NCBI RefSeq assembly: GCF_000526195.1
Contig: NZ_JAFP01000001.1
Location: forward strand, 842,001 to 906,000
DNA length: 64,000 bases
Origin: Hippea sp. KM1
GTDB lineage: Bacteria > Campylobacterota_A > Desulfurellia > Desulfurellales > Hippeaceae
Direction: 5' to 3'
Below the pieces are notes generated by a model that had not been told where the DNA came from, did not search any database, and saw only the letters and a program-made list of their open reading frames with translations. The position numbers and the translations under genes are program-made. How positions within the stretch are numbered: the first letter of the stretch is position 1; every line of letters starts with the position of its first letter. Below, in pieces: positions 1 to 64,000 of the stretch.

Positions 1-632
1 ACATGATTCCCCAGAATATAACGGATTCATTAGATCCACTCTTTAGGATAGAGGATCAGCTGCTTGAGCTAAACAACGACATAAACGCCATACAGGATAT
101 ATTGAAGAGGGTGGGTTTTGACGATATAGAGAGGATATTGAAGGCCTATCCCCACAACCTAAGCGGTGGTATGAGGCAGAGGGTATTGATTGCAATGGCG
201 CTTTTGCGGGCCAATATAGTCGTTGCCGATGAGTTTACCTCCGCCTTGGATTCCATAACAAAGCTGAAGATAGTAAGGCTCATAGAAAGACTCAATAAAG
301 AGGATGGAATAACGGTGATTTTTATAACCCACGATATGGAGTTGTTGGACTTCGACGGCGAGATGATGGTTATGTTTTCTGGCCTTGTTGTGGAGAAGGG
401 CAGAATAAGAAGTATAAAGGAAAACCCGTATCATCCGTATACGCAGTTCTTGCTAAAGGCCACGCCAAGATTGAATATGCATTACTCCAGGGATAGGTTT
501 GACGGGCTTAAGATAGACGAATCGTTGGGTTGTCCGTTTTATTCATCATGCCCGAAATCATCGGATATATGCAAAAGCAAGAGACCTCCTCTAAAGGAGG
601 TTGACGGGAGGTTTGTAAGGTGTCATTTTTAA
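1..632 (+). CDS. Peptide/nickel-type ABC transporter ATP-binding protein, C-terminal part
   Basis: This is the 3' part of a DppD/OppD-like ATPase that would energise uptake of oligopeptides or related solutes through an inner-membrane permease. The window starts inside the gene, so the Walker A region is missing; the first visible residues (IPQNITDSLDP) look like the Q-loop stretch. The ABC signature LSGGMRQR lies at about residues 53-60 of the visible part. A Walker B-like segment (VVADEFTSALD) follows, then the switch histidine (FITHD). The C-terminal extension HPYTQFLL plus a Cys-rich tail (CPFYSSCP...C...C) is the oligopeptide-transporter C-terminal domain typical of this subfamily. Walker B has VADEFTSALD where most family members have ADEPTTALD, so Phe replaces Pro. 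The substrate cannot be told from sequence. It overlaps the next gene by 13 bases. Confidence 0.9.
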   Translation, partial: MIPQNITDSLDPLFRIEDQLLELNNDINAIQDILKRVGFDDIERILKAYPHNLSGGMRQRVLIAMALLRANIVVADEFTSALDSITKLKIVRLIERLNKEDGITVIFITHDMELLDFDGEMMVMFSGLVVEKGRIRSIKENPYHPYTQFLLKATPRLNMHYSRDRFDGLKIDESLGCPFYSSCPKSSDICKSKRPPLKEVDGRFVRCHF

Positions 633-1450
633 AGGATAAAAAGCTATTTATAGCGGTTGCTATCTTTAGCTTCGTTCTCATAAGCGGCTTTAAGTTGGTA
701 AAGGAGAACGAGGTTATAGGCCTAAAGCATCCAGAGAGCGCCTTCTTTTACAACGGTTATCTCTATGTTTCCAATATCGGTTCATCTCCCATTAGCCAGA
801 ACGAGGATGGCTTCATAACAAAGCTTGATGAATACGGCAATATATTGGAGTATAAGTTTATAGACAAACTAAAGGCGCCAAAGGGTATATTTGCTTACGA
901 TGGTAAGTTGTATATAGCAGACCTTGATAGGTTGTGTATATACGATTTGAAGAAGAAGAGCTTAAGCTGCAGGCCCATAGAGTCATCACGCTTTTTAAAC
1001 GATATCTGTGTTGTTGATGGTGATGCCTATATAACCGACACAGAAAACAACCTCATATACAGGGTTGATAAAAAGGGGAGGGTAGATGTTTTCTATAGAT
1101 GGGATTATGATTTTGCCCCAAACGGCATAGTGTTTTTGAAATCAAAAGGCGTCTTCTTTGTTGTATCCTTCAATAGTCCAACCATAGAGATGATAAGCAG
1201 AAGCGGTAAGCCCTTAAAGAGCTTTAAGCTTAAAGGCTTAACGGGTTTTGATGGCATATGCGTTGCAAACGGCAAAGTCTTTGTGTCCGATTACACAAGG
1301 GGCGAGGTTATACAGACGGATACCTCTTTTGATAGCTATACCCTCATCAGGTCGTTTAAGACCCCCGTTGCAGACCTGTGTGTCTTTGACGATGAGCTGT
1401 TTGCGCCGCTTATAGAGAAGAACAAGCTGCTCATAGGGCGAATAAGATGA
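620..1450 (+). CDS. Membrane-anchored beta-propeller (SMP-30/NHL-like) protein
   Basis: A 276-residue protein with an N-terminal hydrophobic stretch (about residues 9-24), probably an uncleaved anchor or signal sequence. The rest has repeated units of about 40-45 residues with the pattern 'G-x-hydrophobic-Y/F-V/I-x-D/N' (YLYVSNIGS, KLYIADLDR, DAYITDTEN, KVFVSDYTR, ELFAPLIEK). That pattern is typical of SMP-30/gluconolactonase and NHL-type beta-propellers. I see no specific catalytic signature, so function (lactonase, binding or scaffolding) is open. It starts inside the ATPase gene and ends 4 bases into tgt, so it is probably cotranscribed with both. Confidence 0.65.
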   Translation: MSFLKDKKLFIAVAIFSFVLISGFKLVKENEVIGLKHPESAFFYNGYLYVSNIGSSPISQNEDGFITKLDEYGNILEYKFIDKLKAPKGIFAYDGKLYIADLDRLCIYDLKKKSLSCRPIESSRFLNDICVVDGDAYITDTENNLIYRVDKKGRVDVFYRWDYDFAPNGIVFLKSKGVFFVVSFNSPTIEMISRSGKPLKSFKLKGLTGFDGICVANGKVFVSDYTRGEVIQTDTSFDSYTLIRSFKTPVADLCVFDDELFAPLIEKNKLLIGRIR

Positions 1451-2568
1451 GTTTCTCCTTTGAACTTATAGCAGAAGACGGTGCTGCCAGGGCGGGCGTA
1501 ATTGACTTGGGCCACAGCAGGGTGGAGACGCCCATATTCATGCCCGTTGGGACAAATGCGTCGGTTAAGGCCATCCTGCCGTGCATGCTGAAGGCCGTAG
1601 GTGCCAAGATCGTGCTTTCAAATACCTATCACCTTTATCTGAGGCCGGGCATTGAAACGATAGAGAAGCTCGGCGGCCTGCACAGGTTTATGGGGTGGAA
1701 GAGGGGCATCCTGACCGATAGCGGTGGCTTTCAGGTCTTTAGCCTTAGCGAGCTTAGGGATATAAACCCTAAAGGGGTTTACTTTAAATCCCACATAGAC
1801 GGTTCGAACCACTTTTTTACACCGGAGTATGTGGTTGAATTACAGTATAGGTGGGGCAGCGATATAGCAATGGTATTAGATGAATGCCCTCCCTATACCA
1901 AGGACAAGGCCTATGTTAAAAAATCGCTCGATATAACCATAAATTGGGCAAAACGCTCCATAAAAGCAAGGGAGAGCTTTCCTGTAAACGCCCTTTTTGG
2001 CATCGTTCAGGGCGGTGTGTTTGATGATTTAAGAAAAGAGGCCGCCATTGCTATGAAGGATCTGGATTTTGACGGTTTTGCCATAGGCGGATTGAGTGTC
2101 GGTGAGCCAACGGAGGATATGTATAGAGTTGTGCCGATAGTAAATGAATTTTTACCCAGACACAAGCCCCGATATGCAATGGGTATAGGCAGGCCTGAAA
2201 ATATTGTGGAGTTGATAGGCATGGGTGTTGATATGTTCGACTGTGTCATGCCTACAAGAAATGCAAGGAACGGCACACTCTTTACGAGATTTGGGGTGGT
2301 CAACATAAAAAGGCAGCAATACAGGGATGATGATAGGCCTATTGAGGAGGGTTGCGGGTGCTATACATGCAGAAACTTCTCACGGGGATACTTAAGGCAT
2401 CTGTATAAGGCCAAGGAGCTTTCGTTTTATACGCTTGCAAGTATCCATAACCTTTACTATTACATTAACCTTGTAAAATCGGCCCGTAAAGCTATACTAA
2501 ACGGAAGGTTTGGTAGCTTTAAGGATGAGTTTTACGGTTTGTTAAAAGAGGGAGAGGCCAATGGATGA
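1447..2568 (+). CDS. tgt: tRNA-guanine transglycosylase (queuine/preQ1)
   Basis: A 373-residue TGT that exchanges guanine-34 of GUN-anticodon tRNAs for preQ1 in queuosine synthesis. Diagnostic motifs are LSNTYHLYLRPG (about 58-69), TDSGGFQVFSL (about 90-100, with the general-base Asp91), FGIVQGG, and MFDCVMPTRNARNG containing the nucleophilic Asp. The zinc site CGCYTCRNFSRGYLRH lies near residues 300-315, with a downstream His in SIHNL. Length is normal for the bacterial enzyme. It overlaps the upstream gene by 4 bases and the downstream gene by 8, consistent with translational coupling. A housekeeping gene; no oddities seen. Confidence 0.97.
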   Translation: MSFSFELIAEDGAARAGVIDLGHSRVETPIFMPVGTNASVKAILPCMLKAVGAKIVLSNTYHLYLRPGIETIEKLGGLHRFMGWKRGILTDSGGFQVFSLSELRDINPKGVYFKSHIDGSNHFFTPEYVVELQYRWGSDIAMVLDECPPYTKDKAYVKKSLDITINWAKRSIKARESFPVNALFGIVQGGVFDDLRKEAAIAMKDLDFDGFAIGGLSVGEPTEDMYRVVPIVNEFLPRHKPRYAMGIGRPENIVELIGMGVDMFDCVMPTRNARNGTLFTRFGVVNIKRQQYRDDDRPIEEGCGCYTCRNFSRGYLRHLYKAKELSFYTLASIHNLYYYINLVKSARKAILNGRFGSFKDEFYGLLKEGEANG

Positions 2569-3226
2569 GTTTGTGAAGATGCTAAAGGAGGCCTTTGGCG
2601 ACAGACTGATAAGTGTGGGTAGGCATAACATAGGCGTTACATCCTTTTTGAATAAAAACGGTGTGTTTGTTGTGCTGGATAGGGTGTCGGCCGATGATCT
2701 GTTTAAGGTAAAGAGGATTTATGTAAAGTTCAAAAAGAGATTCTCAACGCCGCTTGTGGTTGATAGGGAGTTCTTTGATAGGTCGTCCGATGTGTTCTGT
2801 ATGGAGATGTTGGAGCTTAAAGAAAACGGCGAGGTTGTATACGGTGAAGACCTCATCAAGGACATAGAGGTTGATGATGAAAACCTAAGGAGGCAGATAG
2901 AATACGAGCTTAGGAGCAAGTTGTTGATACTAAAGGGTGCATTTATCGATCTGCCCTTGGATAGGAAGGTTATAGACGATATTGCATACCGTTCTATGTA
3001 CAACTTTCTGCTCATATTGAGAAATCTTTTGAGACTTAAGGGGAAGCTAATCAACGATGCAACATTGATCGAGGTGTTTGAGGAGGAGTTTGGCATAAAA
3101 CTCGATGCCTTTAAGACATTGAGGGATACGCCAAAGATGCCGTTTGAGAAGCTGCTTGAGGTATTCAAGGGGTATTTAGAAGAGGTCGATGGGCTTGTTA
3201 AGATTGCCGATAAGATACTGGATTAG
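2561..3226 (+). CDS. Unknown conserved-looking cytoplasmic protein
   Basis: A 221-residue protein without signal peptide or membrane segment. The N-terminal third alternates short beta-like stretches (GVTSFL, GVFVVLD) and could be a small nucleotidyltransferase-like fold, but I cannot find the expected GSx...DxD catalytic signature, so I do not assign it. The C-terminal half is strongly helical and charged (about residues 110-221). It overlaps tgt by 8 bases and the following TPM gene by 38, and its codon use matches its neighbours. Position between tgt and the TPM/LemA pair does not reveal a role. Confidence 0.7.
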   Translation: MDEFVKMLKEAFGDRLISVGRHNIGVTSFLNKNGVFVVLDRVSADDLFKVKRIYVKFKKRFSTPLVVDREFFDRSSDVFCMEMLELKENGEVVYGEDLIKDIEVDDENLRRQIEYELRSKLLILKGAFIDLPLDRKVIDDIAYRSMYNFLLILRNLLRLKGKLINDATLIEVFEEEFGIKLDAFKTLRDTPKMPFEKLLEVFKGYLEEVDGLVKIADKILD

Positions 3227-3944
3227 CCTTTTGGCGTTCATACTGCTTGTTGCCATACCGTCTTATGCCTATGACATACCAAGACCCTCTGGATTTGTTA
3301 ATGATTATGCATCGGTGCTTAAGCCCCAGACAAAGAAAAAACTTGAGGGTGTATTGAGGCAGCTAAAAGAGAAAACGGGTGTTGAGTTTGCCATTGTCAC
3401 GATAAAGAAATTGAACGAAGGAGATATATTTGATTATTCTGTGGAGCTGTTTCAAAAATGGGGTATTGGTCAGAAGGGTAAGGATAACGGACTTTTGTTT
3501 TTGATTGATGTTGGCGATAGAAAACTCAGGATAAATACCGGATACGGCCTTGAAGGCATACTGCCCGATGGTCTTTTGGGCAGAATCAGGGATAGATACA
3601 TAATCCCCTATTTTAAAAAGGGTAAATACGATGAGGGTATCCTGAACGGCACGATGGCCATAGTTGGCGTTATAGCCAAAGCGTATAATGTCAAGATTAC
3701 AGGTTATGCAAAACCCAAAAAGGCAAAACGGTCAATTAGTCTTGTCGATATAGTCTTGATATTGGCCTTGCTGTTCTTTGTGTCGCCGTATCTATTTCCC
3801 CTGTTTGTTGGAGGGGTCTTTGGCGGATACAGAAGCGATTGGGATTCTGGCATGGGCTCTGGATTCGGCGGCGGTTTGGGCGGCGGCTTTGGTGGTTTTG
3901 GTGGTGGCTCAACAGGCGGCGGAGGTGTCGGCGGAAGCTGGTAA
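3189..3944 (+). CDS. TPM-domain (YgcG/Psb32-like) exported membrane protein
   Basis: A 251-residue protein with a signal peptide (about residues 8-27, ending SYAYD), then a TPM domain (about 30-165). Motifs include GFVNDYASVL, the TGVEFAIVTI strand and the GLLFLIDVGDRKLRINTGYGLEG core. A transmembrane segment follows at about 185-210, then a Gly/Ser-rich tail ending GGGGVGGSW. This layout is standard for bacterial TPM proteins, which sit in the periplasm with a low-complexity tail. The family's activity is debated. The ATG at 3189 has GAGG just upstream (AGAAGAGGTCG) and lies 38 bases inside the previous gene. LemA follows directly; TPM and LemA are commonly paired, suggesting a joint envelope function. 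Confidence 0.88.
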   Translation: MGLLRLPIRYWISLLAFILLVAIPSYAYDIPRPSGFVNDYASVLKPQTKKKLEGVLRQLKEKTGVEFAIVTIKKLNEGDIFDYSVELFQKWGIGQKGKDNGLLFLIDVGDRKLRINTGYGLEGILPDGLLGRIRDRYIIPYFKKGKYDEGILNGTMAIVGVIAKAYNVKITGYAKPKKAKRSISLVDIVLILALLFFVSPYLFPLFVGGVFGGYRSDWDSGMGSGFGGGLGGGFGGFGGGSTGGGGVGGSW

Positions 3945-3966
3945 AAAAGTGTGGAGGTGGTGATAG

Positions 3967-4572
3967 ATGAAGGGCGTTTTGGGTGTAATTGCTTTCTTGT
4001 TGTTTTTGGTTATAGCAGCGGGGATTTACTATTACTCCACTTACAACAAGCTTATTAAGCTTAAAGAGGGCGTGGATGCTGCATGGAGCGATGTGGATGT
4101 GCAGCTTAAAAGGAGGGCCGATCTCATACCGAATCTGGTTAATACCGTGAAGGGTTATGCCCAGCACGAAAAGGAGGTTTTTGAGTATGTTGCAAAGGCA
4201 AGGGCCAATATTTTGAATGCCAAAAGCCCTAAGGATGAGATAAAGGCGAGCAATCAGCTTGAGGGTGCTATAGGAAGGCTGCTTCTGATAGTCGAGAAAT
4301 ACCCCGAGCTTAAGGCCAATGAGGAGTTTACCAGACTCATGGACAACTTAGAAGGTACTGAAAACAGGATAGCCGTTGCCAGAAAGAGGTATAACGATGC
4401 AGTAAAGGCGTATAATTCCGCCATTAAGATGTTTCCTGCCAACCTGATAGCATCAAAGTTGGGCTTTAAGCCTGCTGTTTACTTCAAGGTTGAAAATCCC
4501 AAGGATAAAGAGGTGCCGAAGGTAAACTTCAATAAGGAATCCGGCCTTGTGGGGGTTTTTGTCTATGCATAA
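3967..4572 (+). CDS. lemA: LemA family membrane protein
   Basis: A 201-residue LemA protein with an N-terminal transmembrane segment (about residues 5-24) and then a long helical bundle. Diagnostic segments are the VDAAWSDVDVQLKRRADLIPNL motif region (about 36-57; key residues W40, R49-R50, P54-N55), the Y-P-E-L-K-A segment and the ENRIAVARKRYNDAV helix. LemA proteins are usually exported or inner-membrane proteins of unknown biochemical function, often linked to TPM proteins as here. A strong ribosome-binding site (GGAGGTGGTG) precedes the ATG. The gene end overlaps the possible start of the M16 peptidase. Confidence 0.95.
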   Translation: MKGVLGVIAFLLFLVIAAGIYYYSTYNKLIKLKEGVDAAWSDVDVQLKRRADLIPNLVNTVKGYAQHEKEVFEYVAKARANILNAKSPKDEIKASNQLEGAIGRLLLIVEKYPELKANEEFTRLMDNLEGTENRIAVARKRYNDAVKAYNSAIKMFPANLIASKLGFKPAVYFKVENPKDKEVPKVNFNKESGLVGVFVYA

Positions 4573-5905
4573 GAGGCTGTTGTTGGCGCTGTTCCTTGTT
4601 TTGATAGGGCTTAATGCCCATGCGAAGTATAACCGTTATGTGTTAAGCAACGGCCTTGAGGTTTACCTTGAAAAGAACAACACGCTTCCGATAGTAAATG
4701 TCACCATCCTCTATAGGGTCGGCTGTGTGGATGAGTATAACTCTATAACCGGCATATCGCACATGCTTGAGCATATGAACTTTCGGGGATCAAAACACTT
4801 TAAGGATGGATACATCGACGAGTTGACATCGAGATTTGGCGGTGTTGATAACGCCCAGACATCGTTTGACTATACGCTCTATTTCTGCACAATCTCCAAA
4901 AAGGCCTTGAAGGATGTGTTGTCCTTCTATGCAGATAACATGGACAACCTGTTGCTTAAGAGGGACAGGTTCCTAAAAGAAAGGAGCGTGGTGTATCAGG
5001 AAAGATTGTGGAGGATAGACAACAATGCCGATGGATTCCTGTATTTTACCCTCCATAATTTAGCCTATAAGGCATCGCCCTATAGGTGGACGCCCATAGG
5101 TTTTGCCTATGACATAAGGCATTACACTATAGGGATGTTGAGGGATTATTACAAAAGGTATTACTCGCCCAACAATGCGGTGATTGTTGTAAGTGGTGAT
5201 ATTGAAGAGAAAAGGGTTTTAAGGTTAATTAAAAGGCTGTTTGGTAAGAAGAGACCAAAAACCATAGACAGGCACATAACCAAAGAACCAAAACAGATGG
5301 GTAGGCGCATTGCGTATATAGAAAAACCCTCGGAGTTTAAAAAGATGGCCATAGCATTTAAGATACCGCCTGCATCCGATAACGATACGGTGGTTTTGGA
5401 TCTTATAAGCTATATGCTCTTTGATGGCAAAACGGCTTTGGCTTACGATAATTTGGTGAGAAAAAAGAATGTGCTTGTGGATATAGACGGCGGTAATGAG
5501 GGAAGGATATACGATAAGGGGTTGTTTGAGATATTCGCCGATCTATCAAAGAAAACCAAATTTGACCCAGCAAGGGCTGCTGTGTTGAACCAGATAAGCC
5601 TGATTAAGGCTGGTAAGTTTGACGATGAGCTGTTGAGGCTGGCAAAGCAGAAGGCAAGGATGGATTACTATCTATCTCAACAGACATTGGGCAGCAGGAA
5701 CAGAAACATGGCCTTTTATGCGGCCTTTGGGCTTTTGAACTATTACAACAACTATATAAAACTCATCGATAGCGTGAAAAAGAGCGATGTTGTCAGGGTT
5801 GCAAGGAAGTATTTTACGCAAGAAAACGAAACGGATGTGTTTCTGATTCCACAGAAAGGGGCAGTGTTGACAAAAAGCTCCTCCTTTAGAGGTGTTCTAA
5901 GATGA
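4565..5905 (+). CDS. M16 family zinc peptidase, catalytic member
   Basis: A 446-residue exported peptidase of the pitrilysin/insulinase (M16) family. A signal peptide (MHKRLLLALFLVLIG..HA) is followed by the N-terminal M16 domain with the inverted zinc motif HMLEH (HxxEH). A downstream Glu in the helical region should complete the zinc site. A second M16 domain follows. I take the ATG at 4565 rather than the upstream in-frame TTG at 4547, because it gives a clean signal peptide start and has GGGGG upstream. The next gene encodes a second M16 protein without the zinc motif. Together they resemble the active/inactive heterodimers known for bacterial M16B and mitochondrial processing peptidases. 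Substrate unknown; periplasmic location inferred. Confidence 0.93.
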   Translation: MHKRLLLALFLVLIGLNAHAKYNRYVLSNGLEVYLEKNNTLPIVNVTILYRVGCVDEYNSITGISHMLEHMNFRGSKHFKDGYIDELTSRFGGVDNAQTSFDYTLYFCTISKKALKDVLSFYADNMDNLLLKRDRFLKERSVVYQERLWRIDNNADGFLYFTLHNLAYKASPYRWTPIGFAYDIRHYTIGMLRDYYKRYYSPNNAVIVVSGDIEEKRVLRLIKRLFGKKRPKTIDRHITKEPKQMGRRIAYIEKPSEFKKMAIAFKIPPASDNDTVVLDLISYMLFDGKTALAYDNLVRKKNVLVDIDGGNEGRIYDKGLFEIFADLSKKTKFDPARAAVLNQISLIKAGKFDDELLRLAKQKARMDYYLSQQTLGSRNRNMAFYAAFGLLNYYNNYIKLIDSVKKSDVVRVARKYFTQENETDVFLIPQKGAVLTKSSSFRGVLR

Positions 5906-7236
5906 GGTATCTAATAGCGATTGTTTTGTCTTTTGTTCTTGTCGTCAACGCTTACGGTTTTCAGATTCAAAAGGGCAGGCTGACCAACGGCCTAAGGTAT
6001 GTTATAGCAAGGACCACCGATGTGCCTATAGTTAGTATGACCGTAATGGTTAGAGCCGGCAGTGTCTTTGATGAGAAGGGCAAATACGGTGAGGCTAAGG
6101 TCTTGGCCACCACTTTGGAGAATTGCGATACAGCCCATCTAAAATCAAAAAAGCTCAGATTCCTCTTTGATAAATACGGTATTATTAGCTCTGTTTCTGT
6201 ATCAAAGGGTTATATAACCATATCTGCCGTTTGCCTGAAAGAGAATATGGATAAGATGTTCTATTTGGTGGGTGAGATTCTAAAGAGCAGGTTTGATAAG
6301 AAGAACTTTAGCATAGTAAAGAGGCAGGTTATCGATAGGCTTAAGATGCTAAAGAACGACAAGGACTATCTTGCCATACATGCGGCCTTTGAAGGCCTCA
6401 TAGCCCAGAGTGAGTATTCGCATACAAGCATAGGAACGCTCGATGGACTGAAGAGCATCACAAGAGGCGATGTAAAGGGCTTCTTTAAAAAATACTTCTC
6501 ATCAGGCAATATGGTTGTTGCCTTAGCAGGCGGTCTGTCCGATACAGACCAATTAAAGATTAAGCTTGAAAAGACATTCTCTTCTGTTAAAAACACAAGC
6601 GGCTTGAAGAGGTTTAAGGATGTATCGTTCAGAAGCGGTCTTAATATAACAAACATTGTAAAACCCGCCACCAAGCAGAGCTATATCTATTTTGCCTTTC
6701 CGTCGTTTGATTATCCGAGCAAGAAGTACTATGCGAGCCTGATTTTGGCCAATATATTGGGTGGTAAGCTCAATTCGTTCTTAACCAAGGATATACGAAC
6801 AAAACACGGATATGCATACTCTATCTTTGCTTTTAATTACAGGCTTCCTAAAAGGAGCGTCTTTGTTATAGGATTGCAGACACAGAATAGGTTTACCTTG
6901 GATGCCATAAAGAGGGTGTTTGAGGATATAGGCAATTTTGATGGATACATAACCAAAAAGAACATTACAGCTGCAAAGGAGTATCTTGTTGGCTCTATGT
7001 TGATAGGCCTTCAAACGCCTCAAAGCATATCATCCAGATTGGCGTTTGGTGAGATGAATGGCTTAGGAGATGAGCCGTGGGTTTTTGATAAGAGGATGAT
7101 AAGATCTATAACTATTGCTGATGTGAGGGATGCAGCCAAGTCTATATTTGGCGGCAGCCTTTCGATTGGTGTTGTCTCGTTTAGGGATTTTAAGAATGAG
7201 ATAAGAGAATTGGCCAACAGGTATGGATATAGATAG
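5902..7236 (+). CDS. M16 family peptidase-like protein, non-catalytic partner
   Basis: A 444-residue protein with a signal peptide (residues 1-19, ending NAYGF) and the M16 fold (GLRYVIARTTDVPIVSMTVMVRAGS at the N-terminus, a common family start). Where the catalytic member has HxxEH, this protein reads KVLATTLENCDT, so it lacks the zinc-binding residues and should be inactive alone. It overlaps the catalytic member by 4 bases, which supports stoichiometric coupled translation of a heterodimer. The family is known to include such inactive subunits that help close the substrate chamber. It overlaps the recombinase gene downstream by 14 bases. Confidence 0.92.
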   Translation: MRYLIAIVLSFVLVVNAYGFQIQKGRLTNGLRYVIARTTDVPIVSMTVMVRAGSVFDEKGKYGEAKVLATTLENCDTAHLKSKKLRFLFDKYGIISSVSVSKGYITISAVCLKENMDKMFYLVGEILKSRFDKKNFSIVKRQVIDRLKMLKNDKDYLAIHAAFEGLIAQSEYSHTSIGTLDGLKSITRGDVKGFFKKYFSSGNMVVALAGGLSDTDQLKIKLEKTFSSVKNTSGLKRFKDVSFRSGLNITNIVKPATKQSYIYFAFPSFDYPSKKYYASLILANILGGKLNSFLTKDIRTKHGYAYSIFAFNYRLPKRSVFVIGLQTQNRFTLDAIKRVFEDIGNFDGYITKKNITAAKEYLVGSMLIGLQTPQSISSRLAFGEMNGLGDEPWVFDKRMIRSITIADVRDAAKSIFGGSLSIGVVSFRDFKNEIRELANRYGYR

Positions 7237-8062
7237 GCTAATCGATAGATTTATCTATAGCCTTAAACTCCATGCGGCCTCGCAACACACAATAGACAGT
7301 TATGCTAACGACCTAAAAACCGTTGCGGAGTTTTTTAAAGATAGGCAGCTAAATAACGACAATATTGGCGAGTTTGTGTTGTGGCTGTCAAAGAAGGGAT
7401 ATAAGCCCTCAACATACAACAGGAAACTTTCAAGTTTCAGGTCATTCCTGCGTTTCTTGATCAAGCAGGGGTTGTTGAGCTTTGATCTGAATACGATAAA
7501 GAACAAAAAGCAACACAGGAAGCTGCCGCAATACATACCGTTTGATGTCATAAAGAGGGTGATGGATAACAAGAGGGTGGGTATTATTGTGGAGCTTATG
7601 TATTCGTCCGGTTTGAGGGTTAGTGAGATTGCCAACCTTAGAATATCGGATATAGCCTTTGATGCCGGATTTTTGCGCATAAAGGGTAAGGGCTCAAAGG
7701 AGAGGTTTGTCCCTGTAAGCAAAAGAACGATTGAAAGGCTAAAGGATTACATACAGAACAACAGATCAAAGATAAAGGGCAACGGAGCAGGCGACTATCT
7801 GTTTCTGTCTGGCTGGGGTAGGCCTTACACCAGGCAGGGTTTGTGGAAGTTGATAAAGAAGGCCTTTAAGGAAGAAGGATACGATGTTCACCCCCATCTG
7901 TTGAGGCATATGTTTGCCACGCACATGATAGAGAACGGGGCAAATATAAGGGCTGTGCAGGAGATGCTGGGACATAGCAGTATAACAACAACCCAAATTT
8001 ACACAGACATAACGGATAAAACTGTGGAGGATGCATTCCATAAGCTGGAGATATTGAAATGA
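7223..8062 (+). CDS. xerD: Tyrosine recombinase, XerC/XerD type
   Basis: A 279-residue site-specific recombinase. The N-terminal SAM-like DNA-binding domain spans about residues 3-85 and the catalytic domain about 105-275. All catalytic residues are visible: Arg in SSGLRVSEI, Lys in GKGSKERFVP, His and Arg in HPHLLRHMFATH, His in MLGHSSITTTQ and the nucleophile Tyr in QIYTDI. Size and motif spacing fit chromosome-dimer resolvases rather than a phage integrase, and no attachment site or mobile element is visible nearby. Whether it is the XerC or XerD partner cannot be told here. It is embedded in an operon-like run with ispD. Confidence 0.9.
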   Translation: MDIDRLIDRFIYSLKLHAASQHTIDSYANDLKTVAEFFKDRQLNNDNIGEFVLWLSKKGYKPSTYNRKLSSFRSFLRFLIKQGLLSFDLNTIKNKKQHRKLPQYIPFDVIKRVMDNKRVGIIVELMYSSGLRVSEIANLRISDIAFDAGFLRIKGKGSKERFVPVSKRTIERLKDYIQNNRSKIKGNGAGDYLFLSGWGRPYTRQGLWKLIKKAFKEEGYDVHPHLLRHMFATHMIENGANIRAVQEMLGHSSITTTQIYTDITDKTVEDAFHKLEILK

Positions 8063-8694
8063 ACCTTACAAGCGTCATTGTGGCAGCAGGCAGCGGTAAG
8101 AGGTTTGGTTCAAAGAAGCAGTTTGAACCCTTGAATGGTAAGCTGGTTATCGATTACAGCGTGGAGGTTTTAAGTGATTTTGGTAAGATAGTGATAGTTG
8201 CAAGAAGGGAGGATATGGATTTTCTATCCGATAGGTTCAACTTTGCAAGGATTGTTGAGGGTGGCAAGGAGAGGATGCATTCGGTTTACAACGGTGTTTT
8301 GGCCTCCGATGGTGAATTTGTTTTGATTCACGATGCTGCAAGGCCTGCTATAGATAATGATATGGTCAGAAGGCTAATCTTGGCGGTTAGGGATTTTGAT
8401 GCTGCTATTTTGGCTATTAAGGCGTATGAGACGCTGAAGCTTTCTGAGGACGGCTTTAGTGTTGATACACTAAACAGGGAGAGGGTCTATATATCACAGA
8501 CGCCCCAGGCCTTTAAGAGGGATAGGTTGCTTGAAGCTCTTAAGAGGGCATTGGCCATGAATGAGGTCTTTACCGATGAGGCGGCGTTGTGGGAGAGGTA
8601 TTACGGCAGGGTCAAAATAGTTGAAGGGTCGAGGAAAAATATTAAAATAACCACAAAAGACGATTTGAGGATAGTTGGATGTCTTTTAGGGTAG
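8059..8694 (+). CDS. ispD: 2-C-methyl-D-erythritol 4-phosphate cytidylyltransferase
   Basis: A 211-residue MEP-pathway enzyme that transfers CMP from CTP to methylerythritol 4-phosphate. The N-terminus carries the CTP-binding [10 protein letters not shown] motif (about residues 9-18) and KKQF. Further motifs are HDAARP (about 93-98), SQTPQAFK and TDEAALWE near the substrate site, and a C-terminal [10 protein letters not shown]. The protein is slightly shorter than average but complete. The gene overlaps the recombinase by 4 bases and ispF by 16, so two pathway enzymes are translationally coupled. Confidence 0.96.
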
Positions 8695-9173
8695 GTTTTG
8701 GATTTGATGTGCATAGGCTGATAAAGGGCAGGCCGTTGATATTGGGTGGTGTTAACATAGAATACGATTACGGGCTTTTAGGGCATTCGGATGCGGATTG
8801 CTTAACACATGCCATCTGTGATGCCTTGATCGGGGCTTTGGGTATTGGTGATATAGGGGAGATGTTTCCCGATAGCGACCCTAAATACAAAGACATAAAG
8901 AGTTTGTTCTTCTTGCAGAGGATAAGGGAGATTATTGATGAGGCGGGCTTTGAGGTTGGCAACATAGATGCAACAATTGTTATGCAGAAGCCTAAGTTGA
9001 AGCCGTATAAGGAGGCGATGGCATCGAATATAGCAAAGGCCTTAAGGATAGATAAAGGGATAGTCAACATAAAGGCCACAACAACGGAGCTGTTGGGGTT
9101 TGAAGGCAGGGGTGAAGGTGTTAGTGCATATGCTGTGGCTATGTTGAGGGGGAAAAATGAGCGGATTTGGTAA
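8679..9173 (+). CDS. ispF: 2-C-methyl-D-erythritol 2,4-cyclodiphosphate synthase
   Basis: A 164-residue enzyme that cyclises CDP-ME 2-phosphate with loss of CMP in isoprenoid synthesis. The metal-binding residues are visible in GFDVHRL (Asp and His, about residues 8-13) and [10 protein letters not shown] (His about 39). [15 protein letters not shown] forms the substrate pocket. The C-terminus contains [16 protein letters not shown], a family signature. Length is normal; the enzyme acts as a trimer in other bacteria. It begins 16 bases inside ispD, with the coupling expected for consecutive pathway steps. Confidence 0.97.
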
Positions 9174-9381
9174 GCTTTTTATAGTGATTGGGATTATCTT
9201 TATCGTTATAGGGCTCTTGTTTAGCTATCTGCCCCAGATAACCAAAATTCCGTTTGGCAGGTTGCCTGGGGATATTATCATAAAGAAGGATAACTTCACT
9301 TTTTACTTTCCCCTTGCAAGCAGTATCATTTTAAGTATAATCCTAACGGTTATTTTTTATTTTCTGGGAAAACTGAAGTAA
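9157..9381 (+). CDS. Small DUF2905-type membrane protein
   Basis: A 74-residue protein with two predicted transmembrane helices (about residues 5-25 and 50-71). Between them lies the motif [19 protein letters not shown], characteristic of DUF2905 proteins. Function is unknown. The gene overlaps ispF by 17 bases and sits just before yajC; a link with the Sec accessory genes is possible but unproven. Confidence 0.85.
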
Positions 9382-9390
9382 GGAGGGTGT

Positions 9391-9696
9391 ATGTTTTCTT
9401 TAGTTCCCGAAGCATTTGCAACCGGTTCTGCCGCACCACAACCGAGCATGTGGGCTCAGATTATTCCGTTGATTCTCATTGTCGTGGTTTTCTATGTGTT
9501 TTTGATACTGCCCCAGCAGAAGCAGAGGAAGAAACACCAGGAGTTCATAAACTCCCTGAAGAGGGGTGATAAGATAATCACATCAAGCGGCATATACGGC
9601 ACCATAGTAAAGGTAAACGAGGATAATTTTGTTATTGAGATAGCCGACGGTGTTCAGATTAAGGTCAGCAAGCATAGCATAGTATCAAAACAATAG
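9391..9696 (+). CDS. yajC: Preprotein translocase subunit YajC
   Basis: A 101-residue inner-membrane protein of the holotranslocase SecDF-YajC. One transmembrane helix lies at about residues 24-44 (IIPLILIVVVFYVFLILP), followed directly by the family motif PQQKQRKKHQEF and a small soluble domain (GDKIITSSGIYGTIVKV). The start is preceded by GGAGGG. Next come secD and secF in the canonical order, which makes the assignment secure. Confidence 0.96.
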   Translation: MFSLVPEAFATGSAAPQPSMWAQIIPLILIVVVFYVFLILPQQKQRKKHQEFINSLKRGDKIITSSGIYGTIVKVNEDNFVIEIADGVQIKVSKHSIVSKQ

Positions 9697-9707
9697 AAGG
9701 GTGAGCC

Positions 9708-11312
9708 ATGAAAACTTCCACATGGATAAAACTGGTTATAATTATCGTTATTGTTGCCATTTTTGGGGCATACACGCTTCCAAGCCTTATAGGTAAACAA
9801 AAAGCCAAGGAGATATCCTCGCTTTTTAACGGCCTTCTGCCTACAGATACCATAAACCTGGGATTGGATTTAAAGGGCGGAATGCATCTTGTTCTGGGTG
9901 TTGATACGGATAAAGCCGTTTTTGTGGTTATCTCAAGGGCGGCTGAGAATATACAGCAGCAGCTTATCAATGCCAAGATAGCTGCAGACAGCGTTATACC
10001 CGAGGCAGAAGGGTATAGAATCAAGATACACTTGGTCGATAATAAAGACATAAACCGCGCCGTGGATCTTATCATTAAAAGCCTTCCCAATTACAGGGTG
10101 ATAAATGATGGCAACCCCATTGTTATCCAGCTGAAGAAGGAGATAGCCGACAAGATAAAGAAGAGGGCCATTGAGCAGGCCATAAGCGTTATAAGGAATA
10201 GGGTCAATCAGTTCGGTGTTACGGAGCCAACGGTTGTAAAGGCTGGCGATGACCACATCGTTGTTGACTTACCCGGTATAAAGAACGCCAATAGGGCTGT
10301 CAGGTTGCTGGGTGAGACAGCCAGACTTGAGCTGCATTTAGTTGATGATAAGGTTGATGTGTCCGATGCGTTGAATGGCAATCTGCCTCCCGATGATGAG
10401 GTGTTGTATCAGATTCAGAGGGATCCAACAACCGGTGAGATTAGCAAGATACCCTTTGTGGTTAAGAAGGAGCCTGTAATCACGGGTGATATGATAACCA
10501 ATGCCACCGTAAGGTTTGGCGGCACACTCAACCAGCCGTATGTGGCCTTTGAATTGAATTCTGAGGGGGCTAAGATCTTTGCCAAGTTTACGGCCACACA
10601 CATAGGCAAGAGGCTTGCCATTGTTTTGGATAATGTAATATACTCTGCACCGGTCATCCAGAGCAGGATAGGCGGTGGAAGGGGTCAGATCACCGGTAAT
10701 TTTACGCTTGAAGAGGCGCATGATCTGGCCTTGGTTCTAAGGAGCGGTTCTCTGCCTGCCCCGGTTAAGGTTCTTCAGAAGGTAACCATAGGCCCATCGC
10801 TGGGTAAGATCTCCATAGAGAAGGGTAAGAAGGCCATGATATTCGGCGCTTTGGCCGTTATCCTCTTTATGATATTCTATTACAGATTATCGGGGGTTTT
10901 GGCGGATCTGGCATTGATATTGAACATCGTTATTATCTTTGGGACGATGGTGATGTTGCATGCCACATTGACCTTGCCCGGTATTGCAGGTATTGCCCTG
11001 ACCGTTGGAATGGCGGTCGATGCCAATGTCTTGATATACGAAAGGATAAGGGAGGAATTGCTCATAGGAAGAAGCATACACGATGCTGTCAACACGGGGT
11101 ATTCAAGGGCGTTTATAACGATTTTGGATGCCAATATTACAACACTGATAATTGCCTTGATTCTGTATCAGTTTGGCAGCGGTCCGGTTAAGGGTTTTGC
11201 CATTACCATGGCTATAGGTCTTTTAGCGAATATGTTTACGGCTATCACATTCACCAAGACGGTATTTGAGATTGTTTTAGATAAGTTCAAGCCGTCAAAG
11301 TTAAGTATTTGA
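9708..11312 (+). CDS. secD: Protein translocase subunit SecD
   Basis: A 534-residue SecD that uses the proton motive force to pull exported proteins through SecYEG on the periplasmic side. It has an N-terminal transmembrane helix (about residues 6-25), the signature LGLDLKGGMHLVLGVD (about 50-65) and the large periplasmic P1 head domain (about 70-365). Five C-terminal helices follow, including the conserved GIALTVGMAVDANVLIYERIREE segment with the membrane Asp thought to carry protons. Length is at the short end of SecD proteins. The gene is 11 bases after yajC and 13 before secF. Confidence 0.97.
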   Translation: MKTSTWIKLVIIIVIVAIFGAYTLPSLIGKQKAKEISSLFNGLLPTDTINLGLDLKGGMHLVLGVDTDKAVFVVISRAAENIQQQLINAKIAADSVIPEAEGYRIKIHLVDNKDINRAVDLIIKSLPNYRVINDGNPIVIQLKKEIADKIKKRAIEQAISVIRNRVNQFGVTEPTVVKAGDDHIVVDLPGIKNANRAVRLLGETARLELHLVDDKVDVSDALNGNLPPDDEVLYQIQRDPTTGEISKIPFVVKKEPVITGDMITNATVRFGGTLNQPYVAFELNSEGAKIFAKFTATHIGKRLAIVLDNVIYSAPVIQSRIGGGRGQITGNFTLEEAHDLALVLRSGSLPAPVKVLQKVTIGPSLGKISIEKGKKAMIFGALAVILFMIFYYRLSGVLADLALILNIVIIFGTMVMLHATLTLPGIAGIALTVGMAVDANVLIYERIREELLIGRSIHDAVNTGYSRAFITILDANITTLIIALILYQFGSGPVKGFAITMAIGLLANMFTAITFTKTVFEIVLDKFKPSKLSI

Positions 11313-11325
11313 TGCGGGGTGGGGT

Positions 11326-12294
11326 ATGGTTCAGTTTATCAAGCCAGGGATTTTGATCGATTTTGTCTCGAAGTTTAAGATAGCCATTTCGCTGTCTTTG
11401 ATTTTGATTTTAATAGGCGTAGGCCATTTGATATGGAAGGGCCCGAAGCTCGGTATAGAGTTCAAGGGAGGAACATCTATACAGGTGGAGTTTGACAAGC
11501 CCGTAAATGTTTCTGCGCTGAGGGATGCCATAAAGAACTCCAAATTCTTTGCCGACTCAAGGATTCAGAATATAGGCGGAAGCAATAAGAGATACATCAT
11601 ATACACAAAGGTGTCCACATCGTCCACGACAACCTCTATAGAATCGAAACTTAAGGAGCTATTGGATAAGCAGTTTAAGGGTGGCTATAAGATTTTAGAG
11701 GTGGATATGGTAGGCCCGAAGGTGGGCAAGGAGTTCAGGGATAAGGGCATAATAGCCATTGTTCTATCCCTGATCGCCATTCTGATTTACATAAGCTTGA
11801 GGTTCCAATACAGGTTTGCCATAGGCGCTATATTAGCCCTTGTGCATGATGTATTGATAACCGTTGGGTTTTTATCCATATTTGGGTATGAGTTTACGCT
11901 TGATGTGGTTGCAGCCATCCTGACCATCGTGGGATACTCTGTAAACGACACCATCGTCATATTTGACAGGATAAGGGAGAAGGTAAAGACCAACAGGAAG
12001 TTAAGCAATACAGAGGCGATCAATATGGGTGTCAGTGAGACGCTCTCAAGGACGATATTGACAGCAGGAACGACGCTGTTTGTTGTATTGTCGTTGTATC
12101 TGTTTGGCGGACACGCCTTAAAGGGCATGTCTTTTGCCTTGCTGGTTGGCATAATCTCTGGAACTTACTCCTCTATATTCATAGCATCACCAACACTCCT
12201 TATGTTTAAGGGTGAGTTGATACCGCAAAAGAAGGAAGTCGATTCGACAGAGAAGTTCAAGCAGAAGTTTGAATTCGATAACATGAAAATGTAG
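11326..12294 (+). CDS. secF: Protein translocase subunit SecF
   Basis: A 322-residue partner of SecD. An N-terminal transmembrane helix is followed by LGIEFKGGTSIQVEF (about residues 44-58), the periplasmic domain, and C-terminal helices with TIVGYSVNDTIVIFDRIRE, the SecF counterpart of the SecD proton-path motif. The stop codon abuts the GTG start of glnE, so this gene may be read through into glnE on one transcript. Confidence 0.97.
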   Translation: MVQFIKPGILIDFVSKFKIAISLSLILILIGVGHLIWKGPKLGIEFKGGTSIQVEFDKPVNVSALRDAIKNSKFFADSRIQNIGGSNKRYIIYTKVSTSSTTTSIESKLKELLDKQFKGGYKILEVDMVGPKVGKEFRDKGIIAIVLSLIAILIYISLRFQYRFAIGAILALVHDVLITVGFLSIFGYEFTLDVVAAILTIVGYSVNDTIVIFDRIREKVKTNRKLSNTEAINMGVSETLSRTILTAGTTLFVVLSLYLFGGHALKGMSFALLVGIISGTYSSIFIASPTLLMFKGELIPQKKEVDSTEKFKQKFEFDNMKM

Positions 12295-15003
12295 GTGGGT
12301 TTATATAGGGCTTTGCTTGAGCGCTTCGTGGCCCTCTTTGAGGATAAGAAGAGGGCCTATAATATCATCCTGCACATAACCTCGCAGTATAAGCTGCTTA
12401 GCGAATTCAAAGCGGCTCTGCCTAATTTAGAGGCGGTTATTGCCAATTGTGAAGACAGGGATACAGCATTTTCCTATTTTGCCGATTTCTTAGCCAACTC
12501 CACAGCCAAATCGACCATATTTGAGCTTATAATGTCCTTCAGGGTTGTGGGTGAGGTGTTGTTTGGTATATTCTGCCAATCCAACACGCTCTCCGTTTTT
12601 TTGATAAACAACCCGGAGTATATCTTCTGGCTTATTGAGAACGATACGCTGGCCAACAAGAAAGGCAAGGATAGCTATCTGAAAGAGGCAAGGGAATTTG
12701 TTTTGTCTGCCTCTACCGTCGATAGGATGGAATACCTCCTGAGGCATTACAGAAAAAGGGAGTATCTGCGTATTGCAACAAGGGAGATCATAGGTGCTGC
12801 TCCGTTTGAACAGGTAATGGAGGAGATGTCGAATCTGGCCGATGCCTTGATAGAGGTGGCAATAGAGATAGCATTTAGAAAGCTTAAGAAGGAATATACA
12901 AAGAGGGATTTTTGTGTTATTGGTCTTGGGAAGTTAGGCAACAGGGAGCTTAATTTCTCATCAGATATAGATTTGATGTTTGTGCACAGGGGTGATGGTG
13001 AGTTTTTCAACAGAATAGCCTCCAATGTTGTTTCTATACTCAACCAGAACAAGGAGGGCGGGTTTGTTTATAGGGTCGATGTCAGACTGAGGCCGGGCGG
13101 CAATGCGTATCCACTCTCCATGAGCCTTGATGAGTATGAGTCCTATTATGAGACATTCGGTCAGCCGTGGGAGAGGCTTGCTTTGGTAAAGGCAAGGCCG
13201 GTTGCCGGTGATTTTGAGTTGGGTAAGGAGTTTTTAGCTGTTATTGAGCCGTTTGTGTATAGGCGCTCCATTGATGTGGAATACATAGAGGAGATAAGGA
13301 GGCTTCTATTTAAAATAAAGAAGCATTCGATAAAAAGCGTGAGCCGATTCATCGCTCCAAACAAGTTGGATGTAAAAAAAGGTGAGGGCGGTATAAGGGA
13401 GGTTGAGTTTATAGTCAACTATTTTCAGCTGATTTACGGAGGCAAGATAGAGGAACTTAGGCATGTATCAACGACAGGGGGCCTTGAGCTTTTAGACAAG
13501 TTGAATCTTTTAAGCCATACCCGGATTTTAAGAGAGGCATACCTGTTTTTAAGGAGGATCGAGCATAAGATACAGCTGTTGAATGAGCAACAAAAGCAGA
13601 GATTGCCCGAGGATGAGGTAGAGCTGAAGAAACTGGCCGAAAAGCTTGACTGTAAAGATATCAATGATTTTGTCGATAGATACAACAGGATAACAAATAT
13701 CGTCCATAGGATATTCAGACGGATATTCATAGAGGACAGATCGCTTCCCGTTTTGTCCAATCCTGAGGATATAGAGGCCTATCTGTGTGAGTTTGGCTAT
13801 AGCTGGTCTGATGCAGAGAGGATAGCCACGGTTATGGCGGGTGTGGTAAAGAAGTTTTTGGCCAGCGATGTTAAGCCGTCTGTTATTGAGGGTATATTCA
13901 ACAACGCCTTTGAGTTAAGCAGGGATATAGGCAGGTTTGAGAATGTGGTGCTGGGTTTCGATAAGCTAAACCCCGCATATACGGCCTCCATATACTCAAA
14001 CAGGAACTTGTTTAGGGTGTTGGTTAAGTTTTTAAGCATAGATTACGGCGATCGGTTTGCCAAGTATCCCTTCCTTTTGGATACACTCCTTTCGCCTGGC
14101 AGCCTGAGCGTTGAGGCTATAAGCGAGAGGGAGAAGGAAAGGATAGAGTTTGAGATAGCTTTGAGGTTGTTCAGTGGCTCGTTTAGGCATGAGGATTTGG
14201 CTGTGTCGAGCGAGTTTGCAAAAAGATTCATATACGATGTGGTCAAGAAATGGGACAAAAACAACAATCTATGTGTTATAGGTTATGGAAAGTTGGCCAC
14301 CTCTGAGTTGTTTGTAGGCAGCGATCTGGATCTGGTGTTTGTCTGCCATAGGGATGCATGGCAGGAGCAGACAAATGTTGTTAAGATAACCAGGGAGCTT
14401 AAGAGGCTCTATGATGTGGATCTGAGGTTGAGGCCGTTTGGTGATAAGGGTTCGTTGGTGGTTGATCTTGATTATCTGAAGAGCTATTTTTCTAAGGATG
14501 CCCAGGATTGGGAGAAGCAGGCGGCTCAGAAATCCACGGTTATATACTGCGGCTTTGATAAGGATAAGGTAGAGACCATCTATAGGGATTTTGTTCTTAA
14601 AGACCCGCCCAGCAGGGCATCCATCTATGAGATGTTTAAGAAGATAGAGAAGAACAAGGGCAGTGGATTGGATCTTAAAAGCTCCTGGGGCGGTCTGACC
14701 AATATTGAGTTTTTGGTTCAGGCTATTTGCTTTGAGAATGGGTGTATGAAGCTGGGCAGCAGTATACCTGATTTAATCGATGAGATAGAAAAGAGGGTAA
14801 TATTTGATGTTTCTAATCTAAAGGAGGTTTATCTCTTTCTTTTGAAGGTGTTAAACGCCTTAAGGCTTTCTGGCAACTCAACAAAGCTTGATGATGAAGG
14901 CGCCTTGATTGCAGGTTTTTTGCTGGATGAGGACGATCTGCTTAGTAAGGTAGCCTCTGCTATGTCTTTTGTTAAGAAGAAGAGCCTGGAGTTCTTTGAA
15001 TGA
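12295..15003 (+). CDS. glnE: Bifunctional glutamine synthetase adenylyltransferase/deadenylase
   Basis: A 902-residue protein that attaches and removes AMP on glutamine synthetase in response to PII state. It has two nucleotidyltransferase domains. The first carries GLGKLGNRELNFSSDIDLMF (about residues 208-227) and RVDVRLRPGG. The second carries IGYGKLATSELFVGSDLDLVF and DVDLRLRPFG. Each has the DxD pair needed for metal binding. Each is followed by a helical domain of the GlnD-PII-uridylyltransferase type. It starts at GTG immediately after the secF stop with no clear independent ribosome site, suggesting coupling. Such a regulator implies a type I-beta glutamine synthetase elsewhere. It ends in a 4-base overlap with maf. 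Confidence 0.95.
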   Translation: MGLYRALLERFVALFEDKKRAYNIILHITSQYKLLSEFKAALPNLEAVIANCEDRDTAFSYFADFLANSTAKSTIFELIMSFRVVGEVLFGIFCQSNTLSVFLINNPEYIFWLIENDTLANKKGKDSYLKEAREFVLSASTVDRMEYLLRHYRKREYLRIATREIIGAAPFEQVMEEMSNLADALIEVAIEIAFRKLKKEYTKRDFCVIGLGKLGNRELNFSSDIDLMFVHRGDGEFFNRIASNVVSILNQNKEGGFVYRVDVRLRPGGNAYPLSMSLDEYESYYETFGQPWERLALVKARPVAGDFELGKEFLAVIEPFVYRRSIDVEYIEEIRRLLFKIKKHSIKSVSRFIAPNKLDVKKGEGGIREVEFIVNYFQLIYGGKIEELRHVSTTGGLELLDKLNLLSHTRILREAYLFLRRIEHKIQLLNEQQKQRLPEDEVELKKLAEKLDCKDINDFVDRYNRITNIVHRIFRRIFIEDRSLPVLSNPEDIEAYLCEFGYSWSDAERIATVMAGVVKKFLASDVKPSVIEGIFNNAFELSRDIGRFENVVLGFDKLNPAYTASIYSNRNLFRVLVKFLSIDYGDRFAKYPFLLDTLLSPGSLSVEAISEREKERIEFEIALRLFSGSFRHEDLAVSSEFAKRFIYDVVKKWDKNNNLCVIGYGKLATSELFVGSDLDLVFVCHRDAWQEQTNVVKITRELKRLYDVDLRLRPFGDKGSLVVDLDYLKSYFSKDAQDWEKQAAQKSTVIYCGFDKDKVETIYRDFVLKDPPSRASIYEMFKKIEKNKGSGLDLKSSWGGLTNIEFLVQAICFENGCMKLGSSIPDLIDEIEKRVIFDVSNLKEVYLFLLKVLNALRLSGNSTKLDDEGALIAGFLLDEDDLLSKVASAMSFVKKKSLEFFE

Positions 15004-15545
15004 TAGTGCTTTCAAGTTCTTCTAAGGCAAGAAGGAAGCTTATAAGAAAGTGTAAGCGGAATGTGGTTTTTGGTGTATCGAACATAGATGAGAGCAGGTT
15101 GAGTGGTGAGGCTGTTTATGAGTATGTGTTGAGGTTGAGTTATCTGAAGGCCGTCTCGGTTTATAAAGAGGGATTGATTGTGATAGGTGCCGATACGGTT
15201 ATAGTGCTCGATGATGAGGTGTTTGGTAAGCCCAAGGATAGGCTTGAGGCGTTCTATATGCTTAGGCGACTATCCGGCAGGATCCATGAGTGTTTTAGCG
15301 GTGTTAGCATAGTGAGCGATAAGGGCAGCGTTAGCTTTGTTGAGAGGGCTTTGGTTAAAGTGGATCGATTGAGCGATTATCAGATCGAGGCGTATTTGGA
15401 TACAGGGGAGTATAAGGGCAGGGCTGCAGGGTATGCCATTCAGGGTAAGGCCTCAGGTTTTATGAGGGTAATAGAGGGCGATAAGACAACCGTTATAGGG
15501 CTTCCCATGAAAAGGCTTTGCAGGCTTCTAAAATCGAGTGTATAA
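15000..15545 (+). CDS. maf: Maf-type nucleoside triphosphate pyrophosphatase
   Basis: A 181-residue house-cleaning pyrophosphatase that hydrolyses non-canonical or modified NTPs (dTTP/UTP or m7GTP types) to the monophosphate. Motifs are the N-terminal LSSSSKARRKLI (phosphate site), GADTVIVLDDEVFGKPKD in the middle (about residues 63-80, with the catalytic Asp), and GRAAGYAIQGKAS toward the C-terminus. Length is slightly below the usual 190-200. It overlaps glnE by 4 bases (ATGA). Confidence 0.93.
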   Translation: MIVLSSSSKARRKLIRKCKRNVVFGVSNIDESRLSGEAVYEYVLRLSYLKAVSVYKEGLIVIGADTVIVLDDEVFGKPKDRLEAFYMLRRLSGRIHECFSGVSIVSDKGSVSFVERALVKVDRLSDYQIEAYLDTGEYKGRAAGYAIQGKASGFMRVIEGDKTTVIGLPMKRLCRLLKSSV

Positions 15546-15576
15546 TGGGCATACTTTTTAAAAAGGGGGTTTGTTT

Positions 15577-17469
15577 ATGCTTGACTTTTTGAGGAATAAC
15601 ATAAAGAGGTTTGCCATTTTGCTCTGGATCGCTGCTGCGGCCTTCATTATAGGTGGAGCGTATCTGTTTGTCAGGGGGCCGTTTACCATGGGCAGCAACA
15701 CCGCCATCGAGGTGGGCGATACCAAGATAAGCTTTCAGGACTATCAAAAGACCTATAACAACATTTACAACTTCTATGTCCAGATGCTTACCCAGCTTAA
15801 GGGGGGCAATTTTAGCGATGAAGACATAAGGAAGTTGAATATAAAGCAGAAAACCATCGACATGCTTATTGAGAGGGCCCTGCTTTTGCAAGAGGCCAAA
15901 AGGGAGGGGATAAAGGTCACAGATGAGGATGTGCTTAAGGCTATAGAGTCCAATAAAGCCTTCTTTTACAACGGCAAGTTCTCGAAGGAGAAGTATTTGG
16001 CCCTGCTTAAGGCCAACAACATAAACCCGAAGGATTATGAGGATTCCTTAAGGGTTGTTTTGTATATAGATAAGCTAAAGAAGAAGCTGTTTAAGGATTT
16101 GAAGGTAAGCGACGATGAGGTTAAATCGTTCTTTGATAAGAATTACTCAAAGGTAAATCTGAAGTTTATGGTTTTTGATGCTGAAGCCTTTAAGAACAAG
16201 GTTAAGGTTGACGATAAGGCGCTTAAGGAGTTTTTTCAAAAGCACAAGAACGATTACCGCATACCGACGATGGTGAAGTTTAAATACATCGTTGTGCCTT
16301 TGGACTATGTTAAGGGCAAGATAAAGATAACAGACAACCAGACAAAGGCATTTTACAAGGCCCACCAGGATTACTTTAGGGTGCCTTTGAGAATAAAGGT
16401 GGCTCACATCTTGATCGCAGGCGATAACAAGACCGACAGTCAGCTAAAAGAGGAGGCAGAGAAGGTCTATGAGCTATTGAAGGATAAGAAGATATCCTTC
16501 AAGGAGGCTGCCAAGAAGTATTCAAAGGATACATACACCAAGAATGTGGGCGGTGAGCTTGGCTATGTTACCAAGAATATGGTTGTGGATGATTTTTGGA
16601 ATAACATAGTAAAACTCAAAAAGGGCGAGATCTCAAAGCCGTTCAAGACGAAGTTTGGCTATCATATAGCGCTGGTTGAGGACATAAAGAAGCCCTTTGT
16701 CAGGCAGTTTAAGGATGTTAAAGGGCAGATAGAGGATTACTTAAAGACACTCAAGGCCAAGAAGATCTGGTTCATTGAGGCGGATAAGATATTCGTTAAG
16801 ATCAGGGATTCTAAAAAGACTATGGATGAGGTTGCAAAAGAGTTCGGTCTAAAGACAAAACAGAGCGATTACATGAGCCTAAAGAAGACCGAAAGCCCAT
16901 TTACCTCGAAAATGGTTCAGCAGGCCTTGCTGTCTAATAAGAACGCCTTGCTTGGGCCCGATCTATCTGAGTCGGGTTATGTTATTTATAAGATGGTCGA
17001 TAAGAAGCCATCATACATACCACCGTTTGAGAAGGTAAAGGATAAGGTTAAGAAGGATTACATAGAGCAGAAGGCCCTTATGCTTGCAAGGTCTTATGCC
17101 GATAAGGCCTTGAAGGAGCTTAAATCATCCAAGCCGTTTGATAGTGTTGCTAAATCGTTCGGCTTGAAGGCCAAACTCGTAAAGGGCTTGACAAAACTCA
17201 TGCCGACGGATGAGTTTCCCTGTTCGTTGAACGAGAAGGTGATGGATAGGATATTTGAGAAGGGCAAGGGTTATTTTGATAAGTGTGAAGAGGGTAAGAG
17301 GGTTTATGTATTTGAGGTTGTGGATAAGATCTTTGATAAGAAGGAGTTTAATAAGCTAAAGGATAGCATAAGAAACGAGTTGTTATCGGAGAAGGAAAAC
17401 GAGGTGCTTGATAGGTTCGTTGAGCAGTTGAAGAAGAAGACCAAGATCAAGATAAACCCCAAGCTATGA
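15577..17469 (+). CDS. PpiD-like membrane-anchored peptidyl-prolyl isomerase/chaperone
   Basis: A 630-residue inner-membrane periplasmic folding factor. One N-terminal transmembrane helix lies at about residues 13-33 (FAILLWIAAAAFIIGGAYLF). A SurA_N-like chaperone domain follows (about 35-200), then a parvulin (PpiC) domain at about 265-370, recognisable from VAHILIA, FKEAAKKYSKD, GGELGYVTKNMV and FKTKFGYHIALVED. A long helical C-terminal chaperone region follows. I start at the ATG at 15577, not the TTG at 15571, because the GGGGG at 15565-15569 is then well spaced. The single parvulin domain and anchor match PpiD rather than SurA. It overlaps nth by 4 bases. Confidence 0.92.
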   Translation: MLDFLRNNIKRFAILLWIAAAAFIIGGAYLFVRGPFTMGSNTAIEVGDTKISFQDYQKTYNNIYNFYVQMLTQLKGGNFSDEDIRKLNIKQKTIDMLIERALLLQEAKREGIKVTDEDVLKAIESNKAFFYNGKFSKEKYLALLKANNINPKDYEDSLRVVLYIDKLKKKLFKDLKVSDDEVKSFFDKNYSKVNLKFMVFDAEAFKNKVKVDDKALKEFFQKHKNDYRIPTMVKFKYIVVPLDYVKGKIKITDNQTKAFYKAHQDYFRVPLRIKVAHILIAGDNKTDSQLKEEAEKVYELLKDKKISFKEAAKKYSKDTYTKNVGGELGYVTKNMVVDDFWNNIVKLKKGEISKPFKTKFGYHIALVEDIKKPFVRQFKDVKGQIEDYLKTLKAKKIWFIEADKIFVKIRDSKKTMDEVAKEFGLKTKQSDYMSLKKTESPFTSKMVQQALLSNKNALLGPDLSESGYVIYKMVDKKPSYIPPFEKVKDKVKKDYIEQKALMLARSYADKALKELKSSKPFDSVAKSFGLKAKLVKGLTKLMPTDEFPCSLNEKVMDRIFEKGKGYFDKCEEGKRVYVFEVVDKIFDKKEFNKLKDSIRNELLSEKENEVLDRFVEQLKKKTKIKINPKL

Positions 17470-18119
17470 GAATAGACCAGATTGATGAGGTTATTGAGCT
17501 GTTAAGGGAGGCCTATAGGGGCTTTGTCGAGCCTGTCGTGACGCAGGTTGCAAAGGACAAAGACCCCTATAGGGTTCTGGTCTCGACTATTTTAAGCCTA
17601 AGAACAAAAGACGAGACAACCCTTAAGGCCTCCATGAGGCTGTTTGATGTTGCAGATAACATACACAGGTTATCAGAGCTTGATGAGGATGAGATAGCAA
17701 GGCTCATCTATCCTGTCGGTTTTTACAAAACAAAGGCCAAAAACCTAAAAAAGATAGCCCGAATCATTATAGATAAATACGGCGGCCAGATACCCGAGGA
17801 TTTGGATGAGCTGCTTAAGTTGCCCAATGTAGGCAGAAAGACGGCCAATCTTGTGCTGGCCAAGGGGTTTAATATACCGGCAATCTGCGTTGATATTCAT
17901 GTGCATCGTATATCCAACAGGCTCGGTTTGGTCGATACAAAGACACCTGAAGAGACCGAATTTGCCTTAAGAAGGATACTGCCTAAAAAATACTGGATAG
18001 AGTTTAACGATCTGCTTGTGCCATTTGGTCAGAACATCTGCAGGCCTGTATCACCGTTTTGTTCTAAATGCACCATAAGGGATTATTGCTCAAGAAGGGG
18101 TGTTGTTAGGTTTAGATGA
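17466..18119 (+). CDS. nth: Endonuclease III (DNA glycosylase/AP lyase)
   Basis: A 217-residue base-excision repair enzyme removing oxidised pyrimidines. The helix-hairpin-helix LPNVGRKTANLVL contains the catalytic Lys, and the catalytic Asp is in the following CVDIHVHRISNRLGL. The C-terminal iron-sulfur loop reads CRPVSPFCSKCTIRDYC, with the CX6CX2CX5C spacing typical of Nth. Size is normal. It is coupled by ATGA to the next gene. Confidence 0.96.
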   Translation: MRIDQIDEVIELLREAYRGFVEPVVTQVAKDKDPYRVLVSTILSLRTKDETTLKASMRLFDVADNIHRLSELDEDEIARLIYPVGFYKTKAKNLKKIARIIIDKYGGQIPEDLDELLKLPNVGRKTANLVLAKGFNIPAICVDIHVHRISNRLGLVDTKTPEETEFALRRILPKKYWIEFNDLLVPFGQNICRPVSPFCSKCTIRDYCSRRGVVRFR

Positions 18120-18445
18120 ACGGGTCAAACAGCATGGATGATTACATAAGGCGGGGCAGGGCCCTGGCCTGGTTGGCCTATCTGGGCCTTTTGATCATCA
18201 TACCCGCTGCTTTACAGAAGGATAATCCATATACGGTTTACCATGTAAAACAGGGGCTTGCCCTTCTGATATGCAGCATATTGGCCAGCTTTCTGTGGTT
18301 TGTTCCGTTGATTGGTGTTATTTTAGGGTGGGTTGCCTCGGTTGTTCTGTTTGTGCTTAACATCATTGGCATATATAACGCCGCCTCGGGAAAGATCAAG
18401 CCCCTGCCCATTATCGGTGCCTTAGGGGAGGGCTTTAACTTCTAA
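18116..18445 (+). CDS. Small DUF4870-like membrane protein
   Basis: A 109-residue protein with three hydrophobic segments (about residues 18-36, 48-66 and 70-90), ending in a soluble tail IKPLPIIGALGEGFNF. The pattern of a short N-terminus, a 'YxxxHVKQGLAL' loop and paired helices resembles DUF4870/TIC20-like small membrane proteins. Function unknown. An alternative start at 18134 would give MDDYIRRGRALAW, but ATGA coupling with nth favours 18116. Its stop codon interlocks with that of rtcB on the opposite strand (18442-18445). Confidence 0.78.
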   Translation: MNGSNSMDDYIRRGRALAWLAYLGLLIIIPAALQKDNPYTVYHVKQGLALLICSILASFLWFVPLIGVILGWVASVVLFVLNIIGIYNAASGKIKPLPIIGALGEGFNF

Positions 18446-19617
18446 CCCTTTATTACCGCAAGCGGCTTTAGCTCAACAATAGGCTTTATCAGATCGGTCT
18501 GGTTGTTGATAACCGTATTGATGTCTTTGTAGGCGCTTGGTGCCTCATCCAAATCCCTTTTGGAGTGCAAGGAGTGTATGATTCCCAATTTGTTGAGTCT
18601 TTTTACCTCCTCAGACAGAGATAGGGTTTTTCTTGCCTTATGCCTGCTTAGCGTTCTGCCTGCGCCGTGTGAACAGGATTTAAAGCTTTCGCTGTTGCCC
18701 AATCCTATGGCTATGTATGATTTTGAGCCCTGAGAACCGGGTATTATGCATATATCCCCTTCAAACGCCCTTGTTGCACCCTTTCTGTGCACCCATACCC
18801 TTTTTGAGAAGTGTTTTTCTAAGCTTGCATAGTTGTGGATTACATCGTGTTCTTCTATTACTATGTCCCTTTTTGATAGGACGGCCTCCATTATGCCTAT
18901 AATCCTTTCTGCCATAAGCCTTCTGTTTGCCTTTGCATACTCGATACAGAAGTGCATCTCATCAAGATACATCTGCCCTTCCTGGGATTTTGTGCTTAAG
19001 AAGAAGAGTCCATAGCTTTCAGGCACCGGGTATCCCATGCTCTGGTTTAGTTTCCTTGCAAGCCTGTGGTAATGGTCGGCCACCTGCTTGCCTAAGTTTC
19101 TGCTGCCTGAGTGGATCATAACCCAGATAAATCCGTCGCTGCCCTCCTGTATCTCTATGAAGTGGTTACCGCCGCCCAGTGTCCCAAGTGAATGAAGGGC
19201 GTTGTCGTATTCCCTATAAACCACTGAGTTTTTGTTTAGTTTTGAGATAGGAGACGGCATGAGTTTTTTATCTTGAGGCAGCTTGTGTTTCTCAAAGCCC
19301 AGCGGTATGGTGCCTCTTATGAGTTTTACGATGGCCTGCAGGTGCTTTTTGTCGATTTGAGAGAGCCTGGTTTTGATTGCGTGCATTCCACAGCCTATAT
19401 CCACACCGACGGCATGGGGTATAACAACATCCTCAAAGGCCGCAATTGCACCAATCGGCATACCGAAACCCTCATGGACATCGGGCATTATGGCTATATG
19501 GCTGAAGGCAAACTCTAAATTGGATAGGTTTTCAGCCTGCTTAAGTGCCCCTTCCTCTATCTGGTCTGTCCACAGTTTTATGGGTATCCTGCCCTTTTTT
19601 ATAACCTTCTTTATCAT
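18442..19617 (-). CDS. rtcB: RNA-splicing ligase RtcB
   Basis: A 391-residue GTP- and Mn-dependent RNA ligase joining 2',3'-cyclic phosphate (or 3'-phosphate) and 5'-OH ends in RNA repair. Metal and GMP-site motifs are all present: MPDVHEG (about 44-50), GVDIGCGMHA (metal Cys about 76), GGGNHFIE, HSGSRNLGKQ, GSQGSKSYI and SHGAGRTLSR with the His that becomes guanylylated. The start ATG at 19617 has GGAG upstream and the N-terminus MIKKVIKKGRIPIK is family-like. No archease gene is visible nearby. Its start lies 77 bases inside the end of the heptosyltransferase gene. Confidence 0.95.
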   Translation of the reverse strand: MIKKVIKKGRIPIKLWTDQIEEGALKQAENLSNLEFAFSHIAIMPDVHEGFGMPIGAIAAFEDVVIPHAVGVDIGCGMHAIKTRLSQIDKKHLQAIVKLIRGTIPLGFEKHKLPQDKKLMPSPISKLNKNSVVYREYDNALHSLGTLGGGNHFIEIQEGSDGFIWVMIHSGSRNLGKQVADHYHRLARKLNQSMGYPVPESYGLFFLSTKSQEGQMYLDEMHFCIEYAKANRRLMAERIIGIMEAVLSKRDIVIEEHDVIHNYASLEKHFSKRVWVHRKGATRAFEGDICIIPGSQGSKSYIAIGLGNSESFKSCSHGAGRTLSRHKARKTLSLSEEVKRLNKLGIIHSLHSKRDLDEAPSAYKDINTVINNQTDLIKPIVELKPLAVIKG

Positions 19618-20560
19618 GCTCCAATCTTAATATAGCCTCAAATACCTCATTCGGCAATATGCTCATCATACATTCTAAATCACCCTTAGGGCAAGAGTTT
19701 GAGCCGTGAAGAGAGCAGGGCCTGCAGGATAGCTCCTTTTGCAAGACAATCGATTTACCCCTTGGGAAGAAGCCAAACCCCTTAACCGTTGGGCCGAATA
19801 TGGCAACAAGGGGTATATCCAAGGCTACAGCGGCATGCATCAGAGCTGAATCGTTGGATACAAACACGCTGCATGATGTCATCTGCTGGATGGTCTGGTA
19901 TATCGTTAGCTTCCCGACAAATGATTTTACCCTTTTGCCAAAGCCATCGGTAATGAAATCTGCTATCGGTTCTTCCTCCTTTGAGCCAAACAGATAGACG
20001 CTTTTGTCGGTTTTCTCCATTATGAGCTCTATTAATCTTCTGAAGTGCTCCTTTGGCCACATCTTGGTTTCCCACTTTGCCCCAACGGCCATGCCGACGG
20101 CGTTGTCTTGTTTGTTTGGCTGTATAATGAGTTTGGGCTTTATTAGGCCGTTGTCTTTGATGTTCAATAGTGCAAGCTGATCCTCTATGTTGTCTTTGGT
20201 TTTTCTCCTCAAGAGCGGATGCCTTATCTTGTAAACCAGAGCCCTTCTGTATAAGGTGTGCTTGTTGACCCTCTTTATACATCTTGTCTTTAATAGGCTG
20301 CTTAGTGCGATACTCTTTGGATTTTTGTGCAGATCCAGTATGCAGTCAACATCCTTTATCCTTTCTGCAAGCTGGCTTATGTTTGAGTTTAGGCTGTAAA
20401 CCTCATCTATATACGGCTGGCTTTTTAAGAGATCCTCAAACTCAGGTCTTGTGGCATAGATGATACGGGACGGGGGATATAGTTTTTTTAGGGTATATGC
20501 CAGGGCCGTTGTCTGGATTATGTCGCCGAGTGAGGAGAATCTGATGATAAGGAATCTCAT
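19541..20560 (-). CDS. Glycosyltransferase family 9 (heptosyltransferase I-like)
   Basis: A 339-residue ADP-heptose:LPS heptosyltransferase-type enzyme building the lipopolysaccharide inner core on the cytoplasmic face of the inner membrane. The N-terminus MRFLIIRFSSLGDIIQTTAL (residues 1-20) is the acceptor-domain signature with the catalytic Asp in LGD. The C-terminal domain has VGAKWETKMWPKEHF, FVSNDSALMHAAVALDIPLVAIFGPT and a Cys-containing segment (LSCRPCSLHGSNSC). The last ~27 residues after AILRLEH are hydrophilic, unlike the family, and are encoded inside the start of rtcB. The gene overlaps the second heptosyltransferase by 4 bases. Confidence 0.92.
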   Translation of the reverse strand: MRFLIIRFSSLGDIIQTTALAYTLKKLYPPSRIIYATRPEFEDLLKSQPYIDEVYSLNSNISQLAERIKDVDCILDLHKNPKSIALSSLLKTRCIKRVNKHTLYRRALVYKIRHPLLRRKTKDNIEDQLALLNIKDNGLIKPKLIIQPNKQDNAVGMAVGAKWETKMWPKEHFRRLIELIMEKTDKSVYLFGSKEEEPIADFITDGFGKRVKSFVGKLTIYQTIQQMTSCSVFVSNDSALMHAAVALDIPLVAIFGPTVKGFGFFPRGKSIVLQKELSCRPCSLHGSNSCPKGDLECMMSILPNEVFEAILRLEHDKEGYKKGQDTHKTVDRPDRGRGT

Positions 20561-21573
20561 AGCAGTTCCATAGCTGCCTTAAAGACCTCTTCTGGTTTTA
20601 TATCCATCATGCACCTGAAGTGCTTTGCTGCACACGAGATACTGCCGTGTTTACCGCAAGGCCTGCACGATAGGTTCTCTATCTGGATAATCTTGTTTTT
20701 TTCGCTTAAAGGGTAAAAGCCGAATTCAGGCACCGTTGGCCCGTATATGTCGATGGTGGGCGTATTGAATGCGCTGGCTATGTGTATGGGGGCTGAATCG
20801 TTGCTTATTAGAAGCCTTGCCCAGGCTATTAGGTAAAACAGGTCTTTTATCCTCGTTTTTCCCGTTAAATCGACAACCCTCGGGTCTGAATCCTTAACAA
20901 AATCCGATATTTGTATGTCGTTCTGTGTTCCTATTAGAACGACCCTTAAACCCTCATCTAAAAGCATTTTTACCAGCTCTCTGTAATGCTCCTTAGGCCA
21001 CCTCTTTGTTGGCCAGACAGACGATGGGTTGACCACCACGACCTTGTCCTGGGAGGATATGGAGTATGCCTCGAATATCCCTTCTATAAAACGCTTGTTC
21101 TCCTCAGCCCAATATAGCCTGATCTCTCTGACTATCTTTTTAAAGCCCAAAGGGTCCAGTAATCTGAGGTTTTTGTCTATCTCGTGTATGCCTTTTGGCT
21201 TTTTTATCCTGTGGGTGTAAAAGAAGCTTGCATCGGCATCCTTAAACCCTATCCTTTTGGGTATTTTTGAGAATAGCGCTATAAGGCTGCTTCTGAAGCT
21301 CATGTGCGGTGAGATCAGGCAGTCGAACTTATACTCCCGTATGGCGTTTATGATCTTCTTAAAGCCGATTATGCCGTTGTCCTTGCCGTGTTTATCATAC
21401 GGTATGATTACATCTATCCTGGGGTTTAGCGTGAATACATCGATGTTTTGGGGTATTACCATGATACCGACAAACGAGCCCGGCTCGTTCGTTTTTATTG
21501 TCTCTATTATGGGTTCTGTCAATATGGCATCGCCCAAAAAAGCCGTTTGAATAATCAGATAACGACCAGACAT
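20557..21573 (-). CDS. Glycosyltransferase family 9 (heptosyltransferase II-like)
   Basis: A 338-residue paralogue of the downstream gene and probable second core heptosyltransferase. It begins MSGRYLIIQTAFLGDAILTE, where LGD holds the catalytic Asp. The donor-binding domain contains NPSSVWPTKRWPKEHY, LISNDSAPIHIASAFNTPTIDIYGPTVPEFGF and SCRPCGKHGSISC. I choose the ATG at 21573 because the family motif starts there. An in-frame TTG at 21609 would add 12 atypical residues, but the GAGG before 21573 is unusually close to the ATG, so the start is not fully settled. Gram-negative envelope inferred from the pair. Confidence 0.92.
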   Translation of the reverse strand: MSGRYLIIQTAFLGDAILTEPIIETIKTNEPGSFVGIMVIPQNIDVFTLNPRIDVIIPYDKHGKDNGIIGFKKIINAIREYKFDCLISPHMSFRSSLIALFSKIPKRIGFKDADASFFYTHRIKKPKGIHEIDKNLRLLDPLGFKKIVREIRLYWAEENKRFIEGIFEAYSISSQDKVVVVNPSSVWPTKRWPKEHYRELVKMLLDEGLRVVLIGTQNDIQISDFVKDSDPRVVDLTGKTRIKDLFYLIAWARLLISNDSAPIHIASAFNTPTIDIYGPTVPEFGFYPLSEKNKIIQIENLSCRPCGKHGSISCAAKHFRCMMDIKPEEVFKAAMELL

Positions 21574-21622
21574 CCTCAAATAATACCAAAAAAATTGTGG
21601 CTTTTTCAAAGTTTTGATTTTG

Positions 21623-22399
21623 TTATCTTGATAGGAATCTTACGATGATGAAGATCAAGATGGATATACCAACAAGCAGGCTGCTTATGGGCAGGGCATA
21701 CTCCAGGCCAAAGGATGTGAATCTTTCGTATATCATAACAGGGGCGGTTATGGGGTGATAGGCTATGATGACCACAGCCCCAAACTCACCCAAGCCCCTT
21801 CCCCACATCATCAGGGCGCCGTTTAGTATCTCCTTTTTTGCCAGCGGTAGGCTTATTTTGAAGAACACATCGAGGTTGCTTGCCCCGAGGGTTTTGGCGG
21901 CAAGCTCTAAACGTCTGTCTATCTTTTTGAATCCCTCCTTTGCTGAGTTTATGAAAAACGGAGCAGAGACAAACATCATTGCTATGAGTATGCCCGCCTT
22001 TGTGTCTAAAAAGACTACGCCTATCTTTTGAAAAGCCCCGCCCAGAATGCCCTCTCTGCCAAAGACCATAAGCAGCGCTATGCCCGCCGCCACATGGGGT
22101 ATCATAACCGGTGCATCGATTAAGCCCTCGATGGTTCTTTTTAGCGGAAATTCGTATCGGGCAAGTATGTATGATAGCGGCAGGCCGAGCACCACCGTTG
22201 TTGCCGTTGCCATTGCCGAAACCTTTAGCGTCAGGATTACCGATGATGTGATGCGGGGGTCTTTGAAGGAGGCCATGAGCTTTGATGGTGGAACGGCAAA
22301 GAGTATCTTAAAGATTGGTATGAACAAAAATACCAGCAGGATTGTTGATAATAGAATGCCTAAAATAAGAAAGAGGCTATTGTTCTTTAAGTATCTCAT
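21623..22399 (-). CDS. wtpB: Tungstate/molybdate-type ABC transporter permease
   Basis: A 258-residue permease with about six membrane helices. The cytoplasmic EAA-type loop is AAKTLGASNLDVFFKISLP (about residues 165-185), which contacts the ATPase. Helix motifs such as PLSYILARYEFPLKR, DAPVMIPHVAAGIALL and WGRGLGEFGAVVIIAY match ModB/WtpB/TupB permeases. It overlaps the binding-protein gene by 23 bases. No ATPase gene follows; heptosyltransferase genes do, so the energising subunit must lie elsewhere or be shared. Tungstate versus molybdate cannot be decided from the permease. Confidence 0.88.
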   Translation of the reverse strand: MRYLKNNSLFLILGILLSTILLVFLFIPIFKILFAVPPSKLMASFKDPRITSSVILTLKVSAMATATTVVLGLPLSYILARYEFPLKRTIEGLIDAPVMIPHVAAGIALLMVFGREGILGGAFQKIGVVFLDTKAGILIAMMFVSAPFFINSAKEGFKKIDRRLELAAKTLGASNLDVFFKISLPLAKKEILNGALMMWGRGLGEFGAVVIIAYHPITAPVMIYERFTSFGLEYALPISSLLVGISILIFIIVRFLSR

Positions 22400-23336
22400 C
22401 GTTGCCCTTGATTATAGGCGGTGATATTACGCCCTGACCGCAGGATTTTATGATCTGTTGCCCCTTTTTCGATAGGATGAACTTTACAAACAATACAGCA
22501 CCCTTTCTGTTTACGGGGGAGTTGTCGTTTTCCGGTATGGTAAGACCGTATATCATGGCAGATCCCCTCTTTGTGATGAATTCGTTGGGCTTCTTACCAC
22601 TTACCTTGAATGAGACCGTATTATAAATCTTGTTAAACTGTTTACAACACAGGCAGACCTCTTTGGGTAATTCAATAAACCTCAGGTTGTGCTGTATAGC
22701 GACCGATTTATAGATGAAAATGTAATCTATATAGTGCATGTTAAGCAGCGCCAATAGGTCTGTCTCTTTGGGTCTGACTATTACCTTGCCCTTCTTTTCA
22801 AATCCGTTTTGATAGTAATCGGGATAGCCAAACAGCTCTTTGAAGAAGCCCTTTTTGTTGTAATATTTCTCTGCCAGCTTGGCCACAAGCATTGCCCTGT
22901 ATCCGCAGGGGTCATCGTTTGGGTTGGAATGACCTACCACAACACCCTTTCTAAGCAGTATATCGACCCAGTTGTTGGGGTTTATCTTGTTTGCAAATCG
23001 GGATTTGTCGGTAAAGGCTATGACCATCTCGTTTGTTGCAAATAGTGCGTTGAATCTTGCATTTCCTGTGTCGATTAAGAGGTTGTCTATAACCGAATAG
23101 TCGGCCGATGCCATAACATCGGCTGGCCTGTGCAGATCCGATATCTTCCTTGCTGCCATCCTTGAGCCGCTTGCCTCAAGCACCACTTTGTATTGGGGAT
23201 ACTCCTTCTCAAAGGCAGCTGCGATCTTGTTTAGCGGCACAGACAGGCTTCCTGCATGGAATACGACAATGGGTTGTTTAGCCAGCACCTGCGGTGATAG
23301 TAAAACCAAAAACAACAGAACAAAAAACAGTCTCAT
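22377..23336 (-). CDS. wtpA: Tungstate/molybdate-binding periplasmic protein, WtpA-like
   Basis: A 319-residue extracytoplasmic binding protein with signal peptide (residues 1-19, ending VLAKQ). The mature start VVFHAGSLSVPLNKIAAAFE, the segment RPADVMASADYSVIDNLL (about 71-88), the PNDDPCGYRA oxyanion-contact region (about 138-147) and LLNMHYIDYIFIYKSVA all fit the WtpA branch of oxyanion-binding proteins rather than classic ModA. WtpA proteins bind tungstate and molybdate tightly by octahedral coordination. The gene begins 4 bases inside the upstream methyltransferase gene. Ligand assignment is by family only. Confidence 0.88.
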   Translation of the reverse strand: MRLFFVLLFLVLLSPQVLAKQPIVVFHAGSLSVPLNKIAAAFEKEYPQYKVVLEASGSRMAARKISDLHRPADVMASADYSVIDNLLIDTGNARFNALFATNEMVIAFTDKSRFANKINPNNWVDILLRKGVVVGHSNPNDDPCGYRAMLVAKLAEKYYNKKGFFKELFGYPDYYQNGFEKKGKVIVRPKETDLLALLNMHYIDYIFIYKSVAIQHNLRFIELPKEVCLCCKQFNKIYNTVSFKVSGKKPNEFITKRGSAMIYGLTIPENDNSPVNRKGAVLFVKFILSKKGQQIIKSCGQGVISPPIIKGNDEILKEQ

Positions 23337-24052
23337 AAGTAAACCTCCTTCTGGAATATAAATACACCTTTTTTATCTGTGTATGATACGATACGGCCGT
23401 TTTCTATCTTTAGCCTTAGGTGTCTTTTTATATTTTCAGGCAGATTCAAGAACGCCTCTTTTATTGCCTCAAGCTGCTTCTTTGATGGTGATAGCCTGCT
23501 TGCCCACTCATCGAAGTTGTGCTCTTTAAATATCGTATGGAAACTCAACAGTCTGAAGCCGTCTGAGAAGTTGATAATCTCCTTGATTGTATAGCTTTTT
23601 ATGTGGGTTTTATCCCTTAAAAGCTCGATCCTGTTTAGATGTGCATCGTCTATGTCGACAATGCTGTCTATCAGCACAAAGAAACCCCCGTCTATTAAGA
23701 CCCTCCTTACCTCTGAGAAGAACATCTGAGGGTTTTTGAAATGGTGGAGTGCGATCCTGCAGCCTGTTATGTCGAATGCAGAACTCTTAAACGGCAATGC
23801 GTGGGCATCGCACAGAACGAGCCTGTTGAAGTTGTTTTTCTCTTTGGCAACCTTGAGCATGTTGAGGCTTAAATCGCACAGTATGGTTGTTTTTGCATTG
23901 AAGATTTTGGCAAAATGCCCCGCTGCTGAGGCTATGTCTAATAGTCTATTGAAGCTGTAATCCTTAAAGTAAGCCCTACAGAAGTCTAAATCTTTGCCCT
24001 GTTTATGGTCTGAGCTATAGAAATAGTTTAATGCCGACTCGTTGAATCCCAT
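23333..24052 (-). CDS. Class I SAM-dependent methyltransferase
   Basis: A 239-residue methyltransferase of the UbiE/Methyltransf_11 type. Motif I is LLDIASAAGHFAKIF (about residues 38-52). LCDLSLNMLKVAKE follows as the adenosine-binding acidic loop, then VLCDAHALPFKSSAFD, CRIALHHFKNPQMFFSEVRRVL (motif post-II) and GGFFVLIDSI. Its substrate is unknown. It is the first gene of the minus-strand transport operon and overlaps wtpA by 4 bases, so a job linked to tungsten or molybdenum metabolism is possible but unproven. There is no ribosome-binding site before its ATG and a -10 box lies 8 bases upstream, suggesting leaderless translation. Confidence 0.88.
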   Translation of the reverse strand: MGFNESALNYFYSSDHKQGKDLDFCRAYFKDYSFNRLLDIASAAGHFAKIFNAKTTILCDLSLNMLKVAKEKNNFNRLVLCDAHALPFKSSAFDITGCRIALHHFKNPQMFFSEVRRVLIDGGFFVLIDSIVDIDDAHLNRIELLRDKTHIKSYTIKEIINFSDGFRLLSFHTIFKEHNFDEWASRLSPSKKQLEAIKEAFLNLPENIKRHLRLKIENGRIVSYTDKKGVFIFQKEVYL

Positions 24053-24060
24053 TTGGTAAA

Positions 24061-24089
24061 AATATACCCAACTTTTGTTGAAATTTAAA
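24061..24089 (-). promoter_or_regulatory. Sigma-70-type promoter with predicted leaderless start
   Basis: Read on the minus strand, TTTAAA (24084-24089) is separated by 17 bases from TATATT (24061-24066). The -10 ends only 8 bases before the ATG of the methyltransferase at 24052, and TTTTACCAA before the ATG contains no Shine-Dalgarno sequence. A start of transcription at about 24054 would give a leaderless or near-leaderless mRNA for the wtp operon. Moderate support; the -35 matches the consensus in 4 of 6 positions. Confidence 0.45.
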
Positions 24090-24155
24090 GTTGAATGTTT
24101 GGTTTATTGTTTTTTGTGTATCAGGGTTATTTTGTATTTTACAAGGTGATTCTCT

Positions 24156-24179
24156 AACTTTTTCAAAAGTTAATTTTTT
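24156..24179. promoter_or_regulatory. Perfect 7-base inverted repeat followed by T run
   Basis: AACTTTT and AAAAGTT are separated by two bases (24156-24171) and followed by AATTTTTT. It could be an operator between the divergent genes or a weak terminator-like hairpin. The stem is entirely AT-rich apart from one G:C pair, so structure alone is weak evidence. Confidence 0.3.
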
Positions 24180-24339
24180 GTCAAAACGCCAATATCTGAA
24201 AATGACATGCCCAGAATGCAGGGTTTGAAAATGAATTTAGGCATACATTCTCCAACTTTTTTCTATCACTGCATAGAAACAACAAGAACCATTGATTTGA
24301 AAAAATCGGCAATTTGCATTATGCTTAGTTATAACATCA

Positions 24340-24370
24340 GTCGACTGAGGAGTATGTTGAATGGTGATTT
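24340..24370. repeat. 31-base direct repeat, copy 1
   Basis: The block starting GTCGACTGAGGAGTATGTTG and ending GAATGGTGATTT is identical to copy 2 at 24411-24441, 71 bases away. The block between copies is 40 bases. Spacing and size resemble a two-repeat CRISPR remnant, but no cas gene is in the window and there is no third copy. Read on the plus strand, both copies encode STEEYVEW followed by a stop, so a duplicated gene tail is an alternative. Confidence 0.8.
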
Positions 24371-24410
24371 CGAGACTTTTCATGGAATATCTTTACAAAA
24401 GCGGTATCAA

Positions 24411-24441
24411 GTCGACTGAGGAGTATGTTGAATGGTGATTT
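24411..24441. repeat. 31-base direct repeat, copy 2
   Basis: It is identical over 31 bases to 24340-24370; flanks diverge immediately downstream (CGAGAC versus AGATTT). In this copy the open frame extends upstream from an ATG at 24361, giving a 25-codon frame (ending KSTEEYVEW) whose start codon lies inside copy 1. This may be chance or the remnant of a longer gene. The copy lies about 50 bases before msrA and so would be within or next to its promoter region. Confidence 0.8.
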
Positions 24442-24490
24442 AGATTTGTTGATTTATGGTCGTTAAGCAATAACTTGCCACAGGGGTGTT

Positions 24491-25039
24491 ATGTGTGCCG
24501 TTGCTGTATTTGCCGGTGGTTGTTTTTGGTGTCTGCAGAAGGCCTATAGCGGTTTGGACGGTGTGGTTGATGTAAAAGCTGGATATACGGGTGGTAGGTT
24601 GAAAAACCCCACATATCAGAAGGTCTCAACAGGACTAACGGGGCATTTTGAAGCGGTAAAGGTTTTGTTTGAAGAGGATGTTGTTGATTATAAAGTACTG
24701 CTTAGGATTTTCTGGTTGAATATAGACCCTGGAGATCCGGATGGTCAATTCTGCGATGTGGGCAGTCAATACAGAAGCGCCATTTTCTATACGACGGATG
24801 AGCAGAAGAGGCTTGCTTTTAGGTCTAAGGAGATTTTGGAGGAGGCTTGCCTGTTTGAACGCCCTATTGCCACGCTGATTCTGCCGTTTGAGGGCTTTTA
24901 TGATGCCGAGGATTACCATCAGCGTTATTTTGAAAAATACCCCAAGCACTATAAACAATACTATGATTTTTCGGGCAGGGCCTGTTTTTTCAACAAATGG
25001 CGCAAGCAGATCGATAAAATCCTATCCGAGCGCCTTTAG
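24491..25039 (+). CDS. msrA: Peptide methionine (S)-sulfoxide reductase MsrA
   Basis: A 182-residue repair enzyme reducing methionine-S-sulfoxide in proteins. The catalytic Cys lies in FAGGCFWCLQKAY (about residues 7-19). GYTGGRLKNPTYQKVSTGLTGH (Y32-H53 region) and DPGDPDGQFCDVGSQYRSAIF contain the substrate-binding Tyr, Glu and Asp residues. The active-site motif is GCFWC rather than the commoner GCFWG/GCFWCT; several MsrA proteins share the Cys-x-x-Cys form. The N-terminus is minimal, with no signal peptide, so it is cytoplasmic. It stands alone between two promoter regions, in keeping with oxidative-stress duty in an otherwise anaerobic gene set. Confidence 0.95.
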   Translation: MCAVAVFAGGCFWCLQKAYSGLDGVVDVKAGYTGGRLKNPTYQKVSTGLTGHFEAVKVLFEEDVVDYKVLLRIFWLNIDPGDPDGQFCDVGSQYRSAIFYTTDEQKRLAFRSKEILEEACLFERPIATLILPFEGFYDAEDYHQRYFEKYPKHYKQYYDFSGRACFFNKWRKQIDKILSERL

Positions 25040-25043
25040 GTAA

Positions 25044-25072
25044 TTGATTTTTTTCAATCCAGAGGGTATATT
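25044..25072 (+). promoter_or_regulatory. Sigma-70-type promoter for the Fe-alcohol dehydrogenase
   Basis: TTGATT (25044-25049) and TATATT (25067-25072) are separated by 17 bases, matching the housekeeping consensus in 5 of 6 positions each. The expected start is about 25079, giving a leader of roughly 23 bases with GGGAGGG before the ATG at 25102. Confidence 0.65.
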
Positions 25073-25101
25073 CAAGCAAACCCCTTTTGGGAGGGTTTAA
25101 G

Positions 25102-26274
25102 ATGATAGAGTTTAATTTTTACTCGCCCTTGAGGATAATTTTTAAACCGAATGAGATAAAGAACATAGCCGGTTATACGGCTCGAAACGGCAACAGGGTT
25201 TTGCTGGTAATAGGCAGAAGGCATTTAAGGGAGTCTAAGAAGCTGGATGTGATTTTGGAGAGCTTCAAAAGGAGTCCGAAGATAGAGGAGGTTGTTGTAT
25301 TCGATAAAACGCCGCAGAATCCCGATGTTGAGGCCATTGAGGAGGCCAAAAGGGAGATTCTTGAAAATAGGCTTAATGTCGTTGTTGCCGTTGGCGGCGG
25401 CAGCGCAATGGATCTGGCCAAGATTGCATCGATATGTGCAAAGCAGAATAGGGGCGTCTGGGAGTTAAGGGAGGATCCTGCTTTAAATGTGCTTGATGCT
25501 TATCCAATAATATGCTCGCCCACAACAAGCGGTTCTGGCAGCGAGGTTACCCGCTATGCCGTGTTTAACGATAACAAAAAGAGGGTTAAGGTTGCATTTT
25601 CGAGCCTATCCATATACCCGACGGTATCGTTGATTGACCCGACGCTGACCTATTCGATGCCCCAGGGTGTAGTGGCAAACACGGGCTTTGATGCGCTATC
25701 CCATGCAATAGAAGCCTATACCTCAAAGTCGGCATGTCCCATAACCGATGTTTACTGCAGGGAGGCTATATCGTTGATAGGTGTTAATTTGGTCAAGGCT
25801 TATAGATCAAGGGATAAGAACGCTATGGATAATATGAGCCTGGCTGCCATGTTTGCGGGTATGGCTCTGAATGTGGGAAGGGCATCGCTTCCCCATGCGC
25901 TTGAGCATTCTTTGAGCGCCTTCAGGCCCGACCTGCCGCACGGTTTGGGTTTGTCTATGGTTATGATACCCTTCTTAAAAAGGGCCGTTGAGTGTAATAA
26001 GGAGAGGTTTGCAGATATTGCATACCTGTTAGGAGAGGATATATCCAACATGAATATAGACGATGCGGCTAAGCGCTGCGTGGACGGTGTTATTAAGATT
26101 AAGGAGGCTATTGGCCTTAATAAGACATTAAGGGATTTTGGCTTTGATAAAAGGACAATCGATGAGCTTGTTGATATAACCTTTTGGACTATGGATCACG
26201 GCATTAAAAACAGCCCTTGTAATTTCACAAAGGACGATATAAGGCAGATCTATTACGAAGCCCTGGAGGGATGA
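25102..26274 (+). CDS. Iron-containing alcohol dehydrogenase
   Basis: A 390-residue NAD(P)-dependent dehydrogenase of the group III Fe-ADH family, interconverting alcohols with aldehydes (butanol dehydrogenase- or lactaldehyde reductase-like). The nucleotide-binding site is VVAVGGGSAMDLAKI (about residues 92-106). CSPTTSGSGSEVTRYAVF (about 137-154) is the second family block. Iron ligands are visible as Asp and His in NTGFDALSHAIEAYTS and two His in LPHALEHSLSAFRPDLPHGLGL. The start at 25102 follows GGGAGGG and gives a normal N-terminus. Substrate cannot be inferred. A small lipoprotein gene overlaps its end. Confidence 0.92.
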   Translation: MIEFNFYSPLRIIFKPNEIKNIAGYTARNGNRVLLVIGRRHLRESKKLDVILESFKRSPKIEEVVVFDKTPQNPDVEAIEEAKREILENRLNVVVAVGGGSAMDLAKIASICAKQNRGVWELREDPALNVLDAYPIICSPTTSGSGSEVTRYAVFNDNKKRVKVAFSSLSIYPTVSLIDPTLTYSMPQGVVANTGFDALSHAIEAYTSKSACPITDVYCREAISLIGVNLVKAYRSRDKNAMDNMSLAAMFAGMALNVGRASLPHALEHSLSAFRPDLPHGLGLSMVMIPFLKRAVECNKERFADIAYLLGEDISNMNIDDAAKRCVDGVIKIKEAIGLNKTLRDFGFDKRTIDELVDITFWTMDHGIKNSPCNFTKDDIRQIYYEALEG

Positions 26275-26477
26275 TGAGAAGGATAGTTGTCTGGTTTGTG
26301 GGTTTTTTGCTGTTGGGCTTGCCTTTGTATTCGTGCACACCGCTGCTTGTGGGTGGTGCTGCCGCTGGTGGGGCTTATGCGGGTTATAAGTTTGCCGAGG
26401 AGGGTTATAGGATTAACATAACCAAACCTGTTAAGGGTAAAAAGGTCGAAGACAACGCATCAGAGAGCAAGGAATAA
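26271..26477 (+). CDS. Small lipoprotein
   Basis: A 68-residue (or 67 if the second ATG at 26274 is used, which is better spaced from GGAGGG) protein with a lipobox at LYSC (Cys22). A Gly/Ala-rich segment VGGAAAGGAYAGYKFAEEG follows, then a charged tail. Glycine-rich short lipoproteins of this type occur next to envelope genes, but no function is known. Lipidation and outer-envelope location are inferred from the lipobox. It directly abuts the next gene. Confidence 0.75.
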   Translation: MMRRIVVWFVGFLLLGLPLYSCTPLLVGGAAAGGAYAGYKFAEEGYRINITKPVKGKKVEDNASESKE

Positions 26478-26987
26478 ATGGGTTCTATAACAAATCTCAT
26501 CTTAAAACTCCAGAAATCCCGATTTGCAAGACGGTTCCAGTATGAGCCGTATATTATAAAGTCCGTCGAATACATAGAGCCTAAGAAGGGGGAGAGCCTG
26601 TTTGTCGTCTATAGAGAGGTGGATTACTTTAAGTCTTTAGCGGTTGAGTTTATGGATAAGGACGATTACTTCTCCTGGAATGTGGAAGAGGCCTTCTTGC
26701 AACCACCGCAAAAGGTCGATAAGGTTGTCTTCTTCATAAGCACATACTATATGAAAAAGGACGATATAGATAGGGTTATTGATTATCTTAAGGATGATGG
26801 GTATATATATTGCGTGTGTTATCTGTCTGGGAGCGTGTTTTTTGAGACCACGCTGAGGATTACAGACAAAAACGCCTTTGGTGGCCTGAATAGGGAGATG
26901 GATCTATTTGAAGGGGTGGAGGTTGTTGAAGAGGTGGAATTTAAGAAACAGCACATAAGGATAGTAAAGATGAGGAGAGCGCAATGA
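26478..26987 (+). CDS. Unknown 169-residue protein
   Basis: I do not recognise this protein. It has no signal peptide or membrane helix. It alternates short beta strands with charged helices (FVVYREVDYF, KVVFFISTYYMKKDD, YIYCVCYLSGSVFFETTLRITD), suggesting a compact alpha/beta fold. The start codon follows the lipoprotein stop directly, with AAGGA upstream. It overlaps pfkA by 4 bases, so it is probably cotranscribed with phosphofructokinase. Confidence 0.68.
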   Translation: MGSITNLILKLQKSRFARRFQYEPYIIKSVEYIEPKKGESLFVVYREVDYFKSLAVEFMDKDDYFSWNVEEAFLQPPQKVDKVVFFISTYYMKKDDIDRVIDYLKDDGYIYCVCYLSGSVFFETTLRITDKNAFGGLNREMDLFEGVEVVEEVEFKKQHIRIVKMRRAQ

Positions 26988-27940
26988 GGGTGGCCATATT
27001 TACATCAGGCGGTGATGCTGCCGGCATGAATCCGGCGCTTAAGGCCTTTGTGGAGCTATCCATACAGAAGGGTTGGGAGCCGTATTTTATCTATGACGGG
27101 CTTGAGGGCTTGATCGATGGAAGGATAAAGAAGGCGACATACAGGGATGTTGGCGGCATCCTCCACAAAGGCGGCACGATTATCAGGTCTTCCAGGTCAA
27201 AGAGGTTTTACGATTACGGCTTTAGAAAGAAGGCCTTTGAGAATCTCAAGGCGGCCAACATAGAGAGGCTTATCGTGCTTGGTGGTGATGGCTCGTTCAG
27301 GGCTATGGATGTTTTTTATAACGAGTTTGGCATAAACTTTGCCGGCATACCCGTCACCATCGATAACGACATATACGGAACCGATTACTGTTTGGGCGTT
27401 GATACGGCCTTGAATGTTATAAGGACGCTTCTTGACAACATAAGGGATACTGCATCCTCGTTTGGCAGGGCATTTGTGGTTGAGACGATGGGCAGGGAGT
27501 GCGGTTATCTGGCCCTGGTGAGTGCCATTACAAGCGGAGCCGAGATCTGCGTAATACCCGAGATGGAGGTGGATTTCCCATCGATAAAGAAAAGGTTATC
27601 TGAACAGATAAAAGCCGGCAGGGGCTATGTGTTGGCCGTTGTTGCCGAAGGTGCTTCTAAAACGCAGGAGGTTGCTGATTTTTTAAAGAACGAGCTTGGA
27701 ATGGAGACAAGGATAACAACATTTGGCCATGTGCAGAGGGGTGGAAATCCGACGGTCTTTGATAGATTGATGGCCTATAAGTTTGTTGAGTTTGCTTTGG
27801 AGAACCTAAACAGCGATATACACCACATGGTCGGCTTTAAGGATGAGTCGTTTTACCTGTTATCTATCGATGATGTGGTGTCTCATAAATACACAATAAA
27901 CCCATTCTTACTGCAGTTGGGCGAAAGGATGACCCGGTAA
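26984..27940 (+). CDS. pfkA: 6-phosphofructokinase (group A)
   Basis: A 318-residue enzyme phosphorylating fructose 6-phosphate at C1. Motifs are TSGGDAAGMNPALKAF (about residues 7-22), GGTIIRSSRSKRF, LGGDGSFRAMDVF (about 98-110) and TIDNDIYGTDYCLGVDTAL containing the catalytic Asp. VETMGRECGYLAL and GHVQRGGNPTVFDRLMAYKF follow. The Gly after Asp in GGDGS points to ATP use. However, the residue before TIDND is Val where ATP enzymes usually have Gly and pyrophosphate enzymes Lys, so phosphoryl-donor preference is not certain. The motif GGDAAGMN, where most family members have GGDAPGMN, is a second small departure. Length is normal. Confidence 0.92.
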   Translation: MRVAIFTSGGDAAGMNPALKAFVELSIQKGWEPYFIYDGLEGLIDGRIKKATYRDVGGILHKGGTIIRSSRSKRFYDYGFRKKAFENLKAANIERLIVLGGDGSFRAMDVFYNEFGINFAGIPVTIDNDIYGTDYCLGVDTALNVIRTLLDNIRDTASSFGRAFVVETMGRECGYLALVSAITSGAEICVIPEMEVDFPSIKKRLSEQIKAGRGYVLAVVAEGASKTQEVADFLKNELGMETRITTFGHVQRGGNPTVFDRLMAYKFVEFALENLNSDIHHMVGFKDESFYLLSIDDVVSHKYTINPFLLQLGERMTR

Positions 27941-27943
27941 TTA

Positions 27944-27971
27944 TTTACAAAGTTAAGCTATTTGTTATAAT
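27944..27971 (+). promoter_or_regulatory. Sigma-70-type promoter of the por operon
   Basis: TTTACA (27944-27949) and a perfect TATAAT (27966-27971) are separated by 16 bases. Transcription should start near 27978, giving a leader of about 23 bases with GAAGGGGTG before the porG ATG. The -10 box lies within a perfect palindrome. Confidence 0.75.
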
Positions 27972-27977
27972 AACAAA
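27961..27977. promoter_or_regulatory. Palindromic operator candidate on the por -10 box
   Basis: TTTGTTAT-A-ATAACAAA is a perfect inverted repeat of 8-base arms around a single central base and covers the -10 box. A dimeric repressor binding here would block the promoter. The TTGTTA half-site resembles that of redox-sensing Rex operators, but the spacing is shorter than the usual Rex site. Confidence 0.55.
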
Positions 27978-28000
27978 ACTTTTTTGAAGGGGTGTTGTAG

Positions 28001-28540
28001 ATGAAGGAGATTGGTTTGCACGGCAGGGGAGGCCAGGGCGTGGTAATGGCCGGTGATCTTCTTGCCAATATATACTTTTTGGAGGGGTATAATGTTCAGT
28101 TTATGCCTTCATACGGCGCAGAAAGAAGGGGCTCTCCTTCGAATGCCTATGTTAGGATAGACAAAGAGAGGAAGATTCTGACCCGATACTCCATAACGAT
28201 GCCCGATGCCGTTGTGGTCTTTAACCTTACACTGCTTTCCAATGTTGCCTTAAAGGAGGGCGGCCTGGCCTTGATTAATACAGCAGAAGGGATAGACAAA
28301 AAAGCGGATGCCAATGCAAGGGTGTTTGTGGTTGATGCCAATAGCATAGCGCTTGAAAGTGGTCTTGGCACACCCGCTATGCCACTTGTCAACACGGCCC
28401 TGCTTGGTGCTTACTGCAAGGCCTCGGGTGAGTTTTCGTTTGATACACTGAAGAGGGTTTATGAGGATAAAATGGGCAAAAGGGCCCGTTTTAATATAGA
28501 AGCTGCAGAAAAAGCCTATGAAAGTGTGAGGGAGATATGA
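28001..28540 (+). CDS. porG: Pyruvate:ferredoxin oxidoreductase, gamma subunit
   Basis: A 179-residue subunit of the 2-oxoacid:ferredoxin oxidoreductase. The family signature GLHGRGGQGVVMAGDLLA lies at residues 5-22. MPSYGAERRGSPSNAYVRI follows at about 35-53. The rest matches the gamma domain (TPAMPLVNTALLGAYCKA). With the following alpha and beta genes it would form the enzyme that reversibly couples pyruvate, CoA and ferredoxin to acetyl-CoA and CO2. It is first in the operon behind a clear promoter. No delta (2[4Fe-4S]) gene lies between gamma and alpha. Overlap with porA is 4 bases. Confidence 0.93.
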   Translation: MKEIGLHGRGGQGVVMAGDLLANIYFLEGYNVQFMPSYGAERRGSPSNAYVRIDKERKILTRYSITMPDAVVVFNLTLLSNVALKEGGLALINTAEGIDKKADANARVFVVDANSIALESGLGTPAMPLVNTALLGAYCKASGEFSFDTLKRVYEDKMGKRARFNIEAAEKAYESVREI

Positions 28541-29673
28541 AAAAGCTGGTTTTAGGTGGAAACGATGCGGTTGCTTATGCAGTAAAGCAGAGCAAGGTGG
28601 ATGTTGTAAGTGCATACCCCATAACACCGCAGACATCCATAATAGAGAAGGTGGCATCATTCATAGCAAGCGGTGAGATTAATACCAAGTTTATAAGGGT
28701 TGAGAGTGAGCATTCGGCAATGGCTGCAGCGATGGGTGCATCCGCTTCGGGCAGCAGGGTGTTTACGGCCACAAGCGCCCAGGGCTTGCTTTTAATGCAT
28801 GAGGTTTTGCATTGGGCGGCTGGTGCTAACCTTCCCATTGTTATGGCCAACGCCAACAGGGCTGTGGCTCCCCCCTGGAGCATATGGGCTGAGCAGACCG
28901 ATTCGCTATCCCAGAGGGATACGGGCTGGATTCAGCTGTATGCCTCCAACTCCCAGGAGGTCTATGACCTTGTGTTTATTGCATTTAGGCTTGCTGAGTC
29001 CTCTTTGACCCCTGTAATGATATGTATGGATGGATTCTTGCTGACCCATACGAAGGAGCCTGTGGAGGTTTTTGATAACGAAATAGACGAATTTATATCG
29101 TATAAGCCCGAAAGGGAGATACTCGATGTTGATAATCCAAAGGCATTTGGCGCTTTAGCATTTCCCAAGGATTACATGCCCATAAGACTGAAACAGCATG
29201 AAAGAATATTGGGCTCTATAGATAAATTTAAATCGATCGCAGAGGAGTTTGGCTCAATCTCAAACAGGTATTACAAACCCGTCTATCAATACGGCGATGA
29301 GAATGCCAAGCTTGCCATTGTGGTTTCTGGCTCTATAGCAGAGACGGCGCATCTGTCTGTCGATGCCCTGAACAAGGAGGGGATACCCTCAAAGCTTGTT
29401 AAGATGACGATGTTTAGGCCGTTTCCCAAAGAGGATCTAAAAGAGGCCTTTGAGGGTGTGGATAAAATCGTTGTTTTTGACAGAAACATCTCCATGGGTA
29501 AGGGTGGAATATTTAAGGATGAGATAGTTGGAGCGCTTGGTTTGGATAATGTAATAGGTGTGGTTTGCGGCCTTGGCGGATACGATGTCAACGATGTTGA
29601 CATCAAGGAGGCAGCAAAAGCTGTATTTGAAGGTAAGATAAAACAAGACACTATCCTGTGGGGTGAAAGATGA
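28537..29673 (+). CDS. porA: Pyruvate:ferredoxin oxidoreductase, alpha subunit
   Basis: A 378-residue alpha subunit. The N-terminal pyrimidine domain has GNDAVAYAVKQSKVDVVSAYPITPQT (about residues 8-33; key AYPITPQT), RVESEHSAMAAAMGASASG and TSAQGLLLMHEVLHWAAG. ANRAVAPPWSIWAEQTDSLSQRDTGW lies around 105-130; key residues NRAVAPPW and the SQRDTGW motif distinguish pyruvate-type from 2-oxoglutarate-type enzymes. The transketolase C-domain-like region follows. The 4-base overlaps with porG and porB indicate one translation unit. POR assignment rather than KOR rests on these motifs. Confidence 0.92.
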   Translation: MKKLVLGGNDAVAYAVKQSKVDVVSAYPITPQTSIIEKVASFIASGEINTKFIRVESEHSAMAAAMGASASGSRVFTATSAQGLLLMHEVLHWAAGANLPIVMANANRAVAPPWSIWAEQTDSLSQRDTGWIQLYASNSQEVYDLVFIAFRLAESSLTPVMICMDGFLLTHTKEPVEVFDNEIDEFISYKPEREILDVDNPKAFGALAFPKDYMPIRLKQHERILGSIDKFKSIAEEFGSISNRYYKPVYQYGDENAKLAIVVSGSIAETAHLSVDALNKEGIPSKLVKMTMFRPFPKEDLKEAFEGVDKIVVFDRNISMGKGGIFKDEIVGALGLDNVIGVVCGLGGYDVNDVDIKEAAKAVFEGKIKQDTILWGER

Positions 29674-30542
29674 TAATACCAACAGAAGAGATAATGCAGA
29701 CCAACCACCTGGCGTGTCCGGGGTGTGGTGCTGCTTTGGCTATGAGATATGCCTTGAAGGCTTTGGGCAGAAAGACCATTGTTGTGATTCCCGCCTGTTG
29801 CTGGACGGTTATAAACGGTCCGTGGGGTAAGAATTACGCCGGTGTGCCTGTATTCCATACGGCATTTGAGACAACCGCAGCCGTTGCAGCCGGCATAAGG
29901 ACATCGCTTGCAGCCCAGGGTAAGGATGATATCACTGTTATGGGTTGGGCTGGCGATGGCGGCACATTCGATATAGGATTGCAGGCCCTAAGCGGTGCGG
30001 CAGAGAGAAACGACGACATCATCTATGTCTGTTATGATAACGAGGCTTACATGAATACAGGCATTCAGAGGAGTTCTGCAACGCCTGTTGGTGCAGAGAC
30101 GACCACAACACCGGCTCCGCTTTTGAAGGATAGACCTAAGAAGGATTTAATGGAGATCGTTGCAGCACACTCCGTTCCTTACATAGCATCGGCCACAATA
30201 GCCTATCCGACGGATTTTATAAAGAAGTTTGAAAAGGCCAAGAGCAAGAGGGGCTTTAAGCTTATTCACATCTTTAGCCCATGTCCGCCCGGGCATAAGT
30301 TTGCGGAGAACAAGACCATAGATGTCTCAAAGCTGGCCGTTGAGACCGGCATCTTCCCCCTTTATGAGATAGAGGATGGTATCTATAAGATAAACAAGAA
30401 GCCCAAGTTCAGGCCTGTTGAGGAGTATTTGAGCCTTCAGGGTAGGTTTAAGAACATGTCAAAGGAGCAGATAAGGTCGATTGAGGAGGCAATCCAGATA
30501 AAGTGGCAGAGGCTTAACGCCAAGGCTGAATACCTCAAATAA
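29670..30542 (+). CDS. porB: Pyruvate:ferredoxin oxidoreductase, beta subunit
   Basis: A 290-residue thiamine-pyrophosphate and iron-sulfur subunit. CPGCGAAL near the N-terminus and the later ACCW and SPCPPGH cysteines can ligate the proximal [4Fe-4S] cluster. The TPP-binding motif GDGGTFDIGLQAL with YDNEAYMNTGIQRSSATP (about residues 93-140) is typical of POR beta. C-terminal residues bind CoA in homologues. It ends the por operon; a small protein gene follows 13 bases later with its own GGAGG site and may be read through. Confidence 0.93.
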   Translation: MIIPTEEIMQTNHLACPGCGAALAMRYALKALGRKTIVVIPACCWTVINGPWGKNYAGVPVFHTAFETTAAVAAGIRTSLAAQGKDDITVMGWAGDGGTFDIGLQALSGAAERNDDIIYVCYDNEAYMNTGIQRSSATPVGAETTTTPAPLLKDRPKKDLMEIVAAHSVPYIASATIAYPTDFIKKFEKAKSKRGFKLIHIFSPCPPGHKFAENKTIDVSKLAVETGIFPLYEIEDGIYKINKKPKFRPVEEYLSLQGRFKNMSKEQIRSIEEAIQIKWQRLNAKAEYLK

Positions 30543-30555
30543 ACTGGAGGATTAG

Positions 30556-30855
30556 GTGAGTTTTGAGATAGATATTATCATCGATAGAAAGCGCAGGTGG
30601 AACTTAAAGGAGATGTTGATAGAGGAGGGGTTTTCCTTTAAGGAGTGGTTTGTTGAATTCACAAACGACCGCTCCATAATAAGTTTTGAAATCAACAAGA
30701 CCCAGGAAGAGGTGCTAAAGAGGTTGTTTGAGTTTTTAAAGGATGCCCCGACAGGCACAAGGATAATACTGCCCAACGGGACAAAGGTTAATCCGTTTAA
30801 GGACGATTTTGAGAGGTTCTATCGGCTGGTTTGTGAATACCTTGTCAAGGAGTAG
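30556..30855 (+). CDS. Small unknown protein
   Basis: A 99-residue acidic protein starting at GTG with TGGAGGA just upstream. No membrane helix, signal or recognised domain. It alternates EIDIIIDRKRRWNLKEMLIEE, FVEFTNDRSIISFEI and ILPNGTKVNPF, compatible with a small alpha/beta fold. It sits two bases before the Lon-like protease gene, which may indicate an accessory or adaptor role, but this is only context. Confidence 0.65.
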   Translation: MSFEIDIIIDRKRRWNLKEMLIEEGFSFKEWFVEFTNDRSIISFEINKTQEEVLKRLFEFLKDAPTGTRIILPNGTKVNPFKDDFERFYRLVCEYLVKE

Positions 30856-30857
30856 CT

Positions 30858-33209
30858 ATGGCCATACGCAAGCTTAATTACGATGATGTGAAGGTGGAAT
30901 TCGATTTTGATGTTGAGAATATAGATAGTGATGGTTTTTTGGTATATCAGAAGAGGATTGAGCTGGCCTTAGAAAAGCTCAGCAGTATAGCAAGCTTTGA
31001 CCACAATCTTTACATATCGGGTGAACTGTCAAGGGACGATAAATACACAGTTATAGAGATGCTTAACAGGTTTGCCCAAAACAGCAAGACCCAACTTTAC
31101 GATTACTGCTATGTCAATAACTTCAAAAACCCCAAAGAGCCGAAGATCATCAAACTCAAACCGTCGCAGGGCAAGGAATTTGTAAAGTGTATGGATGATC
31201 TGGTCGATTACCTCATAAAGAGCGTGCCGAGGATATTCGACAGCAAGGAGTATGAGGAGAAGGTTCAGGATGTTATAAGGCATTACGATGAGATAAACAA
31301 AAAACTCTATGAGGATTTGCAAAAGAAGGCCAATGAGCTGGATTTTACCGTAAAATTCTCCCAGATGGGCATAGTTGTAAACCCCGTAATTGCAGGAAGG
31401 ATCATCACAGAAAGGGAGTATGCCGGTCTGTCGGATGATATAAAAAAAAGCATAGAAGAGAAGCGGAAGGAATTAGAAAAGCATATAGACGAGTTTTTAG
31501 ATAAGACAAAGGAGCTTGAGAAGGAAAAGCAGGAAAAGCTCAAAAAGATCAACGATGAGATGTCTCTGTTTGTTGTATCGCCCAAGATAGACGAGATTAG
31601 AAACAAATTCAAGGACAACCCGGATATTGAGGAGTATTTAGATGAGGTTGAGGATTACACGCTGAAAAACATATCCATATTCCTGCCTCAGAAGAATCAG
31701 CAGTTTCCCTTCTTCAATATGCCCATGAAATACACCGAATACAAGGTTAATCTGTTTGTGGATAACAGTCAGACCAGGGATGTGCCTGTGGTGTATGAGG
31801 AGAATCCGACATATTACAATGTATTCGGCAAGCTGGAGAAGCAGGCCTATTTTGGTGCGTTCATAACGGACTTTACCCACATAATATCCGGTTCGATCCA
31901 TAAGGCCAACGGCGGCTATCTTCTGCTTGATGCCTTTAGTGTTTTGGTTAATCCCGGTGTGTGGGATACGCTGAAGAAGGCTCTATTATCTAAAAAGAGC
32001 GTGATTGAGGAGTGGAGCGAGAAATACGGCATAATAGCCTCTGAGACCCTAAAGCCCGAACCTATAGACTTAGACATAAAGGTTGTGCTGTTTGGGCCTG
32101 AATACATTTACGATATACTGTTTAGCTATGATGAGGAGTTTAAGAAGCTATTTAAAATAAAGACCAATTTTGACTATTCCATACCCAAGGAGAAAAACAT
32201 AGCGGCTAAATATGCAGCCAAGATCATAGAATATTGCAAGAAAAACAACCTAAAGATACCCTCAAAAGAGGGGTTTGAGGCGCTATTTAAGTATTCATCC
32301 AGGATTGTGGAGGATAGAAAGAGGCTGTGGGCATATACAGACGATGTTTTGGATATTGTTAGGGAAGCCCAGACCTTAAGCAAAAACGACCACTTAGGGT
32401 ATAACGAGATTAAGCTTGCTATAGAGGAGAGGAAGTTTCTAAAGAGCCTGTGGAAGGAAAAGATCTATGAGATGATCCAGAGGGGTCAGATTATCATAGA
32501 CCTAAAGGGTAAGAGGGTTGGCCAGATAAACGGGCTCTCCGTTTTGGATTTGGGTGATTTCTCCTTCGGAAGACCCAACAAGATAGTGGCAAGGACATAC
32601 TTAGGCAAGGAGGGCGTTGTTAGTGTTGAGAGGGAGAGTAAGCTCTCAGGCAGGATCTTCGATAAATCCTCGTTCATAATAACAGGTTATATCAACGGCA
32701 CATACGGTTTTAACAAGACATTGAGCTTTTCTGCAACCCTCTCATTTGAGCAGTCCTATTCCATGATAGATGGGGATAGTGCATCTGTTGCAGAGGTGTT
32801 GGCCGTTTTGTCCGCCCTGTCCGGTGTTGAGCTTAAGCAGAATTTGGCCATTACAGGCTCGATGGATCAAAACGGCACGGTGCAGCCGATTGGCGGTGTA
32901 AATGAGAAGGTTGAGGGCTTTTATGAGGTCTGCAAGATAACGGGCAATCTTGAGGGTGCTGGCGTGGTTATACCGTCTAAGAACTTAGATAATTTGGTGC
33001 TGGACGATGAGGTTGAGGATGCTATCAAGAAGGGCATCTTCCATCTCTATGCCATAGATACGATTGACGATGCCATAGAGATATTCACCGACTTAAAGGC
33101 CGGCAAAAGGGTAAATAACGGATTTGAGAAGGGGAGTTTCCACTATTTGGTGGATAGAAAACTCAAAAGAATCAACGATATGTTGAGAAGGGAAAATCAG
33201 GAAGAATGA
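30858..33209 (+). CDS. Lon-like serine protease (AAA_32/LonC-type) with degenerate P-loop
   Basis: A 783-residue protein of the Lon-like protease group that lacks the Lon N-terminal substrate domain. The C-terminal protease domain is complete: catalytic Ser641 in GDSAS and Lys684 in GGVNEKVEG, 43 residues apart as in Lon. The N-terminal domain has the AAA_32-type layout with a long inserted coiled coil (about residues 145-240, rich in K/E). Where a Walker A motif should stand, the sequence reads YISGELSRDDKYTVIEML, without G-x-G-K-T/S. The Walker B region reads GGYLLLDAFSVL, also lacking the second acidic residue. ATP-independent or weakly ATP-dependent proteolysis, as reported for some LonC proteins, is therefore likely. 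It overlaps aroC by 4 bases. Confidence 0.88.
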   Translation: MAIRKLNYDDVKVEFDFDVENIDSDGFLVYQKRIELALEKLSSIASFDHNLYISGELSRDDKYTVIEMLNRFAQNSKTQLYDYCYVNNFKNPKEPKIIKLKPSQGKEFVKCMDDLVDYLIKSVPRIFDSKEYEEKVQDVIRHYDEINKKLYEDLQKKANELDFTVKFSQMGIVVNPVIAGRIITEREYAGLSDDIKKSIEEKRKELEKHIDEFLDKTKELEKEKQEKLKKINDEMSLFVVSPKIDEIRNKFKDNPDIEEYLDEVEDYTLKNISIFLPQKNQQFPFFNMPMKYTEYKVNLFVDNSQTRDVPVVYEENPTYYNVFGKLEKQAYFGAFITDFTHIISGSIHKANGGYLLLDAFSVLVNPGVWDTLKKALLSKKSVIEEWSEKYGIIASETLKPEPIDLDIKVVLFGPEYIYDILFSYDEEFKKLFKIKTNFDYSIPKEKNIAAKYAAKIIEYCKKNNLKIPSKEGFEALFKYSSRIVEDRKRLWAYTDDVLDIVREAQTLSKNDHLGYNEIKLAIEERKFLKSLWKEKIYEMIQRGQIIIDLKGKRVGQINGLSVLDLGDFSFGRPNKIVARTYLGKEGVVSVERESKLSGRIFDKSSFIITGYINGTYGFNKTLSFSATLSFEQSYSMIDGDSASVAEVLAVLSALSGVELKQNLAITGSMDQNGTVQPIGGVNEKVEGFYEVCKITGNLEGAGVVIPSKNLDNLVLDDEVEDAIKKGIFHLYAIDTIDDAIEIFTDLKAGKRVNNGFEKGSFHYLVDRKLKRINDMLRRENQEE

Positions 33210-34357
33210 TACGGTTTCTTGATGGTGGTGAATCCCACGGTAAGGCACTGGTTGCCATTATTGAGGGATTCCCGGCCGGTTTCAATATAGATGAAAACTA
33301 TATAAACAAACGGCTTCTGTTGAGGCAGTCCGGCTATGGCAGGGGCGGCAGGCAGAAGATAGAAAAGGATAGGGTTGAGTTTATAAGCGGTGTCAGATTT
33401 GGTCAAACCATAGGCTCGCCCATAACCATGGTTATATACAACAGGGATTTTGAGAATTGGAAAGATGTAATGAGTCCCCTTGGCAGGCCAACAGACCAGA
33501 AGAGGGTGTCAAGGCCGCGGCCGGGTCATGCCGATTTGGTGGGTTATCTTAAATACAACCGCAGCGATATTCGTGATGTGCTGGAGCGCTCAAGCGCCAG
33601 GGAGACGGCGATCAGGGTTGCGGTTGGTGCGCTGTGCGAGGCGGCACTTGAAGAGATAGGCGTCAATATGTTTGCCTTTGTCAGGTCTATTGGAAGGGTT
33701 AGGCTAAGCGATGTTGATTACAACGACGATAACCTGATAGATAAGATAGAAAAATCTCCGGTGTTCTGCCCCGATGAGAGAACAACAGACCTGATGATAG
33801 CAGAGATAGAAAAGGCCAAGGCCGAGGGTGATAGCATAGGCGGCAGTGTTGAGGTGGTTGCAAGGGGTGTGGTTTGCGGTCTTGGCAGCTATTCGTTTTA
33901 CGATAGGAGATTGGATGCAAGGATAGCCTCCTGTCTTGTTGGTATTCAGGCCGTTAAGGCCGTTGAGATTGGTGATGGCTTTGAGAATGCATCTAAATTC
34001 GGCAGTGAGGTTCATGACGAGATCGTCTATGAGGATGGATATAGGAGGCTAACCAACAGGGCAGGCGGCATAGAAGGCGGTATGTCCAACGGGGAGGACA
34101 TCATCGTCAGGGCCTATATGAAGCCGATACCCACACTTAAAAAGGGGCTTAGGTCTGTTGATATCGATACACATAAGGAGGAATTGTCGGCATTTGAAAG
34201 AAGCGATGTCTGCGCAGTTCCCGCCTTGAGCATTGTGGCCAAATCTGCCGTTGCCTTTGAGATATTTAAGGCCTATCTGGAAAAATTTGGTTCGGATACG
34301 ATGGATGAGCTAAAGGAAAGGGTTGCTGCATATAAGTCGTATCTAATAAAGAAATGA
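33206..34357 (+). CDS. aroC: Chorismate synthase
   Basis: A 383-residue FMN-dependent enzyme performing the last shikimate step, 1,4-elimination of phosphate from EPSP to chorismate. Motifs are GESHGKALVAIIEG (about residues 8-21), RQSGYGRGGRQKIEKD, SRPRPGHADLVGYLKY and ERSSARETA with conserved Arg and Ser residues of the FMN site. RAGGIEGGMSNGEDI and the C-terminal VPALSIVAKSAVAFEI region complete it. Length is normal. It is coupled by 4-base overlaps to the Lon-like protease gene and to aroK. Confidence 0.97.
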   Translation: MIRFLDGGESHGKALVAIIEGFPAGFNIDENYINKRLLLRQSGYGRGGRQKIEKDRVEFISGVRFGQTIGSPITMVIYNRDFENWKDVMSPLGRPTDQKRVSRPRPGHADLVGYLKYNRSDIRDVLERSSARETAIRVAVGALCEAALEEIGVNMFAFVRSIGRVRLSDVDYNDDNLIDKIEKSPVFCPDERTTDLMIAEIEKAKAEGDSIGGSVEVVARGVVCGLGSYSFYDRRLDARIASCLVGIQAVKAVEIGDGFENASKFGSEVHDEIVYEDGYRRLTNRAGGIEGGMSNGEDIIVRAYMKPIPTLKKGLRSVDIDTHKEELSAFERSDVCAVPALSIVAKSAVAFEIFKAYLEKFGSDTMDELKERVAAYKSYLIKK

Positions 34358-34854
34358 ATATAATCCTTGTTGGCTTTATGGGCAGTGGTAAGACAACCAT
34401 TGCTAGGATACTCAGCAGGAGGCATTCCCTTAGGTTTATAGACACCGATAAGCTGATAGAGAGGAAAGAGGGGTTGACTATACCGGAAATTTTCGATAAA
34501 AAGGGTGAGAATTACTTTAGAGAGATAGAAAAGCAACTGATCCAGGAGCAACTTAAGTATTGTGATAATTGTGTGATTGCCACAGGCGGCGGGATGCCCT
34601 GTTTTTTTAACAATATGGATCGGTTGAAATCGATAGGGTGGGTGGTTTATCTGAAGACGAGCTTTGAGGTTAGCAAAAAGAGAGCGATGCTATCTAAGGA
34701 TAGGCCGCTGTTTAAGAATGAAAAGAGGGCAAAAGATTTGTATGATAAAAGGGTTGGTTGTTATAAGAAGGCTCATTTTATAGTGGATGCGGATAAAGAT
34801 AAAGACATCACCGTTGCCGAGATTGAAAAAAAACTGTTTGGAGAAGGGCTATGA
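34354..34854 (+). CDS. aroK: Shikimate kinase
   Basis: A 166-residue kinase phosphorylating shikimate at O3. Walker A is GFMGSGKTT (residues 7-15). DTDKLIERKEG (about 31-41) is the shikimate-binding DxD, followed by FRxIE and CVIATGGGMPCF (about 73-84). The lid segment and KDRPLF follow. Typical length. Two shikimate steps are encoded side by side; the gene overlaps both neighbours by 4 bases. Confidence 0.96.
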   Translation: MNIILVGFMGSGKTTIARILSRRHSLRFIDTDKLIERKEGLTIPEIFDKKGENYFREIEKQLIQEQLKYCDNCVIATGGGMPCFFNNMDRLKSIGWVVYLKTSFEVSKKRAMLSKDRPLFKNEKRAKDLYDKRVGCYKKAHFIVDADKDKDITVAEIEKKLFGEGL

Positions 34855-35714
34855 AGATTTCTATCAAGGATTTGGTGGAGAGCGTAAAGGAGAAACTGGC
34901 TTTTCCCAAGATTGCCATGCGCATCTTGAGGCTGTTTGAGGAAGATGACATAAGCGTCTATCAATTGGCAAAGATAGTCTCATTAGACCCCATTCTGGCT
35001 GCCTATATACTGAAGGTGGCAAACTCCGCCTTTTACAACTTCTCCGGTAAGGTCAAGACGCTTTCCGATGCCATAACCCTTATAGGATTTGAAGAGGTAA
35101 AGAAGATCGTTATCATGGTTTCTGCCAAGAACGCCTTTAAGGTTAGCGACGAGATGGACAGGATACTCTGGGAGCATTCATTGGCCGTGGCAGTGGCCAG
35201 CTCCGTTATAAACCAGCAGACCAGGATCACAGACGACGGGGTTGCATACATTGCAGGCCTGCTTCACGATATAGGCAAGATAGTCTTTAAGAAGAACGAG
35301 GATATGGAGTATGCACCGCTTCTAAATGAGGCATACTATGAGGGCAAGCAGGCAAAGGAGTTAGAGGAGGAGAGATACGGATACAACCATGCCGATGTGG
35401 GCGGTTATCTTCTGCAGGAGTGGAACTTTGATCAGGAGATTATAGATGCCGTATCCTTTCACCATTTGAACTTTACGCTGAAAAAGACCTCCGATTTTCT
35501 AAAGAAGGCGGCATTGGTTAATGTGGCCGATTTTGTCGTCAATAACTATCTGGCTATAGGGAAGGCGCAGAAGATTGATGACTTTGGCGCCCTGTTTGAA
35601 CTTGGTGCGGCAAAGGTTATCGGTTTTAACCAGACCGATTTGGCCTTGATGATTGAGGATATACAGACCAAGTTTGAGGCATTAAGGGAGGCCATGAAGG
35701 AAGAATCAGAATGA
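34851..35714 (+). CDS. HDOD domain protein
   Basis: A 287-residue single-domain HDOD protein, a family related to HD phosphohydrolases and used in signalling. The start KEKLAFPKIAMRILRL (about 14-29) and ILAAYILKVANSAFYNFSGKVKTLSDAITLIG (key residues VANSAFY, TLSDAI, G) are canonical. A partial HD-type motif AGLLHDIGKIV (about residues 127-137) and later FHHL are present, so metal binding cannot be excluded. No partner kinase or response regulator is adjacent. HDOD proteins act in two-component or c-di-GMP pathways in other bacteria; here the role is unknown. Confidence 0.9.
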   Translation: MKISIKDLVESVKEKLAFPKIAMRILRLFEEDDISVYQLAKIVSLDPILAAYILKVANSAFYNFSGKVKTLSDAITLIGFEEVKKIVIMVSAKNAFKVSDEMDRILWEHSLAVAVASSVINQQTRITDDGVAYIAGLLHDIGKIVFKKNEDMEYAPLLNEAYYEGKQAKELEEERYGYNHADVGGYLLQEWNFDQEIIDAVSFHHLNFTLKKTSDFLKKAALVNVADFVVNNYLAIGKAQKIDDFGALFELGAAKVIGFNQTDLALMIEDIQTKFEALREAMKEESE

Positions 35715-36628
35715 GGGTGTTTTTAACCGGTGCGACGGGGTTTGTTGGTATAAATACGGCAAAGAGGCTCATAAGCGAGGGGCATGAGGTTGTTGCCTTT
35801 GTCAGGAACAGGCAAGCAGCAGAAGAGCTCTTAGGCAGAAGGGTTGAGATTGTTGTTGGTAGCATAGAGGATACCGATGCCATCGTTGAAGGGCTAAACG
35901 GGTGCGATACGGTAATACACATAGCAGGCCAGATAAAGGCCCACAACCTCAACAGCCTTTACAATACCAACAGGATTGGCTCAAGGAATGTGGCTATAGC
36001 ATCAAGAAGACTCGGCATAAAGAGTATAGTTTATGTATCATCTTTGGCTGCAAGGGGGCCTGATGGGGCAGGGGGCGTTGTCTCCCATTACGGCTATTCC
36101 AAACGGTTAGGTGAGCTTGAGTTTATACACAACCTATTTGATACCAACCTGAAGATCATAAGACCGCCTATAGTTTATGGACCTTATGATAGGGGCATGC
36201 TTGAGTTGTTTAAGATGGCCAAATTGGGCATCTTGCCAAGGATGGACAAGTATTACAGCCTTATCTTTATAGATGATTTGGTTTCCTCTGTTGTTGAACT
36301 TGCTAAAAGGGATTCAAACGCCCCTGAGGTTTACTGCATATCCTCAGGCGTATACCACTGCAGGGACATAAACGAGGCGTTGTTGAAGGCATCTGGCAGA
36401 AAAAGGGCCCTCTATTTGCCACTTAACGATAAGATAGCCATGCTGGGTCTGTTGTTTAGCACAAGCAGGTCTCCTTTTAGCAGGGATAAAATAAGGGAGA
36501 TAAGACCCAGGGCCTGGACATGTGATCCTGAAAAATTGAATAAAGAGATAAAATTTCGCCCCACTATTGATATATTCACAGGATTTGATATAACCTTTAG
36601 ATGGTATGAAGAGCATGGATGGATATAG
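35711..36628 (+). CDS. NAD(P)-dependent epimerase/dehydratase (extended SDR)
   Basis: A 305-residue short-chain dehydrogenase of the extended type. The nucleotide-binding motif is TGATGFVGINTAKRL (about residues 6-20). The active-site Tyr and Lys are in YGYSKRLGELE (about 133-143), and the catalytic Ser lies in VYVSSLAARG. PPIVYGPYDRGM matches the family. Substrate is probably a nucleotide sugar or a quinone/steroid-like ligand, but cannot be fixed. The last 22 bases overlap mtnA. Confidence 0.9.
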   Translation: MRVFLTGATGFVGINTAKRLISEGHEVVAFVRNRQAAEELLGRRVEIVVGSIEDTDAIVEGLNGCDTVIHIAGQIKAHNLNSLYNTNRIGSRNVAIASRRLGIKSIVYVSSLAARGPDGAGGVVSHYGYSKRLGELEFIHNLFDTNLKIIRPPIVYGPYDRGMLELFKMAKLGILPRMDKYYSLIFIDDLVSSVVELAKRDSNAPEVYCISSGVYHCRDINEALLKASGRKRALYLPLNDKIAMLGLLFSTSRSPFSRDKIREIRPRAWTCDPEKLNKEIKFRPTIDIFTGFDITFRWYEEHGWI

Positions 36629-37634
36629 CCCCATAGTCTTCAATGAGAATGATGAGCTGTTGATGTTGAATCAACTCCTCCTCCCAAAAGAAAAGCAATA
36701 TATCAAAGCAAAAACCGTTGAAGAGGTGTGTAAGGCCATAAAGGATATGGTCATAAGGGGCGCACCCTTGATTGGTATAACGGCGGCATTTGGCCTGTAT
36801 TTGGGCATAAAGGATAGCCAGACGAAGGATGAGTTTTTAGATAGGTTTGAAAGCTCTGTTGGGTGTTTATCCAAAACCAGGCCCACGGCCGTTAATCTGT
36901 TCTATGCCTTGGATAGAATGAAATCGGTGGTTGAGGAAAAGATAGACATATTGCCCCTGTATAAGCTCATCAATAAATTAAGGGCCACCGCCTTTACCAT
37001 ATGGGAGGAGCAAAAGGGGCAGGATGAGAGGATTGGTCTGTTTGGTGCTGAGTTTTTGAAGGGAAAGAGGCGCATATTGACGCACTGCAACACGGGGAGT
37101 TTGGCAACAGGCGGCATTGGCACGGCATTGGGTATAATAAAAACAATGCACAGAATGGGGCTTTTAGATATTGTTTATGTGGATGAGACAAGGCCGTATT
37201 TGCAGGGTGCCCGCCTTACAGCCTTTGAATTGAAGGAGGAAGGCATACCCTTTAAGATAGTCACCGACAACTCATGCGGTATGCTTGCAAGAGCTAAGCT
37301 TATGGATGCTGTGATTGTTGGAGCCGACAGGATAGCAAGAAACGGCGATACGGCCAACAAGATAGGCACATACTGCCTTGCGAATATGAGCAGAAGGCAC
37401 AATATAACCTTTGTTGTGGCAGCGCCTGAATCAACCATAGACAGGAGCATATCCTCAGCAGGCGATATACCTATTGAAGAGCGCTCACAGGATGAGGTTT
37501 TAAACTGCGGCGGTGTTAGGGTTGCCCCAGATGGTTCGGAGGCTTTAAACTTCTCGTTTGATATAACCGATTCAGAGCTTATAGATGCCATAATCACAGA
37601 AAAGGGGGTCTATAGGTATCCTTATGGATTTTAA
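36606..37634 (+). CDS. mtnA: Methylthioribose-1-phosphate isomerase
   Basis: A 342-residue enzyme of methionine salvage (eIF2B-alpha/MtnA family). VIRGAPLIGITAAFGLYLG (about residues 48-66), THCNTGSLATGGIGTALGII with the catalytic Cys, VYVDETRPYLQGARLTAFEL, and VGADRIARNGDTANKIGTYCLA with the catalytic Asp are all present. It overlaps the SDR gene by 22 bases and the hydratase gene by 11. A start at 36615 is also possible. No other salvage gene is visible, so MtnA may serve a methylthioribose-clearing route with genes elsewhere. Confidence 0.95.
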   Translation: MKSMDGYSPIVFNENDELLMLNQLLLPKEKQYIKAKTVEEVCKAIKDMVIRGAPLIGITAAFGLYLGIKDSQTKDEFLDRFESSVGCLSKTRPTAVNLFYALDRMKSVVEEKIDILPLYKLINKLRATAFTIWEEQKGQDERIGLFGAEFLKGKRRILTHCNTGSLATGGIGTALGIIKTMHRMGLLDIVYVDETRPYLQGARLTAFELKEEGIPFKIVTDNSCGMLARAKLMDAVIVGADRIARNGDTANKIGTYCLANMSRRHNITFVVAAPESTIDRSISSAGDIPIEERSQDEVLNCGGVRVAPDGSEALNFSFDITDSELIDAIITEKGVYRYPYGF

Positions 37635-38394
37635 CTCTGAGTTTATACTGTTTGAGAGGGATAGCGATATAGGCATTTTGACCTTGAATAGGGCCGATAA
37701 GCACAATGCGATAAACAGGGAGTATATGGATGAACTCTTGAATTTTTTGAGTTTTGCAGAGAAGGAACAGTTGAAGGCCCTTCTTATAACCTCATCGGGT
37801 AAGGATGTCTTTGCTGCAGGTGGCGATATAGAGTATTTTCTAAAGCTTACAAGCAAAGAGGACGCCTTCAGCATGGCCCTTCAGATGCATAATATTTTAG
37901 CCCGTTTTGAGGATTTGGAATACCCCACGGTTTGCGCCATTAATGGTTCTGCCATAGGGGGCGGTGCTGAGATCATCTTGGCCTTTGATATAAGATTCGC
38001 AAGGAGCAATATATTCATTCAGTTTAAAGAGAAGGCCATGGGCGTTACAACCGGCTGGGGCGGCACATATAGGCTTGTTAGGTTGGTGGGTTATTCTAAG
38101 GCCTTGAAGGTGCTCTTGTCTGCCGAAAAGATTGATGCCAAGACCGCCAAGGATATAGGGCTTGTGGATGAGATATACGAAGAGAGCGTGCTTTTGGACA
38201 AGGCGGTGGAGTTTTGCCATAACCTAAAAGACGACGATGTCAGATTGATTAAATACATAAAGAGGCTTGCGAAGGAGTCGCAGTTTTTAAACAGGGATGA
38301 GGGGATGCAGCTTGAAAGGGAACTTTTCTCAGACAGCTGGATGTTTGGCAAAAGGGAAGAGCAGATGAAAAAATTTATTGCAAAAAGGGTGTAA
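37624..38394 (+). CDS. Enoyl-CoA hydratase/isomerase family protein (ECHDC1-like?)
   Basis: A 256-residue crotonase-superfamily protein. Oxyanion-hole segments are DVFAAGGDIEYF (about residues 60-71) and NGSAIGGGAEIILAFDIRFA (about 103-122). The next block, KEKAMGVTTGWGGTYRLVRLVG, keeps the Glu position of hydratases but has TTGWGGT where most hydratases have IPGAGGT. That block resembles ethylmalonyl/methylmalonyl-CoA decarboxylases of the ECHDC1 type, so it may remove aberrant carboxylated acyl-CoAs, a useful job next to a propionyl-CoA carboxylase-bearing metabolism. Acyl-CoA hydratase is equally possible. It begins 11 bases inside mtnA and lies 3 bases before ftsY. Confidence 0.85.
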   Translation: MDFNSEFILFERDSDIGILTLNRADKHNAINREYMDELLNFLSFAEKEQLKALLITSSGKDVFAAGGDIEYFLKLTSKEDAFSMALQMHNILARFEDLEYPTVCAINGSAIGGGAEIILAFDIRFARSNIFIQFKEKAMGVTTGWGGTYRLVRLVGYSKALKVLLSAEKIDAKTAKDIGLVDEIYEESVLLDKAVEFCHNLKDDDVRLIKYIKRLAKESQFLNRDEGMQLERELFSDSWMFGKREEQMKKFIAKRV

Positions 38395-38397
38395 GGT

Positions 38398-39309
38398 ATG
38401 GGGTTTTTAAAGAACATAGCCGATAAGCTTTTTAAGACAAAAAAGGGTTTTACCGAAAAGATACATGAGGAATCAAAAAAGGATGAACCCATAACCGAGG
38501 AGTATTTGGACTTCATTGAGGAGCTTTTGATAGAGTCTGATTTTGGCGTTAAAACAACCATGCGAATCATGGATGCCATAAATGAGGGCATGAGCGATGG
38601 TTCTGTGAAGACCCGCCAGGATGTTGAGCTGAAGATAAGAGAGGTCATACTGGATGTCTTGAAACAGGTGGAAAAACCCCTTGAAATCAGGCATAAGAAG
38701 TTTGTTGTGCTGGTTGTCGGCATAAATGGCAGTGGAAAGACCACAACGATAGGCAAGCTTGCCAGCCTGAACACGGATAAGGGCAAAAGGGTTATGCTCG
38801 TTGCGGCAGACACCTTCAGGGCCGCAGCTATTGAGCAGCTTGAGGAGTGGGCCAAGAGGGCTTCTGCATCCATTGTTAAGCAGAACGAAGGGGCAGACCC
38901 TGCTGCCGTTGCATTTGACGGTGTTTCAAGTGGTATAGCCAAGAATTACGATGTTATATTCGTCGATACGGCAGGCAGACTCCATACGCAGAAGAACCTC
39001 ATGAACGAGGTCATAAAGATAAAAAAGGCTGTACAAAAGGCCTATCCCGAGGCGCCGCATGAGACGCTGTTGGTTTTGGATGCCACCATAGGTCAAAACG
39101 CCATAAATCAGGCCAGGGAGTTTAATAAGGCCTTAGGCATAACCGGTATCGTTTTAACCAAGATGGATGGAACGGCCAAGGGCGGCATAATTGTGGCTAT
39201 AAGCGAGGAGTTTAAGATACCCATAAGATACATAGGAATAGGCGAGGCGTTGGAGGATTTGAAGGTCTTTAATGCGAGGGACTTCGTGGAGTCTGTATTT
39301 GTGCCATAA
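38398..39309 (+). CDS. ftsY: Signal recognition particle receptor FtsY
   Basis: A 303-residue SRP GTPase that docks ribosome-SRP complexes at the membrane. It has a short charged N-terminal part without the long acidic A domain of E. coli, the NG four-helix domain (about residues 30-95), then GINGSGKTTTIGKLA (G1, about 108-122). DTFRAAAIEQLEEWA, VDTAGRLHTQKNLMNE (G3), TKMDGTAKGG (G4) and GIGEALEDLKVF (G5) follow. Short A domains are common in thermophiles. A good ribosome site is missing, but it follows the previous gene by 3 bases. Confidence 0.97.
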   Translation: MGFLKNIADKLFKTKKGFTEKIHEESKKDEPITEEYLDFIEELLIESDFGVKTTMRIMDAINEGMSDGSVKTRQDVELKIREVILDVLKQVEKPLEIRHKKFVVLVVGINGSGKTTTIGKLASLNTDKGKRVMLVAADTFRAAAIEQLEEWAKRASASIVKQNEGADPAAVAFDGVSSGIAKNYDVIFVDTAGRLHTQKNLMNEVIKIKKAVQKAYPEAPHETLLVLDATIGQNAINQAREFNKALGITGIVLTKMDGTAKGGIIVAISEEFKIPIRYIGIGEALEDLKVFNARDFVESVFVP

Positions 39310-39322
39310 ATATTGGAGGTGA

Positions 39323-40845
<1,523 letters not shown>

Positions 40846-40856
<11 letters not shown>

Positions 40857-42156
40857 TCCAGCAATAAACATAATAGGTGGCGGCCTTGCGGGTGTTGAGG
40901 CCGCCTTTGCCATAGCAAATAGGGGCTTTGATGTTAATCTATTTGAGATGAAGCCCCATGTATTTAGCGAGGTTCACAAAAGTGAGAACTTAGCCGAGAT
41001 CGTATGCAGCAATTCCTTTGGCAGCAAGAAGCTATCGACGGCAAGCGGTGTGTTAAAGAAGGAGATGGAGATTTTAGACTCTGTCCTTCTGAAGGCGGCC
41101 TATACCGTAAGCGTTGAGGCTGGCGATGCACTGGCCGTTGATAGGGCTAAATTCTCAGACCTCATTACCCTGTGGGTTTCTCAGCACCCCAGAATACACC
41201 TTTTAAGAGAAAGGGTAAGTCAAATAGATGATAAAAGCATCTGGGTTGTGGCCTGCGGGCCGTTGTGCGATAGAGAACTTATAGGCTTTTTAAAGGAAAG
41301 ATACATTCGTGGCGATCTTTTGCATTTCTTTGATGCCATAGCGCCCATTGTTTATGCAGATACCGTTGATTATTCAAAGGGCTTTTGGGGTTCACGATAC
41401 AGTGATAAGAAGGATTACTTCAACTGTGTTTTAAGCCAGCAGGAGTATGATCGCTTTTATGAGGAGCTTATCAAGGCGCAGAAGGTTGAGTTTAAGGAGT
41501 TTGAGAAGAACTATTTTGAAGCCTGCCTGCCTATTGAGGAGATAGCAGAAAGGGGCAAACAGACGCTCCTTTTTGGCCCACTTAAGCCGGTCGGTTTGAC
41601 TTACAACGGCAAGCAACCCTTTGCTGTTGTTCAGCTGAGAAAGGAGAATAAAGAAGGCACACTCCTTTCCATTGTGGGCTTTCAGACAAAATTGACATAC
41701 CCTGAGCAAAAGAGGGTGTTTAGGCTTATACCGGCACTTAGGAACGCCGAGTTTGCCAAGCTCGGCAGCCTCCACAGGAATACCTTTATAGATTCGCCGC
41801 GCCTGTTGAATGAGTTTTTGCAGCTAAAAGGAGCAGGACACATCTTCTTTGCCGGCCAGATAACAGGCGTTGAGGGGTATATGGCATCGGCTGTAAGCGG
41901 CATCTATGTCGGTATGAACATAGCCCTAAAGATGAAGAGGGGTAAGATGATGAAGCCCCCAAGGAACACCATGTTTGGCGGTCTTATTTACCACATCACA
42001 GAAAAAGAGGGGCAGTTTCAGCCTATAAGTGAGAATTTCGGCTTTATCGATGTGGGCAATGTTAGACCAAAGAAAAAGAAGAGGGAAGTGCAGGCTAAAA
42101 CGGCCATTGAGAATACCAGAATCTGGAGAGAAGAGTATGAAAGTCAGTTTGGTTGA
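40846..42156 (+). CDS. trmFO: tRNA uracil-54 C5-methyltransferase (folate/FAD)
   Basis: A 436-residue flavoprotein methylating U54 of the T-loop using methylene-tetrahydrofolate. The N-terminal FAD-binding motif is IIGGGLAGVEAAFAIANRG (about residues 9-27). FEMKPHVFSEVHKSENLAEIVCSNSFGS (about 33-60) is the TrmFO signature, including the Cys thought to sit near the active site. GPLKPVGLTY, QLRKENKEGTLLSIVGFQTKLTYPEQKRV and GQITGVEGYMASAVSGIYVG follow. The following gene, thyX, also uses methylene-folate and FAD, and the two overlap by 20 bases. Confidence 0.96.
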
Positions 42157-42811
42157 ACATACACCCAATCCGGATTATGTTGCGGCCTTCTCTGCAAGGG
42201 TGTGTTATAGCACAAATCCAGATGAGCTGAAGTTGGATGAAGAGGGCATAAGGAGGATTCTGCGCAGGGTTATAAAATCCGGCCATCATTCTGTATTGGA
42301 GCATGTAAGCTTTACATTTCTTATAGAGGGGATAAGCAGGGTTGCAACACACCAGCTTGTCCGACACAGGATTGCAAGCTATTCGCAACAGAGCCACAGA
42401 TATACAAAGGTAGAGAGGGAGAGCTTTGTAATACCGCCGTCGATAGAAGGGATGCCGCAGATAAAAAAGCTATACGATGAGTTTATTAAAAATTCGCTGG
42501 AGTTCTATGAGAAGTTGATTGAGTTGGGTATAAAGAAGGAGGATGCCCGATTTGTTATACCCCAGGCTGTAAGCTCCAATATCGTTGTGTCGATGAATGC
42601 AAGGGAGCTTTTGCACTTCTTTAGCTTAAGGTGCTGTGTTAGGGCTCAATGGGAGATAAGGGAGGCGGCAATAGAGATGTTGAAAATAGCAAAGTCCAAA
42701 GCTCCTGTGATATTTGAGAATGCCGGCCCTGCCTGTGTCAGGGGCAGATGTCCTGAGGAGAATCCCTGCACGGATATACAGCAGATCAGGCGGTTTTTTA
42801 AAGAACTATGA
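42137..42811 (+). CDS. thyX: Flavin-dependent thymidylate synthase
   Basis: A 224-residue ThyX, forming dTMP from dUMP with methylene-folate and FAD. The ThyX motif RHRIASYSQQS (RHRx7S, residues 76-86) is intact. SGHHSVLEHVSFTF (about 48-61) and the C-terminal ARELLHFFSLRCCVRAQWEIRE complete the active site. I start at 42137; the 36 upstream codons in frame are the reading-frame shadow of trmFO's end. The enzyme replaces ThyA and is common in anaerobes and thermophiles. Confidence 0.96.
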   Translation: MKVSLVEHTPNPDYVAAFSARVCYSTNPDELKLDEEGIRRILRRVIKSGHHSVLEHVSFTFLIEGISRVATHQLVRHRIASYSQQSHRYTKVERESFVIPPSIEGMPQIKKLYDEFIKNSLEFYEKLIELGIKKEDARFVIPQAVSSNIVVSMNARELLHFFSLRCCVRAQWEIREAAIEMLKIAKSKAPVIFENAGPACVRGRCPEENPCTDIQQIRRFFKEL

Positions 42812-43485
42812 GCGGGGCTTTGTTTGTTGTTGCAACGCCGATAGGCAACCTGTCGGATATAACATTCAGGGCTGTTGAAACCCTGAAACGTTCAGCCTAT
42901 GTCCTGGCCGAATCACCGCACCATTCAAAGAGGTTGTTTGAGGCCTATTCGATAGATACACCGCTTGTTAAATACAACGACGATTACAGGGTTGAGGATA
43001 TAATCGATAGGGCTGTTGAGGATGTAAAGGGTGGGCTTGAGATATCGCTAATAAGCGATGCAGGCACACCGACCATATCCGATCCGGGCTATAGGATCGT
43101 AAAACGCTTCAGGGATGAGGGCTTGAGGGTCGAACCGATACCGGGTGCTTCAGCCTTGATTGCGGCTTTGAGTGCAAGCGGTCTTCCAACGGATAAGTTT
43201 GTTTTTCTGGGTTTTCTTCCAAAAACCTCAGGCAGGAGGGTGAATGTTTTAAGATCGGCCGACATCGACGCAACGATTATATTCTATGAATCCCCCAACA
43301 GAATCATAAAATCGCTCCTTTCTGTAAAGGAGGCGTTGGGGGACAGAGAGGTTGTGATTGCCAGGGAGCTGACTAAGGTCTATGAGGAGTTCATAACAGG
43401 CGGTGTTGATGAGGTCATAGATAAGCTCAAAGCAAAGCCCTCCATCAAAGGCGAGTTTGTCGTCCTTGTAAGAAAACATGTTTAA
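42808..43485 (+). CDS. rsmI: 16S rRNA 2'-O-methyltransferase RsmI, lacking C-terminal domain
   Basis: A 225-residue SAM-dependent tetrapyrrole-methylase-fold enzyme for C1402 of 16S rRNA. Family motifs are VVATPIGNLSDITFRAVETL (about residues 7-26), NDDYRVEDII (YNxHN site altered from the usual NEH), SDAGTPTISDPGYRIV (about 82-97), PIPGASALIAALSASGLPTDKFVFLGFLP and the C-terminal REL.KxxEEF motif (ARELTKVYEEF). The usual C-terminal winged part (about 55-60 residues) is absent; the frame stops after GEFVVLVRKHV. The gene overlaps thyX by 4 bases and murJ by 8. Confidence 0.93.
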   Translation: MSGALFVVATPIGNLSDITFRAVETLKRSAYVLAESPHHSKRLFEAYSIDTPLVKYNDDYRVEDIIDRAVEDVKGGLEISLISDAGTPTISDPGYRIVKRFRDEGLRVEPIPGASALIAALSASGLPTDKFVFLGFLPKTSGRRVNVLRSADIDATIIFYESPNRIIKSLLSVKEALGDREVVIARELTKVYEEFITGGVDEVIDKLKAKPSIKGEFVVLVRKHV

Positions 43486-44914
43486 AAACGCTAAAGTTAT
43501 AGCTTTCTTTACACTCATAAGCAGGGTTTTGGGATACATCAGGGATGTCCTTATAGCCTCACATTTTGGCGTTAGCATATATACCGATATGTTCTTTATT
43601 GCCTTTAGGATTCCAAACTCCTTAAGGAGATTTTTGGGTGAGGGGGCTGTTAACTCATCGGTTGTGCCTGTTCTGTCAAGAATTGATGAGAAGGATAAGC
43701 CTGTTGCCATCTGGAATGTGATTGTGGTGTTTGGTTTTGTTCTGCTTGTGGTTTCTGTCTTGGGTGTTGTCTTTTCTAAAGCGTTAGTGGCCGTCTTTGC
43801 CGGTGGCTATTTGAGGGGTGAGCATTCCTCTCTTATGAATAGCATGGTCAGGATCACCTTTCCGTATATCTTCTTCATAGGCTTGACGGTCCTTCTTATG
43901 GGTATCCTGAACACCTATAAGCACTTTGCCGTTGCTGCATTTGCGCCTTCTTTGTTAAACATCAGCCTCATAGCCTTTGTTTTTTTTGCCGATAGATTCT
44001 CAAACCCGGTGTATGCCCTTTGTGTGGGTGTTATAGTTGGGGGTCTTCTGCAGCTTATCGTTTCCTTCTTTGATTTTTTATCGTTGAGGATTCCACCCAA
44101 GATTAGCTTTAGGATAGAGGACTCAACGAGGCAGATTTTTTCCCTTATGGGCATAACGGCCCTGGGGAGTGGTGTTATGCAGATATCCTCTATGGTGGAC
44201 AGCTTTGTGGCAAGCTTCTTACCATACGGCAGCTTCTCATACATCTTCTATGCCAATAGGCTATTTCAATTGCCGTTTGCCGTTTTTTCCATTGCCATTA
44301 CCCAGAGCTCCTTACCCGATCTATCCAAGCTAAAGAAGACTGAATTGATCAAGGCCATTACCCTGCTGTTGAGGTTTGTCGTCTTTGTTTCTATTGCCGT
44401 TGAGATGTATTTCTTCTTCTTCTCAGAAGATGTTGTGGGTCTATTGTTTAGGCACGGCAGGTTTTCAGACCTTGATACATCCAATACAGCCCTGACGCTT
44501 AAGATTATGATTGCAGGCTTTCTGTTTTTCTCTATTGCCAAGATCCTATCCAACGCCTTCTATTCGTTTGAGGATGCAAAAACACCCCTTAGGGCTTCGG
44601 TCTTCTCCTCTTTTGTTGCTATCGTTGCCTCTGTTGCTTTAGGCTTTTCTTTGGGTTTTGTGGGTCTTGCCATTTCTATGAGCCTAAGCGGCCTTGTAAA
44701 TGCTTCTGTCTTGTGGTTTTATGCCGACAGATCTATAGGCAGGATGAGGATAGCAGATATTGTCGATAGTCTCTGTCTTGTTGAGTTTGTTGTCCTGCTT
44801 GTTGTCTCTGTTGCCCTTGTGAGGCTTAATTTTGGCTTTTTGGCTGCCTTGGTGTTTTATGGAGGGTTTGCCCTTTACGGATTTAGGCATTACTCTGCTT
44901 TGGAATCAAGATAG
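43478..44914 (+). CDS. murJ: Lipid II flippase MurJ
   Basis: A 478-residue polytopic protein with about 13-14 transmembrane helices, flipping the peptidoglycan precursor lipid II. The N-terminus carries TLISRVLGYIRDVLIASHFG and the signature FIAFRIPNSLRRFLGEGAVNSSVVPVLSR (about residues 34-63; key residues R, F, G-E-G). MILNTYKHFAVAAFAPSLLN and AFYSFEDAKTPLRAS further along support it. It runs into mobA on the opposite strand, sharing 25 bases of coding sequence at the 3' ends. Confidence 0.95.
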   Translation: MFKNAKVIAFFTLISRVLGYIRDVLIASHFGVSIYTDMFFIAFRIPNSLRRFLGEGAVNSSVVPVLSRIDEKDKPVAIWNVIVVFGFVLLVVSVLGVVFSKALVAVFAGGYLRGEHSSLMNSMVRITFPYIFFIGLTVLLMGILNTYKHFAVAAFAPSLLNISLIAFVFFADRFSNPVYALCVGVIVGGLLQLIVSFFDFLSLRIPPKISFRIEDSTRQIFSLMGITALGSGVMQISSMVDSFVASFLPYGSFSYIFYANRLFQLPFAVFSIAITQSSLPDLSKLKKTELIKAITLLLRFVVFVSIAVEMYFFFFSEDVVGLLFRHGRFSDLDTSNTALTLKIMIAGFLFFSIAKILSNAFYSFEDAKTPLRASVFSSFVAIVASVALGFSLGFVGLAISMSLSGLVNASVLWFYADRSIGRMRIADIVDSLCLVEFVVLLVVSVALVRLNFGFLAALVFYGGFALYGFRHYSALESR

Positions 44915-45459
44915 CTTAAGGCCCTCTTTAGGTCTTCCTCGGTATTTATGTTGAAGAAATCCATGCAGTTTCTCCAGGGTATGGTTTTCAGGTGGAGTTT
45001 TTCTATAAATGATCTGATGCTTCTGTTTGCGCACCCTTGATTCTTTAGCGACTCTTTTGCTCTCTTTGATAGGGATAGGGGAAATAGTCTTATGCCGTTG
45101 CACTCAAATACATACGCATCGAATTCGTCCGTTAATCTTTCTGTCATTGTTTTTAACAACTCGGGCGTTATAAAAGGCATATCGGCTGTTAGGAATATGT
45201 AAAAATCGGCCTCAAAGTGTTCCATAACATTGAGGATGCCGCATAAGGGGCCTAAAAAGGGCCTTTGGTCTTTGATAGCTGGATGGTTTGTTTTGAAATC
45301 ATCATCGAACCTCAGTGAGAGTATGGGCTTCTGCTTCAAGGATTCGATGCTTTCTATTGGATAGTCGATCAGTCTTTTGCCCAATAGGTTTATTCTTCTT
45401 TTGTCTTTGTTGAATCTTTTGCTTCTTCCGCCTGCCAAGATACAGAACAGCAGTTTCAT
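44890..45459 (-). CDS. mobA: Molybdenum cofactor guanylyltransferase MobA-like
   Basis: A 189-residue nucleotidyltransferase forming molybdenum (or tungsten) guanine dinucleotide cofactor. The N-terminal ILAGGRSKRFNKDKRRI (about residues 7-23) is the GTP-binding motif; the metal-binding Asp lies in LTADMPFITPELL (about 92-104), and GPLCGI is also typical. C-terminal NINTEEDLKRA is common to the family. Together with the wtpA-like uptake genes it suggests molybdo- or tungsto-enzymes in this organism. It overlaps the upstream membrane gene by 4 bases and murJ by 25. Confidence 0.9.
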   Translation of the reverse strand: MKLLFCILAGGRSKRFNKDKRRINLLGKRLIDYPIESIESLKQKPILSLRFDDDFKTNHPAIKDQRPFLGPLCGILNVMEHFEADFYIFLTADMPFITPELLKTMTERLTDEFDAYVFECNGIRLFPLSLSKRAKESLKNQGCANRSIRSFIEKLHLKTIPWRNCMDFFNINTEEDLKRALSYLDSKAE

Positions 45460-45959
45460 CTTCTTAGGGCCCTTATACCCTCAATCAGGCATTTTAAAGA
45501 GAAGCTAAACGGCGGTCGCATCTTCATGAATTGACAATACTCATCCTTGAAATATGCCAATGTCTCCCTCTCTTCTATATTCATGATAAAATACAGGCCG
45601 GCTGCCGATAGCCATCCGCTAAACAGGATCACAATGGCGTTTTGTGTTGTGAAGGCAAGGCCTATGGCTATAAAGATATTGCCGAAGATCGCAGGGTGTC
45701 TCATGCATGAGAAGATGCCCTCCTTAACCAACCTATCGGGTCGGCTAAATCCATCTTGCGGCTGTTTGTGGCCAAATTTTTTTAGGCTCTTGCCAGCTAT
45801 GATGTTTAAGGCTAAACCGTATGAGATTAAGATTATGCCCACCACCAAAAGGCATAGCTGTATGGTGGGGTTCAGTTTAGGCTTTGGGATTAGAAGGTTT
45901 ACTAAGTATACTGAAATCCATAAGGATAACCAAAACAGCAGCTTCTGTGCAAAACCCAT
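45456..45959 (-). CDS. Isoprenylcysteine methyltransferase-like membrane protein
   Basis: A 167-residue polytopic protein with four or five membrane helices. The C-terminal signature CMRHPAIFGN...GL (about residues 84-100) and EERETLAYFKDEYCQFMKMRPPF (about 127-149; key residues E, Y, Y) match the ICMT/phospholipid methyltransferase family. Substrates in bacteria are mostly unknown. A promoter 6 bases before the ATG leaves no room for a ribosome site, so the mRNA may be leaderless. It overlaps mobA by 4 bases. Confidence 0.82.
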   Translation of the reverse strand: MGFAQKLLFWLSLWISVYLVNLLIPKPKLNPTIQLCLLVVGIILISYGLALNIIAGKSLKKFGHKQPQDGFSRPDRLVKEGIFSCMRHPAIFGNIFIAIGLAFTTQNAIVILFSGWLSAAGLYFIMNIEERETLAYFKDEYCQFMKMRPPFSFSLKCLIEGIRALRR

Positions 45960-45965
45960 GCAATT

Positions 45966-45993
45966 AGTATAGACTGAAGCCCTAACAAGTCAA
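45966..45993 (-). promoter_or_regulatory. Sigma-70-type promoter with predicted leaderless start
   Basis: Read on the minus strand, TTGACT (45988-45993) and TATACT (45966-45971) are 16 bases apart, matching consensus in 5 of 6 positions each. The -10 box ends 6 bases before the ATG at 45959, so transcription should begin on or next to the start codon. No Shine-Dalgarno sequence lies between. Confidence 0.65.
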
Positions 45994-46001
45994 GAGAAGA
46001 A

Positions 46002-46017
46002 GGGAGGGGTGCCTCCC
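46002..46017 (-). terminator. Hairpin after the DUF505 gene
   Basis: On the minus strand, GGGAGG-CACC-CCTCCC forms a 6-base-pair GC-rich stem with a 4-base loop beginning at the DUF505 stop codon, followed by TTCTTCTCTTG. The tail is pyrimidine-rich rather than a pure U-run, so efficiency is uncertain. Confidence 0.55.
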
Positions 46018-48014
46018 TATTCTGTGAAGCTGAACAGACCGTCATCGACGGTTGCCTTCATCATATCGAACGCCTCAAGCAACTCCACGCCCGATGTTGT
46101 AATGGAGTTGCTGCCGACAAAGCCTGCAGTCCTTGCTATCTTTAGCGCCTCATAGAAGGCCTCTTCGCTAAGGTTGCTGATTTTTTGGGCCTTCTTGATG
46201 TTTTTGGGCAGAACCCTGATTTTTCTCTCCTTTACATAGAGCGTTCCTGCGCTTCTTAAAGAGATTAGCATCCTCATTAAAACAGGGTTTACTGGGTTTG
46301 CAAAGCTATCCGGCACGCCCGATACGGCAGAATCTATCTTCTGGCCTATTGGTGTTTCGATTATGTTTCCGTCGGGTAATACCTCAATAATCCTTCTTGC
46401 CTCAAGCTTCTCTATAGCCCATTTTATCTTATCCTTCTCATAATCCTTAAGCTCCTTTAGGTTGTATACCTCATCTATTGTTATCCCCTTTGCGGGTATT
46501 AATTTGAGTATCTTGGCCTCAAAGTTGGTCAGGTGGGGTTTTCTGTTGATGGTTTCAGACAGTTTAGCATACAACTGCCCGCTGGATGTGGCCTCGAAGT
46601 TTCCAATTAAGCCGGCCTCTTTTGCCTCATTGAGCCACTCAATTGAGGGGCTTGAGAATGTCTTTTTGGTCATCGTTATGGCCTTTACGGCCGTTGAGCT
46701 TATGCTTCTTTTGTTGTCCTTCTGATCCTCTATTATCATTCTACCGAATTCGGTTAGCCTGAATATCTCCCTGTTTTTCTCCTCTGTGCTCTCTATCAGG
46801 TCAAATGATTCTAAGCTAAACAGCTCCTCCCTCAACATAAAATTATCATCATACCATCTCTTTAAATCCTTTGCCTGCTGAAATGCCTCGGCTATCTTTC
46901 TGTATTTTTGCGGTATATCCTTTATCTTCTTTCCGTATCGCTCTATGAGGGCTTTGTATTCCTCTATCCTTTTGTCTATCATCCTGTTTCTTAGGTTTTC
47001 GAATGTGGGCATGTCGGATTCGCTTTTTGTTTCGGCATAGCGCTGATTTAGTTTATCGATCGTCTCTAATACCTCAACCTCTTCCTTTTCTATTGCTATG
47101 GTCCATATATCCTTCCTTGGGCCATCATGCCAGACCCTAAAGGCCTCAAGGAGCCATTCGCCGGCTTTGAGCAGTTCGCCGTTGTTGTCTATATAGGCAA
47201 GCTCTTTAAGCCTTGATAAGGCCTCCTGTGGGATTTGAACGCCATCAACATGGTTGGCCAGCGACCACATGATGTCTTCACTTATTACTGTGCCGCTTGA
47301 GAAGCCGCCGTTTAGGAGTGTGTTTTTGATCGCCTGACCCAGGGCTGTGAATATGTAAACATCGGATATCGGTGCGCTGTATGCAATAAGCCTCATGCCT
47401 TCCAGCATGTGTTCATAGTGGCTGCCCAATGGCAATCTGTCGGATGTTGTAGGCCCCATCGGCACCTTCCTGATAAACTCGGCCAGCTCATCGTCTATGA
47501 TGAGCCTTGGATGGGCGTTTTTGTATATCTTTAGTATGTTGCTTGCAGCCTCACTGAGTATGACCATCTCCTTCTTTTTGTCTGTATCCCATACCCTTAT
47601 TGCAAGTCCCCTTTCTATGAGGTGTTTTTCAGACTTTGGGCCGACCCTTTCTGCCTTATCCGCAGCATCTATCATGGCCATGATCTCGCTGCCTATGAAC
47701 CTGAAATCATCAGGCCAATCCTCAGGCTCCGGCAGTCCCCTGCCTTCTTTGATGACGATCTCGCCTTTAACCTCGTTTTCGTCCTCCGAATAGGGTTTTG
47801 GACCCTGATTGTACAGATCCTCAAGCAGCTCGGCTATGGATAGGCCCGAATAGGTCAGAGTCCACTTAAGCGGGGTTTTCTGTCTAACAAGGCCTGCCAC
47901 CTCCAATTCGGCCATAACCTCGTTATCTATATCTCTTGACGGTGTATAGGAATCGGATCTGTATTCTTTTAATAGCTCCCTCAATGCCAATGCATGTGGT
48001 TTTCCTATTACCAT
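46017..48014 (-). CDS. DUF505 protein with serial winged-helix-like modules
   Basis: A 665-residue soluble protein that I recognise as DUF505-type; function unknown. Reading the sequence, it contains a series of roughly 60-90-residue units that each end in a beta-hairpin followed by 'T-x-x-G' and a helix: TLTYSGLSIAELLEDL (about 48-63), FRLTEFGRMIIED, FEATSSGQLYAKLSE, IIETPIGQKIDSAV and ITTSGVELLEAFDMM. Related helical blocks (HALALRELLKE, FEAKILKLI, FYEALKIARTAGFVG) precede them. This is how winged helix-turn-helix domains look in sequence, so it may bind nucleic acid or proteins through several wHTH modules. A perfect ribosome site (AAGGAGGTGAT) precedes the ATG, and the stop of the upstream unknown gene lies inside it, implying coupled expression. 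Confidence 0.8.
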   Translation of the reverse strand: MVIGKPHALALRELLKEYRSDSYTPSRDIDNEVMAELEVAGLVRQKTPLKWTLTYSGLSIAELLEDLYNQGPKPYSEDENEVKGEIVIKEGRGLPEPEDWPDDFRFIGSEIMAMIDAADKAERVGPKSEKHLIERGLAIRVWDTDKKKEMVILSEAASNILKIYKNAHPRLIIDDELAEFIRKVPMGPTTSDRLPLGSHYEHMLEGMRLIAYSAPISDVYIFTALGQAIKNTLLNGGFSSGTVISEDIMWSLANHVDGVQIPQEALSRLKELAYIDNNGELLKAGEWLLEAFRVWHDGPRKDIWTIAIEKEEVEVLETIDKLNQRYAETKSESDMPTFENLRNRMIDKRIEEYKALIERYGKKIKDIPQKYRKIAEAFQQAKDLKRWYDDNFMLREELFSLESFDLIESTEEKNREIFRLTEFGRMIIEDQKDNKRSISSTAVKAITMTKKTFSSPSIEWLNEAKEAGLIGNFEATSSGQLYAKLSETINRKPHLTNFEAKILKLIPAKGITIDEVYNLKELKDYEKDKIKWAIEKLEARRIIEVLPDGNIIETPIGQKIDSAVSGVPDSFANPVNPVLMRMLISLRSAGTLYVKERKIRVLPKNIKKAQKISNLSEEAFYEALKIARTAGFVGSNSITTSGVELLEAFDMMKATVDDGLFSFTE

Positions 48015-48026
48015 ACCATCACCTCC

Positions 48027-48746
48027 TTAGTCTAAAGAGTCCAGCATTCTGTTGAGCTTTTCGGCAATGTCGACATCGAATAAACAGATGGTCGGCACAA
48101 TCCAGCTCACCATGTATCTGTTTTTTTTGTCTTTGTTTTGACCGAAGTAAGCAAGGCTAAATCTGCCAGACTTTAGGTGTTTTCTTATTAGATCCTTGGC
48201 CTCCCTCAGGGCCCTTCTCATGTTCAGTGGCAGCTGGTCAAAATCGTAAGCCTTACCCTCTTCGGTGTTCTTCTGTATGAATTCCGTTGTTAGGCCGGAT
48301 GATCTGAATGCAGAAAGCAGCCTGTCGAATCCGTTTTTCTTAAAATAGACCAGTAAGAGCTCTGCTGCAGGAAGGCTAAACAGCAGCGTATCGTCATGCT
48401 CCTGATCGCTGTAATATGCCCTGATTGTGCCCCTTCTGTCTTCTAAATCCACCTTTATGATGAGTTTGGCACCCTCCTTGAGGTTTGCAGGTATGCTCTT
48501 TACCTCAAACTCCTCTCCGTTTTCTTCGTATTTGTCGCCAACACTTCTTTTGTTTTCGACTTCGCTGACAAATACGCTCTCAACACCTCCCCTCAATCCA
48601 AACAACAAATCAAAACCCCACGCCTTAAGGCTCTTTAGCTTAACCTCTAACTGGTCGGGCAACACGCCCCAGCTTTCCCTGACGAATGTGTTTAACATCC
48701 TTTGGTGTTTTACGCTCAACTCCCTAACCGTTTTCTTGTAAGACAT
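48027..48746 (-). CDS. Unknown 239-residue protein paired with DUF505
   Basis: I do not recognise this protein. I start at the ATG at 48746 (MSYKKTVREL) because GGAGG lies at the right distance; a longer in-frame extension to 48860 runs back through the promoter region and is not supported. There is no signal or membrane helix. It contains a helical N-terminus, a beta-rich middle (FEVKSIPANLKEGAKLIIKVDL, GTIRAYYSDQEHDD) and a helical C-terminal part (LPLNMRRALREAKDLIRKHL). It is the first gene of a two-gene unit with DUF505, with the two genes 12 bases apart. The pair may function together. Confidence 0.75.
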   Translation of the reverse strand: MSYKKTVRELSVKHQRMLNTFVRESWGVLPDQLEVKLKSLKAWGFDLLFGLRGGVESVFVSEVENKRSVGDKYEENGEEFEVKSIPANLKEGAKLIIKVDLEDRRGTIRAYYSDQEHDDTLLFSLPAAELLLVYFKKNGFDRLLSAFRSSGLTTEFIQKNTEEGKAYDFDQLPLNMRRALREAKDLIRKHLKSGRFSLAYFGQNKDKKNRYMVSWIVPTICLFDVDIAEKLNRMLDSLD

Positions 48747-48880
48747 AGAATACCTCCAAAAGTTTTTTGCCAGAAAATAAGTTATGTCAATTAATAAAAT
48801 CGTCAAGAAGGGGTAAAAAATTATTGTAATTGCGCCTGGTTTCGATAATATATAGACCACTAACGAACTTGAGGTGGTTA
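48747..48880. promoter_or_regulatory. Divergent intergenic promoter region
   Basis: 134 AT-rich bases lie between the unknown/DUF505 unit (minus) and prmA-like/purL unit (plus). On the minus strand a TTGACA is present at 48785-48790 and a TTGACG at 48801-48806, but neither has a good -10 at 16-18 bases. On the plus strand GATAAT (48844-48849) and TATA follow without a convincing -35. Promoters are expected from the gene layout but exact positions are uncertain. Confidence 0.35.
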
Positions 48881-49480
48881 ATGAGGTGGCGCTGGAAGGA
48901 TGAAGATAAGGTTATAGAGATAGGAAGGAATTTCTGTATAGCACCCCCCTGGTTTGAAACGGATAAGATAAAGATATCGCTGGTTGAGGGCAGCTCTTTT
49001 GGGACCGGTATCCATGAAACCACCGTAAGCTGCATGGAGATAGCAGAGGATATTGACTTTAAAGACAAGAGGGTTTTGGATGTGGGTATAGGCAGCGGTA
49101 TACTCTCCATTGCAGCCTTAAAATTGGGGGCAAGGGAGGCCGTTGGTTTCGATATAGAAAAAACGGCGATAGAGGAGTGCATAGAAAACGGAAGGCTAAA
49201 CGGCGTTTTAGGTGGCCTGAGTTGTTTTGTTTCGGATTCACCTTCGCCGATTAAGGGCAGCTTTGATGTGGTATTTGCCAATATCTTCGATGACATAATA
49301 CTCGCCATGTCGGCAGAGATCGACAGGCTTACAAAGAGGGGTGGCCTTTTGGTGCTATCCGGTGTCTTGCCTGAGGAGAACTTTACGCTGAAGAAGAGGT
49401 TTACTCAGATGGGTTATACACTCCTTAGGAATAGATTTTTGAACGAATACACAACACTGCTTTTTAAAAAGGGGGATTGA
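48881..49480 (+). CDS. prmA: PrmA-like (ribosomal protein L11) methyltransferase, short form
   Basis: A 199-residue SAM methyltransferase. SFGTGIHETTVSCMEI (about residues 37-52), VLDVGIGSGILSIAALKLG (SAM motif I, about 63-81), GFDIEKTAIEECIENGRLNG and FANIFDDIILA (the NPPY-like NI motif) match PrmA. PrmA normally has about 290 residues; the N-terminal substrate-recognition domain is missing, as in short PrmA proteins of some Campylobacterota-like lineages. Whether it methylates L11 is therefore unsure. GAGGTGG lies just before the ATG. It is directly followed by purL (start at the next base after the stop). Confidence 0.85.
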   Translation: MRWRWKDEDKVIEIGRNFCIAPPWFETDKIKISLVEGSSFGTGIHETTVSCMEIAEDIDFKDKRVLDVGIGSGILSIAALKLGAREAVGFDIEKTAIEECIENGRLNGVLGGLSCFVSDSPSPIKGSFDVVFANIFDDIILAMSAEIDRLTKRGGLLVLSGVLPEENFTLKKRFTQMGYTLLRNRFLNEYTTLLFKKGD

Positions 49481-51676
49481 ATGAATTTAGAGGATAAGCT
49501 TGCCGCTATCGGTTTGAAAAAGGAGGAGTATGAGCTTTTAAAGGAAAAGCTAAACAGGGAGCCGCTGGATATAGAGCTTGAGATAGCCTCGGCCATGTGG
49601 AGTGAGCATTGCAGCTATAAATCCTCAAAGGTTCATCTTAAGAAACTGCCAACAAAAGGGGAGCGTGTTGTTATAGGGCCTGGCGAGAATGCCGGGGTTA
49701 TAGATGTCGGTGATGGGTATGTGGCTGTATTTAAGATGGAATCCCACAACCATCCAAGCTTTATTGAACCATACCAGGGTGCAGCCACAGGCGTTGGCGG
49801 CATCTTGAGGGATGTGTTTACGATGGGCGCAAGGCCTGTGATGAATATGGATGGGTTGTTCTTCGGTGATATAGGGTTTCCAAGAACGAAGTTTTTGATA
49901 GACGGTGTTGTGCGGGGTATTGGCGATTACGGCAACTGCGTTGGCGTGCCGACCATAGGCGGTATGACATTCTTTGATGAGTGCTATAACACCAACAACC
50001 TGGTTAACGCCTTTTGTCTGGGTTTGGGAAAGAGGGATAGGATCTTCTTAGGCGTTGCAAGAGGCGTTGGTAATCCTGTATTCTATGTGGGCTCAAAAAC
50101 CGGTAAAGATGGAATACACGGCGCCACGATGGCCTCTGCCTCGTTTGATGAGAACTTTGAGGATGAAAGGCCGGCTGTTCAGGTGGGTGACCCATTTACA
50201 GAGAAGCTATTGCTTGAGGCCTGCCTGGAGTTGATGGATAAGGACATAATAGAAGGCATACAGGATATGGGGGCTGCCGGTCTGACATCGAGCTCCTTTG
50301 AGATGGCAGATAGAGGCGGTGTGGGGCTTGAGCTGCACCTGGATAAGGTGCCAACCAGGGAAAAACTAACCCCCAGCGAGATAATGCTGTCTGAATCTCA
50401 GGAGAGGATGCTCATCATTGCAAAGAAGGGTAAAGAGGAAGAGGTAAAGGAGGTCTTTAGGAAGTGGAGCCTGGATGCTGAGGTTATAGGCAGGGTAATA
50501 GAGGAAAAAAGCATAAGGTTGTTTTGGAAGGGTGAGCTTATAGCCGATATAGATGTTGGGTTGATGGTGTCAAACTCCCCCGTCTATAGAAGGCCAACCA
50601 AAAAGCCAGCCTATATTGAAGCGATAGAGGATTTTGATTTTGATGGGCTTGATGAGCCTACCGATTACAACGAAACGCTTATTAAGCTTTTTTCATCCCC
50701 TGAGTTTGCAAGCAAAAAACCCCTATATGAGCAGTATGATTCGACCGTTCAGGATAATACGATTTTAAGACCGGGCAGCGATGCGGCAGTGATAAGGATA
50801 AAAGAGACGGGCAGGGGGATTGCTGCAAGCCTGGATGTAAACCCACGCTATGTTTACATAAACCCCAAAAAGGGGAGTGAGCTGGCCGTGGCAGAATCGT
50901 TTAGAAACCTGATAACAGTCGGTGCTCAGCCTTTGGCATTGACGGATTGTTTAAACTTCGGAAACCCTGAGAATCCTGAGATCATGTGGCAGTTTGAGCA
51001 GTCGACGGAAGGGTTGAAGGTGGCCTGTGAAAATTTAGGGGTTGCTGTGGTTAGCGGTAATGTAAGCTTCTATAACGAAACAAGCGGCAAAAACATCCAT
51101 CCAACACCTGCGGTGGGTATGGTTGGGGTTATCTCTAATCCCTTGAATGCCCCAACTATAGCCTTCAAGAATGAAGGCTCAGATATTTATCTTGTAGGTA
51201 GGATAAAGCCTAAGGAGTTGGGCGGCAGTGCTTATCTAAAGTGGATTTTTAACAAAACAGCTGGTAAGCTGCCTGATCTGGATTATAGTTTGCACAAAAA
51301 ACTGTTGGATTTTATGGTTGAGGCTGTTGAAAAGGGTTTAATCAGGGCAGCCCACGATGTATCAGAAGGCGGTGTATTGATCTGCCTTGCCGAGATGTGC
51401 GTTTCATCTTTGAAGGGAGCCGTTGTTGAGCTTGACATAGAGGGCAGGAAGGACTTTTACCTGTTCAGTGAATCCCAGGGTGCCATAGTGATTGAGGCAG
51501 ATGGCGATGTTGTGCCTTTGGCTGAAGGGTTGGGTCTGCCTATATCTAAAATCGGCACAGTAAGGGGCGATAGGCTGAAGGTTAACGATGTAATTGATAT
51601 AGATGTTATTAGGCTAAAGAGGGAAAACGAGCGGTTCTTTGGAGAGATTTTTGGCTGGTCTGATGAATGTATTTGA
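49481..51676 (+). CDS. purL: Phosphoribosylformylglycinamidine synthase, PurL subunit
   Basis: A 731-residue small-type PurL that converts FGAR to FGAM with ATP and ammonia delivered by separate PurQ and PurS subunits. [17 protein letters not shown] (about residues 36-52), [41 protein letters not shown] (key residues [15 protein letters not shown]) and the second, AIRS-like half with [16 protein letters not shown] are all present. [16 protein letters not shown] and HDVSEGG are catalytic-site motifs. PurQ and PurS genes are not in the window. The last 14 bases overlap the cupin gene. Confidence 0.97.
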
Positions 51677-51965
51677 TGATATACGGCTTGCAGATGAAGA
51701 GATATTCCAGACCATTGCAAGCTCCGAGTCGGTTAGAATAGAAAGGATTATATCCAACGGGCAGGCCTCACCTGAGGGTTTTTACTATGATCAGGATGAA
51801 TATGAGTTTGTTCTTCTGCTTAAGGGTGAGGCTGTGCTTTCCTTTGACGATTCAGGCAGTGTAAGATTAAAAGAGGGCGATTATCTAATAATAGAGCCAC
51901 ACAGAAAGCATAGGGTGGAATACACCTCAAAACCTGCAATCTGGCTGTGCGTCTTTTATAGATGA
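51663..51965 (+). CDS. Small cupin-domain protein
   Basis: A 100-residue single-domain cupin. [20 protein letters not shown] (about residues 41-60) and [22 protein letters not shown] (about 66-87) are the two cupin motifs, with Glu and His residues that could bind a metal (E46, H77, H80). Start taken at 51663, as upstream in-frame codons come from purL. It sits between purL and uvrC, with 4-base overlap to uvrC. Small cupins of this type may be dioxygenases, isomerases or ligand sensors; function unknown. Confidence 0.87.
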
Positions 51966-53764
51966 GTCAAAAGATAGAGCTGTTTAAGAACCCCTCCTTG
52001 ATAAATGACATACCGAAACTCCCGGGTGTTTACATAATCCGTTCATCCGATGATGAAATACTCTATGTGGGAAAGGCAAAATCCTTAAAGAACAGGCTAA
52101 AATCTTACCTAAACCCCAGGGAGATGGATATATTCAAGACCTCATTGGTGGGCGAGGCCCATACCGTTGAGGTTATTACGGTCAACTCAGAGCTTGAGGC
52201 GCTCCTGCTTGAGTCCAACCTCATAAAAGAATACCGCCCGCCGTATAACATAGTTTTGAGGGATGACAAGAGTTATCCGTATTTGAGGATAAGCTTCAGC
52301 GAAAGGTTCCCCAGATTGTGGATAGCAAGGCGAATAAAGAACAAGGGGGACTTCTACTTTGGGCCCATAACGCCTGTTGATAGACTCAGAACCCTGATAA
52401 AACTTCTAAAAAACTCCTTTAAGATTGCACAGAAGAACGATAAGCAGTGTCAGGGTGCATCATCAGCTTGCATTTACTATCAAATGGGCAAGTGTTTGGC
52501 TCCCTGTATTGGCAATATCTCCAGGGAGGATTACCTTAAGATCATAGAGCAGATAAAACGCATACTTACAAATCCAAGACAGATAAAGAAACAGCTTCAG
52601 GATGAGTTAAACGGTTATGTTGAGAGGCTTGAATTTGAGAAGGCCATACAGGTCAGGGATAAGCTTAAGGCCATCGAGTTGCTTGAGAATAAGCAGAGCG
52701 TTTCTGAGATCGGAGAGGATTTCTGCGATGTAATTGCCTTTGAGAGGCGGGATGTTGTGGTTTGTGTCTATATTATGAGCGTGCGGTTTTCCAATATAGT
52801 GGGCAATAGGACTTATTTCTTCTATACCGATAATATAGATGACGGATTCAAGGAAAGCTTCATAGTGCAGTATTATCTGAATCAACAGCAGGTGATACCG
52901 GATGTTTTGATACTGGAGGGTGGCTTAAACGCCTCCGTTTTGAGGGATGTCTTAAAAAGACAAAAGAGCGTTGAGGTGGTGATTCCAAAGAGGGGTTCAA
53001 GGAGGAGGTTGCTTGAGCTTGCCAAAAAGAACGCCAGGCTGAATCTGGATATTCACCTAAAACAGTTTGAGCATAACATTAAGATATTGGAGAGGCTTAA
53101 GGATGCCTTGAATCTTGTAAAGACACCTTACACAATCGATGTTGCAGACATATCGCATATAGGGTTTGAGAATGTTGTGGGCGGGGTTGTAAGATACACC
53201 GTTTCGGGTTTTGATAAAGCGATGTATAGGCGATATAGCCTAAAATCCAGCTTTGAGAAAGACGCAATGATTGAGATGTTATCCAGACACAAAAAGCTAT
53301 TGCTCAACTCATCACACAAACTGGCCGATCTGGTTGTTGTTGATGGTGGTATGATTCAGGTAAACGCCGCAAAAGAGGTGTTTTCGGGTCTGCCTGTTGT
53401 TGGCATATCTAAGGAGAAGATAGAGGGAAAGACAATAAGAAGCCTGGGTGATGTTAGGGATAGGGTATACACAGAAAACGGCATTATTGAGATTGGCGGG
53501 GAGGTTTTGTCCTTCCTGCAAAGGTTGAGGGATGAGGCGCACAGATTTGCCGTTGAGTATCACAGGAAAAAGAGAAAGGAATATGTAATCGCAAGTGCAT
53601 TAGACAGGATTGAGTTTATAGGGCCTAAGAGGAAGAAGGCGCTCTTTGAAAGATTCGGCAGCATAGAGAATATAAAAAACGCATCGGTTGATGATATAGC
53701 CTCAATAAAGGGCATAAGCAAGAAGATAGCTTCGATCATAAAGGAAAAGTTAGAGGATATTTAG
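51962..53764 (+). CDS. uvrC: Excinuclease ABC subunit C
   Basis: A 600-residue nucleotide-excision repair nuclease making both incisions around lesions. The N-terminal GIY-YIG domain is visible in LPGVYIIRSSDDEILYVGKAKSLKNRL (about residues 19-45). Four Cys (CQGASSACIYYQMGKCLAPC, about 161-180) fit the iron-sulfur cluster region described for UvrC. A UVR motif (LEFEKAIQVRDKLKAIELL) binds UvrB, the RNase H-like domain begins near VADISHIG...VVGGVVRY, and a C-terminal helix-hairpin-helix pair ends the protein. No truncation. Confidence 0.97.
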   Translation: MSQKIELFKNPSLINDIPKLPGVYIIRSSDDEILYVGKAKSLKNRLKSYLNPREMDIFKTSLVGEAHTVEVITVNSELEALLLESNLIKEYRPPYNIVLRDDKSYPYLRISFSERFPRLWIARRIKNKGDFYFGPITPVDRLRTLIKLLKNSFKIAQKNDKQCQGASSACIYYQMGKCLAPCIGNISREDYLKIIEQIKRILTNPRQIKKQLQDELNGYVERLEFEKAIQVRDKLKAIELLENKQSVSEIGEDFCDVIAFERRDVVVCVYIMSVRFSNIVGNRTYFFYTDNIDDGFKESFIVQYYLNQQQVIPDVLILEGGLNASVLRDVLKRQKSVEVVIPKRGSRRRLLELAKKNARLNLDIHLKQFEHNIKILERLKDALNLVKTPYTIDVADISHIGFENVVGGVVRYTVSGFDKAMYRRYSLKSSFEKDAMIEMLSRHKKLLLNSSHKLADLVVVDGGMIQVNAAKEVFSGLPVVGISKEKIEGKTIRSLGDVRDRVYTENGIIEIGGEVLSFLQRLRDEAHRFAVEYHRKKRKEYVIASALDRIEFIGPKRKKALFERFGSIENIKNASVDDIASIKGISKKIASIIKEKLEDI

Positions 53765-53771
53765 ATTTTTC

Positions 53772-53800
53772 TTGACAATATATCATATGATTGTTAAAGT
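53772..53800 (+). promoter_or_regulatory. Sigma-70-type promoter for the binding-protein gene
   Basis: TTGACA (53772-53777, perfect) and TAAAGT (53795-53800) are separated by 17 bases. A 10-base palindrome ATCATATGAT (53782-53791) lies in the spacer and could be an operator. The leader would be about 28 bases, with GGAGG before the ATG at 53835. Confidence 0.65.
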
Positions 53801-53834
53801 TGCTAAACAAGTATCTTAACAATGTGGAGGGGTT

Positions 53835-54932
53835 ATGAGAACCTTGCTTGTGATCTTTACGATGGTGCTATTTTCCTTTGTTTCATTTGCAAGCGATGTT
53901 GTTAAGGTTGGTGTTTATCTATCGACAACAGGCCCTGTTGCAGCATGGGGCAGGCCCGAGCTTGAGGGTATAAAAACCGCCTATCTGTTGAAAAACACAG
54001 TTAAAGGAAAAAAGATAAGGCTTGTGGTGGAGGATGTGGCAAGCAGGCCTGAGGGTGCGGCTTTGGCTGCTGAGAAGTTGGTTGAGAGCGGTGTTAGGTT
54101 TGTGGTTGGCCCTGTTGCGAGCTTTGCGGCCTTGGCTGCCGTTAATGTTTTCAAAAGGAACGGTGTGGTGGATGTTATACCAACGGCCAACGAGAAGGGT
54201 CTATCTGAGAACAATTCGCTTGTTTCAAGGGTCTGCTTCAACAACAAGGAGCAGGCGGAGGTAATGGCCAATTACATAATATCGTCAGGATATAAAAGCG
54301 GTGTGATAATAGAGGATATATCAATGGACTATTCGGTCGATCTGGCCAAGAACTTCCTGGTTGAGTTTAAAAAGAGGGGCGGCAAGATTAAGAGGATTTA
54401 CCGCATTTCCAGCAGCGATACGGATTTTTCGGCAATTGCTGCACAGCTAAAAAGGGATAACCCCGAATTTATATACTTTACAACCTATTACAACTCCATT
54501 GCTTTGATGTTGAGGGATCTAAAGACATTGGGGTATAAGGGTGGTCTTTTTGCTGGCTCTGCAGCCTCATCCCATGCGTTAATAGAGATAGCCCAGGATG
54601 CGGCTGAGGGGTTGATTTTTACAGATGATTTCGATCCGCTTATACCTCAAGGAAGCCTGTCGGAGCGTTTTGTTAAGCTTTTCAAGGAAAGATACAATAG
54701 ATTGCCGGATTCGCCTGAGGCCTTAGCAGCCGATGCCTATCTGTTGCTTGTCGATTCTATAGAGAAGTCCAAAAACATGGACCCTAAAGAGGTTGCAGAT
54801 ATAGCAAGAAACAGGACATTTCACGGCATAACAGGAAAAATCACAATCAAGAACGGCCTGGTTAGAAGGACTATTGTTTTAAGAGAGATAAGAAACTCGG
54901 CCTTTAGGCCGATAGCGGTTTTTGAACCATAA
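53835..54932 (+). CDS. Periplasmic branched-chain amino-acid-type binding protein
   Basis: A 365-residue type I periplasmic binding protein (LivJ/LivK-like). It has a signal peptide (residues 1-19, ending SFASDV), then KVGVYLSTTGPVAAWGRPELEGIKTA, FVVGPVASFAALAAVNVFKRNGV, IISSGYKSGVIIEDISMDYSVDLAKNF and DFSAIAAQLKRDNPEFIYF motifs, all typical. Ligand is unknown; branched-chain amino acids, amides or urea are bound by relatives. No Liv permease or ATPase genes are next to it; a strong promoter and terminator make it a single-gene unit. Confidence 0.9.
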   Translation: MRTLLVIFTMVLFSFVSFASDVVKVGVYLSTTGPVAAWGRPELEGIKTAYLLKNTVKGKKIRLVVEDVASRPEGAALAAEKLVESGVRFVVGPVASFAALAAVNVFKRNGVVDVIPTANEKGLSENNSLVSRVCFNNKEQAEVMANYIISSGYKSGVIIEDISMDYSVDLAKNFLVEFKKRGGKIKRIYRISSSDTDFSAIAAQLKRDNPEFIYFTTYYNSIALMLRDLKTLGYKGGLFAGSAASSHALIEIAQDAAEGLIFTDDFDPLIPQGSLSERFVKLFKERYNRLPDSPEALAADAYLLLVDSIEKSKNMDPKEVADIARNRTFHGITGKITIKNGLVRRTIVLREIRNSAFRPIAVFEP

Positions 54933-54936
54933 AAAA

Positions 54937-54980
54937 GCGGGCATAAAAGAAGAAGCGGGCATAAAGCCCGCCCTTTTTAT
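54937..54980. terminator. Bidirectional terminator with a duplicated stem arm
   Basis: Between convergent genes, GCGGGC (54955-54960), ATAAA, GCCCGC (54966-54971) forms a perfect 6-base-pair hairpin followed by CCTTTTTAT, terminating plus-strand transcription. A second GCGGGCATAAA copy at 54937-54947 gives the minus strand an alternative partner followed by TTTTTT. The arrangement can end both transcription units. Confidence 0.8.
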
Positions 54981-55480
54981 TCGACCGTTACGAGTTTTGC
55001 GTCAGCCTCTATTACATCGTCCTTCTGGACGAATACTTCCGTGATCTTACCATCCTTGGGTGATTTAATCTCGTTTTGCATCTTCATGGCCTCAAGTATG
55101 ATAACGACATCGCCTTCCTTGACCTCATCACCCTCTTTTACCTTCACATCAACGATCTTGCCCGGCATCTCGGATTTAATTGTGTATGCACCCTCAAGGC
55201 CACCTGCACCGCCGCGTTTTTCAAGCATCCTCTTCTTAAGTTCATCCATTACCTCTATCTTGAACAGGTCGCCCTCGTTGTAAACATGGTAGATGCCGTC
55301 TTTGTAATCTAAGTTAACCTCATAGGATTTACCGTTGATTATCAATGAATAGACAGAGCTTTCCGTTAGCTGCGCATCGACTATGTAGGATTTATCGTCT
55401 ATTACGACCTCAAACTTATCGGGCTCTATCTCTTTTACGCTTATTTTGTATTCCACATTGTCAAGTGTAGCTATATACAT
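54977..55480 (-). CDS. accB: Biotin carboxyl carrier protein of the acyl-CoA carboxylase
   Basis: A 167-residue carrier. The C-terminal biotinyl domain (about residues 97-167) contains EAMKMQNEI with the biotinylated Lys133. MPGKIVDVKVKEGDEVKEGDVV is the family stretch. The N-terminal 95 residues, rich in beta strands (YKISVKEIEPDKFEVVID, YEVNLDYKDGIYHVY), resemble the carrier part that docks onto carboxylase cores in propionyl-CoA and oxaloacetate decarboxylase systems. It is the last gene of the three-gene operon and shares the terminator with the upstream binding-protein gene. Confidence 0.92.
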   Translation of the reverse strand: MYIATLDNVEYKISVKEIEPDKFEVVIDDKSYIVDAQLTESSVYSLIINGKSYEVNLDYKDGIYHVYNEGDLFKIEVMDELKKRMLEKRGGAGGLEGAYTIKSEMPGKIVDVKVKEGDEVKEGDVVIILEAMKMQNEIKSPKDGKITEVFVQKDDVIEADAKLVTVE

Positions 55481-55497
55481 ACCCCACTCCTTCCTTT

Positions 55498-57051
55498 TTA
55501 TGTTGAGTATTTATAAACATCACCAAAGCTAACCCCGAACATAGCTGCCCTTCTTCCGGCCTCTTTCCATGGACTGCCGCCTGCGCATGTCTCAACGAAC
55601 CTCTGATACTGATTCCTCAGCTCTTGCTCTCTTAGGTATTCCTTGATTGCCGCAGCAGCCAATGCAGCCTCAGCTGAACCTTCCCTTGTGGGTTTCTCTG
55701 GCAATACCTCTTTATCGATAAAGTCGGTGCTAATGTTGCCCTTTCTGAAGTTTTCGTTTCTTAAAACCCTCTGGTGGAACGGTATTGTGGTCTTGATGCC
55801 CTTAACCACAAACTCGCTCAAGGCCCTCTGCATCCTGTTTATAGCACACTCCCTGTTTACATCCCAGACGATGAGCTTTGCAACAATCGGGTCATAGTAA
55901 AGTGGAACATTGCCCCTTGAGTATATACCGCTGTCAACCCTGACACCCGGACCTCCAGGCAGCCTGAGACCCGTAACCTCACCGGGTGATGGCATAAAGT
56001 TGTTGTCTGGATCCTCTGCATAGATCCTGCACTCTATAGCATGGCCAACCTGCTTGATGTCTTCCTGTTTAAACGGAATGGGTTTACCCTCTGCTATCTC
56101 TATCTGAAGTTTGATCAAGTCGATTCCCGTAACCATCTCCGTAACGGGATGCTCAACCTGGATCCTTGTGTTGACCTCCAAGAAATAGAAGTTCATATCC
56201 TTATCAACCAGGAACTCAACCGTTCCTACACTGTCATAGTTGGCGGCCTTTACAGCCTTGATTGCCGCCTCGCCCATCTTATGCCTTACCTCGTCGTTTA
56301 TCGCCATCGATGGGGATTCCTCTATAACCTTCTGATGCCTCCTTTGTATGGAGCACTCCCTCTCATAGAAGTGAACGGCGTTTCCGTGCTTGTCAACAGC
56401 TATCTGAATCTCAACATGTCTGGGTTTGATTATGGCCTTTTCTATATACATCCTATCATCGCCGAAGGCGCTTAGGGCCTCACCCTTGGCCAGATCGTAA
56501 ACCTGCTTAAACTCCTCAGCCGAGCTTATAAGCCTCATTCCCTTACCGCCACCGCCGGCTGAGGCTTTGAACATTATGGGATAGCCGATCTCCTCGGCCA
56601 CCTTTAAGGCCTCTTCTAAGCTTTCAACTGGATCCTTCGTTCCAGGAACAACAGGAACACCGGCCTCTATCATCTTCTGGCGTGATCTTGTCTTATCACC
56701 CAGGATGTACATAGACTCCGTATTAGGACCTATGAATGTTATGCCTGCAGCCTCACAGGCCTTGACGAACTCGGAGTTTTCTGCCAGAAATCCGTATCCT
56801 GGATGGACTGCATCACAGCCCGATTTAACGGCAACCTCAACTATTTTATCTATTCTCAGATAGGAGTCAGCAGGAGCTGGAGGTCCTATAAAATAGGCCT
56901 CATCTGCATATCTGACATGCAGGGCATCCCTGTCTGCCTCGGAATAGACGGCAACCGTCTCTATTCCCATCTTCCTGCAGGCACGCATAACCCTGATGGC
57001 TATCTCGCCCCTGTTGGCAACCAAAACCTTTTTAAAATTCTTTACAGTCAT
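55498..57051 (-). CDS. accC: Biotin carboxylase subunit of the acyl-CoA carboxylase
   Basis: A 517-residue ATP-grasp enzyme charging biotin with bicarbonate. The N-terminal LVANRGEIAIRVMRACRKMGI (about residues 9-29), ATP-binding KASAGGGGKGMRLI (about 165-178), the EVNTRIQVEHPVTEM active-site segment and HAIECRIYAEDP are all present. The last ~60 residues after EKPTREGSAEA are an Ala/Glu-rich extension that ends FGDVYKYST, longer than standard AccC and typical of propionyl-CoA carboxylase alpha-like subunits without their own biotin domain. It lies 16 bases after pccB and 17 bases before accB. Confidence 0.94.
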   Translation of the reverse strand: MTVKNFKKVLVANRGEIAIRVMRACRKMGIETVAVYSEADRDALHVRYADEAYFIGPPAPADSYLRIDKIVEVAVKSGCDAVHPGYGFLAENSEFVKACEAAGITFIGPNTESMYILGDKTRSRQKMIEAGVPVVPGTKDPVESLEEALKVAEEIGYPIMFKASAGGGGKGMRLISSAEEFKQVYDLAKGEALSAFGDDRMYIEKAIIKPRHVEIQIAVDKHGNAVHFYERECSIQRRHQKVIEESPSMAINDEVRHKMGEAAIKAVKAANYDSVGTVEFLVDKDMNFYFLEVNTRIQVEHPVTEMVTGIDLIKLQIEIAEGKPIPFKQEDIKQVGHAIECRIYAEDPDNNFMPSPGEVTGLRLPGGPGVRVDSGIYSRGNVPLYYDPIVAKLIVWDVNRECAINRMQRALSEFVVKGIKTTIPFHQRVLRNENFRKGNISTDFIDKEVLPEKPTREGSAEAALAAAAIKEYLREQELRNQYQRFVETCAGGSPWKEAGRRAAMFGVSFGDVYKYST

Positions 57052-57067
57052 TATTGGCCTCCCTTAA

Positions 57068-58612
57068 TTATAGAGGAATATTTCCATGTTTCTTTTGAGG
57101 ATTGGACTCCCTCTTGTTCTTTGTTAACTCCAATGCCTGGATGAGCTTTAGTCTTGTATCGGCAGGATCGATAATCTCATCAATATAACCCAGGCCCGCA
57201 GCGACATAAGGATTGGCAAACTTATCCCTGTACATCTTAACCAGTTCTGCCTTCTTGGCGACAGGATCCTCAGCCTCTGCAAGCTCTTTTCTGTAGAGTA
57301 TGTTAACCGCACCGTCAGGACCCATAACAGCGATCTCTGCTATCGGGTATGCGTAGTTTACATCGGCTCTAAAGTGCTTCGATGCCATAACATCGTATGC
57401 ACCACCGTAGGCCTTTCTCACGATCAATGTAATCTTTGGAACTGTGGCTTCAGCGTAAGCATAGAGGAGTTTTGCACCGTGAACGATAACGCCGTTGTGC
57501 TCCTGAGCAACACCCGGCATGTATCCTGGCTGATCCTCAAATGTAACTATTGGAATGTTGAATGCATCACAGAATCTTATGAACCTTGCAGCCTTTATTG
57601 CAGCCTTGTAATCCAAGGCTCCAGCAAAGAACATCGGCTGGTTGGCGACGATTCCAACGCTCCTTCCACCGAGCCTTGCAAAGCCGATTATCATGTTCTT
57701 TGCATAGTTCTCTTGAACCTCAAAGAAGTATCCATCGTCAACAACCTTCTTGATTAGATCCTTCATGTTGTATGGCTTGTTCGGATCAGAGGGCACTAAA
57801 TCATAGATAGACTCCTCTCTTCTATTTGGCGGATCATCGGTTGGTTTATATGGAGGATCCTCCATATTGTTCTGAGGAATGAACTGCAACAGCTCCCTGA
57901 CCAACATCAATGCATCCTCATCGTTTTCAGCTGCGAAGTGGGCAACATTGGTCTTGGTTGTATGAACCTCAGCACCACCCAAATCCTCTTTGGTTATCTT
58001 TTCGCCCGTGACGGCCTCGATTACATCCGGTCCTGTAATGAACATGAAGCTTGTTTTTTTAACCATTATGGTGAAGTCCGTAACGGCTGGAGAGTAAACG
58101 GCTCCACCGGCCGTTGGGCCCATTATTACCGAAATCTGCGGAATAACGCCTGAAAAGAGGACATTCCTTAAGAATATGTCGGCATAGCCGGCTAAGGATT
58201 CAACACCCTCCTGAATCCTTGCACCGCCTGAGTCGTTCAAACCAATAACCGGAGCGCCTGTCTTTGCTGCTAAATCCATGATTTTGCAGATCTTCTTTGC
58301 ATGTGCGCCAGACAGTGAACCACCAAATACGGTGAAATCCTGACTGAATACATAAACAAGCCTTCCATCTATCGTTCCGTATCCTGTGACGACGCTATCG
58401 CCTAAGATTTTTTGCTTTCCCATGCCGAAGTCGTTGCATCTATGGACGACGAATTTGTCAAACTCAACAAAGCTGCCTTCATCCAATAGAAGCTTGATTC
58501 TCTCTCTGGCGGTCAGCTTACCCTGTGCATGCTGTTTTTCAATCCTCTTTTCACCGCCGCCTAATTCTGCTTGAGCCTCTAACTTCTTCAGCTCCTCCAA
58601 CTTATCGCGCAT
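57068..58612 (-). CDS. pccB: Propionyl-CoA carboxylase-type carboxyltransferase subunit
   Basis: A 514-residue carboxyltransferase of the PccB/MmdA family. Motifs are [18 protein letters not shown] (about residues 31-48), [44 protein letters not shown] (SGGARIQEG is the acyl-CoA oxyanion site), [17 protein letters not shown] and the second-half [38 protein letters not shown] (key DQPGYMPG). With the biotin carboxylase and carrier genes it forms a complete carboxylase, most likely for propionyl-CoA. Acetyl-CoA or methylmalonyl-CoA decarboxylase chemistry cannot be excluded by sequence. A strong promoter and GAGGAGG precede it. Confidence 0.93.
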
Positions 58613-58645
58613 TGTATAACCTCCTCTAACCTATTTTCAGCCCCA

Positions 58646-58674
58646 AATATACAAAAAACTAAATAAAATGTCAA
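58646..58674 (-). promoter_or_regulatory. Promoter of the carboxylase operon
   Basis: Read on the minus strand, a perfect TTGACA (58669-58674) and TATATT (58646-58651) are separated by exactly 17 bases. The start would be near 58639, giving a 27-base leader with AGAGGAGG before the ATG at 58612. It is the strongest promoter match in the window. Confidence 0.85.
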
Positions 58675-58710
58675 TAAACATATGTAATTTTTATTAATTC
58701 TATACCCATA

Positions 58711-58728
58711 GTTTCTAAATATAGAAAC
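58711..58728. promoter_or_regulatory. 18-base palindrome upstream of the carboxylase promoter
   Basis: GTTTCTA-AATA-TAGAAAC is a perfect inverted repeat with 7-base arms. It lies 37 bases upstream of the pcc -35 box, a position suited to an activator or an upstream operator. No regulator gene is next to it. Confidence 0.5.
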
Positions 58729-58785
58729 AAGTGAACTAATAAAATCCAGCAAATTTAAGTAGAGTTAAGCGTGGTATTTAGCATA

Positions 58786-58802
58786 TTAACAATGAATGTT
58801 AA
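58786..58802. promoter_or_regulatory. 17-base inverted repeat TTAACA-N5-TGTTAA
   Basis: TTAACA and TGTTAA flank ATGAA. The site lies 64 bases upstream of the plus-strand -35 box. Related GTTAAG/CATTAAG tracts lie around it. AT-richness makes chance occurrence possible. Confidence 0.4.
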
Positions 58803-58865
58803 GCATTAAGTATGATGTTATGTTGTTTTATATATCGAAAATTCTTCTATGAAACCCTAAATTTT

Positions 58866-58894
58866 TTGAAAATTCTGAACTTTTTTTCTATTAT
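58866..58894 (+). promoter_or_regulatory. Promoter of the phosphohexomutase-mqnEC operon
   Basis: TTGAAA (58866-58871) and TATTAT (58889-58894) are separated by 17 bases, 5 of 6 matches each. A start near 58901 gives a leader of about 23 bases with CGGAGGTTGGA before the ATG at 58924. Confidence 0.75.
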
Positions 58895-58923
58895 TTTTTT
58901 CAATCTGTTAATCGGAGGTTGGA

Positions 58924-60318
58924 ATGCAGAGGGGTGTTTTTAGGGAATACGACATAAGGGGCATCTGGGGTAGGGATATAGATAGGGATTTCTGTTTTCT
59001 TTTGGGTAGGGCATTTGGCATATACCTTAAGGAAAACCTTAAAAAAATAGGCGGTGTTGTAAGTGTTGGTTATGATGCCCGTCTGTCATCGAAAGACGCC
59101 TTTGAGGCTTTGCGTGATGGATTGAGTTGTGAGAATGTTGGTGTTGTTGATATAGGGCTTGTGCCGACACCTGTTCAGTATTTTTCTCTGTTTAGGATGG
59201 ATGTCGATGGCGGCATCATGATAACGGCATCGCACAATCCCAAAGAATACAATGGCTTTAAACTGTCGCTTAAGAAGGAGACTCTGTTTGGGAAAGAGAT
59301 TCAAAGGATAGCCGATATAATGGAGAAGTTAAGCCCAACATGCGATATAAGGTCGGCCAAGACACAAAAGATGGATGTGCTTTCTGAGTATAAAGGGTTT
59401 ATGCTTGAGCAGTTTGGCTATCTAAAGGATTATAAAAACAAGCCGGCGATTGCCTTAGACGGTGGAAACGGAACAGCCGGATTTGTGGGTTATGAGATAT
59501 TCAAAGAGCTCGGATATGAGGTTGAGGGCCTGTTTATTGAGCCGGATGGCAACTTCCCCAATCACCATCCAGACCCGACGGTTGAAAAGAACCTGACCGA
59601 TTTGCGAAGGGTTATAGAAGAAAAAAACCTCGATGTGGGTATAGGCTATGACGGCGATGGCGATAGGATAGGTGTGGTGTTGAAGGATGGTTCGATTTTG
59701 TGGGGCGATCAACTCCTGCTTCTGTTTGCCCAGCACATAGCAAAGAAAAAACCCGGCATAAAGGTTGTGGCCGATGTTAAATGCTCCGATGTGGTCTTTC
59801 AAAAGATGAAGGAGCGTGGTGCAGAGCCCATTATGTATAAAACCGGCCATTCATTGATAAAATCAAAGATGAAGCAGGAGGGTGCGGTTTTAGCCGGTGA
59901 GATGAGCGGCCATATATTCATCGGTGATAGGTATTTCGGATACGACGATGCCATCTATGTATCCTTGAGGCTTGTTGAGATTCTAACAGTTGAGGGTGTG
60001 GATCTAATCAAATGGAGGGATAGCCTTCCTAAGGTTTACAACACACCAGAGATAAGAATCGACTGCCCCGATAGTAAAAAGAAAGAGGCTATTGATAAAG
60101 TAAGGGCTTACCTGAACAGAAACAAGGATGAGATTGGGATTGTGGAGGTCAATACGATAGACGGTGTGAGGTTTAAGACCGATTACGGTTGGGGGCTTGT
60201 AAGATCGAGCAATACCCAGCCGGTATTGGTTTTGAGGTTTGAGGCTGATTCTGAGGATAGGCTAAATTGGCTGAAGGATAAAATAATCGGTGCCGTTGAG
60301 AGGATTATCAATGAGTAA
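58924..60318 (+). CDS. manB: Phosphomannomutase/phosphoglucomutase
   Basis: A 464-residue alpha-D-phosphohexomutase (AlgC/ManB group) interconverting hexose 1- and 6-phosphates for sugar-nucleotide and envelope synthesis. The phosphoserine loop is ITASHNPKEYNG with Ser103. The metal-binding loop DGDGDRIGVV lies near residues 238-247. GEMSGHIFIGDRYFGYDDA selects the sugar face, and RSSNTQPVLVLRFEA is the C-terminal phosphate-binding loop. Length and motifs are complete. Substrate preference between mannose and glucose phosphates is not decidable. It overlaps mqnE by 8 bases. Confidence 0.95.
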   Translation: MQRGVFREYDIRGIWGRDIDRDFCFLLGRAFGIYLKENLKKIGGVVSVGYDARLSSKDAFEALRDGLSCENVGVVDIGLVPTPVQYFSLFRMDVDGGIMITASHNPKEYNGFKLSLKKETLFGKEIQRIADIMEKLSPTCDIRSAKTQKMDVLSEYKGFMLEQFGYLKDYKNKPAIALDGGNGTAGFVGYEIFKELGYEVEGLFIEPDGNFPNHHPDPTVEKNLTDLRRVIEEKNLDVGIGYDGDGDRIGVVLKDGSILWGDQLLLLFAQHIAKKKPGIKVVADVKCSDVVFQKMKERGAEPIMYKTGHSLIKSKMKQEGAVLAGEMSGHIFIGDRYFGYDDAIYVSLRLVEILTVEGVDLIKWRDSLPKVYNTPEIRIDCPDSKKKEAIDKVRAYLNRNKDEIGIVEVNTIDGVRFKTDYGWGLVRSSNTQPVLVLRFEADSEDRLNWLKDKIIGAVERIINE

Positions 60319-61390
60319 TTTTGAAGTGATAGAGGAGAAGTTAAAGAACCAACAACCCATAGATGTTGAGGATGCAAGGTTCATACTCTCATCGTATGAC
60401 TTGATAAGGATAGGCAAGATAGCCAGGTCTATAAAACTGAAAAAGAGTGGCAAGAAGGTGTATTTTGTCTTCAATAAGCACATAAACTATACCAATCTCT
60501 GTGTGTCTAAATGCAAATTCTGCGCATTTTATAGAATTGGCGATGAACCGGATGCCTATACCATGGAAATAGATGAGATAATCGATGAGATTGCCAGGAT
60601 GCCTGAGGGCATCAAGGAGGTTCATATAGTTGGTGGCCTGCATCCAACAAAGCCGTTCTCTTACTATCTGGATATGGTTTCTGCAATAAAGAGGAACTTC
60701 CCTTCGGTTAATGTCAAGGCCTTCACGGCTGTTGAGATAGATTATTTTTCAAGGCTGTCTGGTCTGGATTATGAAGGTGTCTTGAAGGAGCTAAAAAAAG
60801 CGGGTCTTGATTCTATGCCCGGCGGAGGGGCTGAGGTCTTTTCAGAGAGGGTCAGAAAGAAGCTTTATCCCAACAAGATTCCGTATGAGAAGTGGGCTGA
60901 GGTGCATGCAATAGCCCATAGGTTGAATATTCCAACAAATGCAACACTGCTTTTTGGTCACATTGAAACAGATGATGAGATAATCGACCATCTGTTTAAA
61001 CTCAGAAAGCTCCAAGAGGAACATCCGGGTTTTTTGTGTTTTATACCGTTGAGTTTTCATCCGGCAAATACGCCGCTTGAGGGAAAGGTTCAAAAGGTCG
61101 ATGCGGTTAAGGAATTGAAGGTTTTGGCACTATCAAGGATCATCCTCGATAATTTCCCCCACATAAAGGCCTATTGGGTGATGCTATCGCCCAAAATCGG
61201 TCAGATTGGACTGCACTTTGGTGCAGATGATATAGATGGAACTATAGGACAGGAGAGGGTAACCCACGCAGCAGGGGCAAAGAGCCCGTTAGGGCTTGCA
61301 AGGGACAACATGGTGGAGATGATAAAGAATGCCGGGTTTATACCTGTTGAGCGTGATGCATTGTATAACGAGATAGGGGTGTATGAATAA
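60311..61390 (+). CDS. mqnE: Aminofutalosine synthase (radical SAM)
   Basis: A 359-residue radical SAM enzyme of the futalosine menaquinone pathway. The [4Fe-4S] cluster site is CVSKCKFC (C64, C68, C71). VHIVGGLHPTKPFSYYLDM (about residues 107-125) and AFTAVEIDYFSRLSG distinguish MqnE. MPGGGAEVFSERVRKKLYP and NATLLFGHIE follow. I start at the ATG at 60311 overlapping manB; upstream in-frame codons are manB shadow. It would join an enolpyruvyl-carboxyphenyl ether with the SAM adenosyl radical to make aminofutalosine. mqnC follows immediately (1-base overlap). Confidence 0.94.
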   Translation: MSNFEVIEEKLKNQQPIDVEDARFILSSYDLIRIGKIARSIKLKKSGKKVYFVFNKHINYTNLCVSKCKFCAFYRIGDEPDAYTMEIDEIIDEIARMPEGIKEVHIVGGLHPTKPFSYYLDMVSAIKRNFPSVNVKAFTAVEIDYFSRLSGLDYEGVLKELKKAGLDSMPGGGAEVFSERVRKKLYPNKIPYEKWAEVHAIAHRLNIPTNATLLFGHIETDDEIIDHLFKLRKLQEEHPGFLCFIPLSFHPANTPLEGKVQKVDAVKELKVLALSRIILDNFPHIKAYWVMLSPKIGQIGLHFGADDIDGTIGQERVTHAAGAKSPLGLARDNMVEMIKNAGFIPVERDALYNEIGVYE

Positions 61391-62454
61391 TGGAAAAGAT
61401 TTACGATAAAATAAGAAACTTTGAAAGAATTAGCAAGGATGAGGGTGTTAGGCTTCTAAAGGAGGGCGATTTTCTTGTTCTTGGTGAGCTTGCAGGCTTG
61501 ATAAGGTTTAAGAAGCACCCGCAAAGGATAGTGACATTTATACTCGATACCAACATAAATTACACCAATATCTGCTATGTGGGCTGTGCTTTTTGCGCCT
61601 TCTATAGAAAGAAAACCGACCCTGATGCATACACCTTGAGTATTGATGATTTAATCAAAAAGATAGAGGAGGCAGAAAGCAAGGGGATTGAAACGGCCCT
61701 GATACAGGGCGGCCTAAATCCTGAGCTTCCTTACTCATACTATATAGACATGGTTAGAGAACTATCAAAGAGCAGGGTGCATGTGCATGCATTCTCACCA
61801 CCCGAGATAGACCTCATGTGCAAGGTATCAAACAAAACCGTTGATGAGGTGTTTGAGGATTTAAAAGGGGCTGGCTTAACCACCATGCCCGGCGGAGGGG
61901 CTGAGATATTGACAGAGAGGGTAAGAAGTAAAATATCCCCTAAAAAAATCAGCACCGATAGATGGCTTGAGATTATGAAAACGGCGCATAAACACGGCAT
62001 AAGGACAACGGCCACGATGATGTTTGGTCATATTGAGACAGAGGAAGATATCATAGAGCATTTGGATAGGGTAAGGGCTGTTCAGGATGAAACAGGCGGT
62101 TTTAGTGCATTCATAGCCTGGGATTTTAAGAAGGAGAACAACGAGCTTGGCAGGCAGGTAAACAGAAGCGTAAGCGGTATAGACTATCTGAAGATAGTGG
62201 CCATCTCAAGGATTTACCTTGACAATTTTGACAACATACAGGCATCGTGGGCCTCTCAGGGTAAGGATATTGGTGAGGTGGCGCTGCATTTTGGCGCAAA
62301 TGATATGGGGAGTATGCTTGTTGAGGAGAATGTGATGAGGCAGGCAGGCTTTAGGGCCCTGGCAAGTGTTGAGGAGATAGCCGAGATCATAAGAAAAGCC
62401 GGCTTTAAACCGGCCTTAAGGAGCACGGATTACAGGATAGTAAACTATCTATGA
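61390..62454 (+). CDS. mqnC: Cyclic dehypoxanthinyl futalosine synthase (radical SAM)
   Basis: A 354-residue radical SAM enzyme catalysing cyclisation of dehypoxanthinyl futalosine, the next radical step of the same pathway. The cluster motif is CYVGCAFC (C62, C66, C69). ETALIQGGLNPELPYSYYIDM and HVHAFSPPEIDLM distinguish MqnC from MqnE. GLTTMPGGGAEILTERVRSKISP and ATMMFGHIETEEDIIEHL follow. The two paralogous enzymes being adjacent strongly supports the menaquinone assignment. The remaining mqn genes are not in the window. Confidence 0.95.
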   Translation: MEKIYDKIRNFERISKDEGVRLLKEGDFLVLGELAGLIRFKKHPQRIVTFILDTNINYTNICYVGCAFCAFYRKKTDPDAYTLSIDDLIKKIEEAESKGIETALIQGGLNPELPYSYYIDMVRELSKSRVHVHAFSPPEIDLMCKVSNKTVDEVFEDLKGAGLTTMPGGGAEILTERVRSKISPKKISTDRWLEIMKTAHKHGIRTTATMMFGHIETEEDIIEHLDRVRAVQDETGGFSAFIAWDFKKENNELGRQVNRSVSGIDYLKIVAISRIYLDNFDNIQASWASQGKDIGEVALHFGANDMGSMLVEENVMRQAGFRALASVEEIAEIIRKAGFKPALRSTDYRIVNYL

Positions 62455-62490
62455 GTTATTCAAAGTTTCTTATGCTGGCCAACTTTACTC

Positions 62491-62519
62491 TTGAAAATAC
62501 AATTGAAATGTGTTATTTA
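62491..62519 (+). promoter_or_regulatory. Possible tRNA promoter
   Basis: TTGAAA (62491-62496) is followed after 17 bases by a weak -10 (TATTTA, 62514-62519). The distance to the first tRNA (15 bases) is as expected for a short 5' leader, but the -10 is poor. Confidence 0.3.
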
Positions 62520-62534
62520 TTTAACCGCAAAAGC

Positions 62535-62626
62535 GGAGGAGTGGCCGAGTCTGGCTTAAGGCGGCGGTCTTGAAAACCGCTGAGCTCGCAAGGGCTCCGT
62601 GGGTTCGAATCCTACCTCCTCCGCCA
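62535..62626 (+). tRNA. tRNA-Ser (anticodon UGA)
   Basis: The acceptor stem GGAGGAG pairs with CTCCTCC, discriminator G62623, CCA encoded (62624-62626). The anticodon stem GCGGT/ACCGC holds loop CTTGAAA with anticodon TGA (62571-62573). A long variable arm (GAGCTCGCAAGGGCTC region) and T-loop TTCGAAT are typical of serine tRNAs. It reads UCN (mainly UCA) codons. Confidence 0.97.
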
Positions 62627-62636
62627 TTTGTTATTT

Positions 62637-62731
<95 letters not shown>

Positions 62732-62802
62732 TTTATGCATCCCTTGAAAACCCCAAACCGTTCTGATAGAATCCAAAGACAAATACCGGCCTAAGGTGGA
62801 GC

Positions 62803-63666
62803 TTGGCAGGCGGTTTCTTTGCTTTATTGGACGATATATCCACCCTAATGGATGATATTGCCTCAGCCACAAAGATAGCAACAAAGAACACCGTAAGCCT
62901 GCTTGGTGATGACATAGCGGTAAATGCCAAGAAGGCCTCAGGGCTTGAATCGTCAAAAGAAATCCCAATCCTTGTTGCCATAATAAAGGGTTCTCTGATA
63001 AACAAGGCCATTCTTTTGCCGATAGTGTTTATTCTGGAAACCTTGGCGGAATGGCTTATAGTGCCCATACTTTTGTTTGGGGGCATCTATATATCCTATG
63101 AGGCATTCGAAAAGGTTTATGAGTTTTTCTTCTTGAAAAACCATAAAAAGGCGCAGGATATAAAAATGACGGATGAGGAAAAGATAAAATCCGCCATAAA
63201 GACAGACTTTGTGCTATCCATCGAGATTGTTGTGATTGCAATGAGTAATGTCTTGGGCAAGCCTATGTATGTTCAGATACCCACCGTTGCTCTGGTTTCG
63301 GTTATTGCCACTGCCGGCGTGTACGGATTTGTGGCTTTGATAATCAGAATGGACGATATGGGTATAAAACTGATACAGATCAGCGATAAAAAGGGTAAAC
63401 TCCTGAGAACAATAGGCATCTTATTAATAGAGGCCATGCCCTATGTGGTGAAGACCCTCTCTGTAATTGGAACGCTGGCCATGTTTTTGGTCTGTGGTGG
63501 CATATATTTGCATAAGCTTGAATTCATCCACCATCTGTTTGATATGTTTGAAATAAGCATGCCGATCCTTATAATGGAGATGGTTGTGGGTTTTGTTGTG
63601 GGTGGTTTATCGTTCATTGTAAAAAGAGGGCTTGTGGGCTTTGCAGGCCTGGTTTTGAAGGGTTAA
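62803..63666 (+). CDS. DUF808 family multi-pass membrane protein
   Basis: A 287-residue integral membrane protein of the DUF808 (YedI-like) family. The N-terminus MAGGFFALLDDISTLMDDIA (1-20) with ATKNTVSLLGDDIAVNA following is the family signature. About six membrane segments follow (for example around 65-85, 125-150 and 195-225). Function unknown. Start is TTG at 62803 with GGTGGAG just upstream, which I prefer because the family begins there. Confidence 0.85.
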   Translation: MAGGFFALLDDISTLMDDIASATKIATKNTVSLLGDDIAVNAKKASGLESSKEIPILVAIIKGSLINKAILLPIVFILETLAEWLIVPILLFGGIYISYEAFEKVYEFFFLKNHKKAQDIKMTDEEKIKSAIKTDFVLSIEIVVIAMSNVLGKPMYVQIPTVALVSVIATAGVYGFVALIIRMDDMGIKLIQISDKKGKLLRTIGILLIEAMPYVVKTLSVIGTLAMFLVCGGIYLHKLEFIHHLFDMFEISMPILIMEMVVGFVVGGLSFIVKRGLVGFAGLVLKG

Positions 63667-63676
63667 GGGGGTTTTT

Positions 63677-64000
63677 ATGAAGGTTTTGATGGTCGATATA
63701 GACAAATGCACGGGTTGCAGGGCTTGTGAATATGCGTGTTCTTTTGCTCACGATGGAGAATTCAACCCCTTAAATTCAAGGATCCACATCAGCGAGTTTC
63801 TGGATGATTTTGTCTTTGTCCCCACATATTGCACCCAATGCGATGAGGCGTATTGTATGGATGTCTGTCCAACAAAGGCCTTAACCAGATCACAAAGCGG
63901 TGTTGTCGAGCTTGACTATGATAAATGCATCGGATGCAAGCAGTGCGTAATAGCCTGCCCATGGGGCAACATCAAGCTAAGCAGTGATGCAAAGAGGGTT
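63677..64000 (+). CDS. Ferredoxin-type iron-sulfur protein with three 4Fe-4S sites, partial
   Basis: The gene starts with ATG at 63677 (GGGGG upstream) and continues past the window end; 108 codons are visible. Cys clusters are C11-C14-C17-C21 (CTGCRACEYAC), C52-C55-C60-C64 (CTQCDEAYCMDVC) and C84-C87-C90-C94 (CIGCKQCVIAC), enough for three [4Fe-4S] clusters and probably a fourth downstream. This resembles the electron-transfer proteins (HycB/CooF/DmsB type) often encoded beside tungsten aldehyde:ferredoxin oxidoreductases or other redox enzymes. The catalytic partner is outside the window. Confidence 0.88.
   Translation, partial: MKVLMVDIDKCTGCRACEYACSFAHDGEFNPLNSRIHISEFLDDFVFVPTYCTQCDEAYCMDVCPTKALTRSQSGVVELDYDKCIGCKQCVIACPWGNIKLSSDAKRV

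Follow-up and report, generated by a model that had tools for sequence, protein, structure and literature searches.

The window analyzed here, a 64,000-nucleotide stretch of the Hippea sp. KM1 genome (1.74 Mb in a single contig), carries on its minus strand two closely coupled genes, both real members of known but uncharacterised families. The open frame at 46017..48014 (minus) encodes a 665-residue protein, P0001, that matches PF04458 (DUF505) in full length, over residues 1-649, with E 1.9e-205 and a score of 684 bits against a gathering cut-off of 28.7; it retains all of the conserved unit glycines of the family, from which it differs in no respect. Directly upstream, the gene at 48027..48746 (minus) encodes the 239-residue P0002, which is matched in full length by PF03673 (UPF0128; E 3.3e-57, 194 bits, cut-off 21) and scores 190.3 bits with TIGR00703, above the curated cut-off of 155.4, this family too being uncharacterised. 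The junction between the genes reads ...gacTAA, then GGAGGTGATGGT, then ATG, with an intergenic gap of 12 nt. Because TAA directly precedes GGAGGTGATGGT-ATG, the ribosome-binding site of the DUF505 gene, AAGGAGGTGAT (48018..48028, minus), shares both A of the UPF0128 stop codon and so begins within it. An earlier, sequence-only reading of this DNA had described a 665-residue DUF505 gene behind a 239-residue gene, with a ribosome site including the upstream stop; its coordinates, lengths and strand are right, and the site does use two A of TAA.

The neighbors of the pair in the window are prmA, purL, a membrane methyltransferase and mobA-like genes, with no chaperones among them. In the literature searched we found no description of DUF505 function, the DUF505 hits that were opened concerning DUF5059, and no paper describing UPF0128 or its pairing with DUF505; nor did sequence searches return a credible solved structural relative. 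A phage, plasmid or viral origin of the pair was rejected, with no match by tblastn or among viral contigs, as was an anti-phage defence system, PADLOC giving no match for P0001 or P0002.

Repeated units in DUF505

The architecture of DUF505 was examined in an alignment of 17 proteins with P0001 as reference, the other members being 30-62% identical to it. Eight units can be counted in P0001, each with a predicted wing followed by [T/S/L]xxG, the Gly position being Ala in unit 2. Glycines 57, 226, 285, 424, 479 and 557 are invariant in the alignment and Gly642 is nearly so, and each of these conserved glycines opens the helix that follows a predicted wing. Unit 1 (residues 7-73, Gly57; 47796..47996, this and all following coordinates on the minus strand) gives a weak HTH_45 match in the family member L015 and a profile match to unit 7 (77%), while unit 2 (residues 107-173, Ala157; 47496..47696) matches unit 4 (89%) and, weakly, EarA in L046. 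Unit 3 (residues 176-242, Gly226; 47289..47489) matches unit 5 (58%), and unit 4 (residues 243-301, Gly285; 47112..47288) is matched by wHTH-PRTase_assc in L047 (E 0.001). There follows a helical linker (residues 310-380; 46875..47087), predicted to consist of long helices and containing no unit. Beyond it, unit 5 (residues 381-436, Gly424; 46707..46874) resembles DUF4364 in L046 (E 7.7e-5) and PadR in L047 (E 5e-4). Unit 6 (residues 437-495, Gly479; 46530..46706) is the least certain, with a profile match to unit 8 (55%) and no Pfam winged-helix match in the family members scanned, and the structural model is of low confidence there. Unit 7 (residues 496-573, Gly557; 46296..46529) is matched by HTH_45 in L047 (E 5.2e-5) and TrmB in L046 (0.0036), and unit 8 (residues 577-656, Gly642; 46047..46286) by wHTH-PRTase_assc in P0001 itself (E 0.0012).

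Scanned member by member, the weak Pfam winged-helix matches, which also include HVO_A0261_N (E 9.5e-4), thus fall on units 1, 2, 3, 4, 5, 7 and 8, those to units 1-3 being the weakest (E 0.014-0.21). Every member stays below the curated winged-helix cut-offs, the best case being HTH_45 in L047 with 23.6 against 25.5 bits. When the units are compared with each other by hhalign, 8 of the 26 non-overlapping pairs reach a probability of at least 50%, as opposed to none of 156 column-shuffled comparisons, which peak at 3.8% (Mann-Whitney p about 1e-14, the unit pairs not being independent), and segments of the central helical linker, used as a control, match none of the units. The units of P0001, each a wing with a C-terminal helix, are therefore mutually related, as in a serial array.

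An AlphaFold2 model of P0001, calculated from two sequences only, is poor overall (pLDDT 52, pTM 0.28) and better around residues 250-285, 340-400 and 575-650. In secondary structure the model fits the units, showing helix-helix-strand-strand-helix elements, as in unit 2, and strand-strand-helix in unit 7; unit 8 is the best-predicted part (pLDDT about 80). The best Foldseek matches in the PDB are winged-helix regulators (DtxR/IdeR, GntR, MntR and IclR) with E of at least 0.02, none of them significant alone; the model of UPF0128 (pLDDT 49), likewise calculated from two sequences, is unusable. Repeated winged helices therefore have good support from sequence, the structure being no more than consistent with them. 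The at least five winged-helix units originally proposed have thus become eight, with similarity far beyond that of shuffled controls; structure prediction, which had been suggested as a check, returned the secondary structure of the units and winged-helix fold matches but no confident structure. PadR, HTH_45, DUF4364 and TrmB proteins are mostly DNA-binding regulators of one or two domains. Single DUF505 units resemble such domains weakly, whereas the protein as a whole strings about eight mostly acidic units into one chain.

Inheritance of the pair

Among 25 genomes of the window's phylum, DUF505 is found in 6 and UPF0128 in 4, in all four cases directly before DUF505, the sister species G005 and G006 having DUF505 only. 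An Anaerolineales MAG (L002) has the pair as well. Across 301 genomes of that order both families are confined to the same 11 (p about 3e-20, with no correction for shared ancestry), and they are adjacent in 10. In the eleventh genome, G507, they lie on different contigs and another gene follows UPF0128. UPF0128 precedes DUF505 in all 14 pairs, with a gap of 9-39 nt in 13 and 135 nt in one, this order and tight spacing being kept across about 40-45% protein divergence, and the distances between UPF0128 proteins track those between DUF505 proteins closely (Mantel r 0.94, 14 pairs). Around the Anaerolineales pairs no conserved neighbors are seen. There are DUF505 genes with no UPF0128, in Ktedonobacteria-type genomes, in G183 and in the two sister species above, while UPF0128 without DUF505 was met here only in G420. 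Only two of the 14 control genomes carry DUF505, those of Thermotoga maritima and Methanocaldococcus jannaschii, and the latter has UPF0128 as well.

The suggestion of an undescribed two-gene module consequently holds in a restricted form: the UPF0128-DUF505 module exists, but in a single clade only, outside of which DUF505 is often on its own. One could argue that the two genes are neighbors of convenience, co-transferred between thermophiles and having no joint function. Each has been found alone, DUF505 often and UPF0128 once, they are separated in G507, and the spread of the pair clade over two distant bacterial phyla does suggest transfer. Against this stand the perfect co-occurrence in 301 genomes, with both genes kept even in G507, and an order and spacing that have remained fixed while the proteins diverged, so that we regard this explanation as distinctly improbable. 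We read the locus as a two-gene operon, UPF0128 then DUF505, in which UPF0128 is a small, usually basic and optional partner protein.

A P0005-like third gene of the module was rejected, as it is present in two genomes only. A 246-residue protein with no family match (no hit in PADLOC, Pfam, NCBIfam or PHROGs) lies after DUF505 in L002 (L002:7111-7851) and directly after UPF0128 in G507 (L064:4540-5277), the two copies being 65% identical; its N-terminus recalls CRISPR RAMP proteins, by eye only. Some 3 kb from the pair in L002 there is a CRISPR-like array (L002:1-1089) of 15 repeats of about 37 nt with a spacing of about 73 nt.

Chaperone and protease neighborhoods

In 400 Chloroflexota genomes DUF505 exceeds the cut-off in 12 (13 genes), and 10 of these genomes (11 genes) belong to one class of 47 genomes that we infer to be of the Ktedonobacteria type. 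It is in this group that DUF505 appears among chaperone genes, the names of the neighboring genes having been confirmed by NCBIfam on representatives. At five loci in four genomes (L048-L052) the order is grpE-dnaK-DUF505-dnaJ-hspR-clpB; G389 has two such heat-shock operons (L048 and L050). At L041 (G353) clpB follows DUF505 directly and Hsp20 lies upstream, clpB being present there as two overlapping frames (L041:10672-13286), possibly through a frameshift or an assembly error. The HspR-controlled dnaK-grpE-dnaJ-clpB operon is an established system of which, to our knowledge, DUF505 is no known member. Some Chloroflexota relatives are thus embedded in it, unlike the DUF505 gene of the window.

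A second arrangement involves ftsH, which is divergent from DUF505 in all four genomes where that flank is present (L042, L043, L045 and L047), the corresponding side ending at the contig end in L044; Hsp20 is near ftsH/DUF505 in two of the genomes (L042, L043). On the other side, an RtcB-family ligase and archease are convergent with DUF505 in five Chloroflexota genomes (L042-L045 and L047), and the ensemble may form an RNA-repair and proteostasis stress island. These RtcB and archease genes raise the question of whether RNA or ribosomes are the target of DUF505 under stress, in RNA repair or the protection of tRNA and rRNA, with UPF0128 as a basic RNA-binding subunit. UPF0128 is indeed basic, and rpsL-fusA lies downstream in L072 and prmA upstream in the window. 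These ribosomal contexts are single cases, however, the RtcB gene lies outside the operon of DUF505, and an RNA-binding family match is absent, so that a role on RNA appears unlikely.

Finally, in the sister species G008 and G009 an SDH-family Clp-fold serine protease gene lies directly downstream of DUF505. We rejected the protease as an obligate third gene because it is located elsewhere in the window genome and in other species.

Together, at least three arrangements connect DUF505 with proteostasis by guilt by association, which is not proof. This connection, invisible to a reading of the window sequence by itself, makes heat stress a new lead for the family. In the tree the chaperone-embedded genes are grouped in a clade of their own (100/100 support), without UPF0128 and apart from the clade of the window. 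Since the chaperone contexts come from this UPF0128-less Chloroflexota clade, the function of DUF505 in the window may differ, and a chaperone-linked role of the window gene would be an extrapolation from these relatives. Upstream of the pair in the window there is no CIRCE element within 5 mismatches and no HAIR element within 3, and the operator scan as a whole gave nothing beyond chance; in the part of the window that was scanned, two HAIR-like sites with 3 mismatches both fall inside coding sequence.

Charge and possible function

DUF505 is acidic, with a net charge of about -20; pI values are 4.9-5.9 and net charges -8 to -36 in 16 of 17 members, the exception being the divergent L015, and the regions of the third helix, preceding the wing, are neutral to acidic (mean net charge -4.1 to +0.6). 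The pI of UPF0128, by comparison, is 8.1-9.5 in 13 of 14 proteins, and the median for window ORFs of at least 200 residues is 8.6. The acidic array disfavors nucleic-acid binding by DUF505, and of the two possibilities first raised, a multivalent nucleic-acid or protein-binding scaffold, the protein scaffold remains and is, from the sequences, the likelier; against it counts that an overall acidic charge is also found in some DNA-binding proteins with winged helices. The opposite charges suggest that DUF505 and UPF0128 may bind each other.

The same data bear on whether DUF505 is a DNA-binding regulator, its winged-helix series forming a transcription factor or nucleoid protein by which heat-stress genes are controlled or protected, UPF0128 being a co-factor. 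Its nearest folds and families are transcription regulators (PadR, TrmB, DtxR/IdeR, GntR), and at five loci it shares an operon with the regulator HspR. HspR, however, is already the dedicated heat-shock repressor of those operons, the shared operator looked for in the CIRCE/HAIR scan was not found, and the helix-3 regions have the charge just described; we consider such a regulator rather improbable.

Our preferred reading, to which we assign a probability of roughly 40%, is that the heat-stress and protein-quality machinery uses DUF505 as a protein-binding scaffold or adaptor, which in one clade forms a complex with UPF0128. The acidic protein, its roughly eight winged-helix modules flanking a central helical stretch, would serve DnaK-DnaJ-GrpE, ClpB, FtsH and the membrane Clp-fold protease, and in one clade it would bind UPF0128 directly. 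We infer the binding of UPF0128, the choice of protein over nucleic-acid targets and the heat-stress role in this organism. A broader version, in which DUF505 is a new prokaryotic heat-stress component, a multivalent winged-helix scaffold organizing chaperones and proteases on their substrates in thermophiles, joined in some lineages by UPF0128, is more doubtful. If true, heat-shock systems in several bacterial lineages, and possibly in archaea, would gain a scaffold component; we found no description of winged-helix arrays as protein adaptors in bacteria. DUF505 and UPF0128 are given a common architecture and a defined gene partnership, together with a pathway that is specific and can be tested, DnaK/ClpB/FtsH proteostasis.

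The charge exception, L015, is a 588-residue DUF505 protein from a sister species (L015:9033-10799) in which the central helical linker is partly missing; it has a near-neutral charge and sits on a very long branch, and its function has possibly been relaxed or changed. One HAIR-like site (3 mismatches) lies 39 nt upstream of its gene.
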